Source: Candidatus Poribacteria bacterium | GTDB taxonomy: Bacteria; Poribacteria; WGA-4E; JAJDTR01 | Assembly (NCBI GenBank): GCA_028820655.1 | Contig: JAPPIK010000004.1 | Coordinates: forward strand, 62,001-126,000 | DNA: 64,000 nucleotides | Direction: 5' to 3' | Part shown: positions 1 through 64,000 of the stretch, piece by piece | Numbering within the stretch: the stretch's first letter is position 1 | Layout: every line of letters begins with the position of its first letter | Notes under the pieces: generated by a model | What the model saw: only the letters and a program-made list of their open reading frames with translations | What the model was told of the DNA's origin: nothing | Databases searched by the model: none | Translations under genes and position numbers: made by a program

Positions 1-157
1 GAATCAGCCACACCCAGCCGGGTCCTCTTGTTCCGCTGAGCCAGCCAAGACGAAAAACAACAGCTCTTTCATATTGTTTGAGAACACGAAATGAGGTTGA
101 TAGAACAATGATAACAACAATCCCGCCAATCATGTGAAGTATTCCAAATTCCGGCAT
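1..157 (-). CDS. Slipin/stomatin-like SPFH (band 7) protein, N-terminal part
   Basis: Only the first 52 codons lie in the window; the gene runs off the left edge. The start ATG (157-155) has an AGGGAG ribosome-binding site just upstream. The peptide has a hydrophobic stretch (residues about 8-21, GIVVIIVLST) followed by VLKQYERAVVFRLG and GTRGPG, the typical opening of slipin/stomatin family proteins: a membrane anchor followed by the start of the SPFH domain. Such proteins form membrane-associated oligomers and are often paired with an NfeD protein, which cannot be checked here. The family call is firm; the subfamily is inference from the short N-terminus. Confidence 0.8.
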   Translation of the reverse strand, partial: MPEFGILHMIGGIVVIIVLSTSFRVLKQYERAVVFRLGWLSGTRGPGWVWLI

Positions 158-560
158 TCAACAGTCTCCCTTGTGACCTTGCGATGAAATCATCCTCTTT
201 TGTTGAGGTAAAGGATTTGATGAGTAATCTTCATCTTGAGAAAACATCCGCTTTTAGACGCCTCTCTAAGCGCGCAGAGCACAGCCCTATCCTTTTCCGT
301 AACGCGAAATGGTATATTAGCATATCAAAGATTCCGCGTCAATCAAATCGGTGCGTGGACGACGAGAATGCGCTATTCGGGGCGTATCGAGGTGACATGT
401 GCGCTTACCGGCAATCTTGGGAAAATGGTGTGTTGCGTTAGGGTGGGGCTGCGTTCAATACAGTGTTGTAGAATAGGGTGGGAAAGTATGGCGCCTCGCC
501 GGTCAATCCTAAAGTCAATCTCAACGTATTTGGTCGCGAGGCGCCGACACTCCGCATAAA
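158..560. other. Intergenic stretch, no gene supported
   Basis: This 403-base stretch lies between the slipin start and the end of the anti-sigma gene. Short open frames occur on the plus strand but have no ribosome-binding site, no recognisable domain and an unlikely composition. I see no RNA gene or strong hairpin. Confidence 0.5.
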
Positions 561-1094
561 TTATCTCTCTTGTATAAGCACCTCCACGGGCATCGTTGAC
601 TCGGTATCTTCAATTGGAGTCGGTATTCCTCTGATTTCAGCCCACGATGTTGTGACAACATGCGCGCTCCTCCACACAGAACTGGTGGGAGACGAAACAC
701 GCCTCGAATTGTCGGACTCACTGAAAAATGTGAGTTTCACCAGAAAGACGGTTAGCATCAGGTAGAATACCATCGCGGTGCAGTTGACAAGCGTCGGGTG
801 TGGATTCAATTTCAAAGCACGGAGAACTCGAACAAAGGGATTTGCAAAGAAAGCGGGACGATTAAAGTTCTCCTCCTTGGCAATTCGTCTTTGAATGCGG
901 TCGGCAAGATCCGGCGGGGGTGCAGGATCCGGAAGATTTTCTAGGAGCGACACCGTACGCAGCATCTCCTCATATTCCGCCGCGCACTTTGGACACGTTT
1001 CAAGGTGCCGTGTGAATCCATCATTTTCTGGCAGTTGGACATTTGAACTTGAGCGAATCACCTGTATATGTGTCATGAAATCGTCGCAGTTCAA
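561..1094 (-). CDS. Putative anti-sigma factor with zinc-binding motif and one membrane segment
   Basis: The 177-residue protein has an N-terminal H-x3-C-x2-C motif (His30, Cys34, Cys37), as in zinc-binding anti-sigma (ZAS) domains. One hydrophobic segment follows at about residues 102-124, and then about 50 residues that would lie outside the cytoplasm. It sits 31 bases downstream of an ECF sigma gene on the same strand. The expected role is to hold that sigma factor at the inner membrane until a signal arrives. The zinc motif, membrane segment and gene order are seen; the pairing is inference from the usual sigma/anti-sigma arrangement. The cue is unknown. Confidence 0.75.
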   Translation of the reverse strand: MNCDDFMTHIQVIRSSSNVQLPENDGFTRHLETCPKCAAEYEEMLRTVSLLENLPDPAPPPDLADRIQRRIAKEENFNRPAFFANPFVRVLRALKLNPHPTLVNCTAMVFYLMLTVFLVKLTFFSESDNSRRVSSPTSSVWRSAHVVTTSWAEIRGIPTPIEDTESTMPVEVLIQER

Positions 1095-1125
1095 GATAGT
1101 ACCTCCTTTCTTAGCACTACCACCT

Positions 1126-1689
1126 CTACAGATCCTTGAGCATCGATTTGAGGTTCCTTATCGCCGTGTTCAGGCGTGAAGCCACTGTGCCTTCTGAACA
1201 ATCCAATACAAGCGCAATCTCACGATATTTTAGATTCTGCGCGTAAAAAAGCACAACTACGGCGCGCTGTTTCGGCGGCAATTGATTGATTGCCGCCTGT
1301 ATCAAGTTGTCTCGCTCGGTTTTCAGTGCTAACCGCTCCGGAATATCTGCCTCGGCATTACAGCCCGGTTCCCGCAGACTGTTGGAGTAAGATATCAATG
1401 TGCGGCCTCGGGAGTCGGACTTGCGAATATGTTGTTGGCAGGTATTGATTGCCACTCGATACAACCAAGTTGAGAATTTCGACTGAAACTGGAAGGATTC
1501 AAGTGATTTGTAAGCTTCCAGAAACGTCTCTTGGGTTGCATCCGATGCATCGTCAGGGTTACCAAGCATTCGGCAAGCGAGCCCATAAATTTTGGTGTAA
1601 TGACGTTGCACAAGTTCGTTGAAGGCACTCCCATCGCCTTCAACCGTTTTGTGGACGTAGACATCGTCAGGAATCATATAACATACCAT
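1126..1689 (-). CDS. ECF-type RNA polymerase sigma factor
   Basis: The protein has 187 residues, normal for the ECF family. Region 2 is clear (AFNELVQRHYTKIYGLACR, then DASDATQETFLEAY and FSTWLYRVAINTC). Region 4 follows (LPPKQRAVVVLFY, YREIALVLDCSEGTVASRL), with the helix-turn-helix that binds the -35 element. No regions 1 or 3 are present, as expected. It directs RNA polymerase to a small regulon and is probably controlled by the downstream anti-sigma gene. An alternative ATG lies five codons inside (MIPDD). The upstream gap (1690-1937) separates it from a divergent ABC gene and could hold an autoregulated promoter; none was identified. Confidence 0.92.
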   Translation of the reverse strand: MVCYMIPDDVYVHKTVEGDGSAFNELVQRHYTKIYGLACRMLGNPDDASDATQETFLEAYKSLESFQFQSKFSTWLYRVAINTCQQHIRKSDSRGRTLISYSNSLREPGCNAEADIPERLALKTERDNLIQAAINQLPPKQRAVVVLFYAQNLKYREIALVLDCSEGTVASRLNTAIRNLKSMLKDL

Positions 1690-1937
1690 GTAAAAAAGAA
1701 CTCAACAATCCACCGAAGTATTAGTGGAATTCCGCGTTGCGTTTCTTCATGTTCGATGCCGTTAATTTAGCAGATTGAGGAATCGACTCTTCGTTGAGTG
1801 TCAGGCTAGCCGGGACTTGCGAAACTTCGCTATCTTTGTTAGAATATCGTCTGCTGTGCCTATAGTGTTTACGTGCGGTTAAATTTTCAAGATCACGCAT
1901 GATACCAATTTAGCACACATTTTCGGAGTTTATCGAT

Positions 1938-2720
1938 GTGATTGAAGTTCAGAATTTGTCCAAATCAGTCGAAGGACATACAATTCTCTCCGACCTGACG
2001 TTTCAAGTGGAATCAGGCGAAAACCTCGCACTTTTGGGTGCAAACGGTTCCGGCAAATCACTGCTTCTCAGAATCCTGGCCACTTTGACGAAGCCGACCA
2101 ATGGGACGGTTAAGATCGCGGGACAGGATGCATTTGCAAATTTACGCGCCGTGCGCCCGCTCATCGGTTATGTTCCGGAGACATTCGAGGGTTATCCACA
2201 CCTATCGATTGTTGAATACCTAGATTTTTTTGCCGCCGCGTACAAATTGGACAAGAGTGGACGCGCTACTGCCATTGACGACGTGTTGAATCTGATGGAC
2301 ATTGCGGCGCTAGCCCATCGTAAGATTGCATCTCTGTCACGAGGCGAGAAATGGCGGCTGTGTCTAGCCAAGACATTTCTGCACGAACCGGAAATCTGGC
2401 TGTTTGATGAGCCCCTCTCCGGATTGGATGTGCGCGGACGGATCGAACTGAACACACTGATAGGTGAACTTGCGGCAATGGATAAGACGATTGTGACCGC
2501 TACGAACCGCCCCGAGGACGTTGCTCCCATTTGCAGTCAAGTCATTATTTTGGCGGAAGGCGGTGTGGTGTTTTCTGATAATATAAAGAATATTCAGATG
2601 AACTTAGAGGACATGTTTCTACAAGTCACAACTCCGGACACATCGGAGGAAGAGGATGATGAAGGGAACGCACCAGTCAACATATCGGAAGCTGATTCTG
2701 GTCAGAAAATGGCAGATTAG
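1938..2720 (+). CDS. ABC transporter ATP-binding protein (orphan)
   Basis: The 260-residue ATPase begins at a GTG codon, with GGAG nine bases upstream. Walker A is GANGSGKS (residues 34-41), Walker B is IWLFDEP and the D-loop is SGLD. The signature motif reads LSRGE instead of LSGGQ. The C-terminal 30 residues are rich in Asp and Glu. The closest general type is the drug/gliding/ABC-2 export ATPases (CcmA/NatA-like). No permease gene follows: the next gene is a convergent EamA transporter. The permease partner must be encoded elsewhere or be missing. The ATPase function is certain from its motifs; the substrate is unknown. Confidence 0.88.
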   Translation: MIEVQNLSKSVEGHTILSDLTFQVESGENLALLGANGSGKSLLLRILATLTKPTNGTVKIAGQDAFANLRAVRPLIGYVPETFEGYPHLSIVEYLDFFAAAYKLDKSGRATAIDDVLNLMDIAALAHRKIASLSRGEKWRLCLAKTFLHEPEIWLFDEPLSGLDVRGRIELNTLIGELAAMDKTIVTATNRPEDVAPICSQVIILAEGGVVFSDNIKNIQMNLEDMFLQVTTPDTSEEEDDEGNAPVNISEADSGQKMAD

Positions 2721-2771
2721 ATGCGGGCAGGTTATTCAGCCGGTTGCCCCGTACGTCTAAGGTGCTTGCCG

Positions 2772-3665
2772 CTAGCCGGTCATCGAAATTAAGAACATTC
2801 CAAACACCATCAGGGCTGCCCCCACTAGCCGCAACCTTAATCCGGACTCCTTCAGTTTGTAACTGCCAAAGAGGACTGCAAAAACGACGGAGCACTGTCT
2901 AAGCGCAACGATATAACTGACTTTCTCGGTCATCAGGAGGCTAAGAATCACCGTGTACGAGAACATCGCCATTATGGTTGCCGTGATCGCCTGCTTCCAC
3001 TCTAGTCGCCCAATTTCGGCAACTTTTTTCCATCGAAACTGAAAAATAATGTAGGTATTGTACATAACCAGCGCAATGCACCCTTCGGCAAGATAATAGG
3101 TCAATGCACCCCAAATGGCCGATTTGTTGGATAATGCGTGCAGTTCCGTCATTCCTTGCTTATCAATCAAAGAGTATAAAATAACAGTGCCAAGCGTCGA
3201 ATATGCCCAGATTGAATCCGGTTTCCGCGCATACCGAAGAATTGATTTGAACGTAACATCATCCCCGCGTCGCTGGAAAAGATAGACAGCCAATACCACA
3301 CAAAAAATACCGACTAGGCCCTGTGAGGATATTGATTCGTTCAAGAACAGGAACGCAAATAACGGGACAAATGCGGGTGCCGAGCGCGCAATTGGATAAA
3401 CAAACGATATTTCACCCAACGTGTAGGCACGGCCCAACGAATACCAATAAAAGAAGTGGACGAGACCGGACGCGATGACATACACCAAAACTTTTGGAGG
3501 GATAGAGGGAGGCCGAACCACGAACACCGGCAACGTCAAGCAGAGCGTGAAGACACCGATCCAGAAGAAGAAAATCTGGGTGGATTTGCTCGATTTCGCG
3601 TAGTAGTTCCAAAAGGCGTGAAAAAAGGCGGAGAGAAGGATCAGTAGGATAGTTGACGGTGTCAT
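2772..3665 (-). CDS. EamA/DMT-family transporter
   Basis: This 297-residue, very hydrophobic protein has about ten membrane segments arranged as two repeated halves. The first half contains GEISFVYPIARSAPAFVPLF and the second ends in a GSYKLKESGLRLRLVG-type motif, typical of EamA domains in the drug/metabolite transporter superfamily. It would sit in the inner membrane and export or exchange small metabolites. The substrate cannot be inferred. The gene stands alone, convergent with the ABC ATPase gene and divergent from the ceramidase-like gene. Confidence 0.85.
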   Translation of the reverse strand: MTPSTILLILLSAFFHAFWNYYAKSSKSTQIFFFWIGVFTLCLTLPVFVVRPPSIPPKVLVYVIASGLVHFFYWYSLGRAYTLGEISFVYPIARSAPAFVPLFAFLFLNESISSQGLVGIFCVVLAVYLFQRRGDDVTFKSILRYARKPDSIWAYSTLGTVILYSLIDKQGMTELHALSNKSAIWGALTYYLAEGCIALVMYNTYIIFQFRWKKVAEIGRLEWKQAITATIMAMFSYTVILSLLMTEKVSYIVALRQCSVVFAVLFGSYKLKESGLRLRLVGAALMVFGMFLISMTG

Positions 3666-3774
3666 GGCGGTCTCATAAGCTGATTCGACACGATTCTACA
3701 TGACATCGGGCCTCCTGTCAACGCCTCCGGCATGGCTGCTCTTCACTTGACCGGCACCTCGCGGCTTACAAATT

Positions 3775-5190
3775 ATGCGAAATATGAACTCAATATCAAC
3801 CGTTTCTACTCTTGGTCAAGGTGTCACGGCACTGATGGCTGGCGCTGCCGAAAATATAATCACCCCATCTACAGCATTGGAGGTTTACGGAGACCTGTAT
3901 GCCCGCGCATTGGTGCTGGCCGATTGCTCTGAAATCGACACGAAAGAGGCGGAGGCAAAATACCTCGTCATGATTTCATTGGATCAAATCGGCTGTTCCT
4001 ATTATCAGATCGTCCGGAAGGCAATTGGCAGGGCAACGGGAATACCCGAGGACCGGATATTCCTTAACTACAGCCATTCCCACAACGCCATGGGACCGGT
4101 TGGAGAATGGAAGGAGGAAGATCAGCCTTCAACAGCAGAACTTGACATTCCTTATGAGGAGTGGCTGGGAGATGATGTCGATAGACTAGCTGATTGGGAC
4201 AGGTGGTTGGTTGGTCATATTGCGGAGGCCGCAAAGCGCGCCGCCCTGACGGTGCGACCGGCGACGCTTCATGTCGGGAGAGCCCCGGCACAGATTGGAT
4301 ATAATCGTCGCGTCATGCAGGAGGACGGGCGCATCCGACACGGCGTAAACCCTGGCGGCGCGGTTGTGCCCTGGACCGACGTAATCGGCGTGCGCGCACG
4401 TGACGGAGAGCGAATTGCCACGTTGTTTTCTCATGCAGCCCATCCTGTTATAGTTCACCACGATTGGAAAAATGGAATTCATTCGGTGCTCGGTCCGGAC
4501 TACCCCGGATATGCCGTGGACCACTTAAAAAACCTGCTTTCGACAGAGGAGCAATCGAATGGAATTTTAATGTTCGCTCAAGCATGCGGCGGAAATGTCA
4601 ACGCCTATCCCCGTGCGAGCGGTGACCATGACGCATGCGATGCGGCGGGACTCTCACTGGCGTTTTCCGCAAAACGCGCACTGGAAGACTTAACCGAAGT
4701 CAATCCTACGCCGATTAAACAGCACGCCGTAACGCTCAAATTGCCCCGCAGGATACCGACTGTCTCGGAGTGCAAAGCATGGCTCGAAGATCCCATTCTG
4801 CATGACCCGACAGCCCCCAACTACGGGACGGGAAACATCGAACGTCTGTTGGATCTGGCGGAGCGCGGTGAACAGGAGGTCCTCGATCTGCCGATACAGG
4901 CCCTAACAGTCGGCCCGGAATTGTGTTTGTTGCTTCTTCCCGGCGAGATGTTTTGCGAATACCAGTTATATGCTGAACATATTTCACCGTTTGCGTATAC
5001 AGTGGTTCTCGGCTACATTAATTTTAGCGTTGGTTACGTCGGTACGAAGAAGGATTACGAACTCCCGGGATTGACAGGAGGTCACGGCATTGCCCCCCAC
5101 ACGAACTCGCCATTGCATCCTTCGGTCGAGGAGACAATTAAGGATGGCATAAAGCAGGTTTTGACCGAATTGAAAGAGATGAATAAATGA
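3775..5190 (+). CDS. Neutral/alkaline ceramidase-like domain protein
   Basis: The 471-residue protein lacks a clear signal peptide. The sequence after residue 20 (ENIITPSTALEVYGDLYAR) and the motifs LNYSHSHNAMG, LFSHAAHPVI and CGGNVNAYPR match the N-terminal domain of neutral/alkaline non-lysosomal ceramidases. The His residues in SHSHN and HAAHP are probable metal ligands. Many bacterial proteins with only this domain are of unknown function and are found in planctomycete-like genomes; they need not act on ceramide. A second ATG three codons in (MNSIS) is also possible, as neither start has a strong ribosome-binding site. The family is reasonably sure; the substrate is not. Confidence 0.7.
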   Translation: MRNMNSISTVSTLGQGVTALMAGAAENIITPSTALEVYGDLYARALVLADCSEIDTKEAEAKYLVMISLDQIGCSYYQIVRKAIGRATGIPEDRIFLNYSHSHNAMGPVGEWKEEDQPSTAELDIPYEEWLGDDVDRLADWDRWLVGHIAEAAKRAALTVRPATLHVGRAPAQIGYNRRVMQEDGRIRHGVNPGGAVVPWTDVIGVRARDGERIATLFSHAAHPVIVHHDWKNGIHSVLGPDYPGYAVDHLKNLLSTEEQSNGILMFAQACGGNVNAYPRASGDHDACDAAGLSLAFSAKRALEDLTEVNPTPIKQHAVTLKLPRRIPTVSECKAWLEDPILHDPTAPNYGTGNIERLLDLAERGEQEVLDLPIQALTVGPELCLLLLPGEMFCEYQLYAEHISPFAYTVVLGYINFSVGYVGTKKDYELPGLTGGHGIAPHTNSPLHPSVEETIKDGIKQVLTELKEMNK

Positions 5191-6120
5191 CCACAGCCGA
5201 GGTAGTTAATGATAGCAGGCCCATCAACCGGGTTGTCCGTGGATATGTCCTCGGGAATGAGCATTTCTTTGGGTTGCTCGGTCGCACGCCATTATCCCTG
5301 TCGGGATAATTCATTCAACAAGAAACACTGGTTTTTTGCACCTTGGTTAGCTTTGAAAAAGCGTTCGTTGATAGAGATTTCCCACATCTCGCTCTCCGGC
5401 GGAGTGCAATGTCAATAGAATCATGATGCGTCCAATCTCCGCGCTCTAGCGCAGCGCAATGTGGAGTGTTACTTGAGAGCGCCCCATTATCCCTGTCGGG
5501 ATAATTCATTCAGCACGTAACATTTTTGTACCGCAAACTGTTAGTTTGCGATCACAATCCATCAACGGGATACATTAATTCTTCGCTCTATGACTGGCCG
5601 TAAAAGTGTTCCTTCGTGGTCTGGTTTTCACTCCAGCGGAGTGAAATGTCAATAGTACACGTTTACTCCTCGCGTCTGCACTCCAGCGGAGTGCAATGTC
5701 AATAGAATCGCGATGCGTCCAACCACCGCACTCCAGCGGAGTCCAATGTCGAGTGTTACTTGAGAGCGCGCCATTATCCCAATCCGAATAATTCTTTCAG
5801 CAAGCAACTCTTACGTGTTTGAATCTATGATAGGCTTTGAAAAGGTGTTCCTTCGTGATCTGGTTTTCACTCCAGCGGAGTGCCATGTCAATAGAATCGT
5901 GATGCGCCCAATCTCCGCACTCCAGAGGAGTGCAATGTTGAGTGATACTTGATAGCGCGCCATTATCCCAATCCGAATAATTCTTTCAGCAAGCAATACT
6001 CTTGTACCGCAAACTGTTAGTTTGCGGATCACAATCTAACAGATTGTGGTACAGATTTCCTTCTCTAAGACTCGTTTTGAAAAACTGTTACTTTAGAAAT
6101 ATGTTTCTTGAGGCTGTAAA
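5191..6120. repeat. Palindromic repeat cluster A
   Basis: This non-coding stretch is packed with repeats. At least seven copies of the palindrome CACTCCAGCGGAGTG, or a close variant, start near 5391, 5441, 5629, 5679, 5729, 5868 and 5918. Most are followed by CAATGTCAATAG or CAATGTCGAGTGTTACTT. The hairpin TTATCCCTGTCGGGATAA occurs at 5292-5309 and 5487-5504, with diverged copies near 5773 and 5963. These elements keep a fixed order, giving a composite unit of about 190-290 bases repeated three to four times. The same unit appears in cluster C (36.5-37.4 kb). No transposase lies inside. Confidence 0.9.
6003..6054. repeat. Nested double-hairpin element
   Basis: An outer pair TGTACC/GGTACA encloses two perfect hairpins, CCGCAAACTGTTAGTTTGCGG and ACAATCTAACAGATTGT. 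Partial copies, keeping the first hairpin and the GATCACAA link, lie near 5527-5560 and 35102-35147. The three-stem layout resembles a small non-autonomous mobile element. Confidence 0.75.
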
Positions 6121-6483
6121 ATGAAATCAATACACGATATTTTGTCCGGTAATGACATGGTGGCATTCCGATCACAGTTGACCGGCATGGATTGGAAATC
6201 ATTGGCGGAACTGATGAATAGAACGGAAGACGACATAAAAGCCATGGATGATCTCGGCAACTGTTATCTCGATTCTGACGCATCGGACATGCTCCGACTC
6301 ATATACGACACATGCCGAGACTTTCAAACGAATGATCGTGCGAATGTCATGATCAACCGGTCCAGTTCCGCTTGGCAAGAGATCAAGATGGCGGTTCACA
6401 GGGGAGCACAGACGGGATCTCTGAGGCAGGGATTGCGGCTTGGACGCCAACAACGCAGTCTCACCGATATTTCCGATCTATGA
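6121..6483 (+). CDS. Hypothetical protein upstream of PPK2
   Basis: A 120-residue frame begins with ATG after a weak GAGGC site and ends 45 bases before the start chosen for the PPK2 gene, so the two could be co-transcribed. The sequence is hydrophilic, has no membrane segment and matches no family I recognise. The C-terminal part is basic (LRQGLRLGRQQRS). Coding potential is supported only by its length, start position and the absence of the local repeats inside it. Confidence 0.45.
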   Translation: MKSIHDILSGNDMVAFRSQLTGMDWKSLAELMNRTEDDIKAMDDLGNCYLDSDASDMLRLIYDTCRDFQTNDRANVMINRSSSAWQEIKMAVHRGAQTGSLRQGLRLGRQQRSLTDISDL

Positions 6484-6528
6484 GACCCATATTGATAAAC
6501 CTTGAGTTTGTTCGAAGAGGATATGAAC

Positions 6529-7422
6529 ATGTCGAAAAAAAAGGAATCCGATTCGCAAAAGAACCGGATAACCGAAACGAAAGATAGGCACCAAGTTGCC
6601 AGCGAAGGAACGTACACACTAGTAGAGAATTCGACAAACAATGAAAAAACGTTGAAGCGAAAGTTCTATGAAAGGGAACTGGCTCGTCTGCAACTTGAAC
6701 TGATAAAGTTGCAAGAACACATCAAGAATGAAGGGTTGAAGGTTGTCGTGATCTTCGAAGGGCGTGACACTGCCGGAAAGGGTGGCACAATTAAGCGGAT
6801 TACCGAAGCGCTGAATCCGCGAATCTGCAAAGTCGTCGCGCTGGGGACACCAACAGAGCGTGAAAAAACCCAGTGGTATTTTCAAAGATACGTCGCCCAT
6901 CTTCCGGCAGCCGGAGAGATGGTAATGTTTGACCGCAGTTGGTACAACCGGGCCGGTGTCGAGCGCGTGATGGATTTCTGCTCCGATGAAGAGTACCAAG
7001 AATTCTTGCGTTCGTGTCCGGAGTTCGAACGGATGTTGGTTCGTTCAGGTGTTGTCCTGATCAAGTATTGGTTGTCCGTCGATGCCGATGAACAGGCGCG
7101 CCGCTTCCAGGCTCGGATAGAAAATCCAAGCAAGCGGTGGAAGATCAGCGAGATGGACTTGGAAGCACGCAAGAAATGGGTCGATTATTCAAGAGCCAAA
7201 GATGACATGTTCAAGTATACGGATATCAAACAGGCTCCGTGGTTCGTGGTTGAATCCCATGACAAACGCCGGGCGCGATTGAACTGTATTTCTCATTTGT
7301 TGAGCCAAATTCCATACGAGGATTTACGGCTTGAACCGATAAAACTTCCGCCCCTGCAGTCTGACCAACACTATATCCGTCCTCCCAGATCTGATCAGAC
7401 TTATGTGCCCGAAATATATTGA
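6529..7422 (+). CDS. ppk2: Polyphosphate kinase 2 (PPK2 family)
   Basis: The enzyme transfers phosphate between polyphosphate and nucleotides (usually making GTP/ATP from GDP/ADP, or the reverse) in the cytoplasm. With the ATG at 6529 it has 297 residues; an AGAGG site lies 8 bases upstream, which favours this start over 6523 or the TTG at 6502. Walker A is FEGRDTAGKGG (residues 77-87) and the Walker B/lid segment is DRSWYNRAGVERVM (135-148), both diagnostic of the single-domain PPK2 class. The C-terminal motif KYTDIKQAPWFVVES is also typical. The direction of the reaction and the nucleotide preference cannot be read from the sequence. Confidence 0.93.
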   Translation: MSKKKESDSQKNRITETKDRHQVASEGTYTLVENSTNNEKTLKRKFYERELARLQLELIKLQEHIKNEGLKVVVIFEGRDTAGKGGTIKRITEALNPRICKVVALGTPTEREKTQWYFQRYVAHLPAAGEMVMFDRSWYNRAGVERVMDFCSDEEYQEFLRSCPEFERMLVRSGVVLIKYWLSVDADEQARRFQARIENPSKRWKISEMDLEARKKWVDYSRAKDDMFKYTDIKQAPWFVVESHDKRRARLNCISHLLSQIPYEDLRLEPIKLPPLQSDQHYIRPPRSDQTYVPEIY

Positions 7423-7577
7423 CCGCGTGATTTATCGTGAACTTGGAATTGTAAGGATCCGAGTTGAATTTCTCGAATAGTATCTGGGAAGAAGGGAGCA
7501 AATCTGACGGGCGCCGGACTCGTGGTTCCGGTATGGTTCAAACTCTTGCCAAGAGCCTCTGTGGTAGCTCTCGAATT

Positions 7578-8405
7578 CTAACTTGCGTACACCCGAATCA
7601 CAGTACTCAGGTGAAAACGGACAAGTGTGGCGGACGCCATCCGACGCAGCATAAAAGAGGCGCCTGTCGACGGGCTGACACGCTTCGGCTTTCCCAATGT
7701 TACGGTACGAAAACCGTGCTTCCGGAGCAATTTCGGTAGGGATTGGGCGGAGAAGTAGTATAGATGGTCTCGCGGATGGACATAGGGCCAATCCGCTTTC
7801 TGAACTCGGCTCTGAAGGCTTCCGCCGTTCGGGACTTCGATGACCAAAGTGCCACCTTTTTTTTCATCTCCCGACGGCTTCAGAATTCGCCGTATTTCAC
7901 CGAGAAACGAATCTAATTCGGGAATGTGTTCCAACACATGGTAGAGTGTGATTGCATCGAAATGTGCCGTCGGGAAACTCGCATCAAAGAGGTCCCCGCA
8001 TTGCACATCCAATTCATGAACCTCTCGGGCAAAAGTGGTGCCACTCTTGGAGGGATCGATACCTCGTGAATGCCAGCCCTGTTCGCGAGCAAGATGGAGA
8101 AAGGTTCCGATTCCACACCCGACATCAAGTAACCGTCCTTTGCTCGGATGCTGTTTCTCCAATTCCGTAAGCCGTTCAGCCATCTGCAGCCACTCCATAC
8201 TGTCTGAATGAATGCGGTCCACTTTGTCGGGAGGATAGTAAGTCTCGATGTAATCTTCCTCAAGTGCCTTACGGCTGATTCGCGGGTTGACATACCGCAA
8301 CCGACATCGCTTGCAAATAACCACGGATAGAGACTCTTTGTCAAAAAGAAACTCCGTTTCGTCGCGTTCGCAGATGGGACAATTGATATGTTCTAACGTG
8401 CTCAT
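7578..8405 (-). CDS. Class I SAM-dependent methyltransferase with N-terminal zinc ribbon
   Basis: The 275-residue protein opens with a four-cysteine zinc ribbon (Cys9, Cys12, Cys31, Cys34). A Methyltransf_12/23-type Rossmann domain follows, with motif I LLDVGCGIGTFL (about residues 92-103), and the later motifs YHVLEHIP and LKPSG. This layout is common in methyltransferases acting on sugar nucleotides or cell-surface glycans, but the substrate is not determined. It lies 56 bases downstream of the iron-transporter ATPase gene on the same strand, so it may be read through from that operon, although nothing ties it to iron. Confidence 0.88.
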   Translation of the reverse strand: MSTLEHINCPICERDETEFLFDKESLSVVICKRCRLRYVNPRISRKALEEDYIETYYPPDKVDRIHSDSMEWLQMAERLTELEKQHPSKGRLLDVGCGIGTFLHLAREQGWHSRGIDPSKSGTTFAREVHELDVQCGDLFDASFPTAHFDAITLYHVLEHIPELDSFLGEIRRILKPSGDEKKGGTLVIEVPNGGSLQSRVQKADWPYVHPRDHLYYFSAQSLPKLLRKHGFRTVTLGKPKRVSPSTGASFMLRRMASATLVRFHLSTVIRVYAS

Positions 8406-8461
8406 GAACGCTTCCCTTCCGTGGCGTGAGAATTATGGCGGTGATTCGCGAAGTGCAACCA

Positions 8462-9505
8462 TTATGCGCCGAGCACCACCCCGGGTTCGATCGCTTTGAG
8501 TTGCACCCAGTCCCCGATCCGGTATGGACAGCGGTAATCGGTCTGCACGAAGTAGTCTTCGCCTTCGATCTGTACCCGGTAAGTAAGGTCGTGTCCCTTA
8601 AACTCGCGTTCGATGATCTTGCCTAACTTGGCGTTCTTCTCGCCCGCGGTAGCGTGAATCATCTCCAAGTGCTCCGGCCTGATTGAAAGCAACACTCTGC
8701 CCTGAACGTGTGAATCAAGCCTGAAGTTTCCCAGCCGGGTCTCGGCGCTATCGCCATGAGCATCGCCCGGAATGAGGTTGGTTTTACCGAGGAATTCCGC
8801 CACAAACGGCGTTTTGGGTCGATTATACATAGCTTCTGGCGCTCCGGTCTGTTCAAGTCCGCCGCTTTCCATGATGGCAACGCGATCGGCAAAACTGAGT
8901 GCTTCCTCTCGATCATGTGTGACCAGCATGGCGGTCATCCCCGCATCTTTAAGCAGCTCTCTCACCTCTTTGCGGGTGGATTGACGCAATCCGGCGTCAA
9001 GATTCGAAAACGGTTCGTCCAGAAGAAGGAGTTTGGGGCTTGGCGCAATGGAACGAGCCAGTGCAACGCGTTGCTGTTCGCCGCCGGAGAGGTCGTGAGG
9101 TCTTCGGTCTCGAAATTCGGCAAGTCCGACCATCTCCAATACTTCCAATCCCCGATCCAACCGAACTTTCGGCGGTGATCTCTTCAAACCGAATGCGACG
9201 TTGTCCAATACATTAAGATGCGGAAAGAGCGCGTAGTTCTGAAATACGAGGCCAATCTCTCGTGTTTCGGGCGGAGCATGGATTGACGGGCTTTCGATAC
9301 ATCTGTCTTCTATTCGGATCTCGCCTGAATTGACACGCTCAAAACCGGCAATCAGGCGCAGGGTCGTCGTTTTGCCGCACCCGCTAGGTCCCAGCAAGGC
9401 AAAAATCTCGCCGGCCTCCACCTCGAAGCTAACATCATCCACGACCGGTGCTGGTAGCGGTGCAAAATGTTTGGTCACGTTGTGAAGGCTAAGCAGGCTG
9501 TTCAT
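8462..9505 (-). CDS. fbpC: Ferric iron ABC transporter, ATP-binding protein
   Basis: The 347-residue protein powers import of ferric iron across the inner membrane. Walker A is GPSGCGKTT (residues 39-47), the signature is LSGGEQQRVALA (139-150), Walker B is LLLLDEP and the D-loop follows. The C-terminal third is a TOBE-type domain (RPEHLEM, LTYRVQIEGEDYFVQ), as in FbpC/PotA-like ATPases. ATG 9505 is chosen because AAAGGAA lies just upstream; it overlaps the end of the permease gene by 17 bases, which suggests translational coupling. The iron assignment rests on the binding protein and fused permease in the same operon. Confidence 0.9.
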   Translation of the reverse strand: MNSLLSLHNVTKHFAPLPAPVVDDVSFEVEAGEIFALLGPSGCGKTTTLRLIAGFERVNSGEIRIEDRCIESPSIHAPPETREIGLVFQNYALFPHLNVLDNVAFGLKRSPPKVRLDRGLEVLEMVGLAEFRDRRPHDLSGGEQQRVALARSIAPSPKLLLLDEPFSNLDAGLRQSTRKEVRELLKDAGMTAMLVTHDREEALSFADRVAIMESGGLEQTGAPEAMYNRPKTPFVAEFLGKTNLIPGDAHGDSAETRLGNFRLDSHVQGRVLLSIRPEHLEMIHATAGEKNAKLGKIIEREFKGHDLTYRVQIEGEDYFVQTDYRCPYRIGDWVQLKAIEPGVVLGA

Positions 9506-11069
9506 GCACGTTCCTTTCCCGAACAAGGAGGAGACTTACAAAAAGCCCCGCGAAGATTATCATAAGTAAAGCGTATGGAGCGGCTTTTGCAAATAAGGCT
9601 TCGGACGTCGCGTCCCAAACACTCAGTGCTAACGTCTCATATCCTATGGGTCTGAGTATGAAGGCTATCGGAAGATCTTTCATGGCGGAGAGAAACACTA
9701 AAGCGGTGCTTACTGTCAGTCCTCGGACAAGTAAGGGAAAGATGACTTTGAAGAAAGCGTTTAACCTCGAATAACCGAGGGAGCGCGCCGCTTCCTCGAT
9801 ATTGGGTGAAGCTTGATACATGGTACTGCGTGCCGGACCGATAGCTTCAGCCATGAAATGTATCGTGTACGCATAAATTAGAAGCCATATCGTTTGATAA
9901 AGCCCTGGAATCGCCCGTTGCACAAAGAATATCAGAGACAAGCCGAATGCCAGCGGCGGTATGGCATAGCCGATATAGGCGAGACGCTCCAACACCCTTG
10001 ACAGAGCGGAAGGGCGGCGAACTCCCAAATACACTATCGGGAGCATCACTCCCGTACTCAGAAAAGCGGCTGGCACGGCAGCTCCAAGGGAGCCAAACAC
10101 GGCTTTGACGAGGTTTTCTATCGGCACGGCATCCAGTCCTCTGATCAGCCACGATACTATCGTAAGGGTTGGAACGGCCACGCAGCCGAATATCAAAGCG
10201 GCGAGATAGAGGTAAGAGAGTTTCCCCCATCCTCGGAGTGGGATGAGTGTTTTTTGATGAACGCCGCCAATCCCCGCTCTATGAAAACTCTTGCCTCGCA
10301 ATAGCCGCGCTTCGAGATAAAGGAGGCATCCCGCAAATGCGAGCAGCATTAGCGCGAGCCATGCCGAGTAAATACGGTCAAATGAACCCAATTGCAAATA
10401 GAGAGCGTAACTGAACGTCTCGAACCGCATCAACGAGACAGCTCCGAAATTGCCCAATACGTGCAGCCCGACGAGCAACCCGCTGGCGTACAGCGCGGGC
10501 CGAAGTTGAGGGATGAGAACGTAATAGAACACCCATCTACGCCGATAGCCGAGGCTGCGGGCGGATTCCTCGAGCGCCGGATCAACCCCGAGCAGTGCCG
10601 AACGTAGATTCAGAAAAAAGTAAGGAAATGTATAAAAGCTGAGTGCAATCAATGCTCCCCAGTATCCGCTCAGTCGAGGGAGACCGGCGCCGAACAGTTG
10701 AGCAAAGGCCCCGTCCACCCCGCCCAAACCCAAAAGGGCGTATGCCATCACGTAGCTGGGAATTGCCAGCGGAAACACGCCCATCAACGTAAAAAATCGC
10801 TTGGCTTTGAGATTGGTTCGGCTGGTTAACCAAGCGACAGGCAACGCCAAAAGAATGTCGACGATGACAACACCGACGACGAGTAGAACCGTGTTGCCGA
10901 AGAGTATAAGGTTCCGTAAGCGAAAGACGATTTCGACCAGCTCGTTAGCCTTCGCGTCTGTGGCACGGAGCACCAAATACGCAAACGGTACGAGCACGCC
11001 TGAACCAACGATAACGGTCGGGAGGACGAAGTACCACCGCAGATATCGCCCAACCTTGTGAAAAATCAC
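9489..11069 (-). CDS. fbpB: Ferric iron ABC transporter, fused permease
   Basis: The 526-residue membrane protein contains two BPD_transp_1 permease halves, each with about six membrane segments, as in FbpB/SfuB/FutB. EAA-loop motifs are visible in both halves: EESARSLGYRRRWVFYYVLI in the first and EEAARSLGYSRLNAFFKVIF in the second. It forms the channel for iron taken from the periplasmic binding protein. The start overlaps the end of the binding-protein gene by four bases, a classic operon junction. Confidence 0.93.
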   Translation of the reverse strand: MIFHKVGRYLRWYFVLPTVIVGSGVLVPFAYLVLRATDAKANELVEIVFRLRNLILFGNTVLLVVGVVIVDILLALPVAWLTSRTNLKAKRFFTLMGVFPLAIPSYVMAYALLGLGGVDGAFAQLFGAGLPRLSGYWGALIALSFYTFPYFFLNLRSALLGVDPALEESARSLGYRRRWVFYYVLIPQLRPALYASGLLVGLHVLGNFGAVSLMRFETFSYALYLQLGSFDRIYSAWLALMLLAFAGCLLYLEARLLRGKSFHRAGIGGVHQKTLIPLRGWGKLSYLYLAALIFGCVAVPTLTIVSWLIRGLDAVPIENLVKAVFGSLGAAVPAAFLSTGVMLPIVYLGVRRPSALSRVLERLAYIGYAIPPLAFGLSLIFFVQRAIPGLYQTIWLLIYAYTIHFMAEAIGPARSTMYQASPNIEEAARSLGYSRLNAFFKVIFPLLVRGLTVSTALVFLSAMKDLPIAFILRPIGYETLALSVWDATSEALFAKAAPYALLMIIFAGLFVSLLLVRERNVHEQPA

Positions 11070-12082
11070 AAGATTCCTACCTTCCTCAGCAATTTAAGGG
11101 TACCGTCTAAATCATCAAGATCACCAAGATTTATAGTCGGTGTACGTTCCAGAAGTTCTGCGAGTGGTACCAGCTTGGGATTTGGATGTGGAACTGCTGT
11201 GGTGGTTATAGGATACTCGAAAACGTCGCTGGCGAAATACTCTTGTGCTTGGGCAGAGAGCAAGAATTGAATTAGGGTGAGAGCTTCTTCGGAATTGCGG
11301 CTGGTCTTTAGGTGTCCGATTCCCGCGACATTGACGAGATTTCCCGCGTCGCCGGATTTAAAGAAAACCTGATCGACCGGGAACTCGGAATCCGTTTTTT
11401 TGAATCGCAACAAATAGTAGTGATTCGGCAATCCAAGTTCAATCTCGCCTGCGGCAAGCGCCTTGATAATCGGTGTATTCTTGGCATAACTTTTTGTGTC
11501 GTTTGCCTTCATTCCTCGGAGCCACTCCTCGGTCTTTTCTTCCCCGACTCCAACACGCATCGCTGTCACAAATGCTTGGAAAGAAGCGTTCTGTGGCGCC
11601 CAGCCGACCTGTCCTTGCCACTTTGAATCCGTCAAATCGAAGACGCTATCGGGCACATCTTCGGCTCTAATTTGATCGGAGGAGTACGCGATGACACGGG
11701 CGCGCCCGCTCGTAGCCACCCACATCCCTTCCGAATCACGGAATTTCTCCGGCACCTCGGAAGGAATGGTGCCAGGCAATGGTTGAAAAAGACCGCGCTT
11801 GCTGATCGCGCCGAGCGCTCCCGCATCTTGAGCCCAGAACAGATCTGCGGGACTGTTCTCACCCTCTTCCAACAATGCGACAGCAAGCTCCGCAGTGCCG
11901 CCATAACGCACCTTTACTTTAATTTGAGTCTCATTCTCAAACTGCTTGATTATCGGTTCAACCAGACTCTTGCTTCTACCGGAATAGAGAGTCAATTCCT
12001 TGGCGTCTACCGCACCGCATGTCGCCGCAACCGTTAGAAGACTGATTATTATCGCAATAGACTTCAACTCGATACCCTCCAT
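11066..12082 (-). CDS. fbpA: Periplasmic ferric-iron-binding protein
   Basis: The 338-residue protein has a signal peptide (hydrophobic residues 8-24, cleavage probably after AVDA at 27) and a mature part opening with KELTLYSGRS. The NHYY segment (residues 220-223) carries the twin tyrosines that bind Fe3+ in FbpA/FutA proteins. It delivers periplasmic iron to the fused permease. The chosen ATG lies inside the last codons of the upstream Rieske gene. A shorter start is possible but would trim the signal peptide. Family and substrate are well supported by the Tyr pair and the operon. Confidence 0.92.
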   Translation of the reverse strand: MEGIELKSIAIIISLLTVAATCGAVDAKELTLYSGRSKSLVEPIIKQFENETQIKVKVRYGGTAELAVALLEEGENSPADLFWAQDAGALGAISKRGLFQPLPGTIPSEVPEKFRDSEGMWVATSGRARVIAYSSDQIRAEDVPDSVFDLTDSKWQGQVGWAPQNASFQAFVTAMRVGVGEEKTEEWLRGMKANDTKSYAKNTPIIKALAAGEIELGLPNHYYLLRFKKTDSEFPVDQVFFKSGDAGNLVNVAGIGHLKTSRNSEEALTLIQFLLSAQAQEYFASDVFEYPITTTAVPHPNPKLVPLAELLERTPTINLGDLDDLDGTLKLLRKVGIL

Positions 12083-12504
12083 CTTGTCGATTTCGATCGT
12101 TCGACCGTGTCAGTAGCACACGCATGGAGTCGATTTTGTTTCGGCGGAGCACTTGGCGAATCGAGGTCAACCAGAATATTATCCCCGCTTACCTTCAAAG
12201 GAAACGTAGCCAATTCGCATTCGCCGGGCCAGATGCATTTGCCGGTTTTTACATCAAACTTCCACTGGTGGATTGGACAAACAATAATACCGCCTTCCTG
12301 TTTACCCGCGTGCAAGACGCCGCCCACGTGAGGACAGATATTGTCTATTGCGTAAAATTCGCCGTCGACATTGTGTATTCCGATATAATTCCCCTCCAAC
12401 TTTACCGCGACACTATTGCCGGGGGTCACGCTGTCCACCGCTGCCGCTTTCACGTATCGAGACGCTTCTTGACTCACCGATGCTGACTGAATTTGTAAAG
12501 GCAT
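12064..12504 (-). CDS. Rieske 2Fe-2S domain protein
   Basis: The 146-residue soluble ferredoxin-like protein has the Rieske ligands Cys57-Pro-His59 and Cys76-x2-His79 (CPIHQW), and the WKFDVKTGKC segment typical of NirD-like and dioxygenase-type Rieske ferredoxins. It is the first gene of the iron operon and overlaps the iron-binding-protein gene by 19 bases. A role passing electrons to reduce ferric iron or to an oxygenase is possible, but only the position suggests it. The C-terminal 25 residues (KQNRLHACATDTVERSKST) are unlike other family members and may reflect a lost stop codon. Confidence 0.88.
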   Translation of the reverse strand: MPLQIQSASVSQEASRYVKAAAVDSVTPGNSVAVKLEGNYIGIHNVDGEFYAIDNICPHVGGVLHAGKQEGGIIVCPIHQWKFDVKTGKCIWPGECELATFPLKVSGDNILVDLDSPSAPPKQNRLHACATDTVERSKSTRWRVSS

Positions 12505-12623
12505 AAGATTATATCTTTGGGAATTCCACTCAATTCGAATGTCAAAGGAACCGGGATTTCAAAATTGCTTTGACTTGACTGGCCGAATCGAGTGCGCGGA
12601 ATTCTATCCTCCCTCACTTTAGC

Positions 12624-12653
12624 TTGACATCGCACACATTTCTAAACTATGCT
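12624..12653 (+). promoter_or_regulatory. Sigma70-type promoter of the bacterioferritin gene
   Basis: TTGACA (12624-12629) and TATGCT (12648-12653) are separated by 18 bases, about 70 bases before the bfr start codon. A strong AGGAG ribosome-binding site follows at 12714-12718. No clear Fur box overlaps the promoter. Confidence 0.6.
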
Positions 12654-12721
12654 TTACCTATATGTGGAGTCCTGTAAACATTATATGAACCTGACAAATA
12701 CCCGATCGAAAAGGAGTCTAA

Positions 12722-13216
12722 ATGATGTACGGTCACCCCGAAATAATCGAAGCACTCAACGAGGTATTGACGTCCGAACTAACCGCGGTTAACCAATATT
12801 TTGCACATTCGGAAATGTGCGAAAATTGGGGTTACGAGCGCCTGCACACTGCCATTCGAGAACATTCCATCGGCGAAATGAGGCACGCCGAAAAATTGAT
12901 TGCGCGGGTTCTTTATTTGGATGGAGTGCCCAACATGGCAAGATATTACGATATCAGAATTGGCAAGACCGTTAAGGAGATGCTGGAAAACGATTGCGCA
13001 CTTGAGAAGGAAGCCATTGAACGGCTCAACGAGTTGATTCAACTTGCACATACTCTGAAAGACTTTGGCTCGGAGGAACTGTTGGAAGAAATCCTCCGGG
13101 ATGAAGAAGAACACGTTGACTGGATTGAAGCCCAACTGGACCAGATTAGTCAAATGGGCTACGAAATCTACCTGGCACAGCAAATTGGCGGCGAAGAAGC
13201 CGGAGAAAACGCCTGA
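12722..13216 (+). CDS. bfr: Bacterioferritin
   Basis: The 164-residue iron-storage protein assembles into a 24-subunit shell that oxidises and stores iron. The ferroxidase ligands are intact and shifted by one from the E. coli numbering: Glu19, Glu52, His55, Glu95, Glu128 and His131. Met53 corresponds to the haem-ligand Met52. The gene is divergent from the ferric iron transporter operon, a sensible pairing of uptake and storage. A strong AGGAG site and a good promoter precede it. The second Met (codon 2) could also be the start. Confidence 0.96.
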   Translation: MMYGHPEIIEALNEVLTSELTAVNQYFAHSEMCENWGYERLHTAIREHSIGEMRHAEKLIARVLYLDGVPNMARYYDIRIGKTVKEMLENDCALEKEAIERLNELIQLAHTLKDFGSEELLEEILRDEEEHVDWIEAQLDQISQMGYEIYLAQQIGGEEAGENA

Positions 13217-13419
13217 TTCACTTTGCGCCGAATGCACAAATGGTTGATACGACTAACGATGATTCTAAATATGGGTTTCAATCTAAAATCGTATTATATA
13301 GCGTTTTTTTGCGAGCGAACCTATCATGCGGCATGCCGAGTTTGCGTGGAATGAGGACACAGAATGGAATTATGATTTAGGATAAATTCGGCGGTAGCCA
13401 TCATGCGGTTACAGCAGAT

Positions 13420-13438
13420 GATATTGAGACTCAGTATC
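13420..13438. promoter_or_regulatory. Fur-box-like palindrome 1
   Basis: GATATTGAGACTCAGTATC agrees with the classic 19-base Fur consensus GATAATGATAATCATTATC at 15 of 19 positions by direct comparison. It is not next to a recognised gene start. Binding by Fur is inference. Confidence 0.4.
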
Positions 13439-13491
13439 ATGTAGTCGCAAAAACGAGACGAAAAGCTTGGCTCATTCGCCATCAATTGACG

Positions 13492-13508
13492 TTGAGACTC
13501 AATCTCAA
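13492..13508. promoter_or_regulatory. Fur-box-like palindrome 2
   Basis: TTGAGACTCAATCTCAA is an interrupted palindrome close to the TGAGAATnATTCTCA form of the Fur box. It shares the core TTGAGACTCA with the site 72 bases upstream. Confidence 0.4.
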
Positions 13509-13644
13509 CCGAACTTCTATCTGCAACAAAGATCTATTATATCTTGTGCTCTAACGGTTGTCAAATCTTTTTTCAGACTTTTTCTAAGCAAAGTAGTAGG
13601 CATACGCCGTATGCCGTAACCTCCGTATAAATTACGACCCAGTT

Positions 13645-13744
13645 GTAGGTTGGGTTGAACGACATTTCACGAAAAAGCCGAGAATTCGTCTTGCAGCGGG
13701 ACTTTTGCTCTGCATTATGACCGGAAATTTAAGTGAAACCCAAC
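13645..13744. repeat. REP-like inverted repeat with long loop
   Basis: GTAGGTTGGGTT (13645-13656) and AACCCAAC (13737-13744) can pair across an 80-base loop. A GTAG start followed by a GGGTT stem is typical of RAYT-mobilised REP elements; the long loop suggests an interrupted or composite copy. Confidence 0.4.
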
Positions 13745-13771
13745 GCTGTTGACAGTACACGGAAGACGGTG

Positions 13772-14113
13772 TTAAGGCTTTTCGTTCTTGGCGTAGTCAA
13801 AGTCATTCGGCGCTTTCACCTTGTCCACAATTGTTATGAGGTGATACGAATACTTTCCCACATCCTGATACCCCGGGTCGTTTTCCTCCAACCTCACTTC
13901 GAGCGTATAGATATATCCCGGTTCAAAAACGAAGCCTTGAATGCCGTCATAAAAGAAGTGCCAGCGTCCCGCCTCCTCGTTGAACTCCATTAAACAATCC
14001 TGCTCAAAGGGTCCGAAACACCGCTTGGTGTAAGGACCGATAGTCAGAACCTCTGTATGCTCCTCGCCGCAAGCCATCAATAGCGCCAGGAGCAAGACTG
14101 CTGCAAATCTCAT
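13772..14113 (-). CDS. DUF4377 lipoprotein, copy 1
   Basis: The 113-residue lipoprotein has a hydrophobic signal and a lipobox ending LMAC (Cys15). The rest fits DUF4377: IGPYTKRCFGPFEQDCLMEF, WHFFYDGIQGFVFEPGYIY and TLEV. Two conserved cysteines (in TKRC and QDC) may form a disulphide. It has a GGAGAGG ribosome-binding site and is the last of three tandem paralogues, all on the minus strand with about 80-105 bases between them. The function of DUF4377 is unknown; the domain often accompanies META/HslJ-type envelope-stress lipoproteins. Confidence 0.85.
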   Translation of the reverse strand: MRFAAVLLLALLMACGEEHTEVLTIGPYTKRCFGPFEQDCLMEFNEEAGRWHFFYDGIQGFVFEPGYIYTLEVRLEENDPGYQDVGKYSYHLITIVDKVKAPNDFDYAKNEKP

Positions 14114-14218
14114 GTCACCTCTCCTTCAATTGCCAGTGATGAATCCCCTTCGCCTCGGGTGTTGATTTGTATGAGTCCTATAACACCTTTTCTCGACGCC
14201 TGACACAGGTCTGGCAAG

Positions 14219-14560
14219 TTAAGGCTTCTCGTTTTTTGCGTAATCAAAGTCGTCCGGCGCTTCCACTCTATCCAAAATTCGTATGAGGTGATACGAATAG
14301 CGCCCCACATCCTGGATCTCGGTGCCCCGGTCCTCCAACCTAACTTCGAGCGTATAGATGTATCCCGGTTCAAAATTGAAACCTTCAATTCCCTCGTAGA
14401 AGAAGTGCCAGCGTCCCGCTTCCTCATTGAATTCCATAAAACAGTCCTGTTCAATAAAACCTTGGCACCTCTTCGTGTAGGGCCCAATCGTTAAAACCTC
14501 TGTGTGATCTTCGCCGCAAGCCACCAGTAACGCCAAGATGATAAATATTGGAAATCTCAT
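14219..14560 (-). CDS. DUF4377 lipoprotein, copy 2
   Basis: This paralogue has the same 113-residue length as copy 1. ATG 14560 is chosen because AGAGAGG lies upstream and the signal peptide (MRFPIFIILALLVAC, lipobox Cys15) then starts correctly; the open frame extends further upstream but has no start that fits. The domain motifs IGPYTKRC, QDCFMEF, FYEGIEGFNFEPGYIY and TLEV are intact. Ten residues upstream of the start (FREAN) still resemble the equivalent untranslated region of copy 3, showing that the duplication included the ribosome-binding region. Confidence 0.85.
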   Translation of the reverse strand: MRFPIFIILALLVACGEDHTEVLTIGPYTKRCQGFIEQDCFMEFNEEAGRWHFFYEGIEGFNFEPGYIYTLEVRLEDRGTEIQDVGRYSYHLIRILDRVEAPDDFDYAKNEKP

Positions 14561-14641
14561 GTTCGCCTCTCTGAAATCCGCCCGTGACGAATCGCGTTCA
14601 CGGATTGAGCCGCAACTGCGTGAGTTTTTTGACACTGTTTC

Positions 14642-15064
14642 TCAGTCACTAGATTCGAGATTTGAAAAGTCGGGCTTTTCGTTTCTCGCGTAATCAAAAT
14701 CGTCTGGCGCTTTTACCTTATCCAACAGCTTTATCAGGTGATACGAGTACCGCCCCACATCTTGAATCTCGGTGCCGCGGTCCTCCAACCTCACCTCAAG
14801 CGTATAGATGTATCCCGGTTCAAAATCGAAGCCTTCAATGCCGTCGTAGAAGAAGTGCCAGCGTCCCGCCTCCTCGTTATATTCCATAAGGCAGTCCCGT
14901 TCAAATGGCCCGTAACACGTCATGGTGTAGGGACCGATCATTAGAATCTCAGTATGTGCCTCGTGTATGTCGTCCTGTTTCTGATCGCCAAACTCCTCGT
15001 ATATCTCGGCTAGTTCGCTGCAAGCCATTAATAACGCCAACCCTAAGATTGCTGCAATTCTCAT
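14642..15064 (-). CDS. DUF4377 lipoprotein, copy 3 (first in the set)
   Basis: The 140-residue protein is the most upstream of the three. ATG 15064 follows AGAAAGG and gives a signal peptide with lipobox LLMAC (Cys15). Compared with its paralogues it has a 16-20-residue acidic insertion after the lipobox (EIYEEFGDQKQDD) and a longer C-terminus (DFSNLESSD). The DUF4377 core is intact (IGPYTMTCYGPFERDC, FYDGIEGFDFEPGYIY). A palindrome 53 bases upstream of the start may belong to its promoter region. Confidence 0.85.
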   Translation of the reverse strand: MRIAAILGLALLMACSELAEIYEEFGDQKQDDIHEAHTEILMIGPYTMTCYGPFERDCLMEYNEEAGRWHFFYDGIEGFDFEPGYIYTLEVRLEDRGTEIQDVGRYSYHLIKLLDKVKAPDDFDYARNEKPDFSNLESSD

Positions 15065-15116
15065 TTTTGCCTTTCTTAAATCCACCGACAATCTTGATAT
15101 ATGATTTTATCGCAGA

Positions 15117-15134
15117 GAATAACGAACGTTATTC
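15117..15134. repeat. Short palindrome upstream of the DUF4377 set
   Basis: GAATAACGAACGTTATTC has 8-base arms around a 2-base centre. Its place in the likely promoter region of the lipoprotein genes makes an operator possible. The same AATAACGAACG string also occurs in the GATC-flanked repeat family, so it may be a repeat fragment. Confidence 0.35.
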
Positions 15135-15308
15135 CCTACAACGAATCAGACAACACATCTGTTGACAAAAATCGTCTGATTGAAACCTTCACAAGGTGGC
15201 TCGGATGATTTCACCACGGTTGTCAATTTCGTAGGCGGTCCAAACCCGATTGTTTGCTCGACTTTGGACGAGAACTGCATAACCATAGTGTTGGAATGTC
15301 CGGTCGGA

Positions 15309-15347
15309 GGGATCAAGCGAGAGATTAACGAACGCGATAGAGATCCC
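15309..15347. repeat. GATC-flanked dispersed repeat, copy 1
   Basis: The element opens GGGATCAAGCGAGAG and closes GCGATAGAGATCCC, giving complementary GGGATC/GATCCC ends around a conserved core (ATTAACGAACGC). Related copies lie at 16747-16796, 35156-35195 and 50849-50887. Confidence 0.6.
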
Positions 15348-15370
15348 AGATCAACAGAACGGTCAATTAC

Positions 15371-16160
15371 TGTGATAAGGGAATCCCCTTGTGGGAGGGG
15401 AATCCTTTCCCCGATTCTTTTCAACACCATCCCCTGTGAGGGGGAATCCCCCTGTGGGAGGGGAATCCTTTCCCCGATTCTTTTCAACACTATCCCCTGT
15501 GAGGAGGGAATCCCCTTGTGGGAGGGGAATCCCTTCCCCGATTCTTTTCAACACCATCCCCTGTGAGGAGGGAATCCCCCTGTGGGAGGGGAATCCCTTC
15601 CCCGATTCTTTGCAACACCATCCCTGTGAGAAGGAAATCCCCTGTGGGAGGGGAATCCCTTCCCCGATTCTTTGCACTACCATCCCTGTGAGGCGAGAAT
15701 CCCCTGTGGGAGGGTAATCCCTTCCCCGATTCTTTGCACTACCATCCCTGTGAGGCGAGAATCCCCTGTGGGAGGGGAATCCTTTCCCCGATTCTTTTCA
15801 ACACTATCCCCTGTGAGGAGGGAATCCCCTTGTGGGAGGGGAATCCTTTCCCCGATTCTTTTCAACACCATCCCTTTGAGGAGAGAATCCCCTATGGAAG
15901 GAAATCCCCTGTGGGAGGGGAATCCCTTCCCCGATTCTTTGCACTACCATCCCTGTGAGGCGAGAATCCCCTGTGGGAGGGGAATCCTTTCCCCGATTCT
16001 TTTCAACACTATCCCCTGTGAGGAGGGAATCCCCTTGTGGGAGGGGAATCCCTTCCCCGATTCTTTGCACTACCATCCCTTTGAGGAGAGAATCCCCTAT
16101 GGAAGGAAATCCCCTGTGGGAGGGGAATCCCTTCCCCGATTCTTTGCAGAACTATCTCCC
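15371..16160. repeat. REP-like array, 12 units, next to the RAYT gene
   Basis: Twelve head-to-tail copies of a GTGGGAGGGGAATCC...TTCCCCGATTCTTT element start at 15391, 15454, 15518, 15582, 15644, 15706, 15768, 15832, 15911, 15973, 16037 and 16116. Spacing is 62-64 bases except for two 79-base steps, where a second half-unit (CTATGGAAGGAAATCCCCT) is inserted. Each unit has a GTGG tetranucleotide and an imperfect stem GGGGAA/TTCCCC, the layout of REP elements recognised by RAYT enzymes. The units are contiguous, without unique spacers, and the period is not a multiple of three, so it is neither CRISPR nor coding. Confidence 0.88.
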
Positions 16161-16254
16161 GTGGCAGAAGCATTCTTGCTTCAATTCTCACAACGAGATA
16201 AAATGTAACCCCAATTATCGACAGACAGACTCAATCTCGTCAAAAGGAGTAACC

Positions 16255-16728
16255 ATGAACCGTTATCCAACCCGAGGAAGCCGACAATTGCGCAAAGGCA
16301 GACACGTAAAACCTGGAACATACTACCTCCTCACCACTTCTACGATTGACCGAAGACCGATTCTCTCAAACCCTGAAGTTGCACGAATCATCTTTGAAAC
16401 TTTTGAATGGTTAGAAACCCAAGATAGAATCAAGTGGATTTCTGTTATAGTCATGCCTGACCACATCCACGCTGTCGTCCAACTTGGTCCTAACCAAACC
16501 TTAACCAAAATCATGCACTCCTTCAAGATGTTCACAGCTAGGCGAATTAACGAACATCGCTGTGAAAGCGGTTCGGTATGGCAAGAAGGGTATCATGATC
16601 ACGGAATTCGGCGAGATGAATCTCTGAGCAAAATTATTCGCTACTGCTATCATAACCCTGTTAGACGAGGCTTAGTCAAACAAGCAAGAGATTACCCTTA
16701 TTGGAGATACAAATCCAAGATTGAGTAA
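16255..16728 (+). CDS. REP-associated tyrosine transposase (RAYT, Y1/IS200-like)
   Basis: The 157-residue enzyme starts at an ATG preceded by AAAGGAG. It has the HUH motif (His70-Ile-His72 in VMPDHIHAVV) and the WQEGYHDHGIRRDESL segment carrying the probable nucleophile Tyr113, then YCYHNPVRRGLV, typical of the Y1_Tnp/RAYT group. These single-strand DNA nucleases cut and move REP hairpins. It stands immediately downstream of the 12-unit array, and decayed REP-like units also follow it (16729-17041), so it sits inside its presumed substrate. All key residues are intact. Confidence 0.92.
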   Translation: MNRYPTRGSRQLRKGRHVKPGTYYLLTTSTIDRRPILSNPEVARIIFETFEWLETQDRIKWISVIVMPDHIHAVVQLGPNQTLTKIMHSFKMFTARRINEHRCESGSVWQEGYHDHGIRRDESLSKIIRYCYHNPVRRGLVKQARDYPYWRYKSKIE

Positions 16729-17041
16729 GGATTCCTTCTGTGGGAGAGGATCAACCGAGTGAATAACGAACGCAATAGAACTCTCATAGAGATCCTATGC
16801 TGAAAATCAGTGTCGCTACCGATTGTTCAAACAGGCTCTTAATGCGACCCTTCACAAGCTACCTAGGATAATCCCGTCTCCGTGCCGACATCGGCGGCAC
16901 TTCAAACCTGATCGTTTGCATGACTTCAAACAAAAACTGTATAATTATCTATGTAGGAGGAAATTCCGATTCCCGACCCTTACGCATACTGCCTGTAGGA
17001 GGGAATTCCGATTCCCGACTCCTAAATTTTGAAAGAATATT
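16729..17041. repeat. REP-like remnants downstream of the RAYT gene
   Basis: A partial array unit (TTCTGTGGGAGAGGATCAACC, from 16736) runs straight into a GATC-family repeat. Further on, two GTAGGAGG-type elements lie at 16953-16977 and 16995-17019, each GTAGGAGG(G/A)AATTCCGATTC-like and 42 bases apart. GTAG instead of GTGG suggests a sister REP family. No gene was found. Confidence 0.6.
16747..16796. repeat. GATC-flanked dispersed repeat, copy 2
   Basis: The core CGAGTGAATAACGAACGC is conserved between AGGATCAAC and AGAGATCCT ends. It is longer than the other copies by about 11 bases near the 3' end. Confidence 0.5.
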
Positions 17042-18298
17042 GTGAGAACAACTATGCCACAAGACCTCTCCGCCCAACAGAGAATCATCAATCTCCTTCA
17101 AAACTTTCGCGGGACCGATCCTCTAAAGGAACTGTTTTGGAGCGAGTTAAACTACGACCGCCAAAACGCCCCAATCCCCCGCATTGACTGGAATCAAAGA
17201 AACATATCCAACACGGCGGACGACCCGCTCCTGTTCGCGACAGGCGGAGAAAACTCCGATTTCCATCTGATATACACCCGTCTCGACTCGGAGCGCCTCC
17301 TCCTCACCGCTGAACGTCCCATCATCTCCCGCCTTCTTAGGGACTACCCCAATGCACTATTCATCTTCAGCAACCGCGAACAAACCGACTGGCATTTCGT
17401 CAACCCCAAATATGACGAAGAGCATCCGGAGAAACGCCGGCTTTACCGACGCATCACGATTGGACGCTCCGAAAAACTTCGCACTGCTTCCGAGCGGATC
17501 GCGTTGCTGGACGCAGAATCCTTAGACTCGCCGCTTGAAATTCAAAACCGCCACGACGAAGCCTTCGACGTTGAAGCCGTAACAAACGAGTTCTTCAAAA
17601 GCTATCAATCTGTTTTCCAGCGCTTGCAGACCGACTTGACGAACCAGACGAATGACAACCAGTGGGCGCACGATTTCGCCTTGCAATTCCTCAACCGCTG
17701 CATGTTCCTCTACTTCATTCAGCGCAAAGGATGGCTTGGTGACGACACCGAGTTTCTGAAGACGTTTTGGGATTCGTATCGGACAACAAATCAACGGGTA
17801 GACTCCTTCGTCGAGCATTGGCTCAACGTCATGTTCTTTGAGGCGTTCAATAACAAATTCCACGGCGGACACCGCCAGTTCCCGGACGAGATTCGAAGAG
17901 CGTTAGCCTCAGCCCCTTTCCTCAACGGTGGTCTGTTCACCGAGAACGACCTAGACAACCGACATGAATTCCAAATCTGCGATGCTAGCTTCGAGAGTAT
18001 CTTCAATTTCCTCGAAGGCTACAATTTCACCATCGCGGAAGACAGCCCGCTCGATCAAGAGGTCGCCGTCGATCCGGAGATGATTGGAAAGGTGTATGAA
18101 AGCCTGGTCAACGTCTCGGAGGAGACCGATGAACGCGGCGATGCCGGCATCTTCTACACCCCGCGCACCGAAATCGACCTGATGTGCCGGTTGGCGCTTG
18201 TGGATAACCTGACAAATCATCTGGGAGAGGAACATAAGTCTGCGCTCTATGAAACCATTCTCGCCTTTGACCCGGACGACAAAATGGCTGCGGACTAA
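17042..18298 (+). pseudogene. Type IIG-like restriction-methylase, N-terminal segment (ends at an in-frame TAA)
   Basis: This 418-codon segment is the N-terminal part of one long gene that spans 17042-20687. It contains motifs such as LQFLNRCMFLYFIQRKGWLG, FLNGGLFTEND and the helical lead-in IGKVYESLVNV...GIFYTPR that precedes the methylase domain in Eco57I/BREX PglX/type IIG enzymes. Right after MAAD a TAA (18296-18298) stops the frame. The next codons in the same frame (QLREKNLW, then LAILDPACGSG) continue the protein, so this is a single nonsense change. Start is GTG 17042 or ATG 17054; neither has a strong ribosome-binding site. Confidence 0.8.
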
Positions 18299-19234
18299 CA
18301 ACTCCGAGAAAAGAATCTGTGGAATCCCCTTGATGAATGCCTAAAAAAGTTGGCTATCTTGGACCCCGCCTGCGGTTCCGGTTCCTTTCTTGTCGGGATG
18401 CTGCATGTGCTTGATGATCTGCGGGAAAGAGCGATTCGCCAACTTGGGCGCGGCCAATTGAGTTTTGACCGAAAGAAGGCGATTATCGGTGAAAATCTCT
18501 ACGGCGTGGACGTGATGGAGTGGGCGTGTCACGTGGCGGAACTGCGACTCTGGCTGGCACTCATTATAGACGCGGATATTTCCAGTGGAGAACTCCGAGA
18601 GCTCCCCCAGCCTCTGCTTCCTCATTTCTCTTTCAACATCCGATGCGGAAATAGCCTCGTACAAGAAATTGGCGGCTTCAACCTTGCTCAGATCTTAGCG
18701 GACTTTAGTGGTGTGTCGAACACCTTGAAAGACAAAGTGAAAGTCTTGAGGGAGGAAAAGCTTAAGTTCTTCAACAACGACGACACCCGCCAATATCGCT
18801 CTAAACAGGCGTTGGAGAAGGAAGAGGTGACCCTCTTCCGTAAACTCATTGATTCTCAAGTAAACGTGATAAAAGGGCATATCAATGTCTTGCATCAAGA
18901 AATTCGCGCCGCCAGAGTGCAGCAATTGAACATTCACGGAGAAGCTGAAGCCCCGGGTGCCGGCGAACTAGACCGCGACACCCAACAGTGGCAGGAACAA
19001 ATTAAAACTCACCCTGTACACTGCGACGAACTCAAGCAAACTTGGTTCGCTATCGGAAACACCCCTACTTTGCCGTTTGTCTGGGACATCGCCTTCGTCC
19101 AAATCTTCGCCGCTGAGGGAAGCGGATTCGACATCGTCATCGGCAACCCGCCTTACGTTCGGCAAGAAAATATCGCCGACCCGAATCTCCCGCGCGAGAA
19201 CATTACACCCGAGAACCAGAAAGCCCAAAAAAAA
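18299..19234 (+). pseudogene. Same restriction-methylase, adenine methylase core
   Basis: This segment, in the same frame as the previous one, holds the SAM-binding motif I LDPACGSGSFLVGM, the segment GVDVMEWACHVAELRLWL and the catalytic motif IV NPPY (IGNPPYVRQ, near 19147), which mark N6-adenine methylation. A helical insertion lies between them. Translation on its own could start at the ATG 18350 (the frame reads MAILDPACGSG from TTG). After ENQKAQKK the frame is lost in a run of nine A residues (19227-19235); eight A residues would restore it. The catalytic core itself is undamaged. Confidence 0.8.
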
Positions 19235-20687
19235 AGCCTACAAAGCCAAACTTGCACGTTCGGTGTATCAAGCTTTTCCCGATTTCTTTGGCTACAAACG
19301 CCATAAGGACGAATCTGACAATCCGTCCGCCGCCGTCTCTAAGAGACTCAATGCCCAAAGCGACCTCTACATCTACTTCTATTTTCACGGACTTTCCGTC
19401 CTCAACCCTAAAGGCTCGTTCTGTTTCATCACCTCCAATTCGTGGCTGGATGTCGGATACGGCAAAGACCTTCAAGAGTTCCTCCTGAAACACTGCCACA
19501 TCAAGCAGATTATCGACAACCAGGCGCGGCGTTCCTTCGCCTCCGCCGACGTGAACACCGTCATCTGTCTCTTCTCTGCACCTGAAGAAGAACGCGGGGC
19601 GGTCTTAGATACAACCGCACGGTTTGTGATGTTCAAGACTCCCTTTGAGGGGGTGCTGGATCCGGTGATCTTTGAGGAAGTGGAGAAAGCGAACGAACGC
19701 ACCAACACCCCGGAGCACCGCATCTTTCCCGTTCCTCAACGTAAACTCTTGGAATCGGGCGGCGACTATCAAACTCCGGTCAAATACACCGGCGATAAGT
19801 GGGGCGGGAAATACCTTCGCGCCCCCGACATCTACTGGACGATTTTGGAGAAGGGAAGGGACAAGTTGGTGCGTTTGGGCGATATAGCAGAGGTGCGACG
19901 AGGTATTACAACGGGAGCGAACGAGTTTTTCTACCTTGATGCGGAAGCAGTGGAGCGATGGGAAATTGAGGAGGAGTTCCTGAAGCCCGTCATCTATTCG
20001 CTGCGGGAATTGGTCTGTATAGAGGACCAATTGGATGGGCTTGAGAGAAAGATTTTCCTCTGTCATGAGAGTAAATCACGTCTAAGAGGGACAAACGCCC
20101 TGACGTACATTGAATGGGGACAGCGTAACGGCTTCCATAAAACGCCAAGCTGTCGATCAAGGCCACTCTGGTACAGTTTAGCCGAAGGCTGGAATCCTGC
20201 GCCTTACATATTTCCCGCGAAGGTAGGCGAGCGGATGCTGGTTTTGAGCAATCAAAGAGGTGTCTTAGAAGACAAAAAGCTGTATGGTGTTACTCCCTTC
20301 GAAGAAGGTCCAGAGTTCTTGTATGCGGGGCTGTTGAATAGCACGTTAGTGCGATTCTTTATGGATCTGTCATGTCGTCAACTCACCGGTGCGCAATCAA
20401 TTGCCGACGTTGATGTACGCGTTGTGAAAGAAATTCCAATATTGCCGACCGGCCTCATCTCGAACAACCAACACTTGTTTAGACTTGCCTATGACCAGGT
20501 AAAGTTACGACCAATAGAACAACGAGTCACAGATGAGTATACAATGCCAGATCGCCGCGCCCTTGACGCAATCATTTTTGATGCCCTCGACCTTACACAA
20601 GGGGAACGAGATGGGGTGTATGAGGCGGTTGTAGAACTTGTCGAGGCGCGGTTGAGTAAGGGGAAGAGTTTGAACCAACAGTCATAA
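19227..20687 (+). pseudogene. Same restriction-methylase, C-terminal and target-recognition segment
   Basis: The frame that resumes after the A-tract reads KKKAYKAKLARSVYQAFPDF, continues the methylase fold (GSFCFITSNSWLDVGYGKDLQ) and then a TaqI-like specificity region (GDIAEVRRGITTGANEFFYL; LLNSTLVRFFMDLSCRQLTGAQ; VKEIPIL). It runs to a normal stop at 20687 after about 485 codons. Together the three segments would make a protein of about 1,214 residues, normal for this class. The target sequence cannot be predicted. Confidence 0.8.
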
Positions 20688-20879
20688 GGCTTGGATAAGG
20701 GAAGTTCCGTCAGGTCTAGATGCTGCATCCTGACGGCGAAATCATCTACATGTTGTGCATTCTTTGACGCCTTACACAAATTGTGGGAAACTCACCGGAA
20801 TTAGACTTGCATTTCTAGATTGCAGCAGGTAACATACTATCTGTCTGTGACGAAAAAATTCAAACAAGGAGTATAAGAG

Positions 20880-22076
20880 ATGCGAGAATTTGACGTTACC
20901 TTGTCATTTGCCGGAGAAGATCGAAAACTCGCAGAAGATTTAGCGAAACTTCTTGACACAGGTGGCTATTCAGTCTTCTACGACGAATTTGAACGAGCAA
21001 GACTTTGGGGCAAAAACCTCTATCAATACCTAGCGTCCGTCTACCAAGATAAAGCACGCTACTGTGTCATTTTCCTGTCCAGACACTATCTGCAGAGTTC
21101 ATGGGCACAACACGAACTCCAGAATGCGCAGGCGCGGGCATTCGTTGAACAAAACAAGGAGTATATTCTTCCCATCCGTATAGACGATACGAAGATTCCA
21201 GGAATCTTGTCCACAGTCGGTCATCTTGATTTGAGCAAAGTAGGCGTTGAGGACGTCTATCAGCATCTAGTGGAGAAGCTGTCGGGTTCCCAATCACGAA
21301 CATCGCCAAACGAGGAATTGGTACCGAGCCCACTCGTAAGCGAATCGAAAGAATTCGCTCTGTTGCGCCCCGGTGATAATAACCTGTATTTCATACCGTT
21401 TCAGGAAGCTCAATGGAATTCAACGGAAATCTCTCTCGGCCTTCTTCCAGAATCGTCTGAAGAAAGTGCCTTTCTCCGTTCACTACGCGATGATCTTAGT
21501 AATATGTTTTCAAGTCGACAAACATTCGCTTTTGCATTGGGGCAAGAAGCCGCGTGGGTAAGTCCACAGGAGATTGCACAAACTATGTCGGGGACAAAAA
21601 CGGTTTGGAAAGTTGTATTGAAGAGAGAAAACCCCGGACAAAATGACGATCTTTTTGGAAATGTTACATTTTCGAACTTGTCACCAGATCGAATTGCTGA
21701 ACTCCGAGCGAGAAGAATCCTTCTTGATGAAAAGTTAGAAGCTGTCAGTTCTGCTTTAAATCAAGTTGATCTAATAAATCAAGCAACATTGGATTCTTTT
21801 ATTCGCGGCACGAACCCATCACTCGAAATTCGCAAATGCCCTATTCCCGACTTGTACCGATCTTTCGGGCAAACATGGCAGAGATTTGAGAAATTTGCCC
21901 GTTTGGTCGCGGTTCTCTTTCTGAAACTTTCAAACACAGTTCAAGACGTGCTTGAAATAGATTTTAAATTTCTAGATGCAAATCAGTTGCAGGTAAGATT
22001 CAGAGGACGCCGCCCACGTTACGCTGTAAACGCAACTCCTTCAATTATTGAAGTAAATGGCATTTGTCCACTGTAA
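20880..22076 (+). CDS. TIR-domain protein with unknown C-terminal domain
   Basis: The 398-residue protein has an N-terminal TIR domain (about 1-135): FDVTLSFAGEDR, YSVFYDEFERARLWGKNLY, YCVIFLS and SSWAQHEL, where Glu79 is the likely NADase residue. It is about two thirds identical by eye to the TIR domain of the gene at 24370. Residues 160-398 form a separate domain I do not recognise, ending in RGRRPRYAVNATPSIIEVNG. No membrane segment is present. An AAGGAG site is close to the start. Bacterial TIR proteins commonly degrade NAD or make nucleotide signals in anti-phage defence; that role here is inference from the domain and the restriction gene upstream. Confidence 0.85.
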   Translation: MREFDVTLSFAGEDRKLAEDLAKLLDTGGYSVFYDEFERARLWGKNLYQYLASVYQDKARYCVIFLSRHYLQSSWAQHELQNAQARAFVEQNKEYILPIRIDDTKIPGILSTVGHLDLSKVGVEDVYQHLVEKLSGSQSRTSPNEELVPSPLVSESKEFALLRPGDNNLYFIPFQEAQWNSTEISLGLLPESSEESAFLRSLRDDLSNMFSSRQTFAFALGQEAAWVSPQEIAQTMSGTKTVWKVVLKRENPGQNDDLFGNVTFSNLSPDRIAELRARRILLDEKLEAVSSALNQVDLINQATLDSFIRGTNPSLEIRKCPIPDLYRSFGQTWQRFEKFARLVAVLFLKLSNTVQDVLEIDFKFLDANQLQVRFRGRRPRYAVNATPSIIEVNGICPL

Positions 22077-22215
22077 TCATGAACCAAGTAATAAAAGTAA
22101 TTGTCTGAATCACAGATTACGCTGGTAGTTTAGATAAAAAACACACTGTAGCCAATGCGTAACGTGCAGCAGACAAACTGAACCAATCAATTGATACCCC
22201 ACGCAAAACGACCAT

Positions 22216-22935
22216 ATGGCTAGAAAAATCTTCGTTTCGTACAAGCATTCCGATCGCAACGTGGCACCTCTAAACGGTCAAATGATCGCTCGCGAATATG
22301 TCGATGAATTAATCAAACTCTTTAAAGGTGATGAGATTTTTAAGGGCGAAGGCAACGAGGACCTCAGCGAGTTCAAGGATGAAACGATTCAGACTCATTT
22401 GAAAGACAAAATCTACGACAGTAGCATTACCCTAGTGCTACTGTCGCCCAATATGAAGAATGCGTACGAAGATGAATCTAACCAATGGATTCCAAGGGAG
22501 ATTTCGTATTCGTTAAAAGAGATTGCACGCCAAGGACGTAAAAGTCGTACTAATGGGATGCTCGCGGTCGTGTTACCGGATCAATATTGGTCATACGCTT
22601 ATTTCCTTGAAAATAACACTTGCCCTGTTTGTCATTGTACAACTCACCATACAAACAGGCTGTTTCAGATACTTCGAGAGAATATGTTCAACATAAAGGA
22701 GCCTACATTTAACCCGTGTTGGAACCATTTGAGCACCAATCTTGTCTACACCGGGCTGTTTTCCTACATTCATCCCGTCAGATGGTGCGATTTTATAAAA
22801 AACACAGAGGCAAACCTGAAAATAGCTGAGGATATCAGAGAAAACATTGATGCTTACAACCTTACTAAGGTGGTGAAGGATTACGTTAGGAAATCGACTG
22901 GGAATGAACTAGGTGGATATACCGCCAACTTTTAA
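22216..22935 (+). CDS. ThsB-like TIR-domain protein
   Basis: The 239-residue protein opens with [13 protein letters not shown] and continues with [14 protein letters not shown] and [13 protein letters not shown]. These are hallmarks of the DUF1863/ThsB-like TIR group, distinct from the TIR type of its two neighbours. Glu95 in WIPRE is the expected catalytic residue. In Thoeris systems such a protein makes a cyclic or modified ADP-ribose signal that activates an effector. No ThsA gene is nearby; instead the next gene, 20 bases on, encodes a small membrane protein. A CPVCHC segment (around residue 137) could bind metal. Confidence 0.88.
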
Positions 22936-22955
22936 TCTTGAGATTGGAGGAAAAA

Positions 22956-23369
22956 ATGAACGGCACTGAAAAGGTAGTTGAGCATTTGAATATAACCCAA
23001 GCTGTCATAAACAGATTGGGAAGAAACAGTTTCTTAGTAAAAAGTTGGAGTATGACAATAATTGCGGCAGCCATGGTTTTAATCGCTAAACACGAGGTCG
23101 AGAATCCCAATTTTGTTTTGGCGTTAGTTTTCCCCGTTGTAGGCTTTTGGATTCTTGACGGATACTTCCTCTGGCAGGAGCGCCTGTTCCGAAAAGTCTA
23201 CGACAAAGTCAGAGTCCAACCTGACACCGACTTTCAGATGGACGTTGCCAAACACAGAGGTAAACCGAAATGTAGCTGGGTATCGGCGATCTTCTCTGTC
23301 ACGCTCGTCATCTTTTACTTGATTGAAATTGCCTTTACGGCGTTTTTGTTCTTTATTGTTAAAGCTTAA
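22956..23369 (+). CDS. Small membrane protein paired with the TIR gene
   Basis: The 137-residue protein starts at ATG 22956, which follows TTGGAGGAAAAA. It has three likely membrane segments (about 32-45, 52-73 and 110-134), a cytoplasmic-looking basic/acidic loop (residues 74-108, LFRKVYDKVRVQPDTDFQMD) and an amphipathic N-terminus. The gap of 20 bases to the ThsB-like gene implies co-expression. I believe I have seen this type of protein beside ThsB-like TIR genes in other genomes, but cannot confirm it here. A membrane effector or anchor role is inference. A decayed second copy lies at 25780-26096. Confidence 0.8.
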   Translation: MNGTEKVVEHLNITQAVINRLGRNSFLVKSWSMTIIAAAMVLIAKHEVENPNFVLALVFPVVGFWILDGYFLWQERLFRKVYDKVRVQPDTDFQMDVAKHRGKPKCSWVSAIFSVTLVIFYLIEIAFTAFLFFIVKA

Positions 23370-23394
23370 GCACGACTAGCGACGCGACCAACTG

Positions 23395-23598
23395 ATGCGA
23401 AGTATCTTCCAAGACCAGAATCCAGAACCGAAGGCAGCAGGCAAGAACCCAATTGCACAACGCATCATTGAAGCCGTTGAGAAATCGTACGACGTGACAA
23501 TGGAAGACGCGGAAGCCTTACTTCGGGTAATCAAGGAAAACCAACAGGCCGTGCAATTTGAGCCGCCGTTTGAGGTAGGCGAACGCAAGAATCAATGA
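23395..23598 (+). CDS. Small protein resembling the neighbouring antitoxin
   Basis: The 67-residue protein (core NPIAQRIIEAVEKSYDVTMEDA) matches the broken frame at 23700-23900 along its length: both show AQR-I-A, then VT-x2-D, VIKE, and a PF...E ending. That paralogue precedes a PIN-domain toxin, so this is probably a VapB-type antitoxin that has lost its toxin, or a duplicated copy. There is no clear ribosome-binding site. The family is unnamed to me. Confidence 0.55.
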   Translation: MRSIFQDQNPEPKAAGKNPIAQRIIEAVEKSYDVTMEDAEALLRVIKENQQAVQFEPPFEVGERKNQ

Positions 23599-23699
23599 TG
23601 AACCGGATTAAATGGGACGAATCTTATTCGCGGAATACCCAATCCGCCTGACGGAGGAGCGATACCATGCGAAAAGAAGAGTAACAGCGGAAAGCCACA

Positions 23700-23900
23700 A
23701 TGCCAAATGAAAAACTTCACGATGAAACGCCGCCATCCTAAAAAAATGCGAGCGCTCAACGCCTTATCAAAGCAATGGGACAGCCATCCCATGTCACTCC
23801 CGATGATATTAAGTTCCTCATCAAAGTAATCAAAGAAGCAAAGCAATCTACACGAAACAAATCACCCTTTGATGGGATTGAGGAACTTGAAGCACAGTGA
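23700..23900 (+). pseudogene. VapB-like antitoxin, broken by a stop codon
   Basis: ATG 23700 opens a 66-codon frame interrupted by TAA at codon 14 (23739-23741). The rest (NASAQRLIKAMGQPSHVTPDD, later KEAKQSTRNKSPFDGIEELE) resembles the protein at 23395. Its terminal TGA overlaps the GTG start of the PIN gene, the usual antitoxin-toxin junction. Re-initiation at an internal ATG (KAMGQ) could yield a shortened product. Confidence 0.65.
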
Positions 23901-24322
23901 GCCGCTGCCTGCTTGATGCCACAACCTGCAGCCACCTTATGAGTAATGATCCAACAGTATTTGCGCGTTTGGATGCGCACACCAATGTGGACTATTATTT
24001 CACGATTCCCATTGTTTGCGGCGAGATTCAGTACGGGATTGAACGATTGGAAACAGGAAGAAAACGTCGCGAACTGTCACAGAGAGCCGATTATCTTTTT
24101 CATGAAATTCCTTGCGAGGCAATTCCAAGAGAAGCGGGCAATTATTACGCACAACTGAAGCGGCAGTCTGAATGATAAGGAACGCCGCTAGAGGACAACG
24201 ACCTTTGGATTGCCTCCACAGCGTTGGTGTTCGATGCGATTCTCGTGACCTCTGATAGCGACTCTAGTCGCCTACAAGGCTTATTCGGACTACAATTGGA
24301 AGATTGGACAATTTCTCATTGA
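23897..24322 (+). pseudogene. VapC-like PIN-domain toxin, frameshifted
   Basis: The first frame (GTG 23897) reads SRCLLDATTCSHLMSNDP and PIVCGEIQYGIERLETG, with the first acidic residues of a PIN ribonuclease, and stops at 24175. A second frame then continues the domain: PLEDNDLWIASTALVFDAILVTSDSD, ending LFGLQLEDWT at 24322. The two halves are joined by a frameshift near 24170-24190. Intact VapC proteins cut tRNA or rRNA; this one is probably inactive, which fits the damaged antitoxin. Confidence 0.75.
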
Positions 24323-24369
24323 CGTGATGATGCGCTCAGTATTCAAGTTTCATCGAAGGAGCACACAAG

Positions 24370-24978
24370 ATGAAAAAGTATGATGTCGCCCTATCCTTTG
24401 CCGGAGAAGATCGCGTTCACGCCAAGGAACTGGCTAAGCTTCTTAAGTCCGGAGGCTATCGGGTGTTTTACGACGACTATGAAAAACCTCGTCTTTGGGG
24501 GAAGAATCTCTACGACGAACTGTCATCGCTTTATCAAGACCAGGCGCGATACTGCGTGATGTTCCTGTCCGAACACTATGCCCGAAATTGGTGGCCCAAC
24601 CACGAACGCGAGAGCGCACAGGCAAGAGTTTTTATCGAAAAGAATCGGGAGTATATTCTCCCCATCCGTCTTGACGACACAAAGATCCCAGGACTATTGA
24701 TGACAGTAGGATATCTCGATTTGCGATCCATGAATATTCAGCAAGTTTACCACGTTCTGAAGCAAAAATTGGCAGGTGCCAAAACTCAAGATAAAAACCG
24801 GGATAAGCCGCAGTCCCGCGAAGATTTTATTGCTATCGCACGAGAACATGCAAATATAGGCGGGTGGTACGATGAATCTATGCTTGAGGAAATCGGGCGA
24901 GCCATCTACAATTCATGGCAAGGTGAGGAAATCATCGAAAACTACGATGAAGCATGGAAAACTCTGGGCAATCTTTGA
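24370..24978 (+). CDS. TIR domain fused to a probable antitoxin-like tail
   Basis: The 202-residue protein has a TIR domain (1-135; DVALSFAGEDR, VFYDDYEKPRLWGKNLY, Glu79 in WWPNHE) closely related to the one at 20880. A linker follows, then a 58-residue acidic tail beginning SREDFIAIAREHANIGGWYD and ending WQGEEIIENYDEAWKTLGNL. Its stop codon overlaps (TTTGAGG) the TTG that starts the Doc-like frame, as antitoxin genes overlap Doc genes. I therefore infer that the tail works as the Doc antitoxin. An AAGGAG site lies upstream. The fusion is seen; the antitoxin function is a hypothesis. Confidence 0.8.
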   Translation: MKKYDVALSFAGEDRVHAKELAKLLKSGGYRVFYDDYEKPRLWGKNLYDELSSLYQDQARYCVMFLSEHYARNWWPNHERESAQARVFIEKNREYILPIRLDDTKIPGLLMTVGYLDLRSMNIQQVYHVLKQKLAGAKTQDKNRDKPQSREDFIAIAREHANIGGWYDESMLEEIGRAIYNSWQGEEIIENYDEAWKTLGNL

Positions 24979-25339
24979 GGTACTTGACATTTGAAGATAT
25001 TCTGATCGTTGCTCAGAGGCATATCGGCAACTATTGAAGGAAAATCAACTGCGTTATTTGGTCCAAATGGTGGGTGAGCAGTTGGACGACAAGGAACTAT
25101 TTCCAACCTTGCCGATAAAAGCTGCGTTTTATGCCCATCACATCATTGCGGGCCATATATTCTTGGACGGCAACAAGCGTATCGGCTTAGATTGTGCTCT
25201 TTGGTTTCTGACAATGAATGGTTGTTCACTCCGTCGTGACATCAATGAAGCCATTATCGAACTTGGTCTCGGTATTGCCAATGGTTCAATCACAGATCTT
25301 GAAGCAATCGCAAATCGAATCCAATCATGGATTCTGTAG
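24975..25339 (+). pseudogene. Doc/Fic-family toxin, frameshifted near its N-terminus
   Basis: The first 20 codons (TTG 24975; LRYLTFEDILIVAQRHIGNY) match the start of Doc-type proteins, then the frame closes at a TGA. From 25034 another frame continues with FPTLPIKAAFYAH and the Fic motif HIFLDGNKRIG, and runs to a normal stop. Doc toxins phosphorylate EF-Tu using this motif. A shortened 101-residue product from TTG 25034 would keep the active-site motif but lack helix 1. Sequencing error cannot be excluded. Confidence 0.75.
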
Positions 25340-25412
25340 TTTCTCAGTCAAGTACCTCGCCAAAACTTCATCGTTAGAGTGCTTTCCGGTTTCAGGCCGG
25401 ACTTAGAAACAA

Positions 25413-25622
25413 ATGCCGCACGACATAATTGTCAACCGAAACGAAAAGCTGGTTGAACACATCAACCTTAATCCTACATATACCGAACGAGTGCGTCTCG
25501 CGTTCGGATACTTTTTCCTCTCGGGCTTCCAGAATATTGCCGAAGAACTCAAAGGCGTCAAGGAACTGCGTCTGCTAATCGGAAACAAAACGAATCGGGA
25601 GACGTTGGCGTGGTTAGTCTAG
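25413..25622 (+). pseudogene. N-terminal fragment of a PLD-like/helicase protein
   Basis: The 69-residue frame (RNEKLVEHINLN, RLAFGYFFLSGFQNIAEEL, KELRLLIGNKTNRETL) resembles the opening of large SNF2-type helicases with an N-terminal phospholipase-D-like domain that occur in defence islands. It ends at 25622 and the remaining 900 or more residues are absent. It is a remnant, not a functional gene. Confidence 0.6.
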
Positions 25623-25779
25623 CTTTTCGACTGGCCCAAGATTGTCTGCAGCGCAGCACTGGTTTAGCATTCTGCTTGAATAATCATGGGCTCCTCGCAA
25701 ACCTTGTACCCACAGCTTCCCCTTCACTCCGCATCCCGCGTGCAGTGAAAACCGATCCAAACGCTTCCATAGTCGGGTT
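25623..25779. other. Remnant DNA, nothing recognised
   Basis: This stretch lies between the helicase fragment and the decayed membrane-protein copy. Open frames run through it but carry no domain I recognise. Confidence 0.4.
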
Positions 25780-26096
25780 TGGCAAAACCGTGATGCTACT
25801 TACCGCCATCTATTGCGCCCACCGCTCCTACCTCAGCGTGATCCTGATTCACTCTATTGTAGATGTAGATGCAGATTTTTGGATTCTTGAGAGATGTGTC
25901 CTCTAGTAGGAAACGTCGTTCCAGAAAGTGTTCGTCCACGTTAATCCCCAATCCGACACCGATTTTAGACGGATCCGCCCAAACACTAACATGAACCGAA
26001 GGGCAGATGGGAATCGGCTATCGTCTCCCTTACCCTCACTATCTTCTACTTAATCGCAATCGGTTTGACGGCATTACTGTTCGTTTTTGTTAGAGC
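25780..26096 (+). pseudogene. Decayed second copy of the TIR-associated membrane protein
   Basis: Reading across frames, the stretch gives VMLLTAIYCAH, then ...DADFWILE, then RKVFVHVNPQSDTDFR, then WESAIVSLTLTIFYLIAIG followed by LTALLFVFVRA. These align in order with residues 30 to 137 of the intact protein at 22956 (FWILD, RKVYDKVRVQPDTDF, WVSAIFSVTLVIFYLIEIA). At least two frameshifts and a stop break it, and the normal stop codon is lost. No matching TIR gene copy survives beside it. Confidence 0.8.
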
Positions 26097-26291
26097 ACAA
26101 TTACCGCGCCATACAAACCGGGTCCGTCGCAAACCCACACGTCCGAATCTCTATGTGCCGTTCCGCCTCCCCCTCCCGGCAGCGATCTCCACTATTCCAA
26201 GATTTCACAACCTCTCGGCGTCCCGGCCCAATAAAAATCCAACCCTCGGTAATATCCACGGCGCGATGCAATGTTTGTCAAATTTTTGGAC

Positions 26292-26321
26292 TTGACATAC
26301 TTAACATATATAATGTATTAT
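26292..26321 (+). promoter_or_regulatory. Sigma70-type promoter of the gene at 26381
   Basis: TTGACA (26292-26297) and TATTAT (26316-26321) are 18 bases apart. The intervening AT-rich sequence also contains TATAAT, at a spacing too short to pair with this -35 element. Confidence 0.5.
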
Positions 26322-26380
26322 TCCTAGCGCCTGAGTCCTACAATCCATCAACATTACAACACAGTCGGAGGTACCAAACA

Positions 26381-26938
26381 ATGCCACAAAAACGAATCTA
26401 CAAAAACCCGTACCACCAAACACAATCCGAACTCGCAGAATGGCTGGTGATGTTTGCCCATGACTTTAGCGCCTCCCAAGTCGCTGCTGCCGTTGTCGAG
26501 CGATATCCGGAGCGAACAACCGGCGATCCGAAGGCCGATCGTCGGCACGCGAAGGAAGCCATCTGCACCGTCAATCCGAACGACAACCGCTACAATTCCG
26601 AGAAGTGGAACAAGCAATTTGGGCTAACGCAGGCTAATTACCTGCGCGAACTGGAATCGTCTCACCGCCAGCTCGCGACCAAGGCGCTGACTGCGTTGAA
26701 CGCCGTTTACGACGTTCTAGAACCGGCAATACCTGATCTTAGCCCAAAAGAGCAGGTGACGCTTCTTCCCAAAGCCGTTCTCACGCTGAACCAAGCTGCC
26801 GCTAACGTCAGTATTCCGGTGGCTTCAACCGAGCAAGGCGGTCGAGACGAAGGTAGCGACTTCACTGACCCCTTTGATGAGGAGGAAGAGTTGAAACGCC
26901 TAACTCAAATGTACGCCTTGGACGACCCGGCGCTTTGA
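26381..26938 (+). CDS. Hypothetical protein at the right edge of the defence island
   Basis: The 185-residue protein starts at ATG 26381, preceded by GGAGGT with good spacing; the longer upstream frame has no such site and overlaps the promoter. Residues 20-60 (LVMFAHDFSASQVAAAVVER) could form a helix-turn-helix, and the C-terminal 35 residues are very acidic (DPFDEEEELKRL). It vaguely recalls small terminase-like or DNA-binding proteins but I cannot assign a family. There is no phage gene nearby. Confidence 0.6.
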   Translation: MPQKRIYKNPYHQTQSELAEWLVMFAHDFSASQVAAAVVERYPERTTGDPKADRRHAKEAICTVNPNDNRYNSEKWNKQFGLTQANYLRELESSHRQLATKALTALNAVYDVLEPAIPDLSPKEQVTLLPKAVLTLNQAAANVSIPVASTEQGGRDEGSDFTDPFDEEEELKRLTQMYALDDPAL

Positions 26939-27043
26939 TCTGACATGCATGAGGAAGGGAGTGAATCGGGTGAGTTGATGTAGAACTCTAAACTTGCCCA
27001 GACCAATACGTAAGGCAATCTGGCACTTGATCACCAGTAAAAG

Positions 27044-29851
27044 CTAATTCCTCCCGAGTCGGCTAGTATCCCAAACTCGGATGACGCCGGCCAAGCTGCC
27101 GGCGATTAGTCTTTTGCCGTCACGGCCGAAAGTGATTGAATTAACGTCGAATTGGCATCCCTCAAGGGTTGTTATTTCTTCGAATGTTCTAAGATTCCAC
27201 AACCGAATATTTACACCATCGCCAGTCGCGAGAAAACGTCCGCTTGGGCAGAAAGCGAGTGTATTGGCATAAGCCTCCTGTTTTAATGTCCCGATCAACT
27301 TGCGTTCGGTTACGTTCCACACATGAATCTCCCCGCGAGTTGCTGCAGCGGCAAGGATTTTCCCGTTAGGGCCAATGCCGGACGCGACAGCGAATATGTC
27401 GCCCGTCCGTTGTGCGAAGATCTCTCGTCGTTTCGTCACGTCCCACAAGCGAAATTTCTTGTCAAATCCTCCCGAGGCCAATGACTTTCCGTCCGGACTG
27501 AAAGCCAATGATTGAATGCTAATGGCATATGAGGCACCTGGACCCACCTCTCCCAACACCGCGGCCTCCGTTTTCTGAAGCGTATCCCAGAGTCGTATGC
27601 CGGTGTCTTCAGTACATGCGAGAATGCTCCCGTCGCGGTTAAACGCAAGCGATCTCACATCCGCAAAGTGTTTAAATACTGACACCTGTTTTCTCCCTCG
27701 AACGTCCCATAGCCGCACCCGGTTTTTCGCACTCGTAGCTAGAAAATCTCCATCGGGACTGAATATTACGCATTCCACCATCGCATCGTCGCTCCGTAGG
27801 ACACCGGCCTGTTCGCCGGTTTGCATATCCCAAAAGGTAACCGAGCCATCTTGATGCCCCGACGCGAGGTGTTTGCCGTCTGGGCTGAGCGATACCGATT
27901 CAACCGAGGCTTTGTGATGTTGTGCCGCGGCAATTTGCGTGCGCCTCTCCACATCCCATAGCCGAATCGTCATGTCCCCGCCCTTATGTCTATTTGCATC
28001 CACGTCCACGTACCGGCTACTCAGGGAGGCTAATGTCTTTCCATCTGGGTGAAAATCAAGAGACGACACGCTTCCGGCATTGGTCTCCAATACCCCAATT
28101 CTCTCCCAAGTTCGAGAGTTCCACAACCGGATTTGACCATCCTCCCAGCCCGTCGCGAAAACTGCACCATCCGGGCTGAAAGCAACGATGGAAGGGTGTT
28201 CTCCCCCTATTTCATTCCCGTCATGGATAAGTCGAATAGTTTTTGTTTGCGTGGCTACATCCCAAATGCTAACCACGCCTTCGCCCGCGCGCACTGACGC
28301 AAGGGTTTTTCCATTCGGACTAATTGCCATGGAACTAACCGTACCGTGGAATATAACAGCTTGCCCTGCATGTTCACGTACGTCTTCAAATGACCCCACG
28401 AGATCACCTGATTGAACCTCCCATAGTCTTATAGAGCGTTTAAGACCGCCTGAAGCCAACAATCTCTGATCAGGACTGAACGCTAACGTATCCGGATTTT
28501 CGCGAATTCCTAGTGTGTCGAGTGGCACCCGTTGTCCTTCGATAAGCCAAGTAACTACATCGCCATTTACGTAACCTACCTCAAGGTTTTCCCCATTGGG
28601 CGCGAACATAAGGGAGGATACTCCACGTCGCGGACCGTTGCCGGTTGATGAGTCCGGAAAGGAGTGTAGGACGATTCCAATTTGTTTCAGTGTTGATAGA
28701 TTCCATAAATAAACAGTCTCGTTTGCTTGATGACCTGACGCCAATTTTTGTCCGTCCGGACTAAATGCTATCACACTCGCGCCCCGTGTTAACATCCCGA
28801 CTTCCGCCAGCGTTTCGGCATCGTAGAGCCAGATGCCGATTGCCCCCGCGGCGGCAATCAACTTGCCATCGGGAGAATACACTATTTCGAAGATTGCACC
28901 GTTGCCTAGGCGAGCGACTGGTTGGTTTTGAGTGCCGGTTTCTGCTTCAGTGTCAATATCGGCGGCCTGAGTTCCACTGGTCCGGGGGAAATACCTCCCC
29001 AGATCATTCTTGCCATCGCCGCTTGATACAACCGACGTGTTCTTAAGCATAACCACATCCACCGGTATCGCTCCGAAATTCATGACTTCAGTTTCGCTTG
29101 GTATAGGCGCTCCGACCAATTTACCAATCGCGGGAATTTGATTGAAAGGAGCAATCACGCATAACATTGAAAACGTCAATAGGCTGACTACGCCAATCCC
29201 TATGGGAATGACAGGCGCCTGCGGATTCGCCTGAATCTGCGTTCGGCGAATTATCTCTACGATGTTAATCGTGAAAGCGGAATGAAGCTTGTTTCCGTCA
29301 AAACTATCATGCATTGTCGTCAACATCTCCTTCCTCAGTGTAGCGCGGGCGCGGTTGAGCCGCATGGCAATCGCATGAGGAGAGACTCCAAGAAACTGTG
29401 CAATCTCTTTGCAACTCAATCCTCCCAAGTAATGAAGGCTCAAGACCTGCCGGTGTATCTCGGGCAACTCGGACAAAGCGTCCCGGAGCGTTTGATGGAG
29501 TGCCTCCTCGTGATGCGAGTCGATTGAAATCTCGTCAAACCGCTCTTTCGCTTGGTCGGAAATATACTCTCCATCGGGTCGGCTCGCCTTGAAGCGCAAG
29601 AAATCTTTGCACGAATTGGAAGTGATCGCGTAAAGCCATGACAGAAACCTGTCCCACCGTTTCAGCGTGCGAAGCTTCCGATACGCCTTGAGAAACACCT
29701 CTTGCGTTATGTCCTGCGCGTCGTGAAAATCGCCGATCTTGGCGTAAGCCAGCGCGTAGACGCTCCCTTTGTATTTGTCCACGAGCAAGCCAAACGCGGC
29801 GGCGTCCCCATCAAGGCATTTCTGAATGATATGACCGTCTTCCGTTCGCAT
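27044..29851 (-). CDS. ECF sigma factor fused to a membrane segment and WD40 propellers
   Basis: The 935-residue protein begins with a complete ECF sigma factor (1-190): FGLLVDKYKGSVYALAYAKI, DAQDITQEVFLKAYRKL, then LSELPEIHRQVLSLHYLGG with a helix-turn-helix region 4. A single membrane segment follows (about residues 217-238, VIPIGIGVVSLLTFSMLCVI). About 650 residues then contain 14 recognisable WD40 units (SPDGK-x-LASG...IRLWD), enough for two seven-bladed propellers. The propellers would lie outside the cytoplasm if the segment spans the membrane. A sigma factor tethered to its own sensor is known from planctomycete-like bacteria; regulation by release or conformational change is inference. 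Confidence 0.92.
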   Translation of the reverse strand: MRTEDGHIIQKCLDGDAAAFGLLVDKYKGSVYALAYAKIGDFHDAQDITQEVFLKAYRKLRTLKRWDRFLSWLYAITSNSCKDFLRFKASRPDGEYISDQAKERFDEISIDSHHEEALHQTLRDALSELPEIHRQVLSLHYLGGLSCKEIAQFLGVSPHAIAMRLNRARATLRKEMLTTMHDSFDGNKLHSAFTINIVEIIRRTQIQANPQAPVIPIGIGVVSLLTFSMLCVIAPFNQIPAIGKLVGAPIPSETEVMNFGAIPVDVVMLKNTSVVSSGDGKNDLGRYFPRTSGTQAADIDTEAETGTQNQPVARLGNGAIFEIVYSPDGKLIAAAGAIGIWLYDAETLAEVGMLTRGASVIAFSPDGQKLASGHQANETVYLWNLSTLKQIGIVLHSFPDSSTGNGPRRGVSSLMFAPNGENLEVGYVNGDVVTWLIEGQRVPLDTLGIRENPDTLAFSPDQRLLASGGLKRSIRLWEVQSGDLVGSFEDVREHAGQAVIFHGTVSSMAISPNGKTLASVRAGEGVVSIWDVATQTKTIRLIHDGNEIGGEHPSIVAFSPDGAVFATGWEDGQIRLWNSRTWERIGVLETNAGSVSSLDFHPDGKTLASLSSRYVDVDANRHKGGDMTIRLWDVERRTQIAAAQHHKASVESVSLSPDGKHLASGHQDGSVTFWDMQTGEQAGVLRSDDAMVECVIFSPDGDFLATSAKNRVRLWDVRGRKQVSVFKHFADVRSLAFNRDGSILACTEDTGIRLWDTLQKTEAAVLGEVGPGASYAISIQSLAFSPDGKSLASGGFDKKFRLWDVTKRREIFAQRTGDIFAVASGIGPNGKILAAAATRGEIHVWNVTERKLIGTLKQEAYANTLAFCPSGRFLATGDGVNIRLWNLRTFEEITTLEGCQFDVNSITFGRDGKRLIAGSLAGVIRVWDTSRLGRN

Positions 29852-30039
29852 GGATTTCTACCTCTGCCATAGCCGTTTGAATGTAAGACGCACCTCATCG
29901 CCCAAATGTCACACGCGAAGTAACATTTTATGTCATTTTATAAGATTGATACTGAATAAGGAGGGAGTATTGGGAAAGAGGAATCTCTACGTCAGCGGTC
30001 AAGCATTGGAAGGATTAAAACTCGCTACGAAGAGCCAAC

Positions 30040-30062
30040 TGTAGGAGCAAACTTCGCTTTAG
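30040..30062. repeat. REP-like element
   Basis: TGTAGGAGCAAACTTCGCTT has the GTAG tetranucleotide followed by a short imperfect palindrome (AGC...GCT), as in RAYT-type REPs. It is a single copy and therefore weak evidence. Confidence 0.3.
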
Positions 30063-30092
30063 AATATGGAAGTCGAAGTCAGAAGTTGACCC

Positions 30093-31205
30093 CTATTCTG
30101 CAACGAAAGATAAAATCGTGGCGGCTTCCATAGCGTCCCAGTCTACTTCCAATCCGAGTCCCGGGCCTGCGGGGGCATAGGCGTAACCGTCGGCTTGCGT
30201 GCGAATCACGTCTTTCATACCGTACTCATACGGTTCAACCGGTACCGACTGCTCAAAGTAGCTGCAGTTGTCGTGTGCCAGCATGAGATGTAGGTTGGCT
30301 GCAGAGACAAGGCTATAACCCCACGACATGATTTCGCACTTCATACCAGCCGCTTCGGTGAGGGCAATCGCTTTGTTGGTCTGAGTAATTCCGCCCATCA
30401 TCGCGGCGTCGGTCCGTGCCCGTCCCCACGCTTTTGAACGGATGGCTTCGCCAAACGTATGTAAGTCCTGGAACCAATTCCCGGAGGGGATGATGGGAAT
30501 CGTCACGCGGCTGGTTAACTCCCTATACCCGTCAAGGTCCGAGTCGTGCAGCGGCGCTTCAAACCACGCGAAGCCCATCGCCTCTAACTCTTGGGCGACC
30601 TGCAGCGCCCCGTCGCGGTCATAGTTATTCTCCGCGTCAAGCATAAAGGCGACATCGTTGTCCGGGTACTGTTTGCGAACGGCGCGCGCGAGTTCAAGAT
30701 CGAGTTCGGGGATGCACCATGTGTGAAACTTGATTGCTTTGAACCCTTGAGAGATCAGCGCTTCGGCATTCTTCAGATAGGATTCGACGTCTTCAAAAAG
30801 CGGCGTGCTTGCATAAGCGGGGATGGATTCTCTCGCGCCTCCCAGCAAGCGGTAAATCGGCATATTTGCCGCTTTACCCGCGAGATCCCACAGCGCGATG
30901 TCTATGGCGGCAAGGGACTGGGGCGGAAGAGGGAACACACGTGGCCGGATTTCATGCCAGATGAATTCACGTAGCAGCGGATCTTTGCCCACCAAAATCG
31001 GCGCCAGATGGCGTATCGATTCAGCAGTGTATCGTTCGAAATCGTATGATGTCGCATTCCAGACGCCACCGACTCCCTCTACACCCTCATCCGTGTAGAT
31101 TCTGACGATGGTGTTCGTCGAGTATTGATCCGGCAGGTCATCGGACCATGTAAATCGGTCAACCGGCGGCGCCACGGCGCGCACTTCAACTTTGGTGATT
31201 TTCAT
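30093..31205 (-). CDS. Mandelate racemase/muconate lactonizing (enolase superfamily) enzyme
   Basis: The 370-residue protein has the capping domain (1-125) and the barrel of the enolase superfamily. It would act on a sugar acid or similar carboxylate by abstracting the proton next to the carboxylate. K159-F-H161 sits in the place of the KxK catalytic motif; Asp190 and Glu216 are metal ligands and Asp266 follows. The third metal position reads SGN (Asn243) where Glu is usual. AGGAAAG precedes the ATG. The Ldh2, SMP-30 and PhyH genes upstream on the same strand suggest a catabolic group. Confidence 0.9.
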   Translation of the reverse strand: MKITKVEVRAVAPPVDRFTWSDDLPDQYSTNTIVRIYTDEGVEGVGGVWNATSYDFERYTAESIRHLAPILVGKDPLLREFIWHEIRPRVFPLPPQSLAAIDIALWDLAGKAANMPIYRLLGGARESIPAYASTPLFEDVESYLKNAEALISQGFKAIKFHTWCIPELDLELARAVRKQYPDNDVAFMLDAENNYDRDGALQVAQELEAMGFAWFEAPLHDSDLDGYRELTSRVTIPIIPSGNWFQDLHTFGEAIRSKAWGRARTDAAMMGGITQTNKAIALTEAAGMKCEIMSWGYSLVSAANLHLMLAHDNCSYFEQSVPVEPYEYGMKDVIRTQADGYAYAPAGPGLGLEVDWDAMEAATILSFVAE

Positions 31206-31789
31206 CGGTGGTCTTTCCTGGGAATAGGTTCACCCGGTATGTGTCGACTTTATTTGAGCAAATCTCGCAGTTGACCCATTCGCTGTTTCTCAGATAAGGT
31301 GCAGTTCGGCAAACCCTATCTCGGTGGACTGTGACAGTTGTAGGGTGGGCACTGCCCACCAGCCTTTGAAGCCCCGGAGGAGCGGCAGGTATGCGACAAA
31401 TAACAATAACACACGAATAAAGATTCTTACAATTAACCCAAAATGGCTCTGCTGGCGATTAATCAAACATACTTTAAGGCAGTCAAACATACCGCTCCGC
31501 TGGAACGAAACCATTGTGGCAGGCCTATACTTCTTTAGATTACGGTTGGTTATGTCATGCACTCCAGCGGATTGCTATGTGCGTAGCCATGAATTTCTAA
31601 TTTATTCCGCTCCAGCGGAGCGGCATGCAAATATCCTCGAAAAATGGTATAGTCACCAACGGATCTAAGGGTGTCTTTGAAAGAATATGTCACACACCCG
31701 TTAAACCATTCGGTGCTTACGTCATTAGCGATTGCCGTGCATTCGCGCTCGACATCAATAAACCAGACAGCTATCTAATGTCTATTGAT
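31206..31789. other. Intergenic stretch with dispersed repeats (cluster B)
   Basis: No gene is supported. Besides the REP at 31339 it holds three diverged copies of the CACTCCAGCGGAGTG family: an inverted CCGCTCCGCTGGAACG at 31492-31507, CACTCCAGCGGATTGCTATGT at 31560, and CCGCTCCAGCGGAGCGG at 31607-31623. Confidence 0.6.
31339..31360. repeat. REP element with perfect stem
   Basis: GTAG is followed by GGTGGGCA-CT-GCCCACC, an almost perfect hairpin. GTAG plus stem is the standard form of a RAYT-recognised REP. Confidence 0.6.
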
Positions 31790-32821
31790 CTAGGCGCTTG
31801 CCCTCAGTTCATCAAGGATTTCAGTGATGTTCTCCCATGTCCTGTCTTCAACGAAGATGCCTCCCTTCATCCTACGTTCTTTTTCGCGATTCTCGGGTTC
31901 TCCGGGTATGAGCACCTCTGTAAATCCTGGGGCTGGGCGGCTGGATTTGACGTAATCCAAGAATTGCCTCACCTCGGCTTCAAATTGCTGTCGTCCGACA
32001 AACGCCTCCGGATTGATTGCCAAAATGAAAGTAGCATTGCCCCACCGATCGGCATCCGAACGGCTGCACCCTCCTCCGCTTAGTGCACCTGAAAGAATGT
32101 CCACTATAAGACCGAGCGCAAATCCTTTATGTCCGCCCACGGGAATCAGGCTGCCTGGCGGCGGTCCATTAAGCGCATTCGCGTCCGTCGTTGACCGTCC
32201 TTCGCTGTCCACAATCCAACCATCGGGAACAGGCTCGCCTCGCAAGGCTTTGACCGCCACTTTTCCGGCCGCGACAACAGTCGGTGAAATATCAATCATT
32301 AGCACGCCATCGGAAGCCGGCACCGCGTAGGACATCGGATTCACCGAAAGCCGACGCTCCAGACCGCCCCAAGGCGCCACTCCTTGAGCGCCGCCATGTC
32401 CGTTCACTGTCACGAATCCGACGAGTCCCTGATCGGCGATCATCTCGGTATACTCGCCGAGACGACCGATATGGCTGCAATGTCGCAGGCTTACCGCCGA
32501 AAGCGCCCCCTGTTTCGCCTTTTCGATTGCCAACTGCGTAGCTCGCCAGCCCATCAGTTGACCGACCCCCCAATTGCCGTCGAGTACCGCATGGGTGGGA
32601 CTCTCCGTAACAATCTCCAATTCGGCGCCTAACACAATGTCTCCTCCCCGAATCATGTGCACATAATCGGGGATGACCCGCACGCCGTGCGAATCGTGAC
32701 CGACCAAGTTGCTGCCGACCAAATGGTCTTGAAGCCTCTGCACCTCGTCCACCGTAGCTCCCAAGAGGGAGAACAATTCGTGCACGGTCTGCTTTAATTC
32801 TGTTGAGCCAAAAACGGGCAT
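31790..32821 (-). CDS. Ldh2/malate dehydrogenase family oxidoreductase
   Basis: The 343-residue NAD(P)-dependent enzyme belongs to the MDH2/YlbC-type family, which reduces or oxidises 2-oxo/2-hydroxy acids. Diagnostic segments are VGHDSHGV (His pair near 41-45), SLRHCSHIGRLGEY and NPMSYAVPASDGVLMIDIS. The C-terminal cofactor loop GGHKGFALGLIVDILSGALSG is intact. GGAGGTGG precedes the ATG. Its place among sugar-acid-type genes fits oxidation of a hydroxy acid; the substrate is not known. Confidence 0.92.
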   Translation of the reverse strand: MPVFGSTELKQTVHELFSLLGATVDEVQRLQDHLVGSNLVGHDSHGVRVIPDYVHMIRGGDIVLGAELEIVTESPTHAVLDGNWGVGQLMGWRATQLAIEKAKQGALSAVSLRHCSHIGRLGEYTEMIADQGLVGFVTVNGHGGAQGVAPWGGLERRLSVNPMSYAVPASDGVLMIDISPTVVAAGKVAVKALRGEPVPDGWIVDSEGRSTTDANALNGPPPGSLIPVGGHKGFALGLIVDILSGALSGGGCSRSDADRWGNATFILAINPEAFVGRQQFEAEVRQFLDYVKSSRPAPGFTEVLIPGEPENREKERRMKGGIFVEDRTWENITEILDELRASA

Positions 32822-32889
32822 AGGTAGTTTCCACCTCCGTGATTATCGTATCACTATGAGATCCATCTTAAAGAATCGGGGACAAATTC

Positions 32890-33951
32890 CTATTCTGTGG
32901 GTAGATGATAGCCGTCTTTCATAACTTGAATCCGGTAAAGGGAGTTGCCTGCCGTGACGTACAAAGTCTTGCGCGCATCGCCTCTGCCAAACGCCACATT
33001 CGTTGGCACTACTTCGGTCGGAATGCGAACCAGTTCTTTCCCGCCCGGGGAATAGACATTTATACCCGGACGCGTTACATCGCGCACTGCGACGTAAAGA
33101 TTTCCGTCAACATCAACCACCAATCCGTCCGGTCCATCCTCCGGGTAGTAATCAACCAGCACTTCCCTAAATGCCGCAGTTCCGTCTTCTGCAAGGTCAT
33201 ACGCCAGTAGCGCCATTCGTCCCTTGTGCGTGAGAGCGCCGGTACGCAGCCTATCAAAACCGACCGCGCCATTGTCATTACTGACAACGTAAAGCGTTTT
33301 CTGGTCAGGCGACACTGCCACGCCGTTTGGCTTTCCCGCATCCGTGATAATTCGATGGATCGAACCATCCGGATCGATTCGATACACACCCATCACCGGT
33401 TGATCGACCGGTTCATGTCCGAGGTAGCGTGGATCACTGAAGTAGATGCGTCCCTTCTCATCGATCGTTATGTCGTTCGGCGCATTGAAGGGTCGTCCTT
33501 CGTACAGCCCCGCGATGATCTCGCTCTTGCCCGTCGTCATATCTGTGCGGGTAACTCGCCGTCCGCCATAGTCCGCGCCCTCCGCGACTATCATCCGGCC
33601 CCGAGCATCAAATTTGATGCCGTTGGACATCCCGCTAGGGGAGCGGTAGACAGTGGTTTCGCCGGTGTTGGGATCATATTTCCAGATATGTCCCGCTTGC
33701 ATACCCGACTCATAGGTAAAGGTGATGTCGCTAAAGTAAACCATCCCGGTAAACGAAACGGCGGGACCTTCCGTGAAATGTGCGCCATCGAATAATTTCT
33801 CCAGCTTGGCCTCGGGAGATATGATGCTCGCGTCCCCGCTTGGCGAGGATTCTACCGCGTTCGCCGTCAATACCCCTGCAATCGCTATACTCATCATGAG
33901 AGCTAACATGCCGAAGTAACGATTGGATCGGCGCAGATAATTGACTAACAT
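32890..33951 (-). CDS. Secreted SMP-30/gluconolactonase-like protein
   Basis: The 353-residue protein starts at ATG 33951 (AAGGAAGGAA upstream) and has a signal peptide (YFGMLALMMSIAIAGVLTANA). The rest is a six-bladed SMP-30 propeller: HFTEGPAVSFTG carries the first metal-ligand Glu, followed by SNGIKFDARGRMIVAEG, NAPNDITIDEKGRIYFSDP (Asn and Asp ligands) and PDGLVVDVDGNLYVA. Family members hydrolyse sugar lactones; with a signal peptide it should work in the periplasm. A second, cytoplasmic homologue is at 49736. Confidence 0.9.
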   Translation of the reverse strand: MLVNYLRRSNRYFGMLALMMSIAIAGVLTANAVESSPSGDASIISPEAKLEKLFDGAHFTEGPAVSFTGMVYFSDITFTYESGMQAGHIWKYDPNTGETTVYRSPSGMSNGIKFDARGRMIVAEGADYGGRRVTRTDMTTGKSEIIAGLYEGRPFNAPNDITIDEKGRIYFSDPRYLGHEPVDQPVMGVYRIDPDGSIHRIITDAGKPNGVAVSPDQKTLYVVSNDNGAVGFDRLRTGALTHKGRMALLAYDLAEDGTAAFREVLVDYYPEDGPDGLVVDVDGNLYVAVRDVTRPGINVYSPGGKELVRIPTEVVPTNVAFGRGDARKTLYVTAGNSLYRIQVMKDGYHLPTE

Positions 33952-34079
33952 ATTGTATTCCTTCCTTTCTGTGGTGAAATGACTTTGAAGTGCGCGGATT
34001 CTAGCAGATCGGCTCATGCCTATCAAGGCGAAAGTCTCGGTCTACGCTCGGGCTTGCTCTAGGGAAAAGGTAGGATCGA

Positions 34080-34817
34080 TTATGGCGTTGCGCTCGGCAT
34101 GGAATCAAACCCGAGCAGCCGTGTGAGCACGGGAGTTGCGCGGGAAACAACCTCGTCCGAAGCCAGTTTCAAGTGATCCTGTTGTGGTTTCATGAACGCG
34201 CGGCAAAAGAATCCAAGTAAACCGACGCGGTCACCGTCGGTGTGATTTGCCGATGAACCGTGCCAAAGCGCTCCATTGACAATCAACACTGATCCTTTCG
34301 AGCCGCAAACCTGCACTTCATCATCGTATTTGACGTCGGCTTCCGGTCCACCCTTGAGTCGTAGATGGCTGCCGGGTACGCACCGCGTGGCTCCATTCTC
34401 AAGCGTAAAATCATCAAGTAACCAAACGCTGTTGGCGACGAGCGGAAAACTGGGACGTGGGTCGGGCATTAAGCGCAACGGATAGTCAATGTGCAAATGC
34501 CCATTAGAAGCGCCCGGGCCAATGATGTTCACTGTGAACGAACTTAGCGTACAGTCCTCTCCAAGCAAATATTCCATAGCAGCCAAGATCCGAGGATGCT
34601 GGATTGCCTGTTCAAACGATTCACCTTTATTGACCAAGTTCCATACTCGCTGGGCACAGTCGTCCAGATACATCGATCCGCATCCGGCGGATCTTTCGTC
34701 CGTAGCCAGCGCCAGTGATAACCGGCGAAGTTCGTTGACCTCATCAGCAGAAATCACGTCTCTCAGGACCGTGAATCCTCGTTCATCCAACTGTGTTTTT
34801 TCTGTGTCCGTTAGCAT
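34080..34817 (-). CDS. Phytanoyl-CoA dioxygenase (PhyH) family protein 1
   Basis: The 245-residue Fe(II)/2-oxoglutarate oxygenase has the facial triad His109-x-Asp111 (HLHIDYPL) and a distal His186 (ALWHGSSAN), with Arg197 as probable 2-oxoglutarate anchor. The double-stranded helix core PLVANSVWLLDDFTLENGAT and CVPGSHLRL is typical. The substrate is unknown. It is the shortest of four PhyH proteins in the window and is separated from the other three by the Gfo/Idh gene and a repeat cluster. Confidence 0.9.
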   Translation of the reverse strand: MLTDTEKTQLDERGFTVLRDVISADEVNELRRLSLALATDERSAGCGSMYLDDCAQRVWNLVNKGESFEQAIQHPRILAAMEYLLGEDCTLSSFTVNIIGPGASNGHLHIDYPLRLMPDPRPSFPLVANSVWLLDDFTLENGATRCVPGSHLRLKGGPEADVKYDDEVQVCGSKGSVLIVNGALWHGSSANHTDGDRVGLLGFFCRAFMKPQQDHLKLASDEVVSRATPVLTRLLGFDSMPSATP

Positions 34818-35283
34818 ACATCATCCTTGCAATTAAACAGTCCTGATGGTTGCCTTTCATGTCGAAATCATTACATCCAAGATGGAGAGTCAAAACAACC
34901 TAGCGAAAATCAGTTTAGCAACAGGCATAAGATAAGTCAAGCCTGTAAATGCCGTTGTTGTATAGCGTGGTTCATGCTAGTATAAAGATGCACTATTGAG
35001 GTATCAGTTTAAAAATTATCCTAACGCAAGTTGCCACTGACAAGATTTTAGACATGCACCGTCGGGTATCATTGAGAATAGCCCATTAAGCGTGGAGATC
35101 TTGTACCTCAAACTGTTAGTTTGTGGATCACAAGCACAATCTAGCAGATAAAGGTAGTAATCAACCGCGAGAACAGCGAGTGCGTTAGAAATCCTCTGAG
35201 CTACTAAGGTGGCAACTTGAGTTATACTGATAACGGACCTTAAGTCGCGTAGTGCGTGGAGACATCCCTATCGGAGAAAAACT
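34818..35283. other. Intergenic stretch with repeat copies
   Basis: This divergent region between PhyH 1 and the Gfo/Idh gene holds a decayed copy of the nested hairpin element (35102-35147, with CAAACTGTTAGTTTG) directly followed by a GATC-family copy. No gene is seen. The CGGAGAA before ATG 35284 is the ribosome-binding site of the next gene. Confidence 0.55.
35156..35195. repeat. GATC-flanked dispersed repeat, copy 3 (diverged)
   Basis: AATCAACCGCGAGAACAGCG, then AGTGCG and an AATCCT end, match the family pattern, but the outer GATC palindrome has decayed. Confidence 0.4.
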
Positions 35284-36390
35284 ATGAAAACCTATCGTGC
35301 TGGAGTAATCGGTTTAGGCCGCATGGGCAGCACTTTTGATGATGAGATGACCCGTGGCGGCTCTCTGTTCCTCCCCTATTGTCATGCCCCCAGTTATGAC
35401 GCTGCCCCGAATGTCGAGCTAGTGGCTGGTGCTGATATACATGACGAGCAGGCCTCCATCTTTGGCGAGCGTTGGGGACTTGGGTCGGATCACTTGTATA
35501 GTGACTACAGGGAGATGCTCGAAAAAGAACGGCTGGATCTAGTCAGTGTCTGTACAACCGCGCGAATCCGCCCGGTCATTGTGCAGGACGCTGCTCGCGC
35601 CGGTGTGAAGGCTATTTGGGCGGAGAAGCCGATCTCGTTGAGTTTGAAAGAAGCGGACGACATGATAGAAGTCTGCAGCGAGCACGGAGCGGCGTTGGCG
35701 GTTAACTGCGCGCGGCGCTGGAACCCCTTCTTTAGCGAAGCTCGGCGCCTAATTGATGAAGGCCATCTCGGTCACATTCTACAGGTGACCGTCTACGCGG
35801 CATGCGGGCTGTCTCACAATGGCAGCCACGCTATTGATGTCCTGCGCTATATGGCGGGTGGGGATGCTCAGTGGGTTTTCGGAGAGATGGAGACGGATGA
35901 AGCCGCCGCTAGTGACAACGATTTGCAAGGAAACGGATATATGGTATTTGACAACGATGTTCGTGCCTATCTCCGAAGCATGATATGCGGCGCTGCATCT
36001 TGGGAAGTTGATGTCATTGGGACAACCGGACGAATTCGTTCCTTGAACAACTCGGAGGAGTTCGAGTTCATCCAGATGGTTCCCGGTGTCGAGAGTGGCA
36101 ACAACACTCCGGCCAAAATTCCCTTTCCTATGCCGGCACGGGTTCAAGGAATGGGTCTGACCATCGTTGCGGACCTTATCAACGCCATTGAAACTGGCGA
36201 GCCGCCGAAGTGTTCCGGTGAGGACGCACGGGCGGCGTTAGAAATCGCGATTGGACTGCGGGAGTCGCATCGTCGCGGCGGGGTAAAAGTGGATCTCCCG
36301 CTTGCGGATCGAAGTTTGCGCATCTTATCAAGTGAAATTCGCGGCGACGCGGTGCCCGTCAGAATCCGCCGATTGCAAGCGCGTGGGTAG
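35284..36390 (+). CDS. Gfo/Idh/MocA family oxidoreductase
   Basis: The 368-residue NAD(P)-dependent dehydrogenase has an N-terminal Rossmann fold with GLGRMG (residues 10-15) and the family signature EKPIS (in AIWAEKPISL), followed by the second-domain segment RRWNPFFSEARRLIDEG. These enzymes oxidise or reduce sugars, inositols or related diols. It is the only plus-strand gene between 30 and 51 kb and is bounded by repeat-containing stretches on both sides, so it is probably a single transcription unit. The substrate is unknown. Confidence 0.92.
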   Translation: MKTYRAGVIGLGRMGSTFDDEMTRGGSLFLPYCHAPSYDAAPNVELVAGADIHDEQASIFGERWGLGSDHLYSDYREMLEKERLDLVSVCTTARIRPVIVQDAARAGVKAIWAEKPISLSLKEADDMIEVCSEHGAALAVNCARRWNPFFSEARRLIDEGHLGHILQVTVYAACGLSHNGSHAIDVLRYMAGGDAQWVFGEMETDEAAASDNDLQGNGYMVFDNDVRAYLRSMICGAASWEVDVIGTTGRIRSLNNSEEFEFIQMVPGVESGNNTPAKIPFPMPARVQGMGLTIVADLINAIETGEPPKCSGEDARAALEIAIGLRESHRRGGVKVDLPLADRSLRILSSEIRGDAVPVRIRRLQARG

Positions 36391-37544
36391 TCGAAGAGCG
36401 GATAGGCTGTCGATAGAAACTCGTCCTATTGCACGGAATGAATTGAAAGGCGTGCGTAACTACTGTCCGCGATGAATTGGCAGATTGCACGGAATACATG
36501 GCTAAGTCAACGAAGCCATCGCCACACCGACACGCTTTCAGCAAGCAACATTCCTATTTCGCTCTATGACTAGCCGTGAAAAGTGTTCCTTTGTAATCTA
36601 GTTTTCACTCCAGCGGAGTGAGATGTCAATAGAAAACGATTCCTCCTCGGGTCTGCACTCCAGCGGAGTGCAATGTCAATAACACCGAAAATGATCCAAC
36701 GTCCCGCACTCTAGGGGAGCACTATGTCGCGTGTTACTTGGTAGCGTGCAATTATCCCTGTCGGTATAACTCATTCAGCAAGTAACGCTCGGATTTCGCT
36801 CCAGAAGAGCGCAATGTCCGTAGATGGCGACGAACCTAAATCCTGCACTCCAGCGGAGTGAGATGTCAATAGAACACGATTCCTCCTCGGGTCTGCCTCC
36901 AGCGGAGTGCAATGTCGAGTGTTACTTGAGAGCGCGCCATTATCCCTGTCGGTATAACTCATTCAGAAAGTAACACTCATTTTTCGCTCTATGACAGGTT
37001 TTGAAAAAACGTACCTTCTTAGAAGGATTTTCACTCCAGCGGAGTGCCATGTCAATAGAATCGTGATGCGTCCAATCTCCGCGCTCCAGCGGAGCGCAAT
37101 GTCGAGTGTTACTTGGTAGAGTAACACTCCAATTTCGCTCTATGACTAGCCGTGAAAAGTGTTCCTTTGTAGTCTGGTTTTCACTCCAGCGGAGTGAGAT
37201 GTCAATAGAAAACGATTCCTCCTCGGGTCTGCACTCCAGCGGAGTGCAATGTCAATAGCACCGAAAATGTCCCAACGTCCCGCACTCCAGCGGAGTGCAA
37301 TGTTAATAGAACACGATTCCTCACCGCGTCGGCACTCCAGCGGAGTGCAATGTCGAGTGTTACTTGAGAGGGCCCTTTATCCCTGTCGCCCTCGCTCTAG
37401 AAAAGCGCAATGTGTATTGGATCTTCATCAGGGTTTAGCCCCGATCTGATCGGAATCCACGACGTGTTGGAAAATAAGATCTGCTCCGCTCATCCCAAAT
37501 TATGTGATTACGACTGCGGTGTCCACTGTTTCACATCCCCCAAT
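36391..37544. repeat. Palindromic repeat cluster C
   Basis: This is the same composite unit as cluster A. About 12 copies of CACTCCAGCGGAGTG or variants start near 36606, 36656, 36706, 36798, 36846, 36895, 37032, 37081, 37192, 37232, 37283 and 37333, with a decayed one at 37394. The TTATCCCTGTCGG-type hairpin half occurs near 36751, 36940 and 37377, here with a GGTATAA change in the second arm. Long blocks (TCGCTCTATGACTAGCCGTG, AAAGTGTTCCTTTGTA) repeat between units, pointing to recent tandem duplication. It contains no gene. Confidence 0.9.
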
Positions 37545-38774
37545 TTAATGGCTGGGATATCTCCGTCCCATCACCGTAAAGAGACCTCTTGCCTCGCGCT
37601 TGTTAGCATACCGAATGAGTGCCTCTCTTAGCCGTTGCGGAGGCCAATGCTCCTTCAGCGCTTGGTGCATCAACTGTTGTGCGGTAAAGGGAACGTTACC
37701 TCCGATAGGCGGATCCGAATCCAGATTCGTAGGAAACGAATAGCCGTCTGCTACCGCAGCAATGGTGTCTTGAACGGCTTGAGAAGAAATGGTGCCTCGT
37801 TTAGACCTGTCGAGCAGAATAGGATAGACCCTCTCCATCATAGCCTGCCGATTGATGGATTCCATCGGACGCCCAAACGCGGACGAGATCTGAAGCAGAT
37901 TGGCAATCCGATCATCTTGTGATAAGTTCGTACCGGCGGCATGAAATAACGCGGGACTAAGGAATACGACGTCTCCTTTCTCAAACGGAACTTGCGATTT
38001 CTGTTCTTCAAAAACAGCAGCGAAATCTTCTTCATGAAAGGCTAGATAACCGGCGGGGAATTGCTGCGAGAACGGTAAGAACAGTGTTGGGCCCGATTCG
38101 ATCGGCATGTCAGTGTGTGCAACACTTCCCTGCAGCGTCAGGAATTGCGACATGAGGTGAGCATGGGCTGGGAATTCCGCTGCGGTCTTCGCGGACTGAA
38201 AGCCTAGGTGGTAGTCGCGGTGGGGAGATTGTGCTTGTCCGCCCGGCTTGACGTTATTTACTTGGGCGGTAATCTGATAGTAGGGCCCTAACCAAGCCTG
38301 CGCGGCGAGAGCGAGAAGGGGATTGCCGTAGTATTCGATAAATAATTCGGGTGCAACGAGACAAGCCTTTTGAAAAGAATTCCAAATGCGTTCGTTGTCG
38401 CCGAAATGATCGCCCACTTCACCGAGTAACGATTTTTCATCGGAGACAATCTTTATGAAAATGGCTGTCATGTCATCAATCACAGCCGTGTCCTGAAACG
38501 CGCCGCGAATCACAAAAATCCCTGGACCGTCTCTGAGGCAACTTCCCAATTCAGCCTTGAGATCGGACTCTGACCCCGAATCAACAATCCCCTTTCTCAG
38601 TGTGTCGCCCAGATAGATGACGATATTCTGTTCCACACTCTCGGCAAATCGGTACGATTCCAAATCCGCGGTTTGGTCACAGATCACCCGAAATCGGTCA
38701 AGCTTGAGATCTCCGGAACCGAAGTGTTGAGGCAATTGAGCCCCAAAGATGAGGGATGACACGCGTCGATTCAC
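37545..38774 (-). CDS. PhyH-family dioxygenase 2 (long form)
   Basis: The 409-residue protein contains a PhyH-type core with His185-x-Asp187 (SPHRDYHLGF) and a distal His in PALFHAAGTNLS, followed by a helical C-terminal extension of about 110 residues. The N-terminal 80 residues are not typical of PhyH. It starts at a GTG six bases after the stop of the next PhyH gene upstream, so the two are co-translated. The substrate is unknown. Confidence 0.85.
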   Translation of the reverse strand: MNRRVSSLIFGAQLPQHFGSGDLKLDRFRVICDQTADLESYRFAESVEQNIVIYLGDTLRKGIVDSGSESDLKAELGSCLRDGPGIFVIRGAFQDTAVIDDMTAIFIKIVSDEKSLLGEVGDHFGDNERIWNSFQKACLVAPELFIEYYGNPLLALAAQAWLGPYYQITAQVNNVKPGGQAQSPHRDYHLGFQSAKTAAEFPAHAHLMSQFLTLQGSVAHTDMPIESGPTLFLPFSQQFPAGYLAFHEEDFAAVFEEQKSQVPFEKGDVVFLSPALFHAAGTNLSQDDRIANLLQISSAFGRPMESINRQAMMERVYPILLDRSKRGTISSQAVQDTIAAVADGYSFPTNLDSDPPIGGNVPFTAQQLMHQALKEHWPPQRLREALIRYANKREARGLFTVMGRRYPSH

Positions 38775-38780
38775 CTCACT

Positions 38781-39692
38781 TCAGCGGTACTCTCCTCTCC
38801 AATAATCCCTGTGAACGAACCGGTAACTCTCTAGCCCATTTGCCGGAAGTTCATCAAATTGATCGAACGGGGCAGGAGGGGAATATACAAAGGGTTCTTC
38901 ATCATCGGGTATATAGTCGGCTTGCTTCCGCAACTCGATACACGCCCGAAGAACATCCTGTTTCAGAGGAATGTACTCGGGCACGTGCGGACCGTGTGCA
39001 TTCTCTACGCCGGCGGTCCTAAATTCATAGTATATGACTCGTCTCAACCGTGGCGAAGTATTGACAGGGGAACCGTGCAACATTCGTATCTCATGAAACA
39101 GCACATCACCCGGCTGCATGTACACGGGCACCGACTCCGGCAACTCAAATTTCTCGGTTTTGAAGTACCTCATCGCCCGTTCTTGGCTCCACCGATGGCT
39201 GCCTGGAATTGCCCACACGCACGTGTCGTGATCCGCCTCATCAAGATAGAAATCCACGTTGAAAATCGGAATATCGGTGGCGCATTCTACCGCGGCATCC
39301 CGGTGCCATGGAGTGCTAATCCCCTCGTTCGGCATCTTATAGATCATGGCATCCCACGTGGGAATCAGATCCGGGCCTGTGAGTTTCTCCGCGGTCCGCA
39401 GGATATAGGGGTGTGCAAGAAGAACTCGAAATGCGTCGTCTTTATCCACCACATAGTCGATCCGTTTTAGGGTGCTCTTACCTGTTCGTCTTCCCGGTTG
39501 ATATCCGTAATCCGGGCCCGGCTGTTCCGGATTGCCGTTGACCATCAGTGTGTGTGATGAATCCCGCAGGCGCTTCTGCTCCTCTGAACTCAGGACATTT
39601 TTAAGTATCAAATAACCGTTTTCGTTAAAAAACTGAACTTCTTCGTCAGTGATAACGGTCTTCGGTTTAGTACAGGTTGATGAAGTAGACAT
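38781..39692 (-). CDS. PhyH-family dioxygenase 3
   Basis: The 303-residue protein has the canonical opening VQFFNENGYLILKNVLSSEE, the metal motif His130-x-Asp132 (TPWHRDAAVE), WAIPGSHRWS and a distal His in RMLHGSPVNTS, then Arg in LRRVIYYEF for 2-oxoglutarate. All catalytic residues are present. It lies six bases upstream of PhyH 2 in one operon. The broad role is hydroxylation of an unknown substrate. Confidence 0.93.
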   Translation of the reverse strand: MSTSSTCTKPKTVITDEEVQFFNENGYLILKNVLSSEEQKRLRDSSHTLMVNGNPEQPGPDYGYQPGRRTGKSTLKRIDYVVDKDDAFRVLLAHPYILRTAEKLTGPDLIPTWDAMIYKMPNEGISTPWHRDAAVECATDIPIFNVDFYLDEADHDTCVWAIPGSHRWSQERAMRYFKTEKFELPESVPVYMQPGDVLFHEIRMLHGSPVNTSPRLRRVIYYEFRTAGVENAHGPHVPEYIPLKQDVLRACIELRKQADYIPDDEEPFVYSPPAPFDQFDELPANGLESYRFVHRDYWRGEYR

Positions 39693-39818
39693 ATTGGATC
39701 CTACATGCGCAATCGAGTTGGGTTTCTTATGAGTCTAAAATTGAAAATTTATGCTGGTTTGATTTTTTTGGCGAGGCTCAATCGTTTGCTCCTCGTCTCC
39801 TTACATTTTAGGACAGGT

Positions 39819-40877
39819 CTAGACGTTCCCCAAGTGCTTCCTAAAGAACGTTTCCGATTTGTTGCCGCCCCACCCGTGTTCGCCGGGGTGTAAATCAAGT
39901 TCGAGTTGATCGCTTGCACCGGCAGCGTCGTATATCTCGGCCAGTTTCTGATAACATTGCATTGCCGTGTCAACTTTGAAGCATGTGTCGTTTGCGCCGA
40001 TGTCGATAAGTAATGGTCTCGGAGCAATCAACCCCTGCAGATCGGGAAGATCTACATATTTGTAGAGGCTGGGGGCCACCTGCATCCCGCAGTAGTTGAC
40101 ATCGCGGATGCCGAAAGCGGCCCAGAGATCACTGTAGCAGATTATTTCCGTCGCTCTGATTCGTTCGTCGCATAGCGCCATCCACAGTGCCATGGTGCCG
40201 CCGCCGCTCAACCCCATGACACCCAACCGCTCCTCGTCGACTGGCTGGGTGCAAATCACCGCGTCCGTCGCCGCTTTGCCGTGAGCCACGTTGATTGAAA
40301 GTGACGTCATCCCGAGCATTGTTGCGTGAAGATAGTAGAGATTGCACCAATCCCGCCCACCGGCGACCGAGTTGTGGTTGGGTTTGTTTCGGTCATTTCG
40401 CTCGCCAAAGCCAATCCAATCAATGGCATAGGTGACGAAACCCTTCTGTGCCATGACTTCACCATAATTGTAGTTATTATTGGCGATCGCCTGTTGCAAA
40501 TCGGGACTGGAATCGTTGCCCATGACGGGTTCTTTTCCAAATGCACCGTGTCCATGGCAGCACAGAAGCGCAGGCCGCTTGTCAGCATCCTTCACGCCCG
40601 CTGGCAGGTTGACGAGCAGCGTCGCCGATAGATGCCTCTGAACGTCGATTATCCAACGTTGTTTGACTAGCTCTTTGTCCTCCCACTCAGCTATCATCTC
40701 GGGGTTTGCATCTACCCCCGGAGGCGCTTCGCCCAGTGTCGCAAGAACTTTGGGAAGTGTGTTCACCTTCCATGCCGTGAATTCCTGCAAACCCTCACCT
40801 GAAAATCGACACTCGGGCTGGTGTTCTTTGGCCAATTCGATAAACATCTGTTGCGGGCTTAGGTTTCTCGTGGTCAT
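39819..40877 (-). CDS. Alpha/beta hydrolase (dienelactone hydrolase/acetyl esterase-like)
   Basis: With ATG 40877 the protein has 352 residues. The oxyanion region is CCHGHGAFG, the nucleophile elbow GLSGGG (Ser), the acid LIDIGANDTCF (Asp) and the His PGEHGWGG, a complete triad. The layout fits the acetyl-xylan esterase/DLH-like group often found beside PhyH and sugar-acid genes. A TTG start at 40991 would add 38 residues without a signal or domain, so ATG is preferred. It is cytoplasmic; the substrate is unknown. Confidence 0.85.
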   Translation of the reverse strand: MTTRNLSPQQMFIELAKEHQPECRFSGEGLQEFTAWKVNTLPKVLATLGEAPPGVDANPEMIAEWEDKELVKQRWIIDVQRHLSATLLVNLPAGVKDADKRPALLCCHGHGAFGKEPVMGNDSSPDLQQAIANNNYNYGEVMAQKGFVTYAIDWIGFGERNDRNKPNHNSVAGGRDWCNLYYLHATMLGMTSLSINVAHGKAATDAVICTQPVDEERLGVMGLSGGGTMALWMALCDERIRATEIICYSDLWAAFGIRDVNYCGMQVAPSLYKYVDLPDLQGLIAPRPLLIDIGANDTCFKVDTAMQCYQKLAEIYDAAGASDQLELDLHPGEHGWGGNKSETFFRKHLGNV

Positions 40878-41134
40878 AATCCAAAATCTCGGTTTATGGT
40901 GATGATCCCGAACACTCGGTATTGTGACGCTGAACTCACTGTGCGCCGTTCGAATTTCTTCGGAATCCGCTCGGCATTCCCTCTTGGTCAAAGGGCAGCT
41001 TGGACGCTGCTTTAAATGGCCAACACTGGCCGCCAGTCTGTGTACAAATTCTCTTCAATCAATCGTCGAGCCAATTCAAATGCTCGAGTCGAAAATACTT
41101 GAAACGATCGATGGAAGGCTAGATAACGAAACCC

Positions 41135-42364
41135 TCACCAGCTTGCGATGAATTCGTCAAGACTAAAGTCAGTCGGCATCTCGTTGAAGTTGTAATGCAT
41201 TGGTCCCGACTGAAAGCCCGGTGAGAATTGCTCTTCATCCTTTTGCAGCGCGGCATCTAGGCCTTGAAACCTCTCCCAGAGTAAGTCCGATTCAGCCAGA
41301 GAAAAGCGATCTGCGAATTGCGGTCCCCAGTTGAGGCTTGTTGGATGCGGCCGCGTTCCACGGCTACGGAGGTCTTCCGGAACACCCTCGAGATTGGGGC
41401 GTTTCGCACAACGAATATGAATGGCGGCTTTACACAAAAAAACGGTTCGCAGCCTCTTTCCATTCTCGCCGGTACCTGGGTGTATATTCTCGATACTTTG
41501 TCGAAACGCCGCTCCGTCTTTGGTAATTACGGCTCGCAGTGCCTCTTCAGTGTGATCCTGTGCCTCTGCGCTGCGGCGTGCCCACCCTTGAAAAGTCTTG
41601 CGCGCTTCGGCGTCAAGGTACTCGGTGAAATCCAGATTCCTGTAATAAACCCTTCCCCAACTCGCAAACCCGCCGTGAATGGTGCGTCGCAGTTTTGTGC
41701 TGTAGTTACTGCCCCAATGAAGGATCGGGGTAATATAGACGACACCATCTCCCGCAGCCAAGTGCGTCTGGACGCCGCTAGTGAGGGGCGCATACAGATT
41801 ATCCAGTAGCTGGCGGTTCTCCTCCTCCGTGTTTATCCGGATATGGCTGCCGGGTACAATCCAGAGCACCTCGTCGTCATAGAGCGGAATGTTCCATTGT
41901 ACATAGCTGGGTCCATTCTCTTTAATGTCCTCAATGTAACCCATCAGGGGTGCGGTGTCAATTGGGTGGATGTCCCGGTGCCAATTTGCGGGCCCGCGGT
42001 CTCGCACCGGGTTGCACATCAGAAACATCTCGGTGACAGCGGCTTCATCTACATCCATCAATTGGCGGCTGACACCCTGTGTGTTTTCGTGAAGCCAGAA
42101 CTCCACCGCGTTGGCGGTTTCAAGGTCGATTAACCGTGAACCATTTTTCGCGCCGGGATTGAGACTCAAACGGGGCTGTGGAGAACTCTCCCAGACGCCG
42201 CCGGGCGGATCGGTAGGCATGCGATCTCTCGCCCATATCGTCCGCTGGCGTTCCACGAGAATTTCGTAACTCTTTCGCAAGTCGTCCAATTTATTCTGCG
42301 GAAGGACATCGCGAATGATGAGATACCCCTGCTCGAGGAATTGGTCTCGATTTATCTGCATCAT
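41135..42364 (-). CDS. PhyH-family dioxygenase 4 (long form)
   Basis: The 409-residue protein opens FLEQGYLIIRDVLPQNKLDD and has His129-x-Asp131 (NWHRDIHPID), WIVPGSHIRI and a distal His in PILHWGSNYS. Compared with PhyH 3 it has a long insertion after residue 45 and a C-terminal extension of about 130 residues rich in charged residues (EEALRAVITKDG). It probably belongs with the PhyH/esterase group. The second Met is an equally good start. Confidence 0.9.
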   Translation of the reverse strand: MMQINRDQFLEQGYLIIRDVLPQNKLDDLRKSYEILVERQRTIWARDRMPTDPPGGVWESSPQPRLSLNPGAKNGSRLIDLETANAVEFWLHENTQGVSRQLMDVDEAAVTEMFLMCNPVRDRGPANWHRDIHPIDTAPLMGYIEDIKENGPSYVQWNIPLYDDEVLWIVPGSHIRINTEEENRQLLDNLYAPLTSGVQTHLAAGDGVVYITPILHWGSNYSTKLRRTIHGGFASWGRVYYRNLDFTEYLDAEARKTFQGWARRSAEAQDHTEEALRAVITKDGAAFRQSIENIHPGTGENGKRLRTVFLCKAAIHIRCAKRPNLEGVPEDLRSRGTRPHPTSLNWGPQFADRFSLAESDLLWERFQGLDAALQKDEEQFSPGFQSGPMHYNFNEMPTDFSLDEFIASW

Positions 42365-42464
42365 CGTGTTTCGTGGCCGGCATGTTTTCCACCTTCCGCA
42401 CGAGGGTGATAAAACCGGCCAAATGAGTAATCGCGGTCCGAATCAGTGCTCCAACAGATAACAA

Positions 42465-42512
42465 AAAAGGGGTGTACTCCCGCTAAGAACCCACCGGGAC
42501 TACACCCCTTTT
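42465..42512 (-). terminator. Rho-independent terminator of the gene at 42541
   Basis: AAAAGGGGTGTA and TACACCCCTTTT form a 12-base stem. Read on the minus strand it is followed by a run of T, directly after the stop of the 42541-43383 gene. It can also weakly terminate in the plus direction. Confidence 0.8.
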
Positions 42513-42540
42513 GTCCGTCATCACACAATGTAAGACGCCG

Positions 42541-43383
42541 CTACAGTCTTGATTTAATGGTTCCCCAGGTTGTTGAAACCTTGTCCGCGGGATCGACCGC
42601 CGTTGGTCCGTCAGGACCGTACACCATGAAATCACGGAAGTGAATGGCACCCCCATCAGACCACGTCGCTAGACCCGGACGTCCACCAGGATTCGAATCA
42701 TTTGGATAGCCTTCCAGCTCAACCTCATCATTCAGCGAAGCATTAATATGGGTACCGGTGACTTCAACCACTGGATGAAAGTATTCCTCGCCAAAAGCAC
42801 CGGGATCGTTAAGCCATTCACCCACCCGTGTATGGCTAACGAACTCTTCTCCTAGCCCCGCGCCTGCTACTTGGGCCGCCGTATATCTAATTCGCGCGTC
42901 ATCACCGTGATTCGGCCATTTGGCTTTGAGACCGGGCGTAAACTCATACATATACAATCCATTGTTTCCACCCTCTTGATCGAAGGTCCACATGAACATG
43001 TTTTTACGCTCGGCACTTACCGGATCTTGACCGTATCGAAGCATGACATACCACCATCCCACGTTGTCCTTATTGCCGAATACAAACTCTACTGCTTTAA
43101 CTTCAACAGTGAAATCGGTCGGCGCACCTAGTTCCTGCCATATACTGTTTTTTATGACAAACACATTAAAGGTAAAGTTGATGTCAGAGACTATCAGTTC
43201 ATTACCTTCAATCGTCCAAGTGGGCCCCGCTTCGCCCGTCGCCCACTCAAATTGATCTAGGTCGTTGGCGCCGTTTTCGCAACATTGGGCGTACATCTGT
43301 GCTGCAACCGGTGTAGAAAATCCGCCTATTACCCCCACACCAATTAACGTGAGGATAAATAGCATTGTCATTCCTCGTCCCAT
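42541..43383 (-). CDS. Secreted concanavalin-like protein, paralogue 1
   Basis: The 280-residue protein has a signal peptide (MLFILTLIGVGVIGGFSTPVAAQ), then MYAQCCENGANDLDQFEWA. The rest looks like a beta-sandwich related to the 3-keto-disaccharide hydrolase/LamG clan (NNGLYMYEFTPG, GRPGLATWSDGGAIHFRDFMVYG). It ends in VDPADKVSTTWGTIKSRL, a tail also seen in three other secreted proteins here. GGAGAG precedes the ATG. Function is unknown; carbohydrate binding is possible. Confidence 0.8.
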   Translation of the reverse strand: MGRGMTMLFILTLIGVGVIGGFSTPVAAQMYAQCCENGANDLDQFEWATGEAGPTWTIEGNELIVSDINFTFNVFVIKNSIWQELGAPTDFTVEVKAVEFVFGNKDNVGWWYVMLRYGQDPVSAERKNMFMWTFDQEGGNNGLYMYEFTPGLKAKWPNHGDDARIRYTAAQVAGAGLGEEFVSHTRVGEWLNDPGAFGEEYFHPVVEVTGTHINASLNDEVELEGYPNDSNPGGRPGLATWSDGGAIHFRDFMVYGPDGPTAVDPADKVSTTWGTIKSRL

Positions 43384-43585
43384 GATTTCTCTCCTTTATA
43401 CCTTATGATAAACTAAGGTCGGTTAGTTTCGCCAAACTACGGGGAATCTTTCATTAAAGGGTACACGTCAATAGATTCACGTTCAAGATTCGTGAACCTA
43501 ACCATATTATCACGAGTAAATAACATTGTCAATAAATAAAATAATGTAATGAACGGGGGAGAGATTGCATCTAATGACATGTTTT

Positions 43586-44371
43586 CTAGAGATCTGCTTT
43601 AATCTTTCCCCAAATTGTAGTGACCTTTCCGTACGGCTCTGCTGCGTATCCCTTGCGTCCATAAACCAAGAAACTGACCGACACGGCGCCGTTCTCCGAC
43701 CATACGCCCACGCCTGGACGTCCCCTTGAATTAGTATCGTTTGGAAACTTATCTAGCTCGGTTTCGCCCCACAAGTCAACACTTATGGTTTCGCCAGTAA
43801 CGACCATTTTGACGTCAACCGAATCTTGCCCAAAATTTTTCGGATCGTTTATCCACGCCCCCGCCCGGGTGCGGCTGCCAGGCACCGGCCTGATTCGATT
43901 CCCATCGACCCATTGATACAGGTACAACCCGTTGTTTTGGCCCTCCTCATCCAGCGTCCACTTTATCATATTCAAGCGCCGCTTGTAAGTTGCCGGATTC
44001 TCTTGCGCATATCTGGCTACCACATAAAGCCATCCGATATTATTTCGTTCTCCCATGACGATGTCGGAAAAGGTGGCTTCAATAGTAAAGTCGGTCGGCC
44101 TTCTAAAGTCTTTCCAAACGTCCTTATCAACCAGAATCATGTTCCAATTGAAAGTAATGTTGGAAATACGCAACTTTTCGTCCTTCACCTTGAAGACTGT
44201 GCCTGGAGTGATCGAAGCCCACTCAAAGTTCTTGAGTGACCGCTCGTTTGGGCAACACTCGGCGTAAAGTTGCGCTCTCACCGGCGCAATCGGCGCTGCC
44301 GCCATACTCATCGTTGCAATCAAGGTAAGACTTAACAGTCTCTTCACCTGCCGTATCATGATGGCTTCCAT
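43586..44371 (-). CDS. Secreted concanavalin-like protein, paralogue 2
   Basis: The 261-residue paralogue of the previous gene has a signal peptide (LLSLTLIATMSMAAAPIAPVRAQ), the mature start LYAECCPNE and matching strands (NNGLYLYQWVDG, GRPGVGVWSENGAVSVSFLVYG). The tail is GKVTTIWGKIKADL. The twin-Cys motif CC near the mature N-terminus is shared by both and may form a disulphide or ligand site. GGAGGT five bases before ATG 44371 fixes the start. Confidence 0.8.
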   Translation of the reverse strand: MEAIMIRQVKRLLSLTLIATMSMAAAPIAPVRAQLYAECCPNERSLKNFEWASITPGTVFKVKDEKLRISNITFNWNMILVDKDVWKDFRRPTDFTIEATFSDIVMGERNNIGWLYVVARYAQENPATYKRRLNMIKWTLDEEGQNNGLYLYQWVDGNRIRPVPGSRTRAGAWINDPKNFGQDSVDVKMVVTGETISVDLWGETELDKFPNDTNSRGRPGVGVWSENGAVSVSFLVYGRKGYAAEPYGKVTTIWGKIKADL

Positions 44372-44452
44372 ACAACCTCCATCTCATGGCGAACCTACCT
44401 CGATTGACTCGGGGACTACCAAGCACGCGAAATCCATAAATTGGAGATTTCC

Positions 44453-46051
44453 CTATTTTACGATTCCCATCTTTCGACTCGCGCGAAAGGAACCGGCGCG
44501 AAAGACATAAAAATAAACGCCATTCGGTACATACTCACCGAGTTGGTTTCTACCATCCCAGTAAGCGGCAGACCGTTTGTCAATATAGTCTCCCGGCTGT
44601 TGTAATCCCAATTCCAACCTCCGTACTAATCCGCCTTGCACGCTGTAAATGCTAAAACTTACCTCGACGGCATTGGCTAGTTGATACGGCAACCAAGTTT
44701 CAGGATTGAACGGATTCGGAAAGTTTTGATGGAGTATGGTAGTCTTCACGTCTCCCAAGGTTGTTAACCTCAAGGCTGCCGGGTCTACGGCGAATGGCAC
44801 ATTTAGGTCTTCGTCTGTTTTGTAGATATATGCTGCGCCCGTGTCGTTGTCTGCCGTGTCGGCGCCCACGATGGCATACTGACCGTCAATCTCGACGGAG
44901 ATTCCGAAATGCGGCATTGGCCAATTCGCGTCCAATAAAGGAAGTGTAACTTTCTCTTTTTCAACCCAGACATCACCTTCACGCAGAAAGGAGTACGCTG
45001 CTCCGCCATCAACAACTACATCATCATCAAACTTTGCACCGACAAGAATAATGTTGTTGGAAATAGAAACATCATTACCGAATTGGTCGAATTTCTCGCC
45101 ATCTTGGGCGGCTAGTTTTGCCTGGCGTGTCCACAAATCTCCGTTACGTACAAAGACATAAGCGGCGCCCGCATCGGGAGCGGTGCCATCCTTGAGGGGT
45201 GCGCCGACGATGGCGATGTCGTCGCTTATCGACAAAGAAGCGCCGAATTGGTCCTTCTCTGCAGGATCGTCAGCAGCAAGTTTCACCGTTTGCACCCATC
45301 TCTCGCCGTCGCGGGTGAAGAGGTATGCAGCGCCAGACTGTTTCAGACCCTTGTGTGCATGTTTTGGTGCCCCGACAATGACTACGTCTCCACGAATTGC
45401 GACGAAATGTCCGAAGTTGTCGGACGCGGCGCCGTCGTTAGCTTTAAGTTTTGCTTGTTGGTTCCACGTATCGCCATCGCGAACGAAGATGTAAGCTGAA
45501 CCTGAATTCTTTCCTGTGTCGTCATCGAAGCGCGATCCAACGATAGCAGTGTTTTCGTCGATTCCAACCGACCAGCCAAATTGGTCGCCGGCGGCTGCAT
45601 CCTTTGCCGATAGTTTCGCCTGCTGTTTCCAACTCCGTCCCTTGTGCCGTGGTCCCGGTCCAACAAATACATAGGCTGCCCCCGCGCCGTTTTTCCTTTC
45701 GGTGTCATGTCCCGCTGCCCCAATGATGGTTGTGTCCCCGCTCATGGAGATGGAACGCCCGAATTCATCACCCTCTGCAGTGTCGTTCCCATCAAATTCA
45801 GGGGGTGCACTGCGTTTCCAATTGTTGCCGCTTCTCGCAAAGGGATAGACGACACCCGACCTGCCGCCCTTCGCATCTCGCCTTGGCGACGCAACAATGG
45901 CGAAATCTCCGCTAAGCGCCACCGTAAATCCGAATCCATCATCATGATGTTTTTCCACTGCGACAATTTTCACTGGATCCGCGACGATGGTGGTTACAAT
46001 CCCAACATTGAAAATCAAATGGCATAGGAATATTTGACAAACCCTCTTCAT
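44453..46051 (-). CDS. FG-GAP propeller protein with FlgD-like C-terminal tail, copy 1
   Basis: The 532-residue protein starts at ATG 46051 after AAGGAGGT and has a signal peptide (VCQIFLCHLIFNVGIVTTIVA). Seven FG-GAP units follow (DQFGWSVGIDENTAIVGSRF, ... SGSAYIF), matching one seven-bladed propeller. The C-terminal 90 residues are a FlgD-Ig-type module (NFPNPFNPETWLPYQLA, ending SRKMGIVK), as in proteins exported to the cell surface. The call is firm; the ligand is unknown. It is a tandem duplicate of the next gene. Confidence 0.9.
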   Translation of the reverse strand: MKRVCQIFLCHLIFNVGIVTTIVADPVKIVAVEKHHDDGFGFTVALSGDFAIVASPRRDAKGGRSGVVYPFARSGNNWKRSAPPEFDGNDTAEGDEFGRSISMSGDTTIIGAAGHDTERKNGAGAAYVFVGPGPRHKGRSWKQQAKLSAKDAAAGDQFGWSVGIDENTAIVGSRFDDDTGKNSGSAYIFVRDGDTWNQQAKLKANDGAASDNFGHFVAIRGDVVIVGAPKHAHKGLKQSGAAYLFTRDGERWVQTVKLAADDPAEKDQFGASLSISDDIAIVGAPLKDGTAPDAGAAYVFVRNGDLWTRQAKLAAQDGEKFDQFGNDVSISNNIILVGAKFDDDVVVDGGAAYSFLREGDVWVEKEKVTLPLLDANWPMPHFGISVEIDGQYAIVGADTADNDTGAAYIYKTDEDLNVPFAVDPAALRLTTLGDVKTTILHQNFPNPFNPETWLPYQLANAVEVSFSIYSVQGGLVRRLELGLQQPGDYIDKRSAAYWDGRNQLGEYVPNGVYFYVFRAGSFRASRKMGIVK

Positions 46052-46132
46052 CAGGTAACCTCCTTGCAAACTGAATTGACCATGAATCAAACGATCACGT
46101 TAGCTAGTCCCCAAGTCGTGCGATTTGACAGG

Positions 46133-47710
46133 TTACTTCAGGACGACCATTTTCCGACTTGTGCGATACGCCCCCGCTTTGAAATCTAGGATGTAGATTC
46201 CGCTGGAAACAGACTCTCCATTCTTATCTCTTCCGTTCCAGTAGGCGGCGGTATGTTTCTCCAGATAACTACCCTTTTGGCGCCTGCCAAGGTTCAACTC
46301 TCGCACCAATTCACCGGAGATATTGTAGATATGAAAAGTGACGCTGGCATCGTTGGACAACTGGTAGGGCAACCATGTCTCGGGATTAAACGGATTGGGA
46401 TAGTTTTGATGAAGCACTGTGCGTTTGAGATGACCCAATGTTGTGACACTCAATAGTCGCGGTTCAATTGAATACGGAACGTCCAAATCTGTTGCAACGT
46501 CATAGATGTACGCCGCGCCGATGTCTCCATCGGCTACTTCACCTCCTGCGATAGCATACTTGCTGCGGATAGAAACCGAAATCCCGAGATGAACGCGGAT
46601 ATCGGGTTGCATATCCTTCCCTTCGATGGTGACCTTCTTTTTCTGAGTCCAGACATCACCTTCGCGCAGGAACGAGTATGCCGCCCCGGCATCATTGCCT
46701 AGCTCATCGTCGAACTTCGCCCCGATTAAGGCAATGTTGTGAAAGACAGACACTGCATTTCCGAACTGGTCCTGTTCGTCGGCATCTTTGGCAGTTAGTT
46801 TGGAATGCTGAATCCAGTCGTCACCGTTGCGATTGAATATATATGCGGCGCCGGTATCGGTGGCTGCGCCATCGCTAGACGGCGCACCAACAATAGCCAC
46901 ATCGCCGCTGATCGAGACGGAAACACCGAATTGATCTCTTGCAGCCGCATCGTTCGCTGTCAGTTTCGCCGTTTGCCGCCACGAATCACCGCTCCGCCCA
47001 AAAATGTAGGCGGCGCCCGACTGTTTGAGTCCCGCATGAGCATGCTTAGGCGCGCCGGCAATGGCAAAACCTTCGCTGACGGAAACAAACTGCCCAAGGT
47101 TGTCAGACGCGGCTCCGTCGTCGGCAGTGAGTTTTGCCTGTTGTATCCACGAGTCGCCGTTGCGTGTGAAAATGTATGCGGAACCTGAACTCTTGCCATG
47201 ATCATCGTCGAACCGTGCACCGATAATCGCGACATCTCCATCAATAGCAACGGACCATCCAAATTGATCTCCCGTTGCTTTGTCTTCGGCAGTAAGTTTC
47301 GCCTGTTGCTGCCACTTCTGGGCAGTAGAATTGTAGGTGAATACGAAAACTGCTCCCGTTGCCTTCTCATTTCCTGGAGCGCCAATCATTGTGGTGTCAC
47401 CTCTTAAAGCCACTGAACTACCGAACTGGTCGCGCTCGCCCGAACGAATCGGGAAAATTTTTACCGGTTCGGCGGGCCTCCATGTGTTTCCCCGACGCGC
47501 ATAAGGATAGACCGCGCCCGCATTTGCACCTCTATCATGAGCCTTCGGGGACCCTACGATGGCGTGTTTTTCACCCACCGCCACCGACCACCCGAACCAC
47601 TGGTCTTTCACGGGGTCCGCGGGACTCAGTTTGACCGGTTTCGCGGAACCATTGAATGCCAATCCGTGCCCTAGAATTAAACAGATCGCAAAGATCTTTG
47701 GTGCCGTCAT
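46133..47710 (-). CDS. FG-GAP propeller protein with FlgD-like C-terminal tail, copy 2
   Basis: The 525-residue paralogue starts at ATG 47710 (AAAAGGAGCGGGAAC upstream) with signal FAICLILGHGLAFNGSA. Seven units such as GDQFGWSVAIDGDVAIIGAR and GLKQSGAAYIF correspond one by one to those of copy 1. The tail reads NYPNPFNPETWLPYQLS and ends YRTSRKMVVLK. It lies 81 bases upstream of copy 1, each with its own ribosome-binding site, so both probably arose by tandem duplication. Confidence 0.9.
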   Translation of the reverse strand: MTAPKIFAICLILGHGLAFNGSAKPVKLSPADPVKDQWFGWSVAVGEKHAIVGSPKAHDRGANAGAVYPYARRGNTWRPAEPVKIFPIRSGERDQFGSSVALRGDTTMIGAPGNEKATGAVFVFTYNSTAQKWQQQAKLTAEDKATGDQFGWSVAIDGDVAIIGARFDDDHGKSSGSAYIFTRNGDSWIQQAKLTADDGAASDNLGQFVSVSEGFAIAGAPKHAHAGLKQSGAAYIFGRSGDSWRQTAKLTANDAAARDQFGVSVSISGDVAIVGAPSSDGAATDTGAAYIFNRNGDDWIQHSKLTAKDADEQDQFGNAVSVFHNIALIGAKFDDELGNDAGAAYSFLREGDVWTQKKKVTIEGKDMQPDIRVHLGISVSIRSKYAIAGGEVADGDIGAAYIYDVATDLDVPYSIEPRLLSVTTLGHLKRTVLHQNYPNPFNPETWLPYQLSNDASVTFHIYNISGELVRELNLGRRQKGSYLEKHTAAYWNGRDKNGESVSSGIYILDFKAGAYRTSRKMVVLK

Positions 47711-47857
47711 GTTCCCGCTCCTTTTTCGCATCGATATTTCAAATTATGAAATCTGAAAAGTAGCATAATAGAACCGTTGGCAACTCGATTCAAGCTGAGT
47801 ATCAAATTTGTCGCATTCTCGAACTCACCATTGAGTTTGTTCTGGAGGTGAGTTGAT

Positions 47858-48652
47858 TTAATGCCGTTTGATTTCAGCCCACGTAGTCGCGGCTTTGCCC
47901 GTCGAATGAACCGCCAATGCGCTCCCAAGACCATCGTCGATAAGCTCGTTAATATCCTTCTCGCTCAGCGCGACGTCGAAAATTGCGATTTCATCCACGT
48001 ATCCATTAAACAATTCCCTCTTTACCACGACGCTGGCGCTACCGATTACGGCGGTAGGGACCGGGTTCCCATAGGTTATCTCTCCGGCGCCCTTAACTTC
48101 TTCAACGAGTTCTCCATCCAGGAAGGCCCTCCGAGTTGAACCATCAAAGGTGATTGCCTCGTGATACCATCGATCTTCGTCAATCTTCCCGGGCTGTATC
48201 TCCCTATTCTGGTCATCGATAGCTATCCAATAGCGTAGCTGGCCCTGCCATGTCCCTAGTCCTAAACTCCTGTAAGGCGCATCCCACGCCTGACCGTCGT
48301 CGTATGGGATGGTCATCGATGATAAACCGGAATCATTCGAAGTCTGAATGTTAATCCAGTTCATCATTGTCCCTTCACTTATCCGCAGACTTTTATCCTT
48401 TCCTACAGGGATCATGTCGTTCCTGCCGTTGAAATGCAGGGCGCTGCCAAACACGCCTTCAATCCATTTGGGGTTTCCCACAAACTTCCCATCGTTTCCA
48501 TTTCCGGATGCATCTTTGACTCTGTCTCCGCTTCCTTCATCGAAAAGCCATGCACCAACGGCAGTCTTGGGATCAATTTTGGCGTCACCAGTGATCGCGA
48601 AACACAGCCCGATAACGGTGATGTATACATGGACTCGGGATAGCCGCCGCAT
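47858..48652 (-). CDS. Secreted LamG-domain protein 1
   Basis: The 264-residue protein has a signal peptide (VHVYITVIGLCFAITGDA) and one LamG-like concanavalin domain: AVGAWLFDEGSGDRVKDASG, NGNDGKFVG, SALHFNGRND, WYHEAITFDGSTRRAFLDG and NGYVDEIAIFDVALSEKDI. It ends with GKAATTWAEIKRH. The same domain is in the next gene. Such domains bind or decorate extracellular carbohydrates; no catalytic residues are seen. Confidence 0.9.
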   Translation of the reverse strand: MRRLSRVHVYITVIGLCFAITGDAKIDPKTAVGAWLFDEGSGDRVKDASGNGNDGKFVGNPKWIEGVFGSALHFNGRNDMIPVGKDKSLRISEGTMMNWINIQTSNDSGLSSMTIPYDDGQAWDAPYRSLGLGTWQGQLRYWIAIDDQNREIQPGKIDEDRWYHEAITFDGSTRRAFLDGELVEEVKGAGEITYGNPVPTAVIGSASVVVKRELFNGYVDEIAIFDVALSEKDINELIDDGLGSALAVHSTGKAATTWAEIKRH

Positions 48653-48682
48653 AGGTCCATCACCTCCTACAATTAAAGGAAG

Positions 48683-48715
48683 AACCTTCGGAAGGTGAAA
48701 AACCTCCCGAAGGTT
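48683..48715 (-). terminator. Hairpin terminator after LamG gene 2
   Basis: AACCTTCGGaAGGT and ACCTcCCGAAGGTT form a 14-base stem with a short A-rich loop. On the minus strand it directly follows the stop of the 48725 gene and is followed by CTTCCTTTAATT, a weak T-rich tail. Confidence 0.6.
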
Positions 48716-48724
48716 CGAATGCTG

Positions 48725-49525
48725 CTAGTTTCGGGTTTTTACATTTGCCCATGTAGTAGCTAATTTTCCCGACGGGTCAACCGCAACGACGCCCTCTAAT
48801 CCATCGGTCATGAGTTGTTTGACATCGGCGTCACTCAACGCCACATTGAATACCGCCACCTCGTCGACCGAGCCGTTCATGAGTTCTCCGGAGGCTACAC
48901 GGTTCACATTGCGATCTCCAATAACAAATGACGGCATCGGATCCCCATAGGTAATCATACCGGGCGTTTCAGCTTCAAATACGAGCTCGCCATCAAGATA
49001 CGCCTTGCGAGTTGTGCCGTCAAACGTTGCCACCAAATGATACCACTGATCCGTGTTGAGGTTGCCCGGTTGCATTTCGGCATTCTGCCCGTCAATGGCC
49101 ATCCAATAGCGGAGTTGGCCTCTCCAAGAACCCAAGCCCAAGCTCCTCCACGGTGCATCCCACGCATCTCCATCATCAAAGGGAAGCGTTACGGCGGATA
49201 GACCGCTATCATCATCCACATTAGTGTTTATCCAAGCGGCCATCGTGCCGGTGCCGATACGTAGAAGCTCGGAATTCCCGCAATCTACGAAATCGTCTGC
49301 ACCGTCAAAACTCAGCGCGGAGCCGAAAACCCCGTCAGCCCATGAGGCACCGGAAATTTTCCCGTGGTGACCGTTTCCGGACGAATCAAAGGCAGTATCT
49401 CCATCACCTTCATCCAACAACCATATTCCCATAGCTGTTGAGGAATCAATGGCGGCGTGACCATAACCCGCCATCACCAACAAGGGAAGAAAGAAACTTG
49501 CGCCTAACAGAGTCAATCTTGACAT
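48725..49525 (-). CDS. Secreted LamG-domain protein 2
   Basis: The 266-residue protein starts at ATG 49525, preceded by GAGGAGGT; the frame runs 28 codons further upstream without a better start. Signal: LTLLGASFFLPLLVMAGYGHA. The LamG domain is complete (MGIWLLDEGDGDTAFDSSG, WYHLVATFDGTTRKAYLDG, NGSVDEVAVFNVALSDADV), and the tail is GKLATTWANVKTRN. It is a tandem paralogue of LamG protein 1. Confidence 0.9.
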   Translation of the reverse strand: MSRLTLLGASFFLPLLVMAGYGHAAIDSSTAMGIWLLDEGDGDTAFDSSGNGHHGKISGASWADGVFGSALSFDGADDFVDCGNSELLRIGTGTMAAWINTNVDDDSGLSAVTLPFDDGDAWDAPWRSLGLGSWRGQLRYWMAIDGQNAEMQPGNLNTDQWYHLVATFDGTTRKAYLDGELVFEAETPGMITYGDPMPSFVIGDRNVNRVASGELMNGSVDEVAVFNVALSDADVKQLMTDGLEGVVAVDPSGKLATTWANVKTRN

Positions 49526-49735
49526 TTGTTTTACCTCCTCGCAGTAGAGATTCTGTGAGCAATAGGTTAGGTTGTGACACTTCCATTGATATCTATTATA
49601 TACTATCACAGGATTAGCAAACAGTAAATCACAAAAAAATGGGATGAGCCGGCTACTCCAACGTCACACATCCAATCGGTGAACTCGTCGATTTCGCTAA
49701 ATGGCTCGATTCTTCCTTTGTCATTGTTTGCGAGT

Positions 49736-50623
49736 TCAACAAACAGGGACTCCCGCAACCTTGCACCTGATTCGGTAAAGCGAAGTCTTGGCCACGATGT
49801 AAAGCGTCTTCCAATCAGACTCACCCCATCCGATATTGGTTGCACCCTCTGGCGTATTAATGACACCGAGGCGCTTTCCGGAGGCATCGAAAATCCAAAC
49901 GCCGCCGGGGCCCGTCACATACACATTCCCGTCTTGGTCCGTTTTCATTCCATCTGGGGCACCGCCTTCGCCAACAATTTCAGCGAAGATTCGTCCATTC
50001 GCTATAGTGCCGTCGGGCTGGACATCGAATGCTCGCACATGCATGCGATCCGAGGAATCATTGATATAGAGGACTGATTCCTCTGGTGCGAAGCAAAGTC
50101 CGTTCGGACAATCGAAATCATCTACCAAGAGCGTCAAGCCATCGTCATCGGGAGAGAGTCGGTAGACCCCTTGGAAATCAAGTTCCTTCTCTCCCAATGC
50201 CCCAAATTCTGCGGTCAAACCGTACGGAGGATCAGTGAAATAGATGCCTCCATCTGATTTCACGACAACGTCATTGGGACTATTCAGTCGCTTGCCATCG
50301 TAATGCGACGCGATTGTCACAACTTCGCCGTCAACTTCGGTTCGCGACACGCGCCGATTTGCATGTTCGCACGCGATAAGCCGCCCTTGACTGTCGTAAG
50401 TTAACCCATTGGATTTACCCGATGGGACACGGTAATCGGTTATCCCGGATTCTGCCGTCCATTTTTTCATCTGATCCGCGGGAATATCGCTGAATAGCAA
50501 GAACTCTTGCTTTGAGTTCCAGACAGGGCCTTCCGTAAACTGGCAACCTGTCCCCAATTTTTCTACTTGCGCATTTGCATCAACAAGATTCAATACTTCG
50601 TCTGAGTGAACGTCAATACTCAT
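49736..50623 (-). CDS. SMP-30/gluconolactonase family protein, cytoplasmic
   Basis: The 295-residue protein has no signal peptide. It shows the SMP-30 landmarks GCQFTEGPVWNSK (Glu ligand), SNGLTYDSQGRLIACEHANR, NSPNDVVVKSDGGIYFTDP (Asn and Asp ligands) and NGLCFAPEESVLYINDSSD (Asp). Sugar lactone hydrolysis is the usual activity. GGAGGACTC precedes the ATG. It is a distant homologue of the secreted SMP-30 protein at 32890. Confidence 0.93.
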   Translation of the reverse strand: MSIDVHSDEVLNLVDANAQVEKLGTGCQFTEGPVWNSKQEFLLFSDIPADQMKKWTAESGITDYRVPSGKSNGLTYDSQGRLIACEHANRRVSRTEVDGEVVTIASHYDGKRLNSPNDVVVKSDGGIYFTDPPYGLTAEFGALGEKELDFQGVYRLSPDDDGLTLLVDDFDCPNGLCFAPEESVLYINDSSDRMHVRAFDVQPDGTIANGRIFAEIVGEGGAPDGMKTDQDGNVYVTGPGGVWIFDASGKRLGVINTPEGATNIGWGESDWKTLYIVAKTSLYRIRCKVAGVPVC

Positions 50624-51335
50624 GAGTCCTCCTCTGAGTTTGTCAAATGGTATTTACCTAAAATCTGGCGATGAGGAATGATTTTCGTGATTATTCTAAG
50701 GCATTTCTCAATACCTTCGAGAATCACGCGATGAAGTGCTTAATGAAAAGTTTGTGTTCAACACGTGGCGTGAGTGTCTAAGTGGTTCATTCGCTAAGAC
50801 TTTAATTCTTACGAGACTGGCACAAGAAACCGTTCCACCACGCCGGTAGGTGATCAAGCGAGTGAATAGCGAGTGCGATAGAGATCCCTTCTAACCGCAC
50901 CGGCACCCAACACTCAATCATATTTTTTTGAAAAATAAACCACTTAAGGCACTCAACAGAGATATTGAATTTTTGAAACGGTAAAACACGCACCTGTTTA
51001 TAATTCATTCTGAACGATGTATGTCTCTTAATCCGATAGGTACAGATGTCGCTCGCCCGTGCTCAATCAATTGCTGGATCAATTACGGCGATTAAGTCTC
51101 GCGTAAGATACAGTCTAGTATAGTCTGAAGTTGAATGAAAATCAACTGCTATCAGAGGTTTCCGATTCATCGTTGAACACGAGAAGAACTAGCTTCGCGC
51201 CCTGATTCGCATTTTTGTTGACCGGTCGACGGATATTGGATAAAATTGTTGGTATAAATGGCTTCTGGAGAGGTACGAATTACCACTATTGATCAAGAAC
51301 CTCGCGGTATTAATGGATGATTAAATAGTCCAACG
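50624..51335. other. Intergenic stretch
   Basis: No gene is supported over about 700 bases. The only recognised structure is a GATC-family repeat at 50849. A short minus-strand frame (50802-51008) has no ribosome-binding site and includes the repeat. Confidence 0.5.
50849..50887. repeat. GATC-flanked dispersed repeat, copy 4
   Basis: GGTGATCAAGCGAGTGAATA and AGCGAGTGCGATAGAGATCC make a full-length copy, close to copy 1. Confidence 0.6.
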
Positions 51336-52118
51336 ATGAGTTTTGCTATGAAAACCGACGTATGTTATGAACTTTTACGCCCATCTCAAGTTGTCGCGCG
51401 ACGACGCGCCTGTCCCTTGGCGTACCTTCCCCTTGGCGTGATCGAGTGGCATGGCCCACAAAATCCGCTCGGACTCGATGGACTGAAGGTCCACGAACTC
51501 TGTGTCCGCGCCGCCGCTCAGGGAGGCGGTTTGGTGTTTCCTGTGCTCTGGTACGGAGAACATCGAGAATCGTATTTGGCCGAAGCTAACGTCCCTGTAA
51601 AGTCGGCGATTGCAAAGGAAATGAGACTGCCTGCGACCAATTTTGACCGGGGATACATGGGCGGAAGAACAATAATCGAACAATCAACTTTTTATCAGGA
51701 TTTACTCTATCACGTCTACTACCAGATTCGCAGCTTGGGTTTTGAAGCGATCTATGTGCTGGTTGGCCACGGCCCATTGAAGAACTACGCAATTTTGACT
51801 TCCAAGGTTTTTGAAAGGGCAACCGGAATTGTGATGGAGGTTTCGTTTGCCGCAGATCTCGTGGAAGGATATCGTGAAGATCATGCCGGCCGATACGAAA
51901 CCGGTGTGATGATGGAATTGCGGCCGGAGTTGGTTGACCTATCGACTCTACCCGAGGGGGACAAATCGGAACTTGTAGGTATCGCCGGCGAAGATCCTCG
52001 TGAAGGCTCTGCCGAATTAGGTAGCGAATTTGTGGAAAAGTGTGTCAAGCAGCTTGTGAATGCCGGAAACGAATTACTAACCCGGAGAGCATCTGATGGT
52101 TCAATGGGCGTCCAATAG
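51336..52118 (+). CDS. Creatininase-family amidohydrolase
   Basis: The 260-residue protein has the metal-binding signature of the creatininase/MftE family: GVIEWHGPQNPLGLDG (Glu37, His39, Asp48), the glycine-rich VGHGPLKNY with His, and GRYETGVMM with Glu. Members hydrolyse cyclic or linear amides such as creatinine or formamide derivatives. The start may instead be the ATG five codons in (MKTDV). It heads a run of four or five genes with amide/hydroxy-acid themes on the plus strand. Confidence 0.9.
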   Translation: MSFAMKTDVCYELLRPSQVVARRRACPLAYLPLGVIEWHGPQNPLGLDGLKVHELCVRAAAQGGGLVFPVLWYGEHRESYLAEANVPVKSAIAKEMRLPATNFDRGYMGGRTIIEQSTFYQDLLYHVYYQIRSLGFEAIYVLVGHGPLKNYAILTSKVFERATGIVMEVSFAADLVEGYREDHAGRYETGVMMELRPELVDLSTLPEGDKSELVGIAGEDPREGSAELGSEFVEKCVKQLVNAGNELLTRRASDGSMGVQ

Positions 52119-52292
52119 CTCCGATACCTTGACACTACTGCTCCGGTTAAAGCCACAAGTGTTCCAAAATTGTACGCGGTTAAGGGGTTGAATGCAAATC
52201 TTACTCTGGCGGAGATTGGTGTATTCCTGAAGCATTCCTCGCTCTAAAATTACTGATTCTCAAACTACCGTTAATCATGAGGAATCCAAACG

Positions 52293-53132
52293 ATGTATAA
52301 CTCAGTCAAAGTAGCAACCATTTCACTCAAACCGGCACAATGGGATAAAGCTGCAAATGCCGATAAAATGGAGGCATTCTTCGTTAAGGCGGCCGAATCG
52401 AAGCCACAACTGATCTTGACCACGGAAGGTGTACTGGAGGGTTACGTGGTCATGGATGTAATATACAATCCGGAGAAAGCCGAGGCGATGCTTGAAATCG
52501 CTGAACCGATCGATGGTCCCTACGTTCGGCGCTTTCAGCGCCTTGCCAAGCGTCTGGAGACCTGCCTCTGCTTCGGTTTTGCCGAACGCATTGGGGACGA
52601 TGTCTATAACTGCGGTGTGTTTATCGACGGTGATGGCGAAATCTGCGGAAAATACCACAAGACTCAGTTGGCTGAGGGCTCTCATCCGTCGTGGAATTTC
52701 AACCGAATTGGGAGCACGCTTCGCGCGTTTGATACTCCCGTTGGCCGTACCGGTATTGTCATCTGCAATGATCGCTGGAATCCGTTAATTACGCGCACGC
52801 TCGTACTTGACGGCGCCTCCCTGATTCTCATCCCTTCTTACGGTTCTAAACGGAAAGATCAGAACAGAAATGTCTTGGCACGAGCGCGGGAAAATGGTGT
52901 GCCAATTGCCGAAGCAAATGTGGGGATGAATCTTCTAATCAGCAAGGGAGAGATTGTCGCATACAAATGGGGAAATGATCAGATCACCACAGGGATCATC
53001 GACATTCCGGTGCCTCCATCGCGTAAAGTGGCACGGTCTTCCGAACGGGAGTATCTAGATCGTCAGGGGCCCGAAATGGAGAAGCGTTACAAAAGAACTC
53101 GTGAGAAAGTTCAAAAAGGAGAAAATAAATAG
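52293..53132 (+). CDS. Carbon-nitrogen hydrolase (nitrilase superfamily)
   Basis: The 279-residue enzyme has the Glu-Lys-Cys triad: Glu45 (TTEGVLEG), Lys123 (KYHKTQLAEG) and Cys158 (GIVICNDRW). The subsequent GVPIAEANVGMN segment is also typical. It hydrolyses amides or nitriles. GAGGAATCC precedes the ATG. The creatininase gene upstream hints at a pathway in which two C-N bonds are opened in turn; this is inference. Confidence 0.93.
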   Translation: MYNSVKVATISLKPAQWDKAANADKMEAFFVKAAESKPQLILTTEGVLEGYVVMDVIYNPEKAEAMLEIAEPIDGPYVRRFQRLAKRLETCLCFGFAERIGDDVYNCGVFIDGDGEICGKYHKTQLAEGSHPSWNFNRIGSTLRAFDTPVGRTGIVICNDRWNPLITRTLVLDGASLILIPSYGSKRKDQNRNVLARARENGVPIAEANVGMNLLISKGEIVAYKWGNDQITTGIIDIPVPPSRKVARSSEREYLDRQGPEMEKRYKRTREKVQKGENK

Positions 53133-53224
53133 CCTTAGCGGTTGGGTACGTATGGTGGCCTCGCAAAGTGTCCCTTGACAACGAAAGCCCCATTGCTCTC
53201 TAAATCGGAAAGGTGGAATAGATT

Positions 53225-53983
53225 ATGTCAACTTTAAGCACGGAAATCCGGCACTGCGACATCACGGATCTTGAGCGAATCGAGCGTTTCCGTCGAGCGG
53301 GATACGGGGGCAGTGTTTCCGACGCCTTGGAAGGTCTGGGTGTATGCGACACCGTTTTTGCAGCCCGATTCAAGCCGCTCCGTCAAGGCATGCAGCTTGT
53401 GGGTCGAGCATTGCCGATCAAGCTTCACTCGCTCGCCGATGGAGAGTTGTCTCCTGAGGACCAGAAAGCGCAGGAGGAAAGATGGGAAGCGGAGGGCGGA
53501 CACCCACAGAAACGCATGATGCGAAAAGTTGAGGACCTCGAAGACGGTTCGGTCCTCTGCTTCGACTGCGGCGGTGATATGCAGCCCGCGCATTTCGGCG
53601 AAATGAGTTGCCATCTCGCGTACGCCCATGGTTGCCGGGGTATGCTGTTAGCGGGGAATTGCCGTGACACCCAATACGTCCTCAAGATGCCCGACTTTCC
53701 GATGTTCACCTTCGGAACACGTCCGAACGCCTTCGGTGGCTGGATTGTAACCGATGTCGATGTACCAATCTACTTACCGGGGCACTTGACGCACTACGTA
53801 AAAGTGTCGCCCGGCGATTTTATATTTGGCGATAATGACGGTGTGCAACTTATTCCCGAAGCCCTGGTCGATGAAGTCCTGCTGCGGGTTGAGGCAACCT
53901 TTGAGAAAGAAAACGAGGAACGCGATAAGATTGCCGCGGGCATGCCCATTGACGAAGTGTACGATGTGTATGGAGTGCTGTAG
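53225..53983 (+). CDS. RraA-like/HMG-aldolase family protein
   Basis: The 252-residue protein contains the RraA fold: SVSDALEGLGVC, PLRQGMQLVGRALPI, GNCRDTQYVLKMPDFPMF (with the RD pair) and PGDFIFGDNDGVQLIP. The family includes 4-hydroxy-4-methyl-2-oxoglutarate/oxaloacetate aldolases and RNase E regulators. In this catabolic context an aldolase or decarboxylase is more likely. A 40-residue charged insertion (KAQEERWEAEGGHPQKRMMR) is longer than in typical RraA. GGAAAGG precedes the ATG. Confidence 0.85.
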   Translation: MSTLSTEIRHCDITDLERIERFRRAGYGGSVSDALEGLGVCDTVFAARFKPLRQGMQLVGRALPIKLHSLADGELSPEDQKAQEERWEAEGGHPQKRMMRKVEDLEDGSVLCFDCGGDMQPAHFGEMSCHLAYAHGCRGMLLAGNCRDTQYVLKMPDFPMFTFGTRPNAFGGWIVTDVDVPIYLPGHLTHYVKVSPGDFIFGDNDGVQLIPEALVDEVLLRVEATFEKENEERDKIAAGMPIDEVYDVYGVL

Positions 53984-54020
53984 AATTCAGAGAAGTCACC
54001 CTAGTTCTGGTGATTGCACT

Positions 54021-54410
54021 TCAATTGTCATTCTCGTCTTGTTGAGTTCGATGGAATAGCTGCAAAAGCACCTCATTCGGACCTCTCAGGAATGAAAGGC
54101 GGATTCCGGTGTCTCCGGCATCAAAGGGTTCTTCTTCAAGTTCTACCCCTTTGTCCTTCAATTCCTGTGCACCGTCGTCCACGCTGCCAACTTTGAAAGA
54201 GATGTGATGGAAGCCTAAGTCCGCCCCGGTGGATCTTTGAGGCATCAGTTCCAAAATGATGTCTCCTGCCGTAAGAAACACATAATCATCATCGTCTTCG
54301 TTGGGAAATCGCTCCATAACCTCTAGGCCCAATGTTTGGGTATAGAAGTTGACCGCATCTTCTACATCGTCAGTCACCAAAGCAATTTTGTGAATCCTAT
54401 TGATTGCCAT
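54021..54410 (-). CDS. VOC (glyoxalase) superfamily protein, epimerase-like
   Basis: The 129-residue protein has two beta-alpha-beta-beta-beta modules with metal-ligand candidates His7 (INRIHKIALV), the His pair in GFHHISFKV and the Glu in NEVLLQLF. The pattern is closest to methylmalonyl-CoA epimerase and related lactoylglutathione lyases. AAGGAGG precedes the ATG. It converges on the RraA gene, with about 37 bases between stops. Confidence 0.85.
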   Translation of the reverse strand: MAINRIHKIALVTDDVEDAVNFYTQTLGLEVMERFPNEDDDDYVFLTAGDIILELMPQRSTGADLGFHHISFKVGSVDDGAQELKDKGVELEEEPFDAGDTGIRLSFLRGPNEVLLQLFHRTQQDENDN

Positions 54411-54564
54411 TCGTCCTCCTTGTTGGCCGTGGCCAGTTTGTCAAGTATGAAGGTTGGAAATTTATTAGTTTTTGGGATTAGGGCGTTTGACCGGAGTGCC
54501 AAAGACAGTTTGCGCGACCATATCTTCTATTCAAGTCTATTTCGATTCCATGTTGTTGACAGGA

Positions 54565-56472
54565 TTAGAAGGACGTCCCCAGATTCACATGAATTTTGCC
54601 TTGAAGCGCCGAACTCCCTTCCGCAAGCCCATAATCTATGCGTAAGAGACCACCTCGCGATTCCAATCGCATACCGAAACCGTAACCAACGCGAATGGGA
54701 TCAAAGATGGACGGTCTGTTGACCTGTGTCACGGATCCCATGTCAACAAACACAAAGATTCGAGAGGCGCGGCCAACGATCAATCTATATTCAAGGTTCG
54801 TGAAGACACGACGTGGCCCCAAAAACCAGTCCTCGTCGTAGCCGCGCAACGTGTTCGCTCCGCCAAGGAAAAAGAGTTCTGTTGGAGGAATGTTACTTCC
54901 CCATGTCGTAGCGGCGTGTAATCCGACTGCAATAACCTGCTTTCGCCACGTTGGAAAGTACTGCTGTAAATCTACCCACAACTTCCGAAGTCTAAAGTCT
55001 CCACGCGAAAATTCAAGAGCCACTGAATCTCGGCGGCCGCTGGTAGGGTTCAAAAAATAGTTCCTGTTGTCGCGTGTGAGGCTGAACGTGACACCGTATT
55101 TGACACCGTTCTGTGGCCTAGCATTCGCGATACTATTGGGTTGGAAATGCAAAAGCTGATTATCGGAACCAAATGAAAAATCGCGCGTTCCCGTAGTCGA
55201 GGGATACGAAGGAGCGACCGCCGGGTAGTCAATGCGCTTATAGGACATTGCCAGCGCACCTTCAAAAACACCACGGAATTGTGTGCTAACTGTCACGCTT
55301 CCCGATTGTTCCTCAGATTCTGCATCGGTAAATTGATTCCGCTGCTTCAGTTGAGCATATTCAACGCCGATGTTGGCGGGTTTGCCGAACACCCATGGTT
55401 CTTGGTATCCAAAACGCAACATTCTGAGCAAACCCGATTTCCAAAAAAAGCTCGCCCGGCGCCCGGTGCCGAAAAGATTCTCTTCGCTCGCCTCAATAGT
55501 CCCAGTTAGTCTGGGAGCATTATCCACATCTGATGAGGGAGGAGCGTAGCCGATGACACCGTTAAATCGACCGGTCCGCGCTTCCGTCATTCGTGCATGA
55601 AAAACTATCGTGTCAGGCTCATTCCCCTCCTCAAGCAATTGTGGATTCACTTCAGAAAAGTACCCAAGATTCCTCAGGCTTCGCAAGCTTTGGTCAATCT
55701 TCCGCTGATCAAAAACTTCACCCGTCTGAATGGGCAATTCGCGCAGAATGACGTTAGATTTTGTTTTCTTCAAGCCGGTCAGCCGGATTTCGCCAATGCG
55801 AACTTCGTTTCCTTCGTCGATGTTCAAATGTAAATCGACCCTACCGTGATCAGGTATGACTTGAAATCCGGACGGCTCAATTTCAATCTTGGGGTGTCCG
55901 TGTTCACTGTACAGTGCCAGAATCCTGTCAATTCCGCGTTCCAAGGCAAATTGGCTGAAGGGAATTCCTTCACGTAAACCTAGCTCGCGTTGAAGTTCTG
56001 AGAAGGAATACAGCTTATTCCCGCTCATGGTAATCTGACCGGTACGAATCTGACTGCCTTCATTTATCCTTACTCGTATGTGTACCTGATCAACTGAGAT
56101 TAACAGAACCTCGGGATTAATTGATGCAAACACGTACCCGGATTTTCTATATTCGCCCATGATTCTCGCCAATCCTGCCATAACCTCATCGCGGTGATAG
56201 GGTTGCCCGGCGTGTAAGCCGAATATCTTAGACAATGCCTTGCGATCAAGGCCCTCATTACCTTGAAAGGAGATTTGCCGAATCAGATAATTGGTCTTAT
56301 CATCAGAGAGTTTGGGATTGGTCGCATCGCATCTCGCCGCCCGCTGTCCGAGAACGAGAATCAGTAGAAAACCAATTAGGCAATTCATAATAATTTGCGC
56401 ACATAAACCGCGCGGAACACCCGATGGTTGACTTTCGATGTGACGCGCTGCTTTCCTCGTCCGGTGCCGCAT
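54565..56472 (-). CDS. Omp85 family outer-membrane assembly protein (BamA/TamA-like)
   Basis: The 635-residue protein has an N-terminal signal segment (IIMNCLIGFLLILVLGQ), three POTRA-like repeats (IRQISFQGNEGLDRKALSKI; IRTGQITMSGNKLYSFSELQ; VRIGEIRLTGLKKTKSNVIL), then a 16-strand barrel. The lid-loop motif GGANTLRGYDEDWFLGPRR carries the conserved RGY, and the C-terminus ends in Phe (NLGTSF), as for barrel proteins. It inserts or exports outer-membrane proteins. ATG 56472 is chosen for an upstream GAGGAG; an upstream TTG (56499) is also open. Three POTRA domains suggest a TamA-like rather than five-POTRA BamA form. Confidence 0.92.
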   Translation of the reverse strand: MRHRTRKAARHIESQPSGVPRGLCAQIIMNCLIGFLLILVLGQRAARCDATNPKLSDDKTNYLIRQISFQGNEGLDRKALSKIFGLHAGQPYHRDEVMAGLARIMGEYRKSGYVFASINPEVLLISVDQVHIRVRINEGSQIRTGQITMSGNKLYSFSELQRELGLREGIPFSQFALERGIDRILALYSEHGHPKIEIEPSGFQVIPDHGRVDLHLNIDEGNEVRIGEIRLTGLKKTKSNVILRELPIQTGEVFDQRKIDQSLRSLRNLGYFSEVNPQLLEEGNEPDTIVFHARMTEARTGRFNGVIGYAPPSSDVDNAPRLTGTIEASEENLFGTGRRASFFWKSGLLRMLRFGYQEPWVFGKPANIGVEYAQLKQRNQFTDAESEEQSGSVTVSTQFRGVFEGALAMSYKRIDYPAVAPSYPSTTGTRDFSFGSDNQLLHFQPNSIANARPQNGVKYGVTFSLTRDNRNYFLNPTSGRRDSVALEFSRGDFRLRKLWVDLQQYFPTWRKQVIAVGLHAATTWGSNIPPTELFFLGGANTLRGYDEDWFLGPRRVFTNLEYRLIVGRASRIFVFVDMGSVTQVNRPSIFDPIRVGYGFGMRLESRGGLLRIDYGLAEGSSALQGKIHVNLGTSF

Positions 56473-56933
56473 CTTAGCCTGTCTCCTCATTCGTCCCAAC
56501 TGATTCTAGGATTCTAACACAATGATCAGTCTCCAACAAGAAATTTGTCTTGAGAAAATTCTCCAGTTGTGATACCATGTATGATATAATTGTATGCAGC
56601 AGCACGAATTCTCTCGCGGTAACGCCGGAAAGTCCGAGGAACCGCGTTACAATTCCAACCGAGAAATCACCCTTGGTTGATTGGCGAACAGAATTCACAA
56701 TGTTTCCAAAGTTTGCCGCGCCTGTGCCCCGTTAGCGCGACATGATTCGGCCGCCTCCGCGCATTAATATTGGTCGGCCGCCGTGTGGTCCACAACATGT
56801 AGAATTTCGGCGGGCAACTTGACACCGGCAAGTTTCGAGAACGAGTTGAGGACATTTTATAAGAGAGTAGCTTATTTCTTGTGTATATCGAGTAACTACT
56901 GAACAAGCGAATTTGACGAAAATGGAGAAGAAT
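56473..56933. other. Divergent intergenic stretch
   Basis: The region between the Omp85 and radical SAM genes must hold both promoters. A TATAAT lies at 56585-56590 but has no -35 partner at a proper distance. No gene or repeat was recognised. Confidence 0.5.
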
Positions 56934-58907
56934 ATGCCAAAAGCCCTGTTTGTTTATCCGGAGTTTCCACCATCATATTGGGGATATAAGTTTGCCCTTG
57001 ACTTTGTTGGGAAAAAATCTTCCATGCCGCCGCTCGGACTTCTCACGATCGCGGGCATGTTCCCGAAGGATTACGATCTCAAAGTTGTCGATATGAATGT
57101 GAATCCGTTGTCCGACGCAGATTTGGAATGGGCGGATGCGGTATTTACGTCCACGATGATTGTGCAGAAGGACTCGTTTTACGAGGTCGTTAGGCGGTGC
57201 AATGCCGCGCATGTTCCCATCGTAGCAGGCGGCCCACACCCAACCTCCTATTACGACAATATTAGAGAGGAAGTTGATGGAACGGTCGATCACTTTCTAT
57301 TCGGGGAGGTGGAAGATTTTTTCGAGGATTTTCTAACTGACTTTGAGAGTGGGGCAGCCAAAGAGGTGTATCGAGAAACAAAAAAACCGGATGTCACCAA
57401 AACGCCTCCCCCGCGATACGATCTAATTGACTTGAAGGCTTACGGTTCAATGGCACTGCAATTTTCTCGTGGATGTCCGTTTGACTGTGAGTTTTGCGAT
57501 ATTACGAAATTGTTTGGTAGAATTCCCCGGACGAAGACGAACGAACAGATGTTGACAGAATTTGAGATGTTGTACCGCCTCGGTTGGAACGGGTCGCTTT
57601 TTGTGGTTGACGACAACTTCATCGGAAATAAACGGGACGCGATGCGGTTGCTTCCCGAGGTTGCAAAATGGCAAGAGCAAAGACAATTCCCGTTTTCGCT
57701 GTACACCGAAGCAAGTGTCAACTTGGTCGAGATTCCCGACATGCTCGCCGCCATGAGCGACGCCGGTTTCAACATGGTGTTCTTGGGTATCGAAAGTCCC
57801 AATGACGAGGCGCTTGAGAAAACAGTCAAAAAGCAAAACACCAGCAAAGAGGACAATGCAGAGAGTTACTTGCTGCAAGCGATACGAAAAATCCAAGAGT
57901 GTGGCATGGAAGTAACGGGAGGATTCATCATCGGACTTGACGGCGACACGGAGTTCGATTCACACATCCGGTTTATTCAAGAAGCCGGAATCCCCATGGC
58001 AATGGCGGGATTGCTCACTGCGCTAAAAGGGACAAATCTGTATCATCGGCTTGAGAAAGAAGGTCGCTTACTCAAGGAGTCTACCGGAAACAACACGGAT
58101 GTTATGCTCAATTTCCAGCCGGAATTGCCGCGAGAACACCTGATCCAAGAATATCGGCGTGTCGTATCTACGCTTTATGACCCAACATTGAGCAATTACT
58201 TCGAGCGGTGTCTAACTATGCTCAAACATCTGAAACCCACGGATCACACTGTGAGGAAAATCAGAAAAACCGAACTCATAGCCGTAGTGAAGTCAATTAG
58301 GCGACAGTTGTTTTCTCGACAAGGGCGCGCCTATGCACGGTTTCTGGCGAACGTCTTGAGACATCACTTTCGCCTGTTCCCTGAAGCAGTTCGGCTCGCC
58401 ATAATGGGTTACCACTTTGAGAAAATTACAAGACAGACCGTAGCTGTCGATGATTTTAAACAATACCTTGAAGTGGAGTTCAACAACTTTAAGGAGACGG
58501 TGGGGCAACTCATCCAGTCGCAGAGCGATCAAATTGGGGAAGTCAGCCTCCATGTCCGCGAACTGCTTGCGCGAGCCCGTGTCGCCTATGAAGATATCCA
58601 CAAGGATTTCCGATATAGCGTACAAGACAAACTTGACGCATTCCAGACATCGGTTTTCAAAGAATATTTGAAAGCCGAACTAGAGGCTCTTAAAACTATG
58701 ATTTCTCGATTCGCGAAAGTTCAAAGCCACCGCGTCGGAGAAATCAAGGGGTATGTACAAAAGCTATGGGAGCGTGTACACGCGCAATACGAACACCTCC
58801 ACACCGATCTCAGGCACAATGTGAATGATTCCTTAGAGACATTTCGAGATGCCGTGAAATCGAATCTTTCCCACGTAACGATCCCTCAAATGGAAGGTAC
58901 CAACTAG
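56934..58907 (+). CDS. B12-binding radical SAM protein with duplicated helical tail, copy 1
   Basis: The 657-residue protein starts at ATG 56934, just after GGAGAAG; this matches the start of its twin. Residues 1-150 form a cobalamin-binding-like Rossmann domain (PPLGLLTIAGMFP, VVAGGPHPTS region). Residues 165-400 are the radical SAM barrel with the 4Fe-4S cysteines 181, 185 and 188 (CPFDCEFC). The DUF4070-like region (about 400-500) follows, as in hopanoid C-2 methylase HpnP relatives. Residues 507-642 are two 68-residue copies of a charged amphipathic unit (FKxYL...GEI...V..L...YE..H.D.R). Methylation or carbon rearrangement of a lipid or cofactor is plausible; the substrate is unknown. Confidence 0.9.
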   Translation: MPKALFVYPEFPPSYWGYKFALDFVGKKSSMPPLGLLTIAGMFPKDYDLKVVDMNVNPLSDADLEWADAVFTSTMIVQKDSFYEVVRRCNAAHVPIVAGGPHPTSYYDNIREEVDGTVDHFLFGEVEDFFEDFLTDFESGAAKEVYRETKKPDVTKTPPPRYDLIDLKAYGSMALQFSRGCPFDCEFCDITKLFGRIPRTKTNEQMLTEFEMLYRLGWNGSLFVVDDNFIGNKRDAMRLLPEVAKWQEQRQFPFSLYTEASVNLVEIPDMLAAMSDAGFNMVFLGIESPNDEALEKTVKKQNTSKEDNAESYLLQAIRKIQECGMEVTGGFIIGLDGDTEFDSHIRFIQEAGIPMAMAGLLTALKGTNLYHRLEKEGRLLKESTGNNTDVMLNFQPELPREHLIQEYRRVVSTLYDPTLSNYFERCLTMLKHLKPTDHTVRKIRKTELIAVVKSIRRQLFSRQGRAYARFLANVLRHHFRLFPEAVRLAIMGYHFEKITRQTVAVDDFKQYLEVEFNNFKETVGQLIQSQSDQIGEVSLHVRELLARARVAYEDIHKDFRYSVQDKLDAFQTSVFKEYLKAELEALKTMISRFAKVQSHRVGEIKGYVQKLWERVHAQYEHLHTDLRHNVNDSLETFRDAVKSNLSHVTIPQMEGTN

Positions 58908-59054
58908 AGAAGATTAGCAATCGTCAAAAGATTCCCCAATCCCGGATTTTAGCAAGGGGTACACACAACGTGCTGATTTCGGAAACTGCGGGGAGACTTG
59001 CTATCGTTCCAAATCCCGATTTTTATCCATCGCTCATAACGGACGTACACATAC

Positions 59055-61046
59055 ATGCCTAATGCCCTCTTGGTTTATCCGGAATTCCCTCCCTCCTATT
59101 GGGGTTACAACTACGCACTACAATTCATAGGCCGAAAATCCAACATGCCGCCGCTCGGGTTACTGACCGTAGCTGGACTGTTCCCCAAAGATTATCGCCT
59201 CAAAGTCGTAGATGTTAATGTCACACCACTACTTGACAAAGATCTTGAGTGGGCGGATGTTGTTTTTACATCAACCATGGTAGTTCAGAGAGAGTCGTAC
59301 TATGAGGTAGTCGAGCGTTGCAACCGCGAAAATACGCCGGTAGTTTCCGGTGGTCCCCATCCGACCTCTTATCGTGATGAGATCGTGGAAGCAATGCACG
59401 AGCGCGGAGGCCGGGTAGATCATTTTCTATTTGGAGAGGTTGAGGAGAGTTTTCAAGGTTTTCTGACAGACCTTCAAAACGGCGATGCCAAGGAGGTATA
59501 TTCCGAACCGAGAAAACCGGATATTACGAACACGCCGCTACCAAGATATGACCTCGTGAATCTAGAGGACTACGGCTCGATGGCACTGCAATTCTCACGC
59601 GGATGCCCATTCGATTGTGAGTTCTGCGACATTACCAAGTTATTCGGGCGGGTGCCTCGAACCAAAACGAACGAGCAAATGTTGGCAGAATTTAATCTAC
59701 TTCATCACCTCGGCTGGCGCGGCGCGATGTTCCTCGTTGACGACAACTTTATCGGTAACAAACGCGATGCGATGCGACTTCTGCCATCCATTACCGAATG
59801 GCAGGAAATTAGGGATTTTCCGTTTCAACTTTATACCGAGACAAGTTTAAACCTTGTTGATATCCCCGGTATGCTCGACGGGATGGCCGACGCGGGCTTT
59901 ATAATGACGTTCTTGGGAATTGAGAGTCCAAATGACGAGGCCCTACAGAAAACCGTTAAACAGCAAAATACCAGTAAAGACGAGCCGGCACAGAGTTATT
60001 TGCTGCGCGCCATTAGAAAGATTCAGGAAGCCGGCCTCGAAGCCACGGCAGGTTTTATTGTCGGACTTGACGGGGATAAGGAATTTCAATCACACATCGA
60101 CTTCATCCAAACTGCTGGAATCCCGCGGGCAATGGCGGGACTTCTTACCGCACTGAAACAAACAAACCTCTACAGACGTCTTGAGACTGAAGGTAGGCTC
60201 CTGGGCGAATCAAGCGGCAACAATGTGAGTGTTGAATTGAATTTCGACCCTGAAATTGACCGCGAGGTGCTCATTGAAGAATACAAAAGGATTTTGAGAG
60301 TCCTATACGAACCCAGTCTCAGGAGCTATTTTGAGCGGTGTTTGACCCTATTCGAGAATTGGCGGCCCAAGAGACGAACCGTCCGCGTCGGGAAGATGGA
60401 GATTCTGGCTCTGTTGAGGTCATTGAAGCGACAATTGCTCTCACCCAAACAAGGCCCCACGTACCTTTGGTTTCTGGTTCGAGTCCTATTGCGGCATCCT
60501 CGACGGTTACCCGATGCGGTCTTGTTTGCAATTTTAGGTTACCATCACGAGATGGTTACAAGCCAGCAGATCGCCGTAGATAGTTTCAAGCAGTACCTTC
60601 ATTTGGAGTTAGAGACCCTTCAAGAGAGCGTGTCTAAATCCCATGTGACACGAAGAAATCGCATCAGTGAAATTGGGGTGCATGTTCAGACACTTTTGGC
60701 TAGTGTGCGCGCCGAATATGAAACCGTGCATAGCGATTTCAGACGCGGCTTGAGAGACAGTCTGGAAGCCTTCCAGAAATCGGTATTCATGTCTTACTTG
60801 GATGCGGAACTTTTCGCGTTTAAAGAAGTGGTGTCTCGATTTGCGAAAACGCACAATGAACGTATGCACGAGATGCAGTTTTACGTGCACAATTTGATGA
60901 ATCGTGTTCATGCACAATACAATCACGTCCACCACGATTTTCGGCACCATGTCACGGATTCACTTCATACCTTTCAAGTCACGATAAAACAGTATCTCGA
61001 AGAACTTTTTGGCGCTCTCCCATTTCAGATTGAAGGTCTGGACTAG
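59055..61046 (+). CDS. B12-binding radical SAM protein with duplicated helical tail, copy 2
   Basis: The 663-residue twin shares its whole layout with copy 1: MPNALLVYPEFPPSYWGY, PPLGLLTVAGLFP, CPFDCEFC and the two-unit tail (DSFKQYLHLELETLQESV... and MSYLDAELFAFKEVVSRF...). A two-residue-longer loop follows the VVSGGPHPTSY segment. There is no strong ribosome-binding site. The stop codon lies nine bases before the ECF ATPase gene, suggesting that both radical SAM genes and the transporter form one operon (147 bases separate copies 1 and 2). Confidence 0.9.
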   Translation: MPNALLVYPEFPPSYWGYNYALQFIGRKSNMPPLGLLTVAGLFPKDYRLKVVDVNVTPLLDKDLEWADVVFTSTMVVQRESYYEVVERCNRENTPVVSGGPHPTSYRDEIVEAMHERGGRVDHFLFGEVEESFQGFLTDLQNGDAKEVYSEPRKPDITNTPLPRYDLVNLEDYGSMALQFSRGCPFDCEFCDITKLFGRVPRTKTNEQMLAEFNLLHHLGWRGAMFLVDDNFIGNKRDAMRLLPSITEWQEIRDFPFQLYTETSLNLVDIPGMLDGMADAGFIMTFLGIESPNDEALQKTVKQQNTSKDEPAQSYLLRAIRKIQEAGLEATAGFIVGLDGDKEFQSHIDFIQTAGIPRAMAGLLTALKQTNLYRRLETEGRLLGESSGNNVSVELNFDPEIDREVLIEEYKRILRVLYEPSLRSYFERCLTLFENWRPKRRTVRVGKMEILALLRSLKRQLLSPKQGPTYLWFLVRVLLRHPRRLPDAVLFAILGYHHEMVTSQQIAVDSFKQYLHLELETLQESVSKSHVTRRNRISEIGVHVQTLLASVRAEYETVHSDFRRGLRDSLEAFQKSVFMSYLDAELFAFKEVVSRFAKTHNERMHEMQFYVHNLMNRVHAQYNHVHHDFRHHVTDSLHTFQVTIKQYLEELFGALPFQIEGLD

Positions 61047-61055
61047 GTTGAATGG

Positions 61056-62723
61056 ATGAGCCAAATTGAGATCAGGGATGTCAGTTTTACCTACCCGAGT
61101 CGAAGCGAGCCAAGTCTGAAGAGAGTAAAAGCAGAAGTTAAGTGCGGCGAGTTTATTCTCCTCACTGGCCCCACCGGATGTGGCAAATCCACGCTGTTAA
61201 GAACCCTGAACGGTTTAATCCCTCAGGCTTCAGGTGGCCTACTCTCCGGTGATGTCACAATAGACGACTCAAACCTTTCCGACCATCCGCTGGCATCAAT
61301 CTGCCAAAGTGTAGGTCTGCTATTTCAAAATCCCGGTGACCAGTTTTTTTGTACGGTGGTTGAAGACGAAATCGCCTTCGGTCTGGAAAACCTTGGTGTT
61401 CCCTCCTTTCGAATAGATAGCCGGATCGACGCGGCTTTGGCACAGGTCGAGCTTCCTCCCGAATTTCGAATTCGCTCAATCTCGACACTCTCCGGGGGTG
61501 AAAAGCAACGGGTTGCCCTCGCTTGCTTGTGCGCAATGCGGCCACGAGTTCTCCTCCTTGACGAGCCAACGAGCCATCTCGACCCCAAGAGTAGGCGCGA
61601 CATTCTCAATATCCTAGGACAACTAAACCGCGAGGATGGGATGACGGTTGTAATCGGGACCCATCGTGTAACAGAAATCGCACCGTTGTGTGACCGCGTT
61701 TGGCTGATGAATTGCGGGGAACTCGCCTTGGATTTACCCGTAAATCAAGCCTTTTCGGACCTTGACCCTTATCGTGATTTGGGAGTGGAGGTTCCCGATT
61801 TGGCTGAAGTATCGGAACAATGGGGACTGTCTGAACGCCCGATCACCGTTGATCAAGCTGAAAAGCTTTTTCTCCAATCCAATAGATTGTCAAGTACCTC
61901 CCCCTCTTCTTCCGAGGTTTCAGAATATATTGGCCACGAGCACTCCCATCAAGGTGCGCAAAGTGTACTTGCCAGTATCGAGGACATGACGTTTCAGTAT
62001 CCGCGCGCGGCCTCTTCCGCATTACGCCGTATCTCGTGCGAGATCAGCGAAGGTGAAATAATTGCCGTGATGGGGGCAAATGGAGCGGGGAAAACGACGT
62101 TACTCTTGTCAATTCTAGGGTTACTTCGTCCCACGATAGGAAAGATTCTCATTAAAGGCGTGAACGGTACGCGTTTGAAACTTCACAATTTGGCTGGACA
62201 AATCGGAATCGTCTTTCAAGATCCCGATCTCTTGCTGCAGGCGTCAACCGTACTCGATGAAGTCGCTTACGGACCCGGAAACCTTAAGCTATCTCATCGC
62301 GAAATTCATGAGCGAACCACGGAAGTTTTGACGGCGCTCGATTTGGATAGTCTCCGCAATGAAGCTCCCTTTTCCCTGTCGCGGGGACAGCGGCAGCGCA
62401 CGGCAACAGCCGCAGCCTACTCGCTTCTTCCAGATGTACTCCTCCTTGACGAACCTACTGCGGGACAGGATTTCAGCCATCTCCAACAGTTGATGACCGC
62501 ACTTTGCGCTTCTGTCGAAGAGCAAAACAAAACGTTAATCTTTTGTACCCATGACGCCCAACTCACCTTACAGTACGCGAAACGGATTCTGTTACTGCGT
62601 AAAGGCGAATTGATCTTCGATGGGCAACCAATGGACGCCTTTTCAAATCCGGAATTGCTGGAAGACGCGTCGCTTGTTGCCCCATTAAGAACTCAATTGA
62701 GTTGGCGGTTGGCGAACAATTAA
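61056..62723 (+). CDS. ecfA: Energy-coupling factor transporter, two fused ATPases
   Basis: The 555-residue protein joins two ABC ATPases. The first has GPTGCGKS (Walker A), LSGGEKQRVALA and VLLLDEPTSHLD. The second has GANGAGKTT, a changed signature LSRGQRQRTATA and VLLLDEPTAGQD. Both have the Q-loop segments FQNPGDQFF and FQDPDLLLQ typical of EcfA. A fused EcfA1-EcfA2 with an adjacent EcfT drives uptake of vitamins or metals through a substrate-binding S protein, which is not in the window. It starts nine bases after the radical SAM copy 2 stop. Confidence 0.92.
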   Translation: MSQIEIRDVSFTYPSRSEPSLKRVKAEVKCGEFILLTGPTGCGKSTLLRTLNGLIPQASGGLLSGDVTIDDSNLSDHPLASICQSVGLLFQNPGDQFFCTVVEDEIAFGLENLGVPSFRIDSRIDAALAQVELPPEFRIRSISTLSGGEKQRVALACLCAMRPRVLLLDEPTSHLDPKSRRDILNILGQLNREDGMTVVIGTHRVTEIAPLCDRVWLMNCGELALDLPVNQAFSDLDPYRDLGVEVPDLAEVSEQWGLSERPITVDQAEKLFLQSNRLSSTSPSSSEVSEYIGHEHSHQGAQSVLASIEDMTFQYPRAASSALRRISCEISEGEIIAVMGANGAGKTTLLLSILGLLRPTIGKILIKGVNGTRLKLHNLAGQIGIVFQDPDLLLQASTVLDEVAYGPGNLKLSHREIHERTTEVLTALDLDSLRNEAPFSLSRGQRQRTATAAAYSLLPDVLLLDEPTAGQDFSHLQQLMTALCASVEEQNKTLIFCTHDAQLTLQYAKRILLLRKGELIFDGQPMDAFSNPELLEDASLVAPLRTQLSWRLANN

Positions 62724-63595
62724 CCCAATATGACATGCCGATATCACGACTCGATCCACGCACCAAAATTCTCATACTAATTTTCATTGGGATTCTCGTT
62801 ATTACACTTGATAGCGTGACTTCGTTACTTTGCTGCTTTCTCGTTGGTATCGGATTGATAATACTTTCATTTCCGACTTGGCTCCAATACCGACTGCTGT
62901 TTCTCTTCATATTATTTTCCACGTGGGGATTGATTTATAGTCAAGCCATATTCTACAATGCGTCACCGCGTACTGTACTCTTCACGCTCGTAGGGCGTGA
63001 TATTCCGATAATCGGCACTATGACCGGAGGCGTTCACGTGTATCGCGAAGGTTTACTGCACGGCGCAATTCAATCGTTAAGATTCAACACAACACTAACA
63101 ATCGGGTGCTTCATTGTTTGGTCAACTCAGCCGCGTGACCTTCTTTTGGCTTTTGTAAAGTTGCGTGTTCCCTACAGTCTAGCATTTATGGTTACCACTA
63201 GCTTACGCTACATTCCGCTGATCGCTACCGAATCGAGAAATGTGATTCTATCACAGCGGTTAAGGGGATTTCGGTACTTTCAAAGTAACCCGCGTCGAGT
63301 CATTCGCGATTTGCTCAACAGCTTACGTCCGATTTTGATCAACAATATCCGACGCGCGACACATCTCGGCGAAACCGTAGAAAGCCGCGCATTCTCACCC
63401 GAAATGGTCGGCAAACAACGAACGTCGTTGCGAACGCTGAACATGCAACCGCAGGACAAAGTTCTGTTAGCAGCCGGGATTTTTGCCGTTCTCGGTGTAA
63501 TTACGCTCAAGGCGTTGTATTTCTGTTACGCGAATGGAATCTATTACGCTCACTGGATGAGGGGAGTGTATACGTTCGTTCGCGAGATTCTATAG
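62702..63595 (+). CDS. ecfT: Energy-coupling factor transmembrane protein EcfT
   Basis: The 297-residue protein has the EcfT opening SRLDPRTKILILIFIG, five or more membrane segments and the two Ala/Ser-Arg-Gly coupling motifs: SQRLRGFRYF and VESRAF. It would couple the fused ATPases to a small S component. The TTG start overlaps the ATPase gene by 22 bases; ATG 62735 is an alternative but would cut into the conserved YxxPISRLDPR opening. A final membrane segment near residue 265 is longer than usual. Confidence 0.88.
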   Translation: MAVGEQLTQYDMPISRLDPRTKILILIFIGILVITLDSVTSLLCCFLVGIGLIILSFPTWLQYRLLFLFILFSTWGLIYSQAIFYNASPRTVLFTLVGRDIPIIGTMTGGVHVYREGLLHGAIQSLRFNTTLTIGCFIVWSTQPRDLLLAFVKLRVPYSLAFMVTTSLRYIPLIATESRNVILSQRLRGFRYFQSNPRRVIRDLLNSLRPILINNIRRATHLGETVESRAFSPEMVGKQRTSLRTLNMQPQDKVLLAAGIFAVLGVITLKALYFCYANGIYYAHWMRGVYTFVREIL

Positions 63596-63639
63596 TTGAG
63601 CATGGAAGAGTGATCGTGCGCGCACAGAGAAAGGCAGGT

Positions 63640-64000
63640 ATGACCAAAGAAAAATTTCGTGTTGGATTGGCTCCCGGCTTCTTGGATTCTGATGGCAAAT
63701 TGCGCTTTAAGGACATTGGGCTCGATTTACTTGAGGAGCAACCACATATCGAATATCACTTTATTAAGACCGATCAACCCTTCGTGCCTGCCGGGGAAAT
63801 GCGCGGACTTGACGCATTCATCGCGTTTGGCGGCGTTTACTCGGCGGAGACATTTGAAGGTGCGGACCGCCTTACCCTCGTAGCAAGACACGGAGTTGGT
63901 TACGATAATTTCGATCTCCAAGCGGCAACAGAAGCGAACGTAATGATCTCAATTACTCCGCGTGGTATACGGCACTCGGTTGCAGAGGGGATTATCGCTT
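63640..64000 (+). CDS. D-isomer 2-hydroxyacid dehydrogenase, N-terminal part
   Basis: The first 120 residues are in the window and the gene runs off the right edge. ATG 63640 follows AGAAAGGCAGG. The peptide LTLVARHGVGYDNFDLQAAT and ISITPRGIRHSVAEG match the substrate-binding domain of D-2-hydroxyacid dehydrogenases (SerA/LdhA/GyaR clan); the NAD-binding part is not visible. It follows the EcfT gene by 44 bases on the same strand. The substrate is undecided. Confidence 0.85.
   Translation, partial: MTKEKFRVGLAPGFLDSDGKLRFKDIGLDLLEEQPHIEYHFIKTDQPFVPAGEMRGLDAFIAFGGVYSAETFEGADRLTLVARHGVGYDNFDLQAATEANVMISITPRGIRHSVAEGIIA

Follow-up and report, generated by a model that had tools for sequence, protein, structure and literature searches.

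Three TIR genes stand close together in this Poribacteria DNA, among toxin-antitoxin and membrane-protein genes, raising the question of whether they form one defence system, several separate units, or the debris of a site where defence genes land and decay. The window is the whole stretch of DNA that was analysed (64,000 nucleotides), with features as per Table 1. With a probability of roughly 0.6, we favour a decaying hotspot in which TIR domains have been joined to three partners: TIR2 with a three-TM membrane protein (TM protein) as a two-gene unit, TIR1 as a single-gene NAD+ consumer, and TIR3 with a tail like that of a Doc antitoxin.

Layout of the TIR cluster and its relatives

All three TIR genes were confirmed at the positions given by a sequence-only reading of this DNA, with Pfam TIR_2 matching TIR1 (70.6 bits) and TIR3 (64.9 bits, cut-off 28 for both) and ThsB_TIR matching TIR2 (24.3 bits, cut-off 21.2), and each retains the W..E motif. 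That reading put the TIR domains of TIR1 and TIR3 at about two thirds identical, close to the 61% found (85/140), and called their C-termini entirely different; there is indeed no meaningful alignment past residue 140. Relatives of the island parts adjoin other defence-type genes, in line with the defensive role suggested.

Table 1. Features of the TIR cluster (positions within the window; lengths in brackets).
Feature	Position	Strand	Basis
Type IIG restriction-methylation gene, broken by one or more in-frame stops and frame changes	17042..20687	+	PADLOC REase_MTase_IIG; pieces compared with L104 ORF
TIR1 (398 aa): TIR domain (residues 1-140) and mobile C-terminal domain (about 152-398)	20880..22076	+	Pfam TIR_2; domain-family alignments; structure models
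TIR1 segment with six strands and one helix in the structure model, phage tail-tube/Hcp/baseplate-like	21333..21635	+	VIA-align, Foldseek
TIR2 (239 aa): ThsB-like TIR, W91..E95 retained	22216..22935	+	PADLOC ThsB; identity to P. larvae ThsB
Three-TM membrane protein, PDC-M50A family	22938..23369	+	PADLOC PDC-M50A; sequence; motif across 23 family members
Small ORF, antitoxin-like by position only	23395..23598	+	Pfam: nothing above cut-off
VapC-like (PIN) gene, two adjacent in-frame stops	23897..24310	+	Weak sub-cut-off PIN/VapC matches; frame reading
TIR3 (202 aa): TIR domain and 58-aa C-terminus, Doc-antitoxin-like tail at 24904-24975	24370..24978	+	TIR_2; AWKxL tail
Doc/Fic toxin gene, frame broken near start	24954..25339	+	NCBIfam DOC_P1; two frames read
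Start of a long gene, truncated; a relative has this gene behind the island	25413..25621	+	Collinear with L087; DNA match to L104
Relic, second copy of three-TM protein	25793..26097	+	tblastn with a relative's TM protein; weak second match

The order type IIG gene, TIR1, TIR2, TM gene is kept in L104, which is collinear with the window and comes from another family within the same order. Such conservation could mean that the three TIRs, the TM protein and the restriction enzyme make up one multi-gene system, with TIR1 as the sensor, TIR2 and TIR3 as signal makers and the TM protein as their shared effector. It would also fit the presence of a ThsB-like TIR and a TM gene within about 3 kb at 4 of the 16 TIR1-type loci (the window, L103, L104 and L105) and the position of TIR3 downstream of a TM gene in all three genomes that carry it. 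We nonetheless regard a single system as improbable: the stretches fetched for the remaining 12 loci (some of them short) showed no TM gene, 11 of the 15 loci outside the window have an FRG-TPR gene instead of, or besides, the TM gene, and TIR-TM pairs are seen without TIR1 on plasmids from many phyla as well as in a phage.

In a tree of 27 TIR domains, in which 2 of 24 inner branches were starred, the 11 TIR1 genes with an FRG-TPR partner form one starred set with the window copy outside it. A search for FRG in the window gave no match beyond chance. Loss of FRG from the window was our first reading and was dropped, as its absence in L104, L115, L117 and L118 makes it equally likely that the window never had it. 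Among the open-access literature matches listed, no paper title concerned TIR defence in Poribacteria.

The ThsB-like TIR and its membrane neighbour

The claimed pairing of a ThsB-like TIR with a membrane protein held for both genes: the PADLOC ThsB model covers nearly all of TIR2 (residues 1-218, 252.6 bits, E 1.2e-75), and its neighbour matches PDC-M50A (128.7 bits, E 4e-38). TIR2 shares 59% identity over 224 aa with the ThsB that adjoins ThsA on a P. larvae plasmid. Members of this ThsB subfamily, PDLC00428, adjoin a real ThsA in P. larvae and also in Cupriavidus (PADLOC on the neighbour), but a TM protein instead in V. chagasii, and TIR2 relatives on two L. plantarum plasmids (46% and 44% identity) likewise stand with a TM protein. 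Closely similar TIRs thus appear to go with two different effectors, ThsA or the TM protein. The sequence-only reading had noted no ThsA gene in the island, and a search with the SIR2-type ThsA of P. larvae gave no hit at E<=1e-5 anywhere in the host genome, including the window.

The TM protein (about 140 aa) likely starts at ATG 22956, 20 bp past TIR2, and has three hydrophobic segments and a conserved motif, with invariant polar residues between the segments across 23 family members; neither Pfam nor PADLOC recognised a SIR2, macro or ligand domain in it. Its association with TIRs recurs widely. TIR2 was detected in 6 of 84 genomes of the phylum (E<=1e-20), each time with an adjacent TM gene. 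At 15 plasmid TM loci opened from 134 matching records, a TIR was the next annotated same-strand gene at ten, lay within two genes at three and was absent at two. Viral contigs scanned with the TM protein yielded a single locus. Behind the integrase of a Vibrio phage, a ThsB gene and a TM gene form a pair with a 4-base overlap. Across the phylum, 20 of 49 TM ORFs had a TIR neighbour against 23 of 1021 other ORFs, and 29 of the 49 had none under the same adjacency rule; the TIR models used were partly built from genes beside TM, so that other kinds of TIR elsewhere may have been missed and the count is biased towards a TIR-TM link, and the loci, all of one phylum, are non-independent. At five related loci the TM protein is preceded by TPR and FRG genes instead.

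By analogy with Thoeris, the TM protein likely stands in for ThsA as a membrane effector. A nucleotide signal acting on it would be a guess, because it has no recognisable ligand-binding domain. That feature, together with its small size and the polar residues between its hydrophobic segments, would also suit an anchoring or immunity role, in which the protein holds or restrains a TIR which itself kills through NAD+ loss. We think this unlikely, given that elsewhere the position of the TM protein next to this ThsB subfamily is taken by a separate effector, ThsA, and that TM-type ThsA effectors are known (accessible text of PMC11204291).

Decay, and the C-terminal partners of TIR1 and TIR3

Much of the cluster is broken. 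The type IIG gene survives as two fragments in different frames that share 64% and 52% identity with a single open ORF of 1223 aa in L104, and the VapC-like gene reaches only E 0.081 for PIN and 0.067 for VapC, both below cut-off. A degenerate copy of the small ORF preceding it seems to follow at about 23680-23899. The Doc gene, whose homologue in L087 is intact, is identified by NCBIfam DOC_P1 (42.9 bits, cut-off 38.65) and by the sequence HIFLDGNKR in its ORF, the motif HxFxDGNKR being a mark of Doc/Fic proteins. Behind it, the truncated gene start is collinear with the opening part of a 1109-aa L087 ORF and has 76% identical DNA in L104, and the relic of the second TM copy consists of two pieces with stops (36% and 45% identity by tblastn with a relative's TM protein). 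The toxin-antitoxin genes reported for the island are mostly wrecks, and its putative membrane-effector gene is accompanied, toward the end of the range, by a copy that is only a relic.

With so many of its genes broken, parts of the cluster may be dead, and we read the stretch as a decaying defence hotspot. A more extreme view, that it is merely a landing site for toxin-antitoxin and defence fragments whose intact TIR frames have not decayed yet, would suit the breakage of the type IIG, VapC-like, Doc and second TM genes and the finding that TIR3 in L085 is followed by only a Doc remnant. This seems quite unlikely, however, since TIR1, TIR2, the TM gene and TIR3 are full length against their homologues and keep their conserved motifs, and other long genes of the window have open frames, which argues against general sequencing error.

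The C-terminal domain of TIR1 is fused to TIR_2 or SEFIR domains in several phyla and, on these alignments, is a mobile domain outside Pfam families. Pfam searches of all 36 members of its alignment returned just two families, one member each (E near 0.09-0.10), and a PDB sequence search with the domain profile gave no match. Structure models reached a pLDDT of 77.2 for the whole protein and of 86.4 (pTM 0.87) for the domain alone. The best VIA-align match to the domain model was 9b45_V (Z 10.7, 96 aligned, rmsd 3.0), and 48 of 50 rows among the matches listed were tail, neck, baseplate, GTA, injection-system or Hcp chains; Foldseek gave a best E of 2.6e-3, with none below 1e-3, and PilZ, FMN split-barrel and HerA chains were also among its matches. 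The comparison bears mainly on residues 1-102 of the model, residues 103-247 being barely covered. The resemblance of the first ~100 residues to phage tail-tube proteins is a lead only; on a bold reading, the domain would mimic a tail-tube protein and detect phages by being incorporated into their tails during assembly. TIR1 as injection-system cargo was considered and set aside, no such genes being noticed beside it. Against the Thoeris type III model NCBIfam ThcB4 (cut-off 220), TIR1 scored 16.0 bits, with no match listed for TIR2 or TIR3.

TIR3 ends differently. At each of the 30 Doc loci inspected, the gene preceding Doc closes with an AWKxL tail; these genes comprise 27 TPR proteins (assigned by reading of the sequences), one short ORF and two TIRs. 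TIR3 is probably a TIR-antitoxin rather than a sensor, because its own C-terminus carries this tail. That C-terminus is 76-78% identical in two other genomes and had no match in viral contigs. That it is instead an ordinary linker or a phage sensor is very unlikely: nearly the whole 58-aa C-terminus occurs in only 3 of 84 genomes, in two of which Doc is broken, but its final residues match the pre-Doc tail, and the TIR3 gene of L087 has an overlap with a Doc gene that is intact. The idea that one TIR module was reused with different sensors thus stands as to reuse with different C-termini; a sensor is supported for TIR1 by its architecture only, and for TIR3 is not supported, as the Doc-preceding tail looks like an antitoxin piece. 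In the TIR tree, the three TIR3-type TIRs did not come out as a single clade (3 changes, against a shuffled mean of 2.9), and because the tree is little resolved we claim neither one nor several fusion events.

A similar antitoxin swap is suggested in BrnT/BrnA of relatives, where a BrnA N-terminus, a TIR and a TIR1-type domain are joined in a gene beside BrnT. It is conceivable, if doubtful, that TIRs of this phylum are built into toxin-antitoxin modules (Doc antitoxin/TIR3; BrnA) in which the toxin acts as bait and its disturbance by a phage frees the TIR, a guard-type circuit. Among the open-access literature matches listed, no paper title concerned TIR-Doc-antitoxin fusions.

Proposed mechanism and comparison with known systems

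The decaying-hotspot scheme builds on the observed gene architecture, pairings, conservation and breakage, while enzyme activity, signal, membrane action, sensing and antitoxin action are inferred. In it, a phage would be sensed and TIR2 would convert NAD+ to a signal, or change shape, upon which the TM protein, in the position of ThsA in Thoeris, would open or disrupt the membrane and the cell would stop. TIR1 would act as a single-gene NAD+ consumer with its C-terminal domain as the switch. TIR3, Doc being broken, might either have no partner left or serve the neighbouring TM protein as an additional TIR.

The cluster illustrates the mixing and matching of bacterial immune parts, its three TIRs standing with a membrane protein, a sensor-like domain and the apparent antidote of a broken toxin. 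Because some bacteria pair a ThsB with ThsA and others pair a similar ThsB with a small three-TM protein, two small genes suffice for a direct test of whether TIR immunity exchanges its effectors. Fusions of TIRs to antitoxins, if they exist in two unrelated toxin-antitoxin families, would connect two areas of research. A family model could be made for the TIR1-type mobile domain, which is without a Pfam family.

The TIR2-TM pair resembles Thoeris type I (ThsB TIR with a SIR2-SLOG ThsA) in that TIR2 belongs to the subfamily of the ThsB beside P. larvae ThsA, but differs in having a three-TM protein in place of the SIR2-type ThsA. Thoeris TIRs activate their effector through a signal of the cyclic ADP-ribose type; what the TIR2 sequence shows of this is the W..E motif. 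Thoeris type II, a TIR with a TM-macro ThsA according to the accessible text of PMC11204291, likewise has a membrane-type partner for a ThsB-like TIR, whereas the window protein has no macro-domain match in Pfam. The pair had been proposed as a possible undescribed defence unit, yet it is partly described, PDC-M50A being paired with the ThsB-like PDC-M50B in the PADLOC candidate PDC-M50. In L103 and L124 the TM protein adjoins a TIR matching PDC-M50B, which in L103 scores higher on a ThsB model and in L124 about equal; TIR2 differs in belonging to another ThsB subfamily, with PDC-M50B not among its matches listed. We found no published test of PDC-M50 in the open-access literature, including the accessible parts of PMC11514479 and PMC11811056.

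As in Phd-Doc modules, whose antitoxin neutralises Doc by binding to it, the TIR3 locus has a Doc-family toxin immediately downstream of a gene whose product ends in a short conserved tail. Apart from this tail, however, the antitoxin-like protein is a TIR (TPR in most relatives), and the window Doc is broken. SpbK and DSR2 are described, in the parts of the literature available, as NAD+-consuming proteins set off by phage proteins. Although its C-terminal domain comes from a different family with no Pfam family or PDB sequence match, TIR1 resembles them in architecture, as an NAD+ consumer joined to a further domain that may be its sensor.

Three TIR genes in a partly broken island

Genes of defence type and their wrecks span about 17.0–26.1 kb of the window, with ordinary-looking genes on either side, in a genome of 5.88 Mb (61 contigs). 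The three TIR genes are there as the sequence-only reading described them, and its claim that TIR1 and TIR3 are related and then diverge also holds, with 85 of 140 residues identical (61%) and no meaningful likeness beyond. TIR domains of this type have W75, H78 and E79 among their conserved columns (alignment of 7 rows). TIR2 is of a different type, a ThsB-type TIR by its profile matches, carrying a W91..E95 motif whose residues are kept in a P. larvae homologue; we take the glutamate of such TIR W..E motifs to be the NADase catalytic residue. The best-supported reading of the whole, to which we give a probability of about 0.6, is that three separate TIR units share one hotspot, and that TIR2 and the adjoining three-TM membrane protein (TM protein) form a compact pair resembling Thoeris, in which the TM protein is the likely membrane effector.

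Features of the window
Feature	Position	Strand	Remark
Tandem array	15370-16148		upstream of the island; unit roughly 62-64 bases; about 8 copies in 15370-15908, more copies beyond
ORF	15955-16728		overlies the end of the array; presumably a transposase
TIR1	20880-22076	+	
TIR2	22216-22935	+	ThsB-like
TM protein	22938-23369		
TIR3	24370-24978	+	
Doc	24954-25339		toxin gene after TIR3

A genome of a different family in the same order (L104) is collinear with the window: its type IIG gene, which is open there (1223 aa), is followed by a 347-aa gene, TIR1, TIR2 and the TM gene. Another genome's locus, L087, has in common with the window TIR3, Doc and the first part of the long gene that comes next. 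Broken in the window are the type IIG gene, a VapC-like gene, Doc and one further copy of the TM gene; other long genes there are open, which argues against general sequencing error.

The C-terminal domain of TIR1

The C-terminal domain of TIR1 (about residues 152–398) was found in 26 of the 84 phylum genomes, and 29 of the 37 named loci carrying it are Poribacteria records, the others being from Latescibacteria, Gemmatimonadota (two), a proteobacterium, Eremiobacterota (two), Tychonema and Planctomycetota. Outside Poribacteria its N-terminal partner is TIR_2 or SEFIR, with DUF4062 in Tychonema (below cut-off only); the search for an N-terminal partner gave no domain match in one ORF (L175). 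The second half of the domain was also matched on plasmids of Nostoc, Calothrix and Hymenobacter, and on that of Nostoc edaphicum a macro-domain gene lies directly upstream.

An FRG-TPR gene directly follows the TIR1-type gene in 11 of 15 non-window phylum loci (one truncated), and these 11 TIR1 genes make up one starred set in the tree, with the window copy outside it. The two genes likely form a unit that is missing from the window. Among the loci with this gene order (L103, L105–L114), the one scanned, L108, matches the PADLOC candidate PDC-S15. A longer version of the protein (453–480 aa, with another TIR) has a BrnT toxin gene overlapping or adjoining it upstream in 12 of 13 intact loci, BrnT being identified by Pfam in L119.

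Modelled alone (36 sequences), the domain reached pLDDT 86.4 and pTM 0.87, its first 100 residues being predicted as strand-strand-strand-helix-strand-strand-strand. Phage baseplate proteins gave the best structural alignments for these residues (Z 10.7 over 96 residues, Z 10.2 over 89), the same two structures aligned to the whole-TIR1 model (Z 10.9 and 10.5), and tail, tube, neck, baseplate, injection-system or Hcp chains made up 48 of 50 structure matches listed. Foldseek against the PDB with the domain model gave no E below 1e-3, the comparison covered only chains that Foldseek ranked, and the PDB contains many structures of this kind, hence the modelled likeness to phage tail and baseplate proteins is a lead only. 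It is plausible that TIR1 is a self-contained sensor-NADase.

TIR3 and probable antitoxin fusions

The 58-aa C-terminus of TIR3 is 76–78% identical in two further genomes (L085 and L087), whose TIR parts are less alike to TIR3 (66% and 60%). The adjacent Doc is broken in the window and only a remnant in L085; in L087 both genes are intact. Doc has relatives in 56 of 84 genomes (E ≤ 0.001, partial matches counted). In all 30 Doc loci opened from a larger match table, among them the window and the locus of the query itself, the last 20 residues of the preceding ORF (the longest same-strand ORF ending from 60 bp before to 140 bp after the Doc start) contain the closing motif AWKxL. By reading of the sequences, the carriers are 27 TPR proteins, one short ORF and two TIR proteins, those of the window and of L212, which is the same place as L087. 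This is what the toxin-binding tail of an antitoxin on exchangeable domains would look like, and TIR3 probably acts as a TIR-antitoxin, its toxin no longer functional in the window.

A TPR protein linked to BrnT (L226/L261) shares its N-terminus with the BrnT-linked TIR proteins, and so does a true BrnA antitoxin that adjoins BrnT at L258 (Pfam 50.6 and 55 bits); three loci (L256, L257, L260) have the BrnA-like N-terminus and no BrnT match in the flanking stretch examined. With TIR3/Doc and the parallel BrnT/BrnA cases, TIR is thus joined to what looks like an antitoxin piece in two toxin-antitoxin families. The L226/L261 protein unites the BrnA-like N-terminus with TPR repeats and with a tail like that of the Doc antitoxin, has BrnT- and Doc-type genes nearby, and is possibly a double antitoxin.

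TIR2, the TM protein and known systems

TIR2 was found in six of the 84 phylum genomes (E ≤ 1e-20), each with the TM gene next to it at a gap of 20 to 96 bp. Its best plasmid matches are in P. larvae, where the one locus opened has the homologue adjoining a SIR2 gene, called ThsA by PADLOC (E 4.6e-193), as is the neighbour at a Cupriavidus locus. TIR2 matched 59 plasmid records; in the five of these loci that were opened, the partner is ThsA in two and the TM protein in three (V. chagasii and two L. plantarum). Five more Bacillus matches among those listed (34% identical) also fall on a SIR2 gene. PDLC00428 is the best ThsB model for all three TIRs of this type that were scanned, from the window, from P. 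larvae and from V. chagasii. ThsB proteins that closely resemble one another are thus found with two different partners, ThsA or the TM protein.

PADLOC's name for the TM family is PDC-M50A. Matches to it, relics and partial ones among them, come from 38 of the 84 genomes of the phylum (E ≤ 0.001), and it is also present in 134 plasmid records and three Vibrio phage records. Its 23 aligned members (bacteria, one archaeon, phage) have three hydrophobic segments in common and R20, N24, K29, D68, E75, R79 and Y82 invariant. At 15 plasmid loci, picked from the matches listed and incompletely annotated, a TIR is the next annotated same-strand gene in ten and lies within two genes in three more (two on the other strand); by annotation, S. 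angustmyceticus and P. megaterium Mes11 have no TIR neighbour. In one Vibrio phage, behind an integrase, a gene labelled ThsB by its depositors shares 4 bases with the TM gene in an overlap, both calls being confirmed by PADLOC.

Within the phylum, a TIR gene lies on the same strand and no more than 150 bp away for 20 of 49 TM ORFs (window, its relic, the G030 genome's locus and two weak rows excluded); for other ORFs (≥100 aa) the figure is 23 of 1021. As the loci are not independent and TM neighbours were partly used to build the TIR models, the comparison is not a probability and is biased towards pairing. The neighbour is a ThsB-like TIR of a type other than TIR2 in 15 of the 20, and the two scanned (L103 and L124) match PDC-M50B and ThsB models. 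Strict pairing is countered by the 29 TM ORFs that lack a TIR neighbour under the same rule.

Five loci from related genomes (L089, L090, L092, L097, L129) also count against strict pairing: they have FRG, TPR and TM genes in a row, the TM gene last and with no adjacent TIR, the FRG being Pfam-checked for L089 alone. Genes other than TIR may thus partner the TM protein from upstream. At six others (L101, L124, L125, L128, L131, L134) the gene directly upstream of the TM gene is conserved, has about 160–220 aa and is presumably a nucleoside deoxyribosyltransferase. On three actinobacterial plasmids (L195, L196, L198) a HIT-domain gene is convergent with the TM gene, and such a hydrolase could trim a nucleotide signal.

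The TIR2-TM unit would comprise an enzymatic step and a TM protein acting as effector at the membrane. The comparison literature comprises PMC11204291, PMC13232231, PMC11514479 and PMC11811056, with SpbK and DSR2 as further systems. We propose that TIR2-TM works like Thoeris, but it lacks ThsA and is therefore not filed under that system. Among PADLOC's candidates it is a variant of PDC-M50, from which it differs in its TIR.

Follow-up and report, generated by a model that had tools for sequence, protein, structure and literature searches.

The genome of a sponge-symbiont bacterium of the phylum Candidatus Poribacteria carries a locus that we read, at a probability of about 0.8, as a toxin-antitoxin pair of the Phd-Doc type with a TIR domain (or, in relatives, TPR repeats) in place of the antitoxin's DNA-binding module; it is situated in an island of restriction and PLD-helicase genes. 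In classical antitoxins the neutralising peptide is joined to a DNA-binding domain. In the window, by which we mean the whole analysed stretch of 64,000 nucleotides, the TIR domain, the Doc gene, the overlap of the two genes and the motif in the tail of the TIR protein are evident from the sequence, and so are, across the phylum, an intact relative of the pair and the decay of doc. Phd-Doc pairs are already known, as is the attachment of Phd-C peptides to other domains; the open-access literature yielded no description in which a TIR or TPR protein serves as the antitoxin of Doc.

The TIR protein and its C-terminal tail

The TIR-tail reading frame (24370-24978, plus strand) is a real gene, encoding 202 amino acids with a match to Pfam TIR_2 (E=1.3e-17). 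In the sequence comparison with the PDB entries given in Table 1, Glu79, within the motif WPNHE, falls at the catalytic-Glu region of AbTIR and PdTIR. This region is present in all three TIR-tail proteins found, each of them intact. The protein has the mark of the TIR NADases, a TIR domain with catalytic Glu, and is predicted to hydrolyse or cyclise NAD. The predicted structure of the full protein is of low confidence (mean pLDDT 44).

Table 1. Features of the TIR-tail/Doc locus and its surroundings, in window coordinates
Feature	Residues	Positions	Strand	Basis or remark
Eco57I-type (IIG-like) methylase, split over three frames		17042..20687	+	Island partner in 3/3 TIR-tail genomes
TIR paralogue, 398 aa, unrelated C-terminus, no tail		20880..22076	+	Usual form of the family in the phylum
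TIR domain, NADase-type	1-136	24370..24777	+	Pfam TIR_2; PDB 7uxr/7uwg/8g83/3h16 by sequence
36-aa segment between TIR and antitoxin-like motif	149-184	24814..24921	+	30-31/36 identical among the 3 TIR-tail proteins
Doc-partner (Phd-C-like) motif GEEIIENYDEAWKTLGNL + stop	185-202	24922..24978	+	Motif scores, controls; same tail on TPR partners of Doc
Doc N-terminal piece MENSGQSLRYLTFEDILIVAQRHIGNY, then stop		24954..25037	+	About 20-27 codons, ends at TGA 25035-25037
Rest of Doc reading frame, other frame		25034..25339	+	TIGR01550 E=4.7e-11; Pfam Fic E=2.4e-8
PLD-SNF2 helicase, 5' remnant		25413..25622	+	Similarity by eye; no Pfam match on the fragment

What does the tail resemble? The original prediction had taken the last 58 residues for an acidic, Phd-type antitoxin. 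The acidity is confirmed by counting (13 D/E vs 5 K/R), and the antitoxin assignment holds for a part of the tail, which is made of two pieces. Only the last 18 residues, which match a motif derived from 29 Doc partners, look antitoxin-like, resembling by sequence a Phd-C-type Doc-partner peptide; the other piece, a segment of 36 residues, is private to the TIR-tail proteins, with no relatives found outside these three. This segment is the most conserved part of the protein, with 83-86% identity across the three proteins vs 61-69% for the TIR domain.

The motif matrix comprises 16 columns and was built from the C-termini of 29 upstream Doc partners outside Poribacteria (viral, plasmid and genome records), with N-termini of the AbrB, RHH, Phd/YefM and other types and with the register placed by eye. 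The window tail scores 10.2 at position -18, which is the exact C-terminal register. As high a score is reached by only 12 of 381 C-termini of reading frames of at least 200 codons, all of them Doc partners or tailed orphans, and by one of 5000 shuffles of the tail's own 40 residues; the window's remaining two TIR proteins reach 1.5 and 4.0. The matrix was also applied, without adjustment, to 26 further Doc partners, an independent set drawn from other phyla, with the best-scoring upstream reading frame chosen at each locus. In 25 of the 26 the motif fitted best at -16 to -18 from the C-terminus, and 21 scored at least 8. The C-terminal peptide of Enterococcus faecalis Phd, SKQKHNELYKELVT, through which Phd binds Doc in crystal 9VZC (PMC13034048), fits the motif as well, and a Doc partner of a Moorella phage (EEIIERYRPALEELAK) is identical to the window peptide (EEIIENYDEAWKTLGN) at 8 of 16 positions. 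Tail codons show pN of 0.25 vs pS of 0.60.

Searches of Pfam and PHROGs with the tail returned no convincing match; a weak NCBIfam match, LIC10486 (E=0.005), covers it. Within the phylum the tail is matched over its full length by two TIR proteins (G022, 78%; G015, 76%), and more weakly, over only the last 17-25 residues, by many others. When these weaker matches were opened, nearly all proved to be the C-termini of TPR proteins overlapping doc, so that the search for tail homologues beside doc genes proposed with the original prediction was answered positively. The tail alone found no informative homologue among plasmids, phages and viral contigs, and the whole TIR-tail protein, compared with these collections and about 300 genomes outside the phylum, matched in its TIR domain, never with the tail attached. 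It is very probable, judging from the motif, that the tail binds and neutralises Doc.

Doc genes and their partners in Poribacteria

The Doc gene of the window begins either at ATG 24954, with a 25-bp overlap with the TIR-tail gene, or at TTG 24975, which forms a TTGA overlap with the TIR-tail stop codon (24976-24978); with either start the two genes overlap, as had been predicted. The predicted break near the N-terminus of Doc is likewise real: the frame runs into a TGA and continues in another frame (Table 1), and alignment with the intact copy of G015 reveals a short deletion at the break. The resumed piece is 83% identical to the G015 Doc, scores above the TIGR01550 cut-off and contains the core HIFLDGNKR at 25154-25180. 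A TIGR01550/Fic-fold toxin with the signature HxFx(D/N)(A/G)NKR is hence encoded at both loci, frameshifted in the window and intact in G015. Local decay of the island is likely, since the methylase and the PLD-SNF2 helicase of the window are broken in addition to Doc; an assembly error may alternatively account for the break in Doc itself. As the local toxin is broken, the local TIR-tail protein would be either an antitoxin left behind or a TIR effector working on its own.

A survey of Doc genes with reading of the genes upstream yielded 54 Doc copies in 49 Poribacteria genomes. At 53 of the 54 the Doc frame overlaps an upstream partner with a complete tail, and at the remaining one the tail is truncated. 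The stop codon of the partner lies in the identical overlapping register at 48 of the 54 loci and three residues further on at four, and the consensus end of the partners is xLDEILxxYDRAWKTLGN[L/I]. Of the 53 partners scanned, 50 begin with a TPR array and two with a TIR domain, while one has a short helical stub at its N-terminus. The TPR-array proteins with this tail over doc occur in about 50 Poribacteria genomes (L004-L072; e.g. L052:1097-1525). TPR-tail/Doc pairs are a broader finding than the TIR case and are apparently without a published description. All close Doc relatives found are from Poribacteria, the subfamily being confined to this phylum in a single scan of genome contigs. At one locus (G009, L115:3551-4369) a single TGA separates the TPR-tail partner from Doc within a common frame; the predicted structure of this frame, read through its stop, reaches a mean pLDDT of 62, too weak to judge docking.

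Neither of the outcomes that the original prediction had named as contradicting it was observed. A TIR protein with the tail but no doc gene was encountered once (G022), and there a doc remnant follows; a separate antitoxin gene was seen at none of the loci read. The search for an intact TIR-tail/Doc pair in related genomes produced one, in G015. The G022 genome retains the TIR-tail gene and has lost doc except for the first codons. A nucleoside deoxyribosyltransferase reading frame stands there in place of doc (L078:7687-8154, minus strand), adjoined by a fragment matching the end of a Schlafen/AlbA_2 gene that is present in G015.

How do these pairs decay? The Doc frame is open for at least 115 codons in 46 of the 54 copies, one of which (G052) diverges at its C-terminus. 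Nine Docs, G052 counted, are broken over an intact tail, and in G022 (TIR partner), G081 and G083 (TPR partners) the tail is kept and only the first 16-19 or so codons of doc are left. In total Doc is broken or lost with the tail kept in 12 cases, and the tail is broken with Doc kept in one. If both genes broke equally often, at least 12 of 13 would have a probability of 0.0017, a value that is only supportive because independence between the cases is incomplete and the two genes differ in size. The sole reverse case, which speaks against the main reading, is a second Doc in G015 (contig 21, L059), open although the tail of its TPR partner is cut at a Trp codon; the intact TIR-tail/Doc pair of the same genome might cover for the cut tail.

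The island and its known relatives

An Eco57I-type methylase and a PLD-SNF2 helicase, both broken in the window, flank the TIR-tail gene in G000, G015 and G022, and this placement is kept in three genera; in G015 and G022 the helicase gene comes after the TIR-tail gene, or after Doc where there is one. Further defence-like genes surround the locus. At 22216-23369 the window encodes a ThsB-like TIR protein (PADLOC ThsB, E=1.2e-75) followed immediately by a small protein matching the PADLOC candidate PDC-M50A. No ThsA-type gene was recognised near these two, which possibly form a Thoeris-like unit with another effector; in G022 and G015 the small gene is likewise present upstream of the TIR-tail gene. 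Between 23395 and 24320, remains resembling a VapB/PIN toxin-antitoxin pair are visible by eye, with an interrupted frame and no Pfam match.

With the Phd-Doc systems of phage P1 and E. faecalis and their AbrB- and RHH-Doc relatives the locus shares a Doc-family toxin with the HxFxDGNKR core, an antitoxin gene that lies upstream and overlaps or abuts the toxin gene, with one shared register at 48 of the 54 subfamily loci, and a C-terminal helix motif -16 to -18 from the antitoxin end, recognised here as a sequence motif. It differs in the N-terminus of the putative antitoxin, which is a TIR domain or a TPR array instead of a DNA-binding domain; no DNA-binding family (Phd, AbrB, RHH) or autoregulatory module matched this part of the partners. 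The closest precedent is PanA_Phd-C:DocD6 of Corynebacterium doosanense, a non-classical antitoxin with a Phd-C peptide appended to another domain (PMC10440598). In that system a SUMO fusion carrying Phd-C suffices to neutralise the cognate Doc in E. coli, removal of Phd-C abolishes neutralisation, and a sensor role was proposed for the attached domain (PMC10440598). By its motif, the peptide that ends the Poribacteria Doc partners appears to be of the same type, but the domain to which it is appended is an NADase-type TIR or a set of TPR repeats, and no Panacea domain was matched in Pfam or NCBIfam.

TIR NADase defence proteins (AbTIR, PdTIR, Thoeris ThsB, SpbK) have in common with the TIR-tail protein a TIR domain with the conserved Glu region, and differ from it in that its C-terminus is a predicted Doc antitoxin peptide. 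The protein does not group with Thoeris: its best PADLOC matches are PDC-S66 and, weakly, an Argonaute-associated TIR, not ThsB, and no SIR2- or ThsA-type partner gene was recognised among the reading frames read around the locus. Doc genes inside restriction-type islands were noted before in a survey of HEPN/PrrC proteins, which proposes multi-level defence for Doc in restriction-modification operons (PMC3710099). Unlike in those operons, the putative Doc antitoxin is here a TIR protein and the island combines an Eco57I-type methylase with a PLD-SNF2 helicase.

Origin of the fusion, alternative readings and possible mechanism

Could the tail simply be the normal C-terminus of this TIR family, with doc adjacent by coincidence? 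This is very improbable. The family has 24 members in the phylum, of which 21 have other C-termini and no tail, and the tail occurs within it only on the three that adjoin doc or a doc remnant; TPR proteins, moreover, terminate in this tail too, at an equivalent point over doc. The tail as an ordinary end of the TIR family was therefore rejected. A more serious contender, although we give it clearly less than an even chance, is that recombination joined a TIR domain to the 3' end of an antitoxin gene from a TPR-Doc pair, leaving a relic that keeps Doc quiet with the TIR domain functionally unlinked and the pair decaying. The TIR-linked Docs form one clade in the tree (support 0.993), nested among TPR-linked Docs, which suggests a single origin and makes one exchange of TPR for TIR the simplest history; the same TIR occurs as a tail-less paralogue a few kb upstream of TIR-tail in both the window and G015. 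The fusion could indeed be a dying accident, since there are three TIR-tail proteins in the data, doc is broken or lost in two of these cases and one alone has an intact Doc. Against a relic speak, however, the intactness of all three proteins, with the catalytic Glu region kept and the private segment 83-86% identical, and the retained position of the pair between methylase and PLD-helicase in three genera.

The tail might instead serve as a docking site without antitoxin role, by which Doc modifies or recruits its TIR or TPR partner or targets bound to that partner. Protein modification is known for Fic enzymes of the Doc family, TPR arrays are common as adaptors, and E. faecalis Phd leaves the active site of Doc exposed (PMC13034048). 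Yet the motif is the same as on classical DNA-binding Doc antitoxins, and Docs are lost while tails are kept, as predicted for a toxin-antitoxin pair, so that docking appears improbable.

If the locus is a toxin-antitoxin pair, the TIR-tail protein would be made just before Doc, translationally coupled to it through the overlapping stop and start codons. Its last 18 or so residues would form a helix that binds Doc and holds this EF-Tu-kinase-type toxin inactive. The N-terminal domain, seemingly exchangeable as it is TPR in most relatives, would most likely be the sensing, signalling or assembly part. Once phage infection, NAD turnover or some other trigger engages the TIR domain, the antitoxin may change its state, be titrated or be degraded, and the freed Doc would stop translation, as P1 Doc does, which inhibits translation by phosphorylating EF-Tu according to Castro-Roa et al. 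(2013), as cited in PMC10440598. Release of Doc triggered by TIR is a reasonable idea because the catalytic Glu region is present and because the Panacea authors suggested that the domain carrying Phd-C acts as a sensor; as a claim about this locus, TIR-dependent release is tentative. Similarly, it is possible but doubtful that the TIR NADase and Doc are wired together through one protein, whose C-terminal peptide locks Doc until a phage-activated TIR domain frees it.

If the TIR domain does control Doc, NAD depletion and translation arrest would be joined in one switch, which is directly testable since G015 has an intact pair. Such wiring would provide two sequential arms of defence, loss of NAD and then inactivation of EF-Tu. 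The Doc lock looks like a plug-in for sensor or enzyme domains, because one and the same peptide forms the C-terminus of TIR proteins and of the TPR-repeat proteins in about 50 genomes of the phylum. More broadly, if the wired arrangement proves true, Phd-C peptides would be portable toxin locks carried by varied sensors, TIR and TPR among them.
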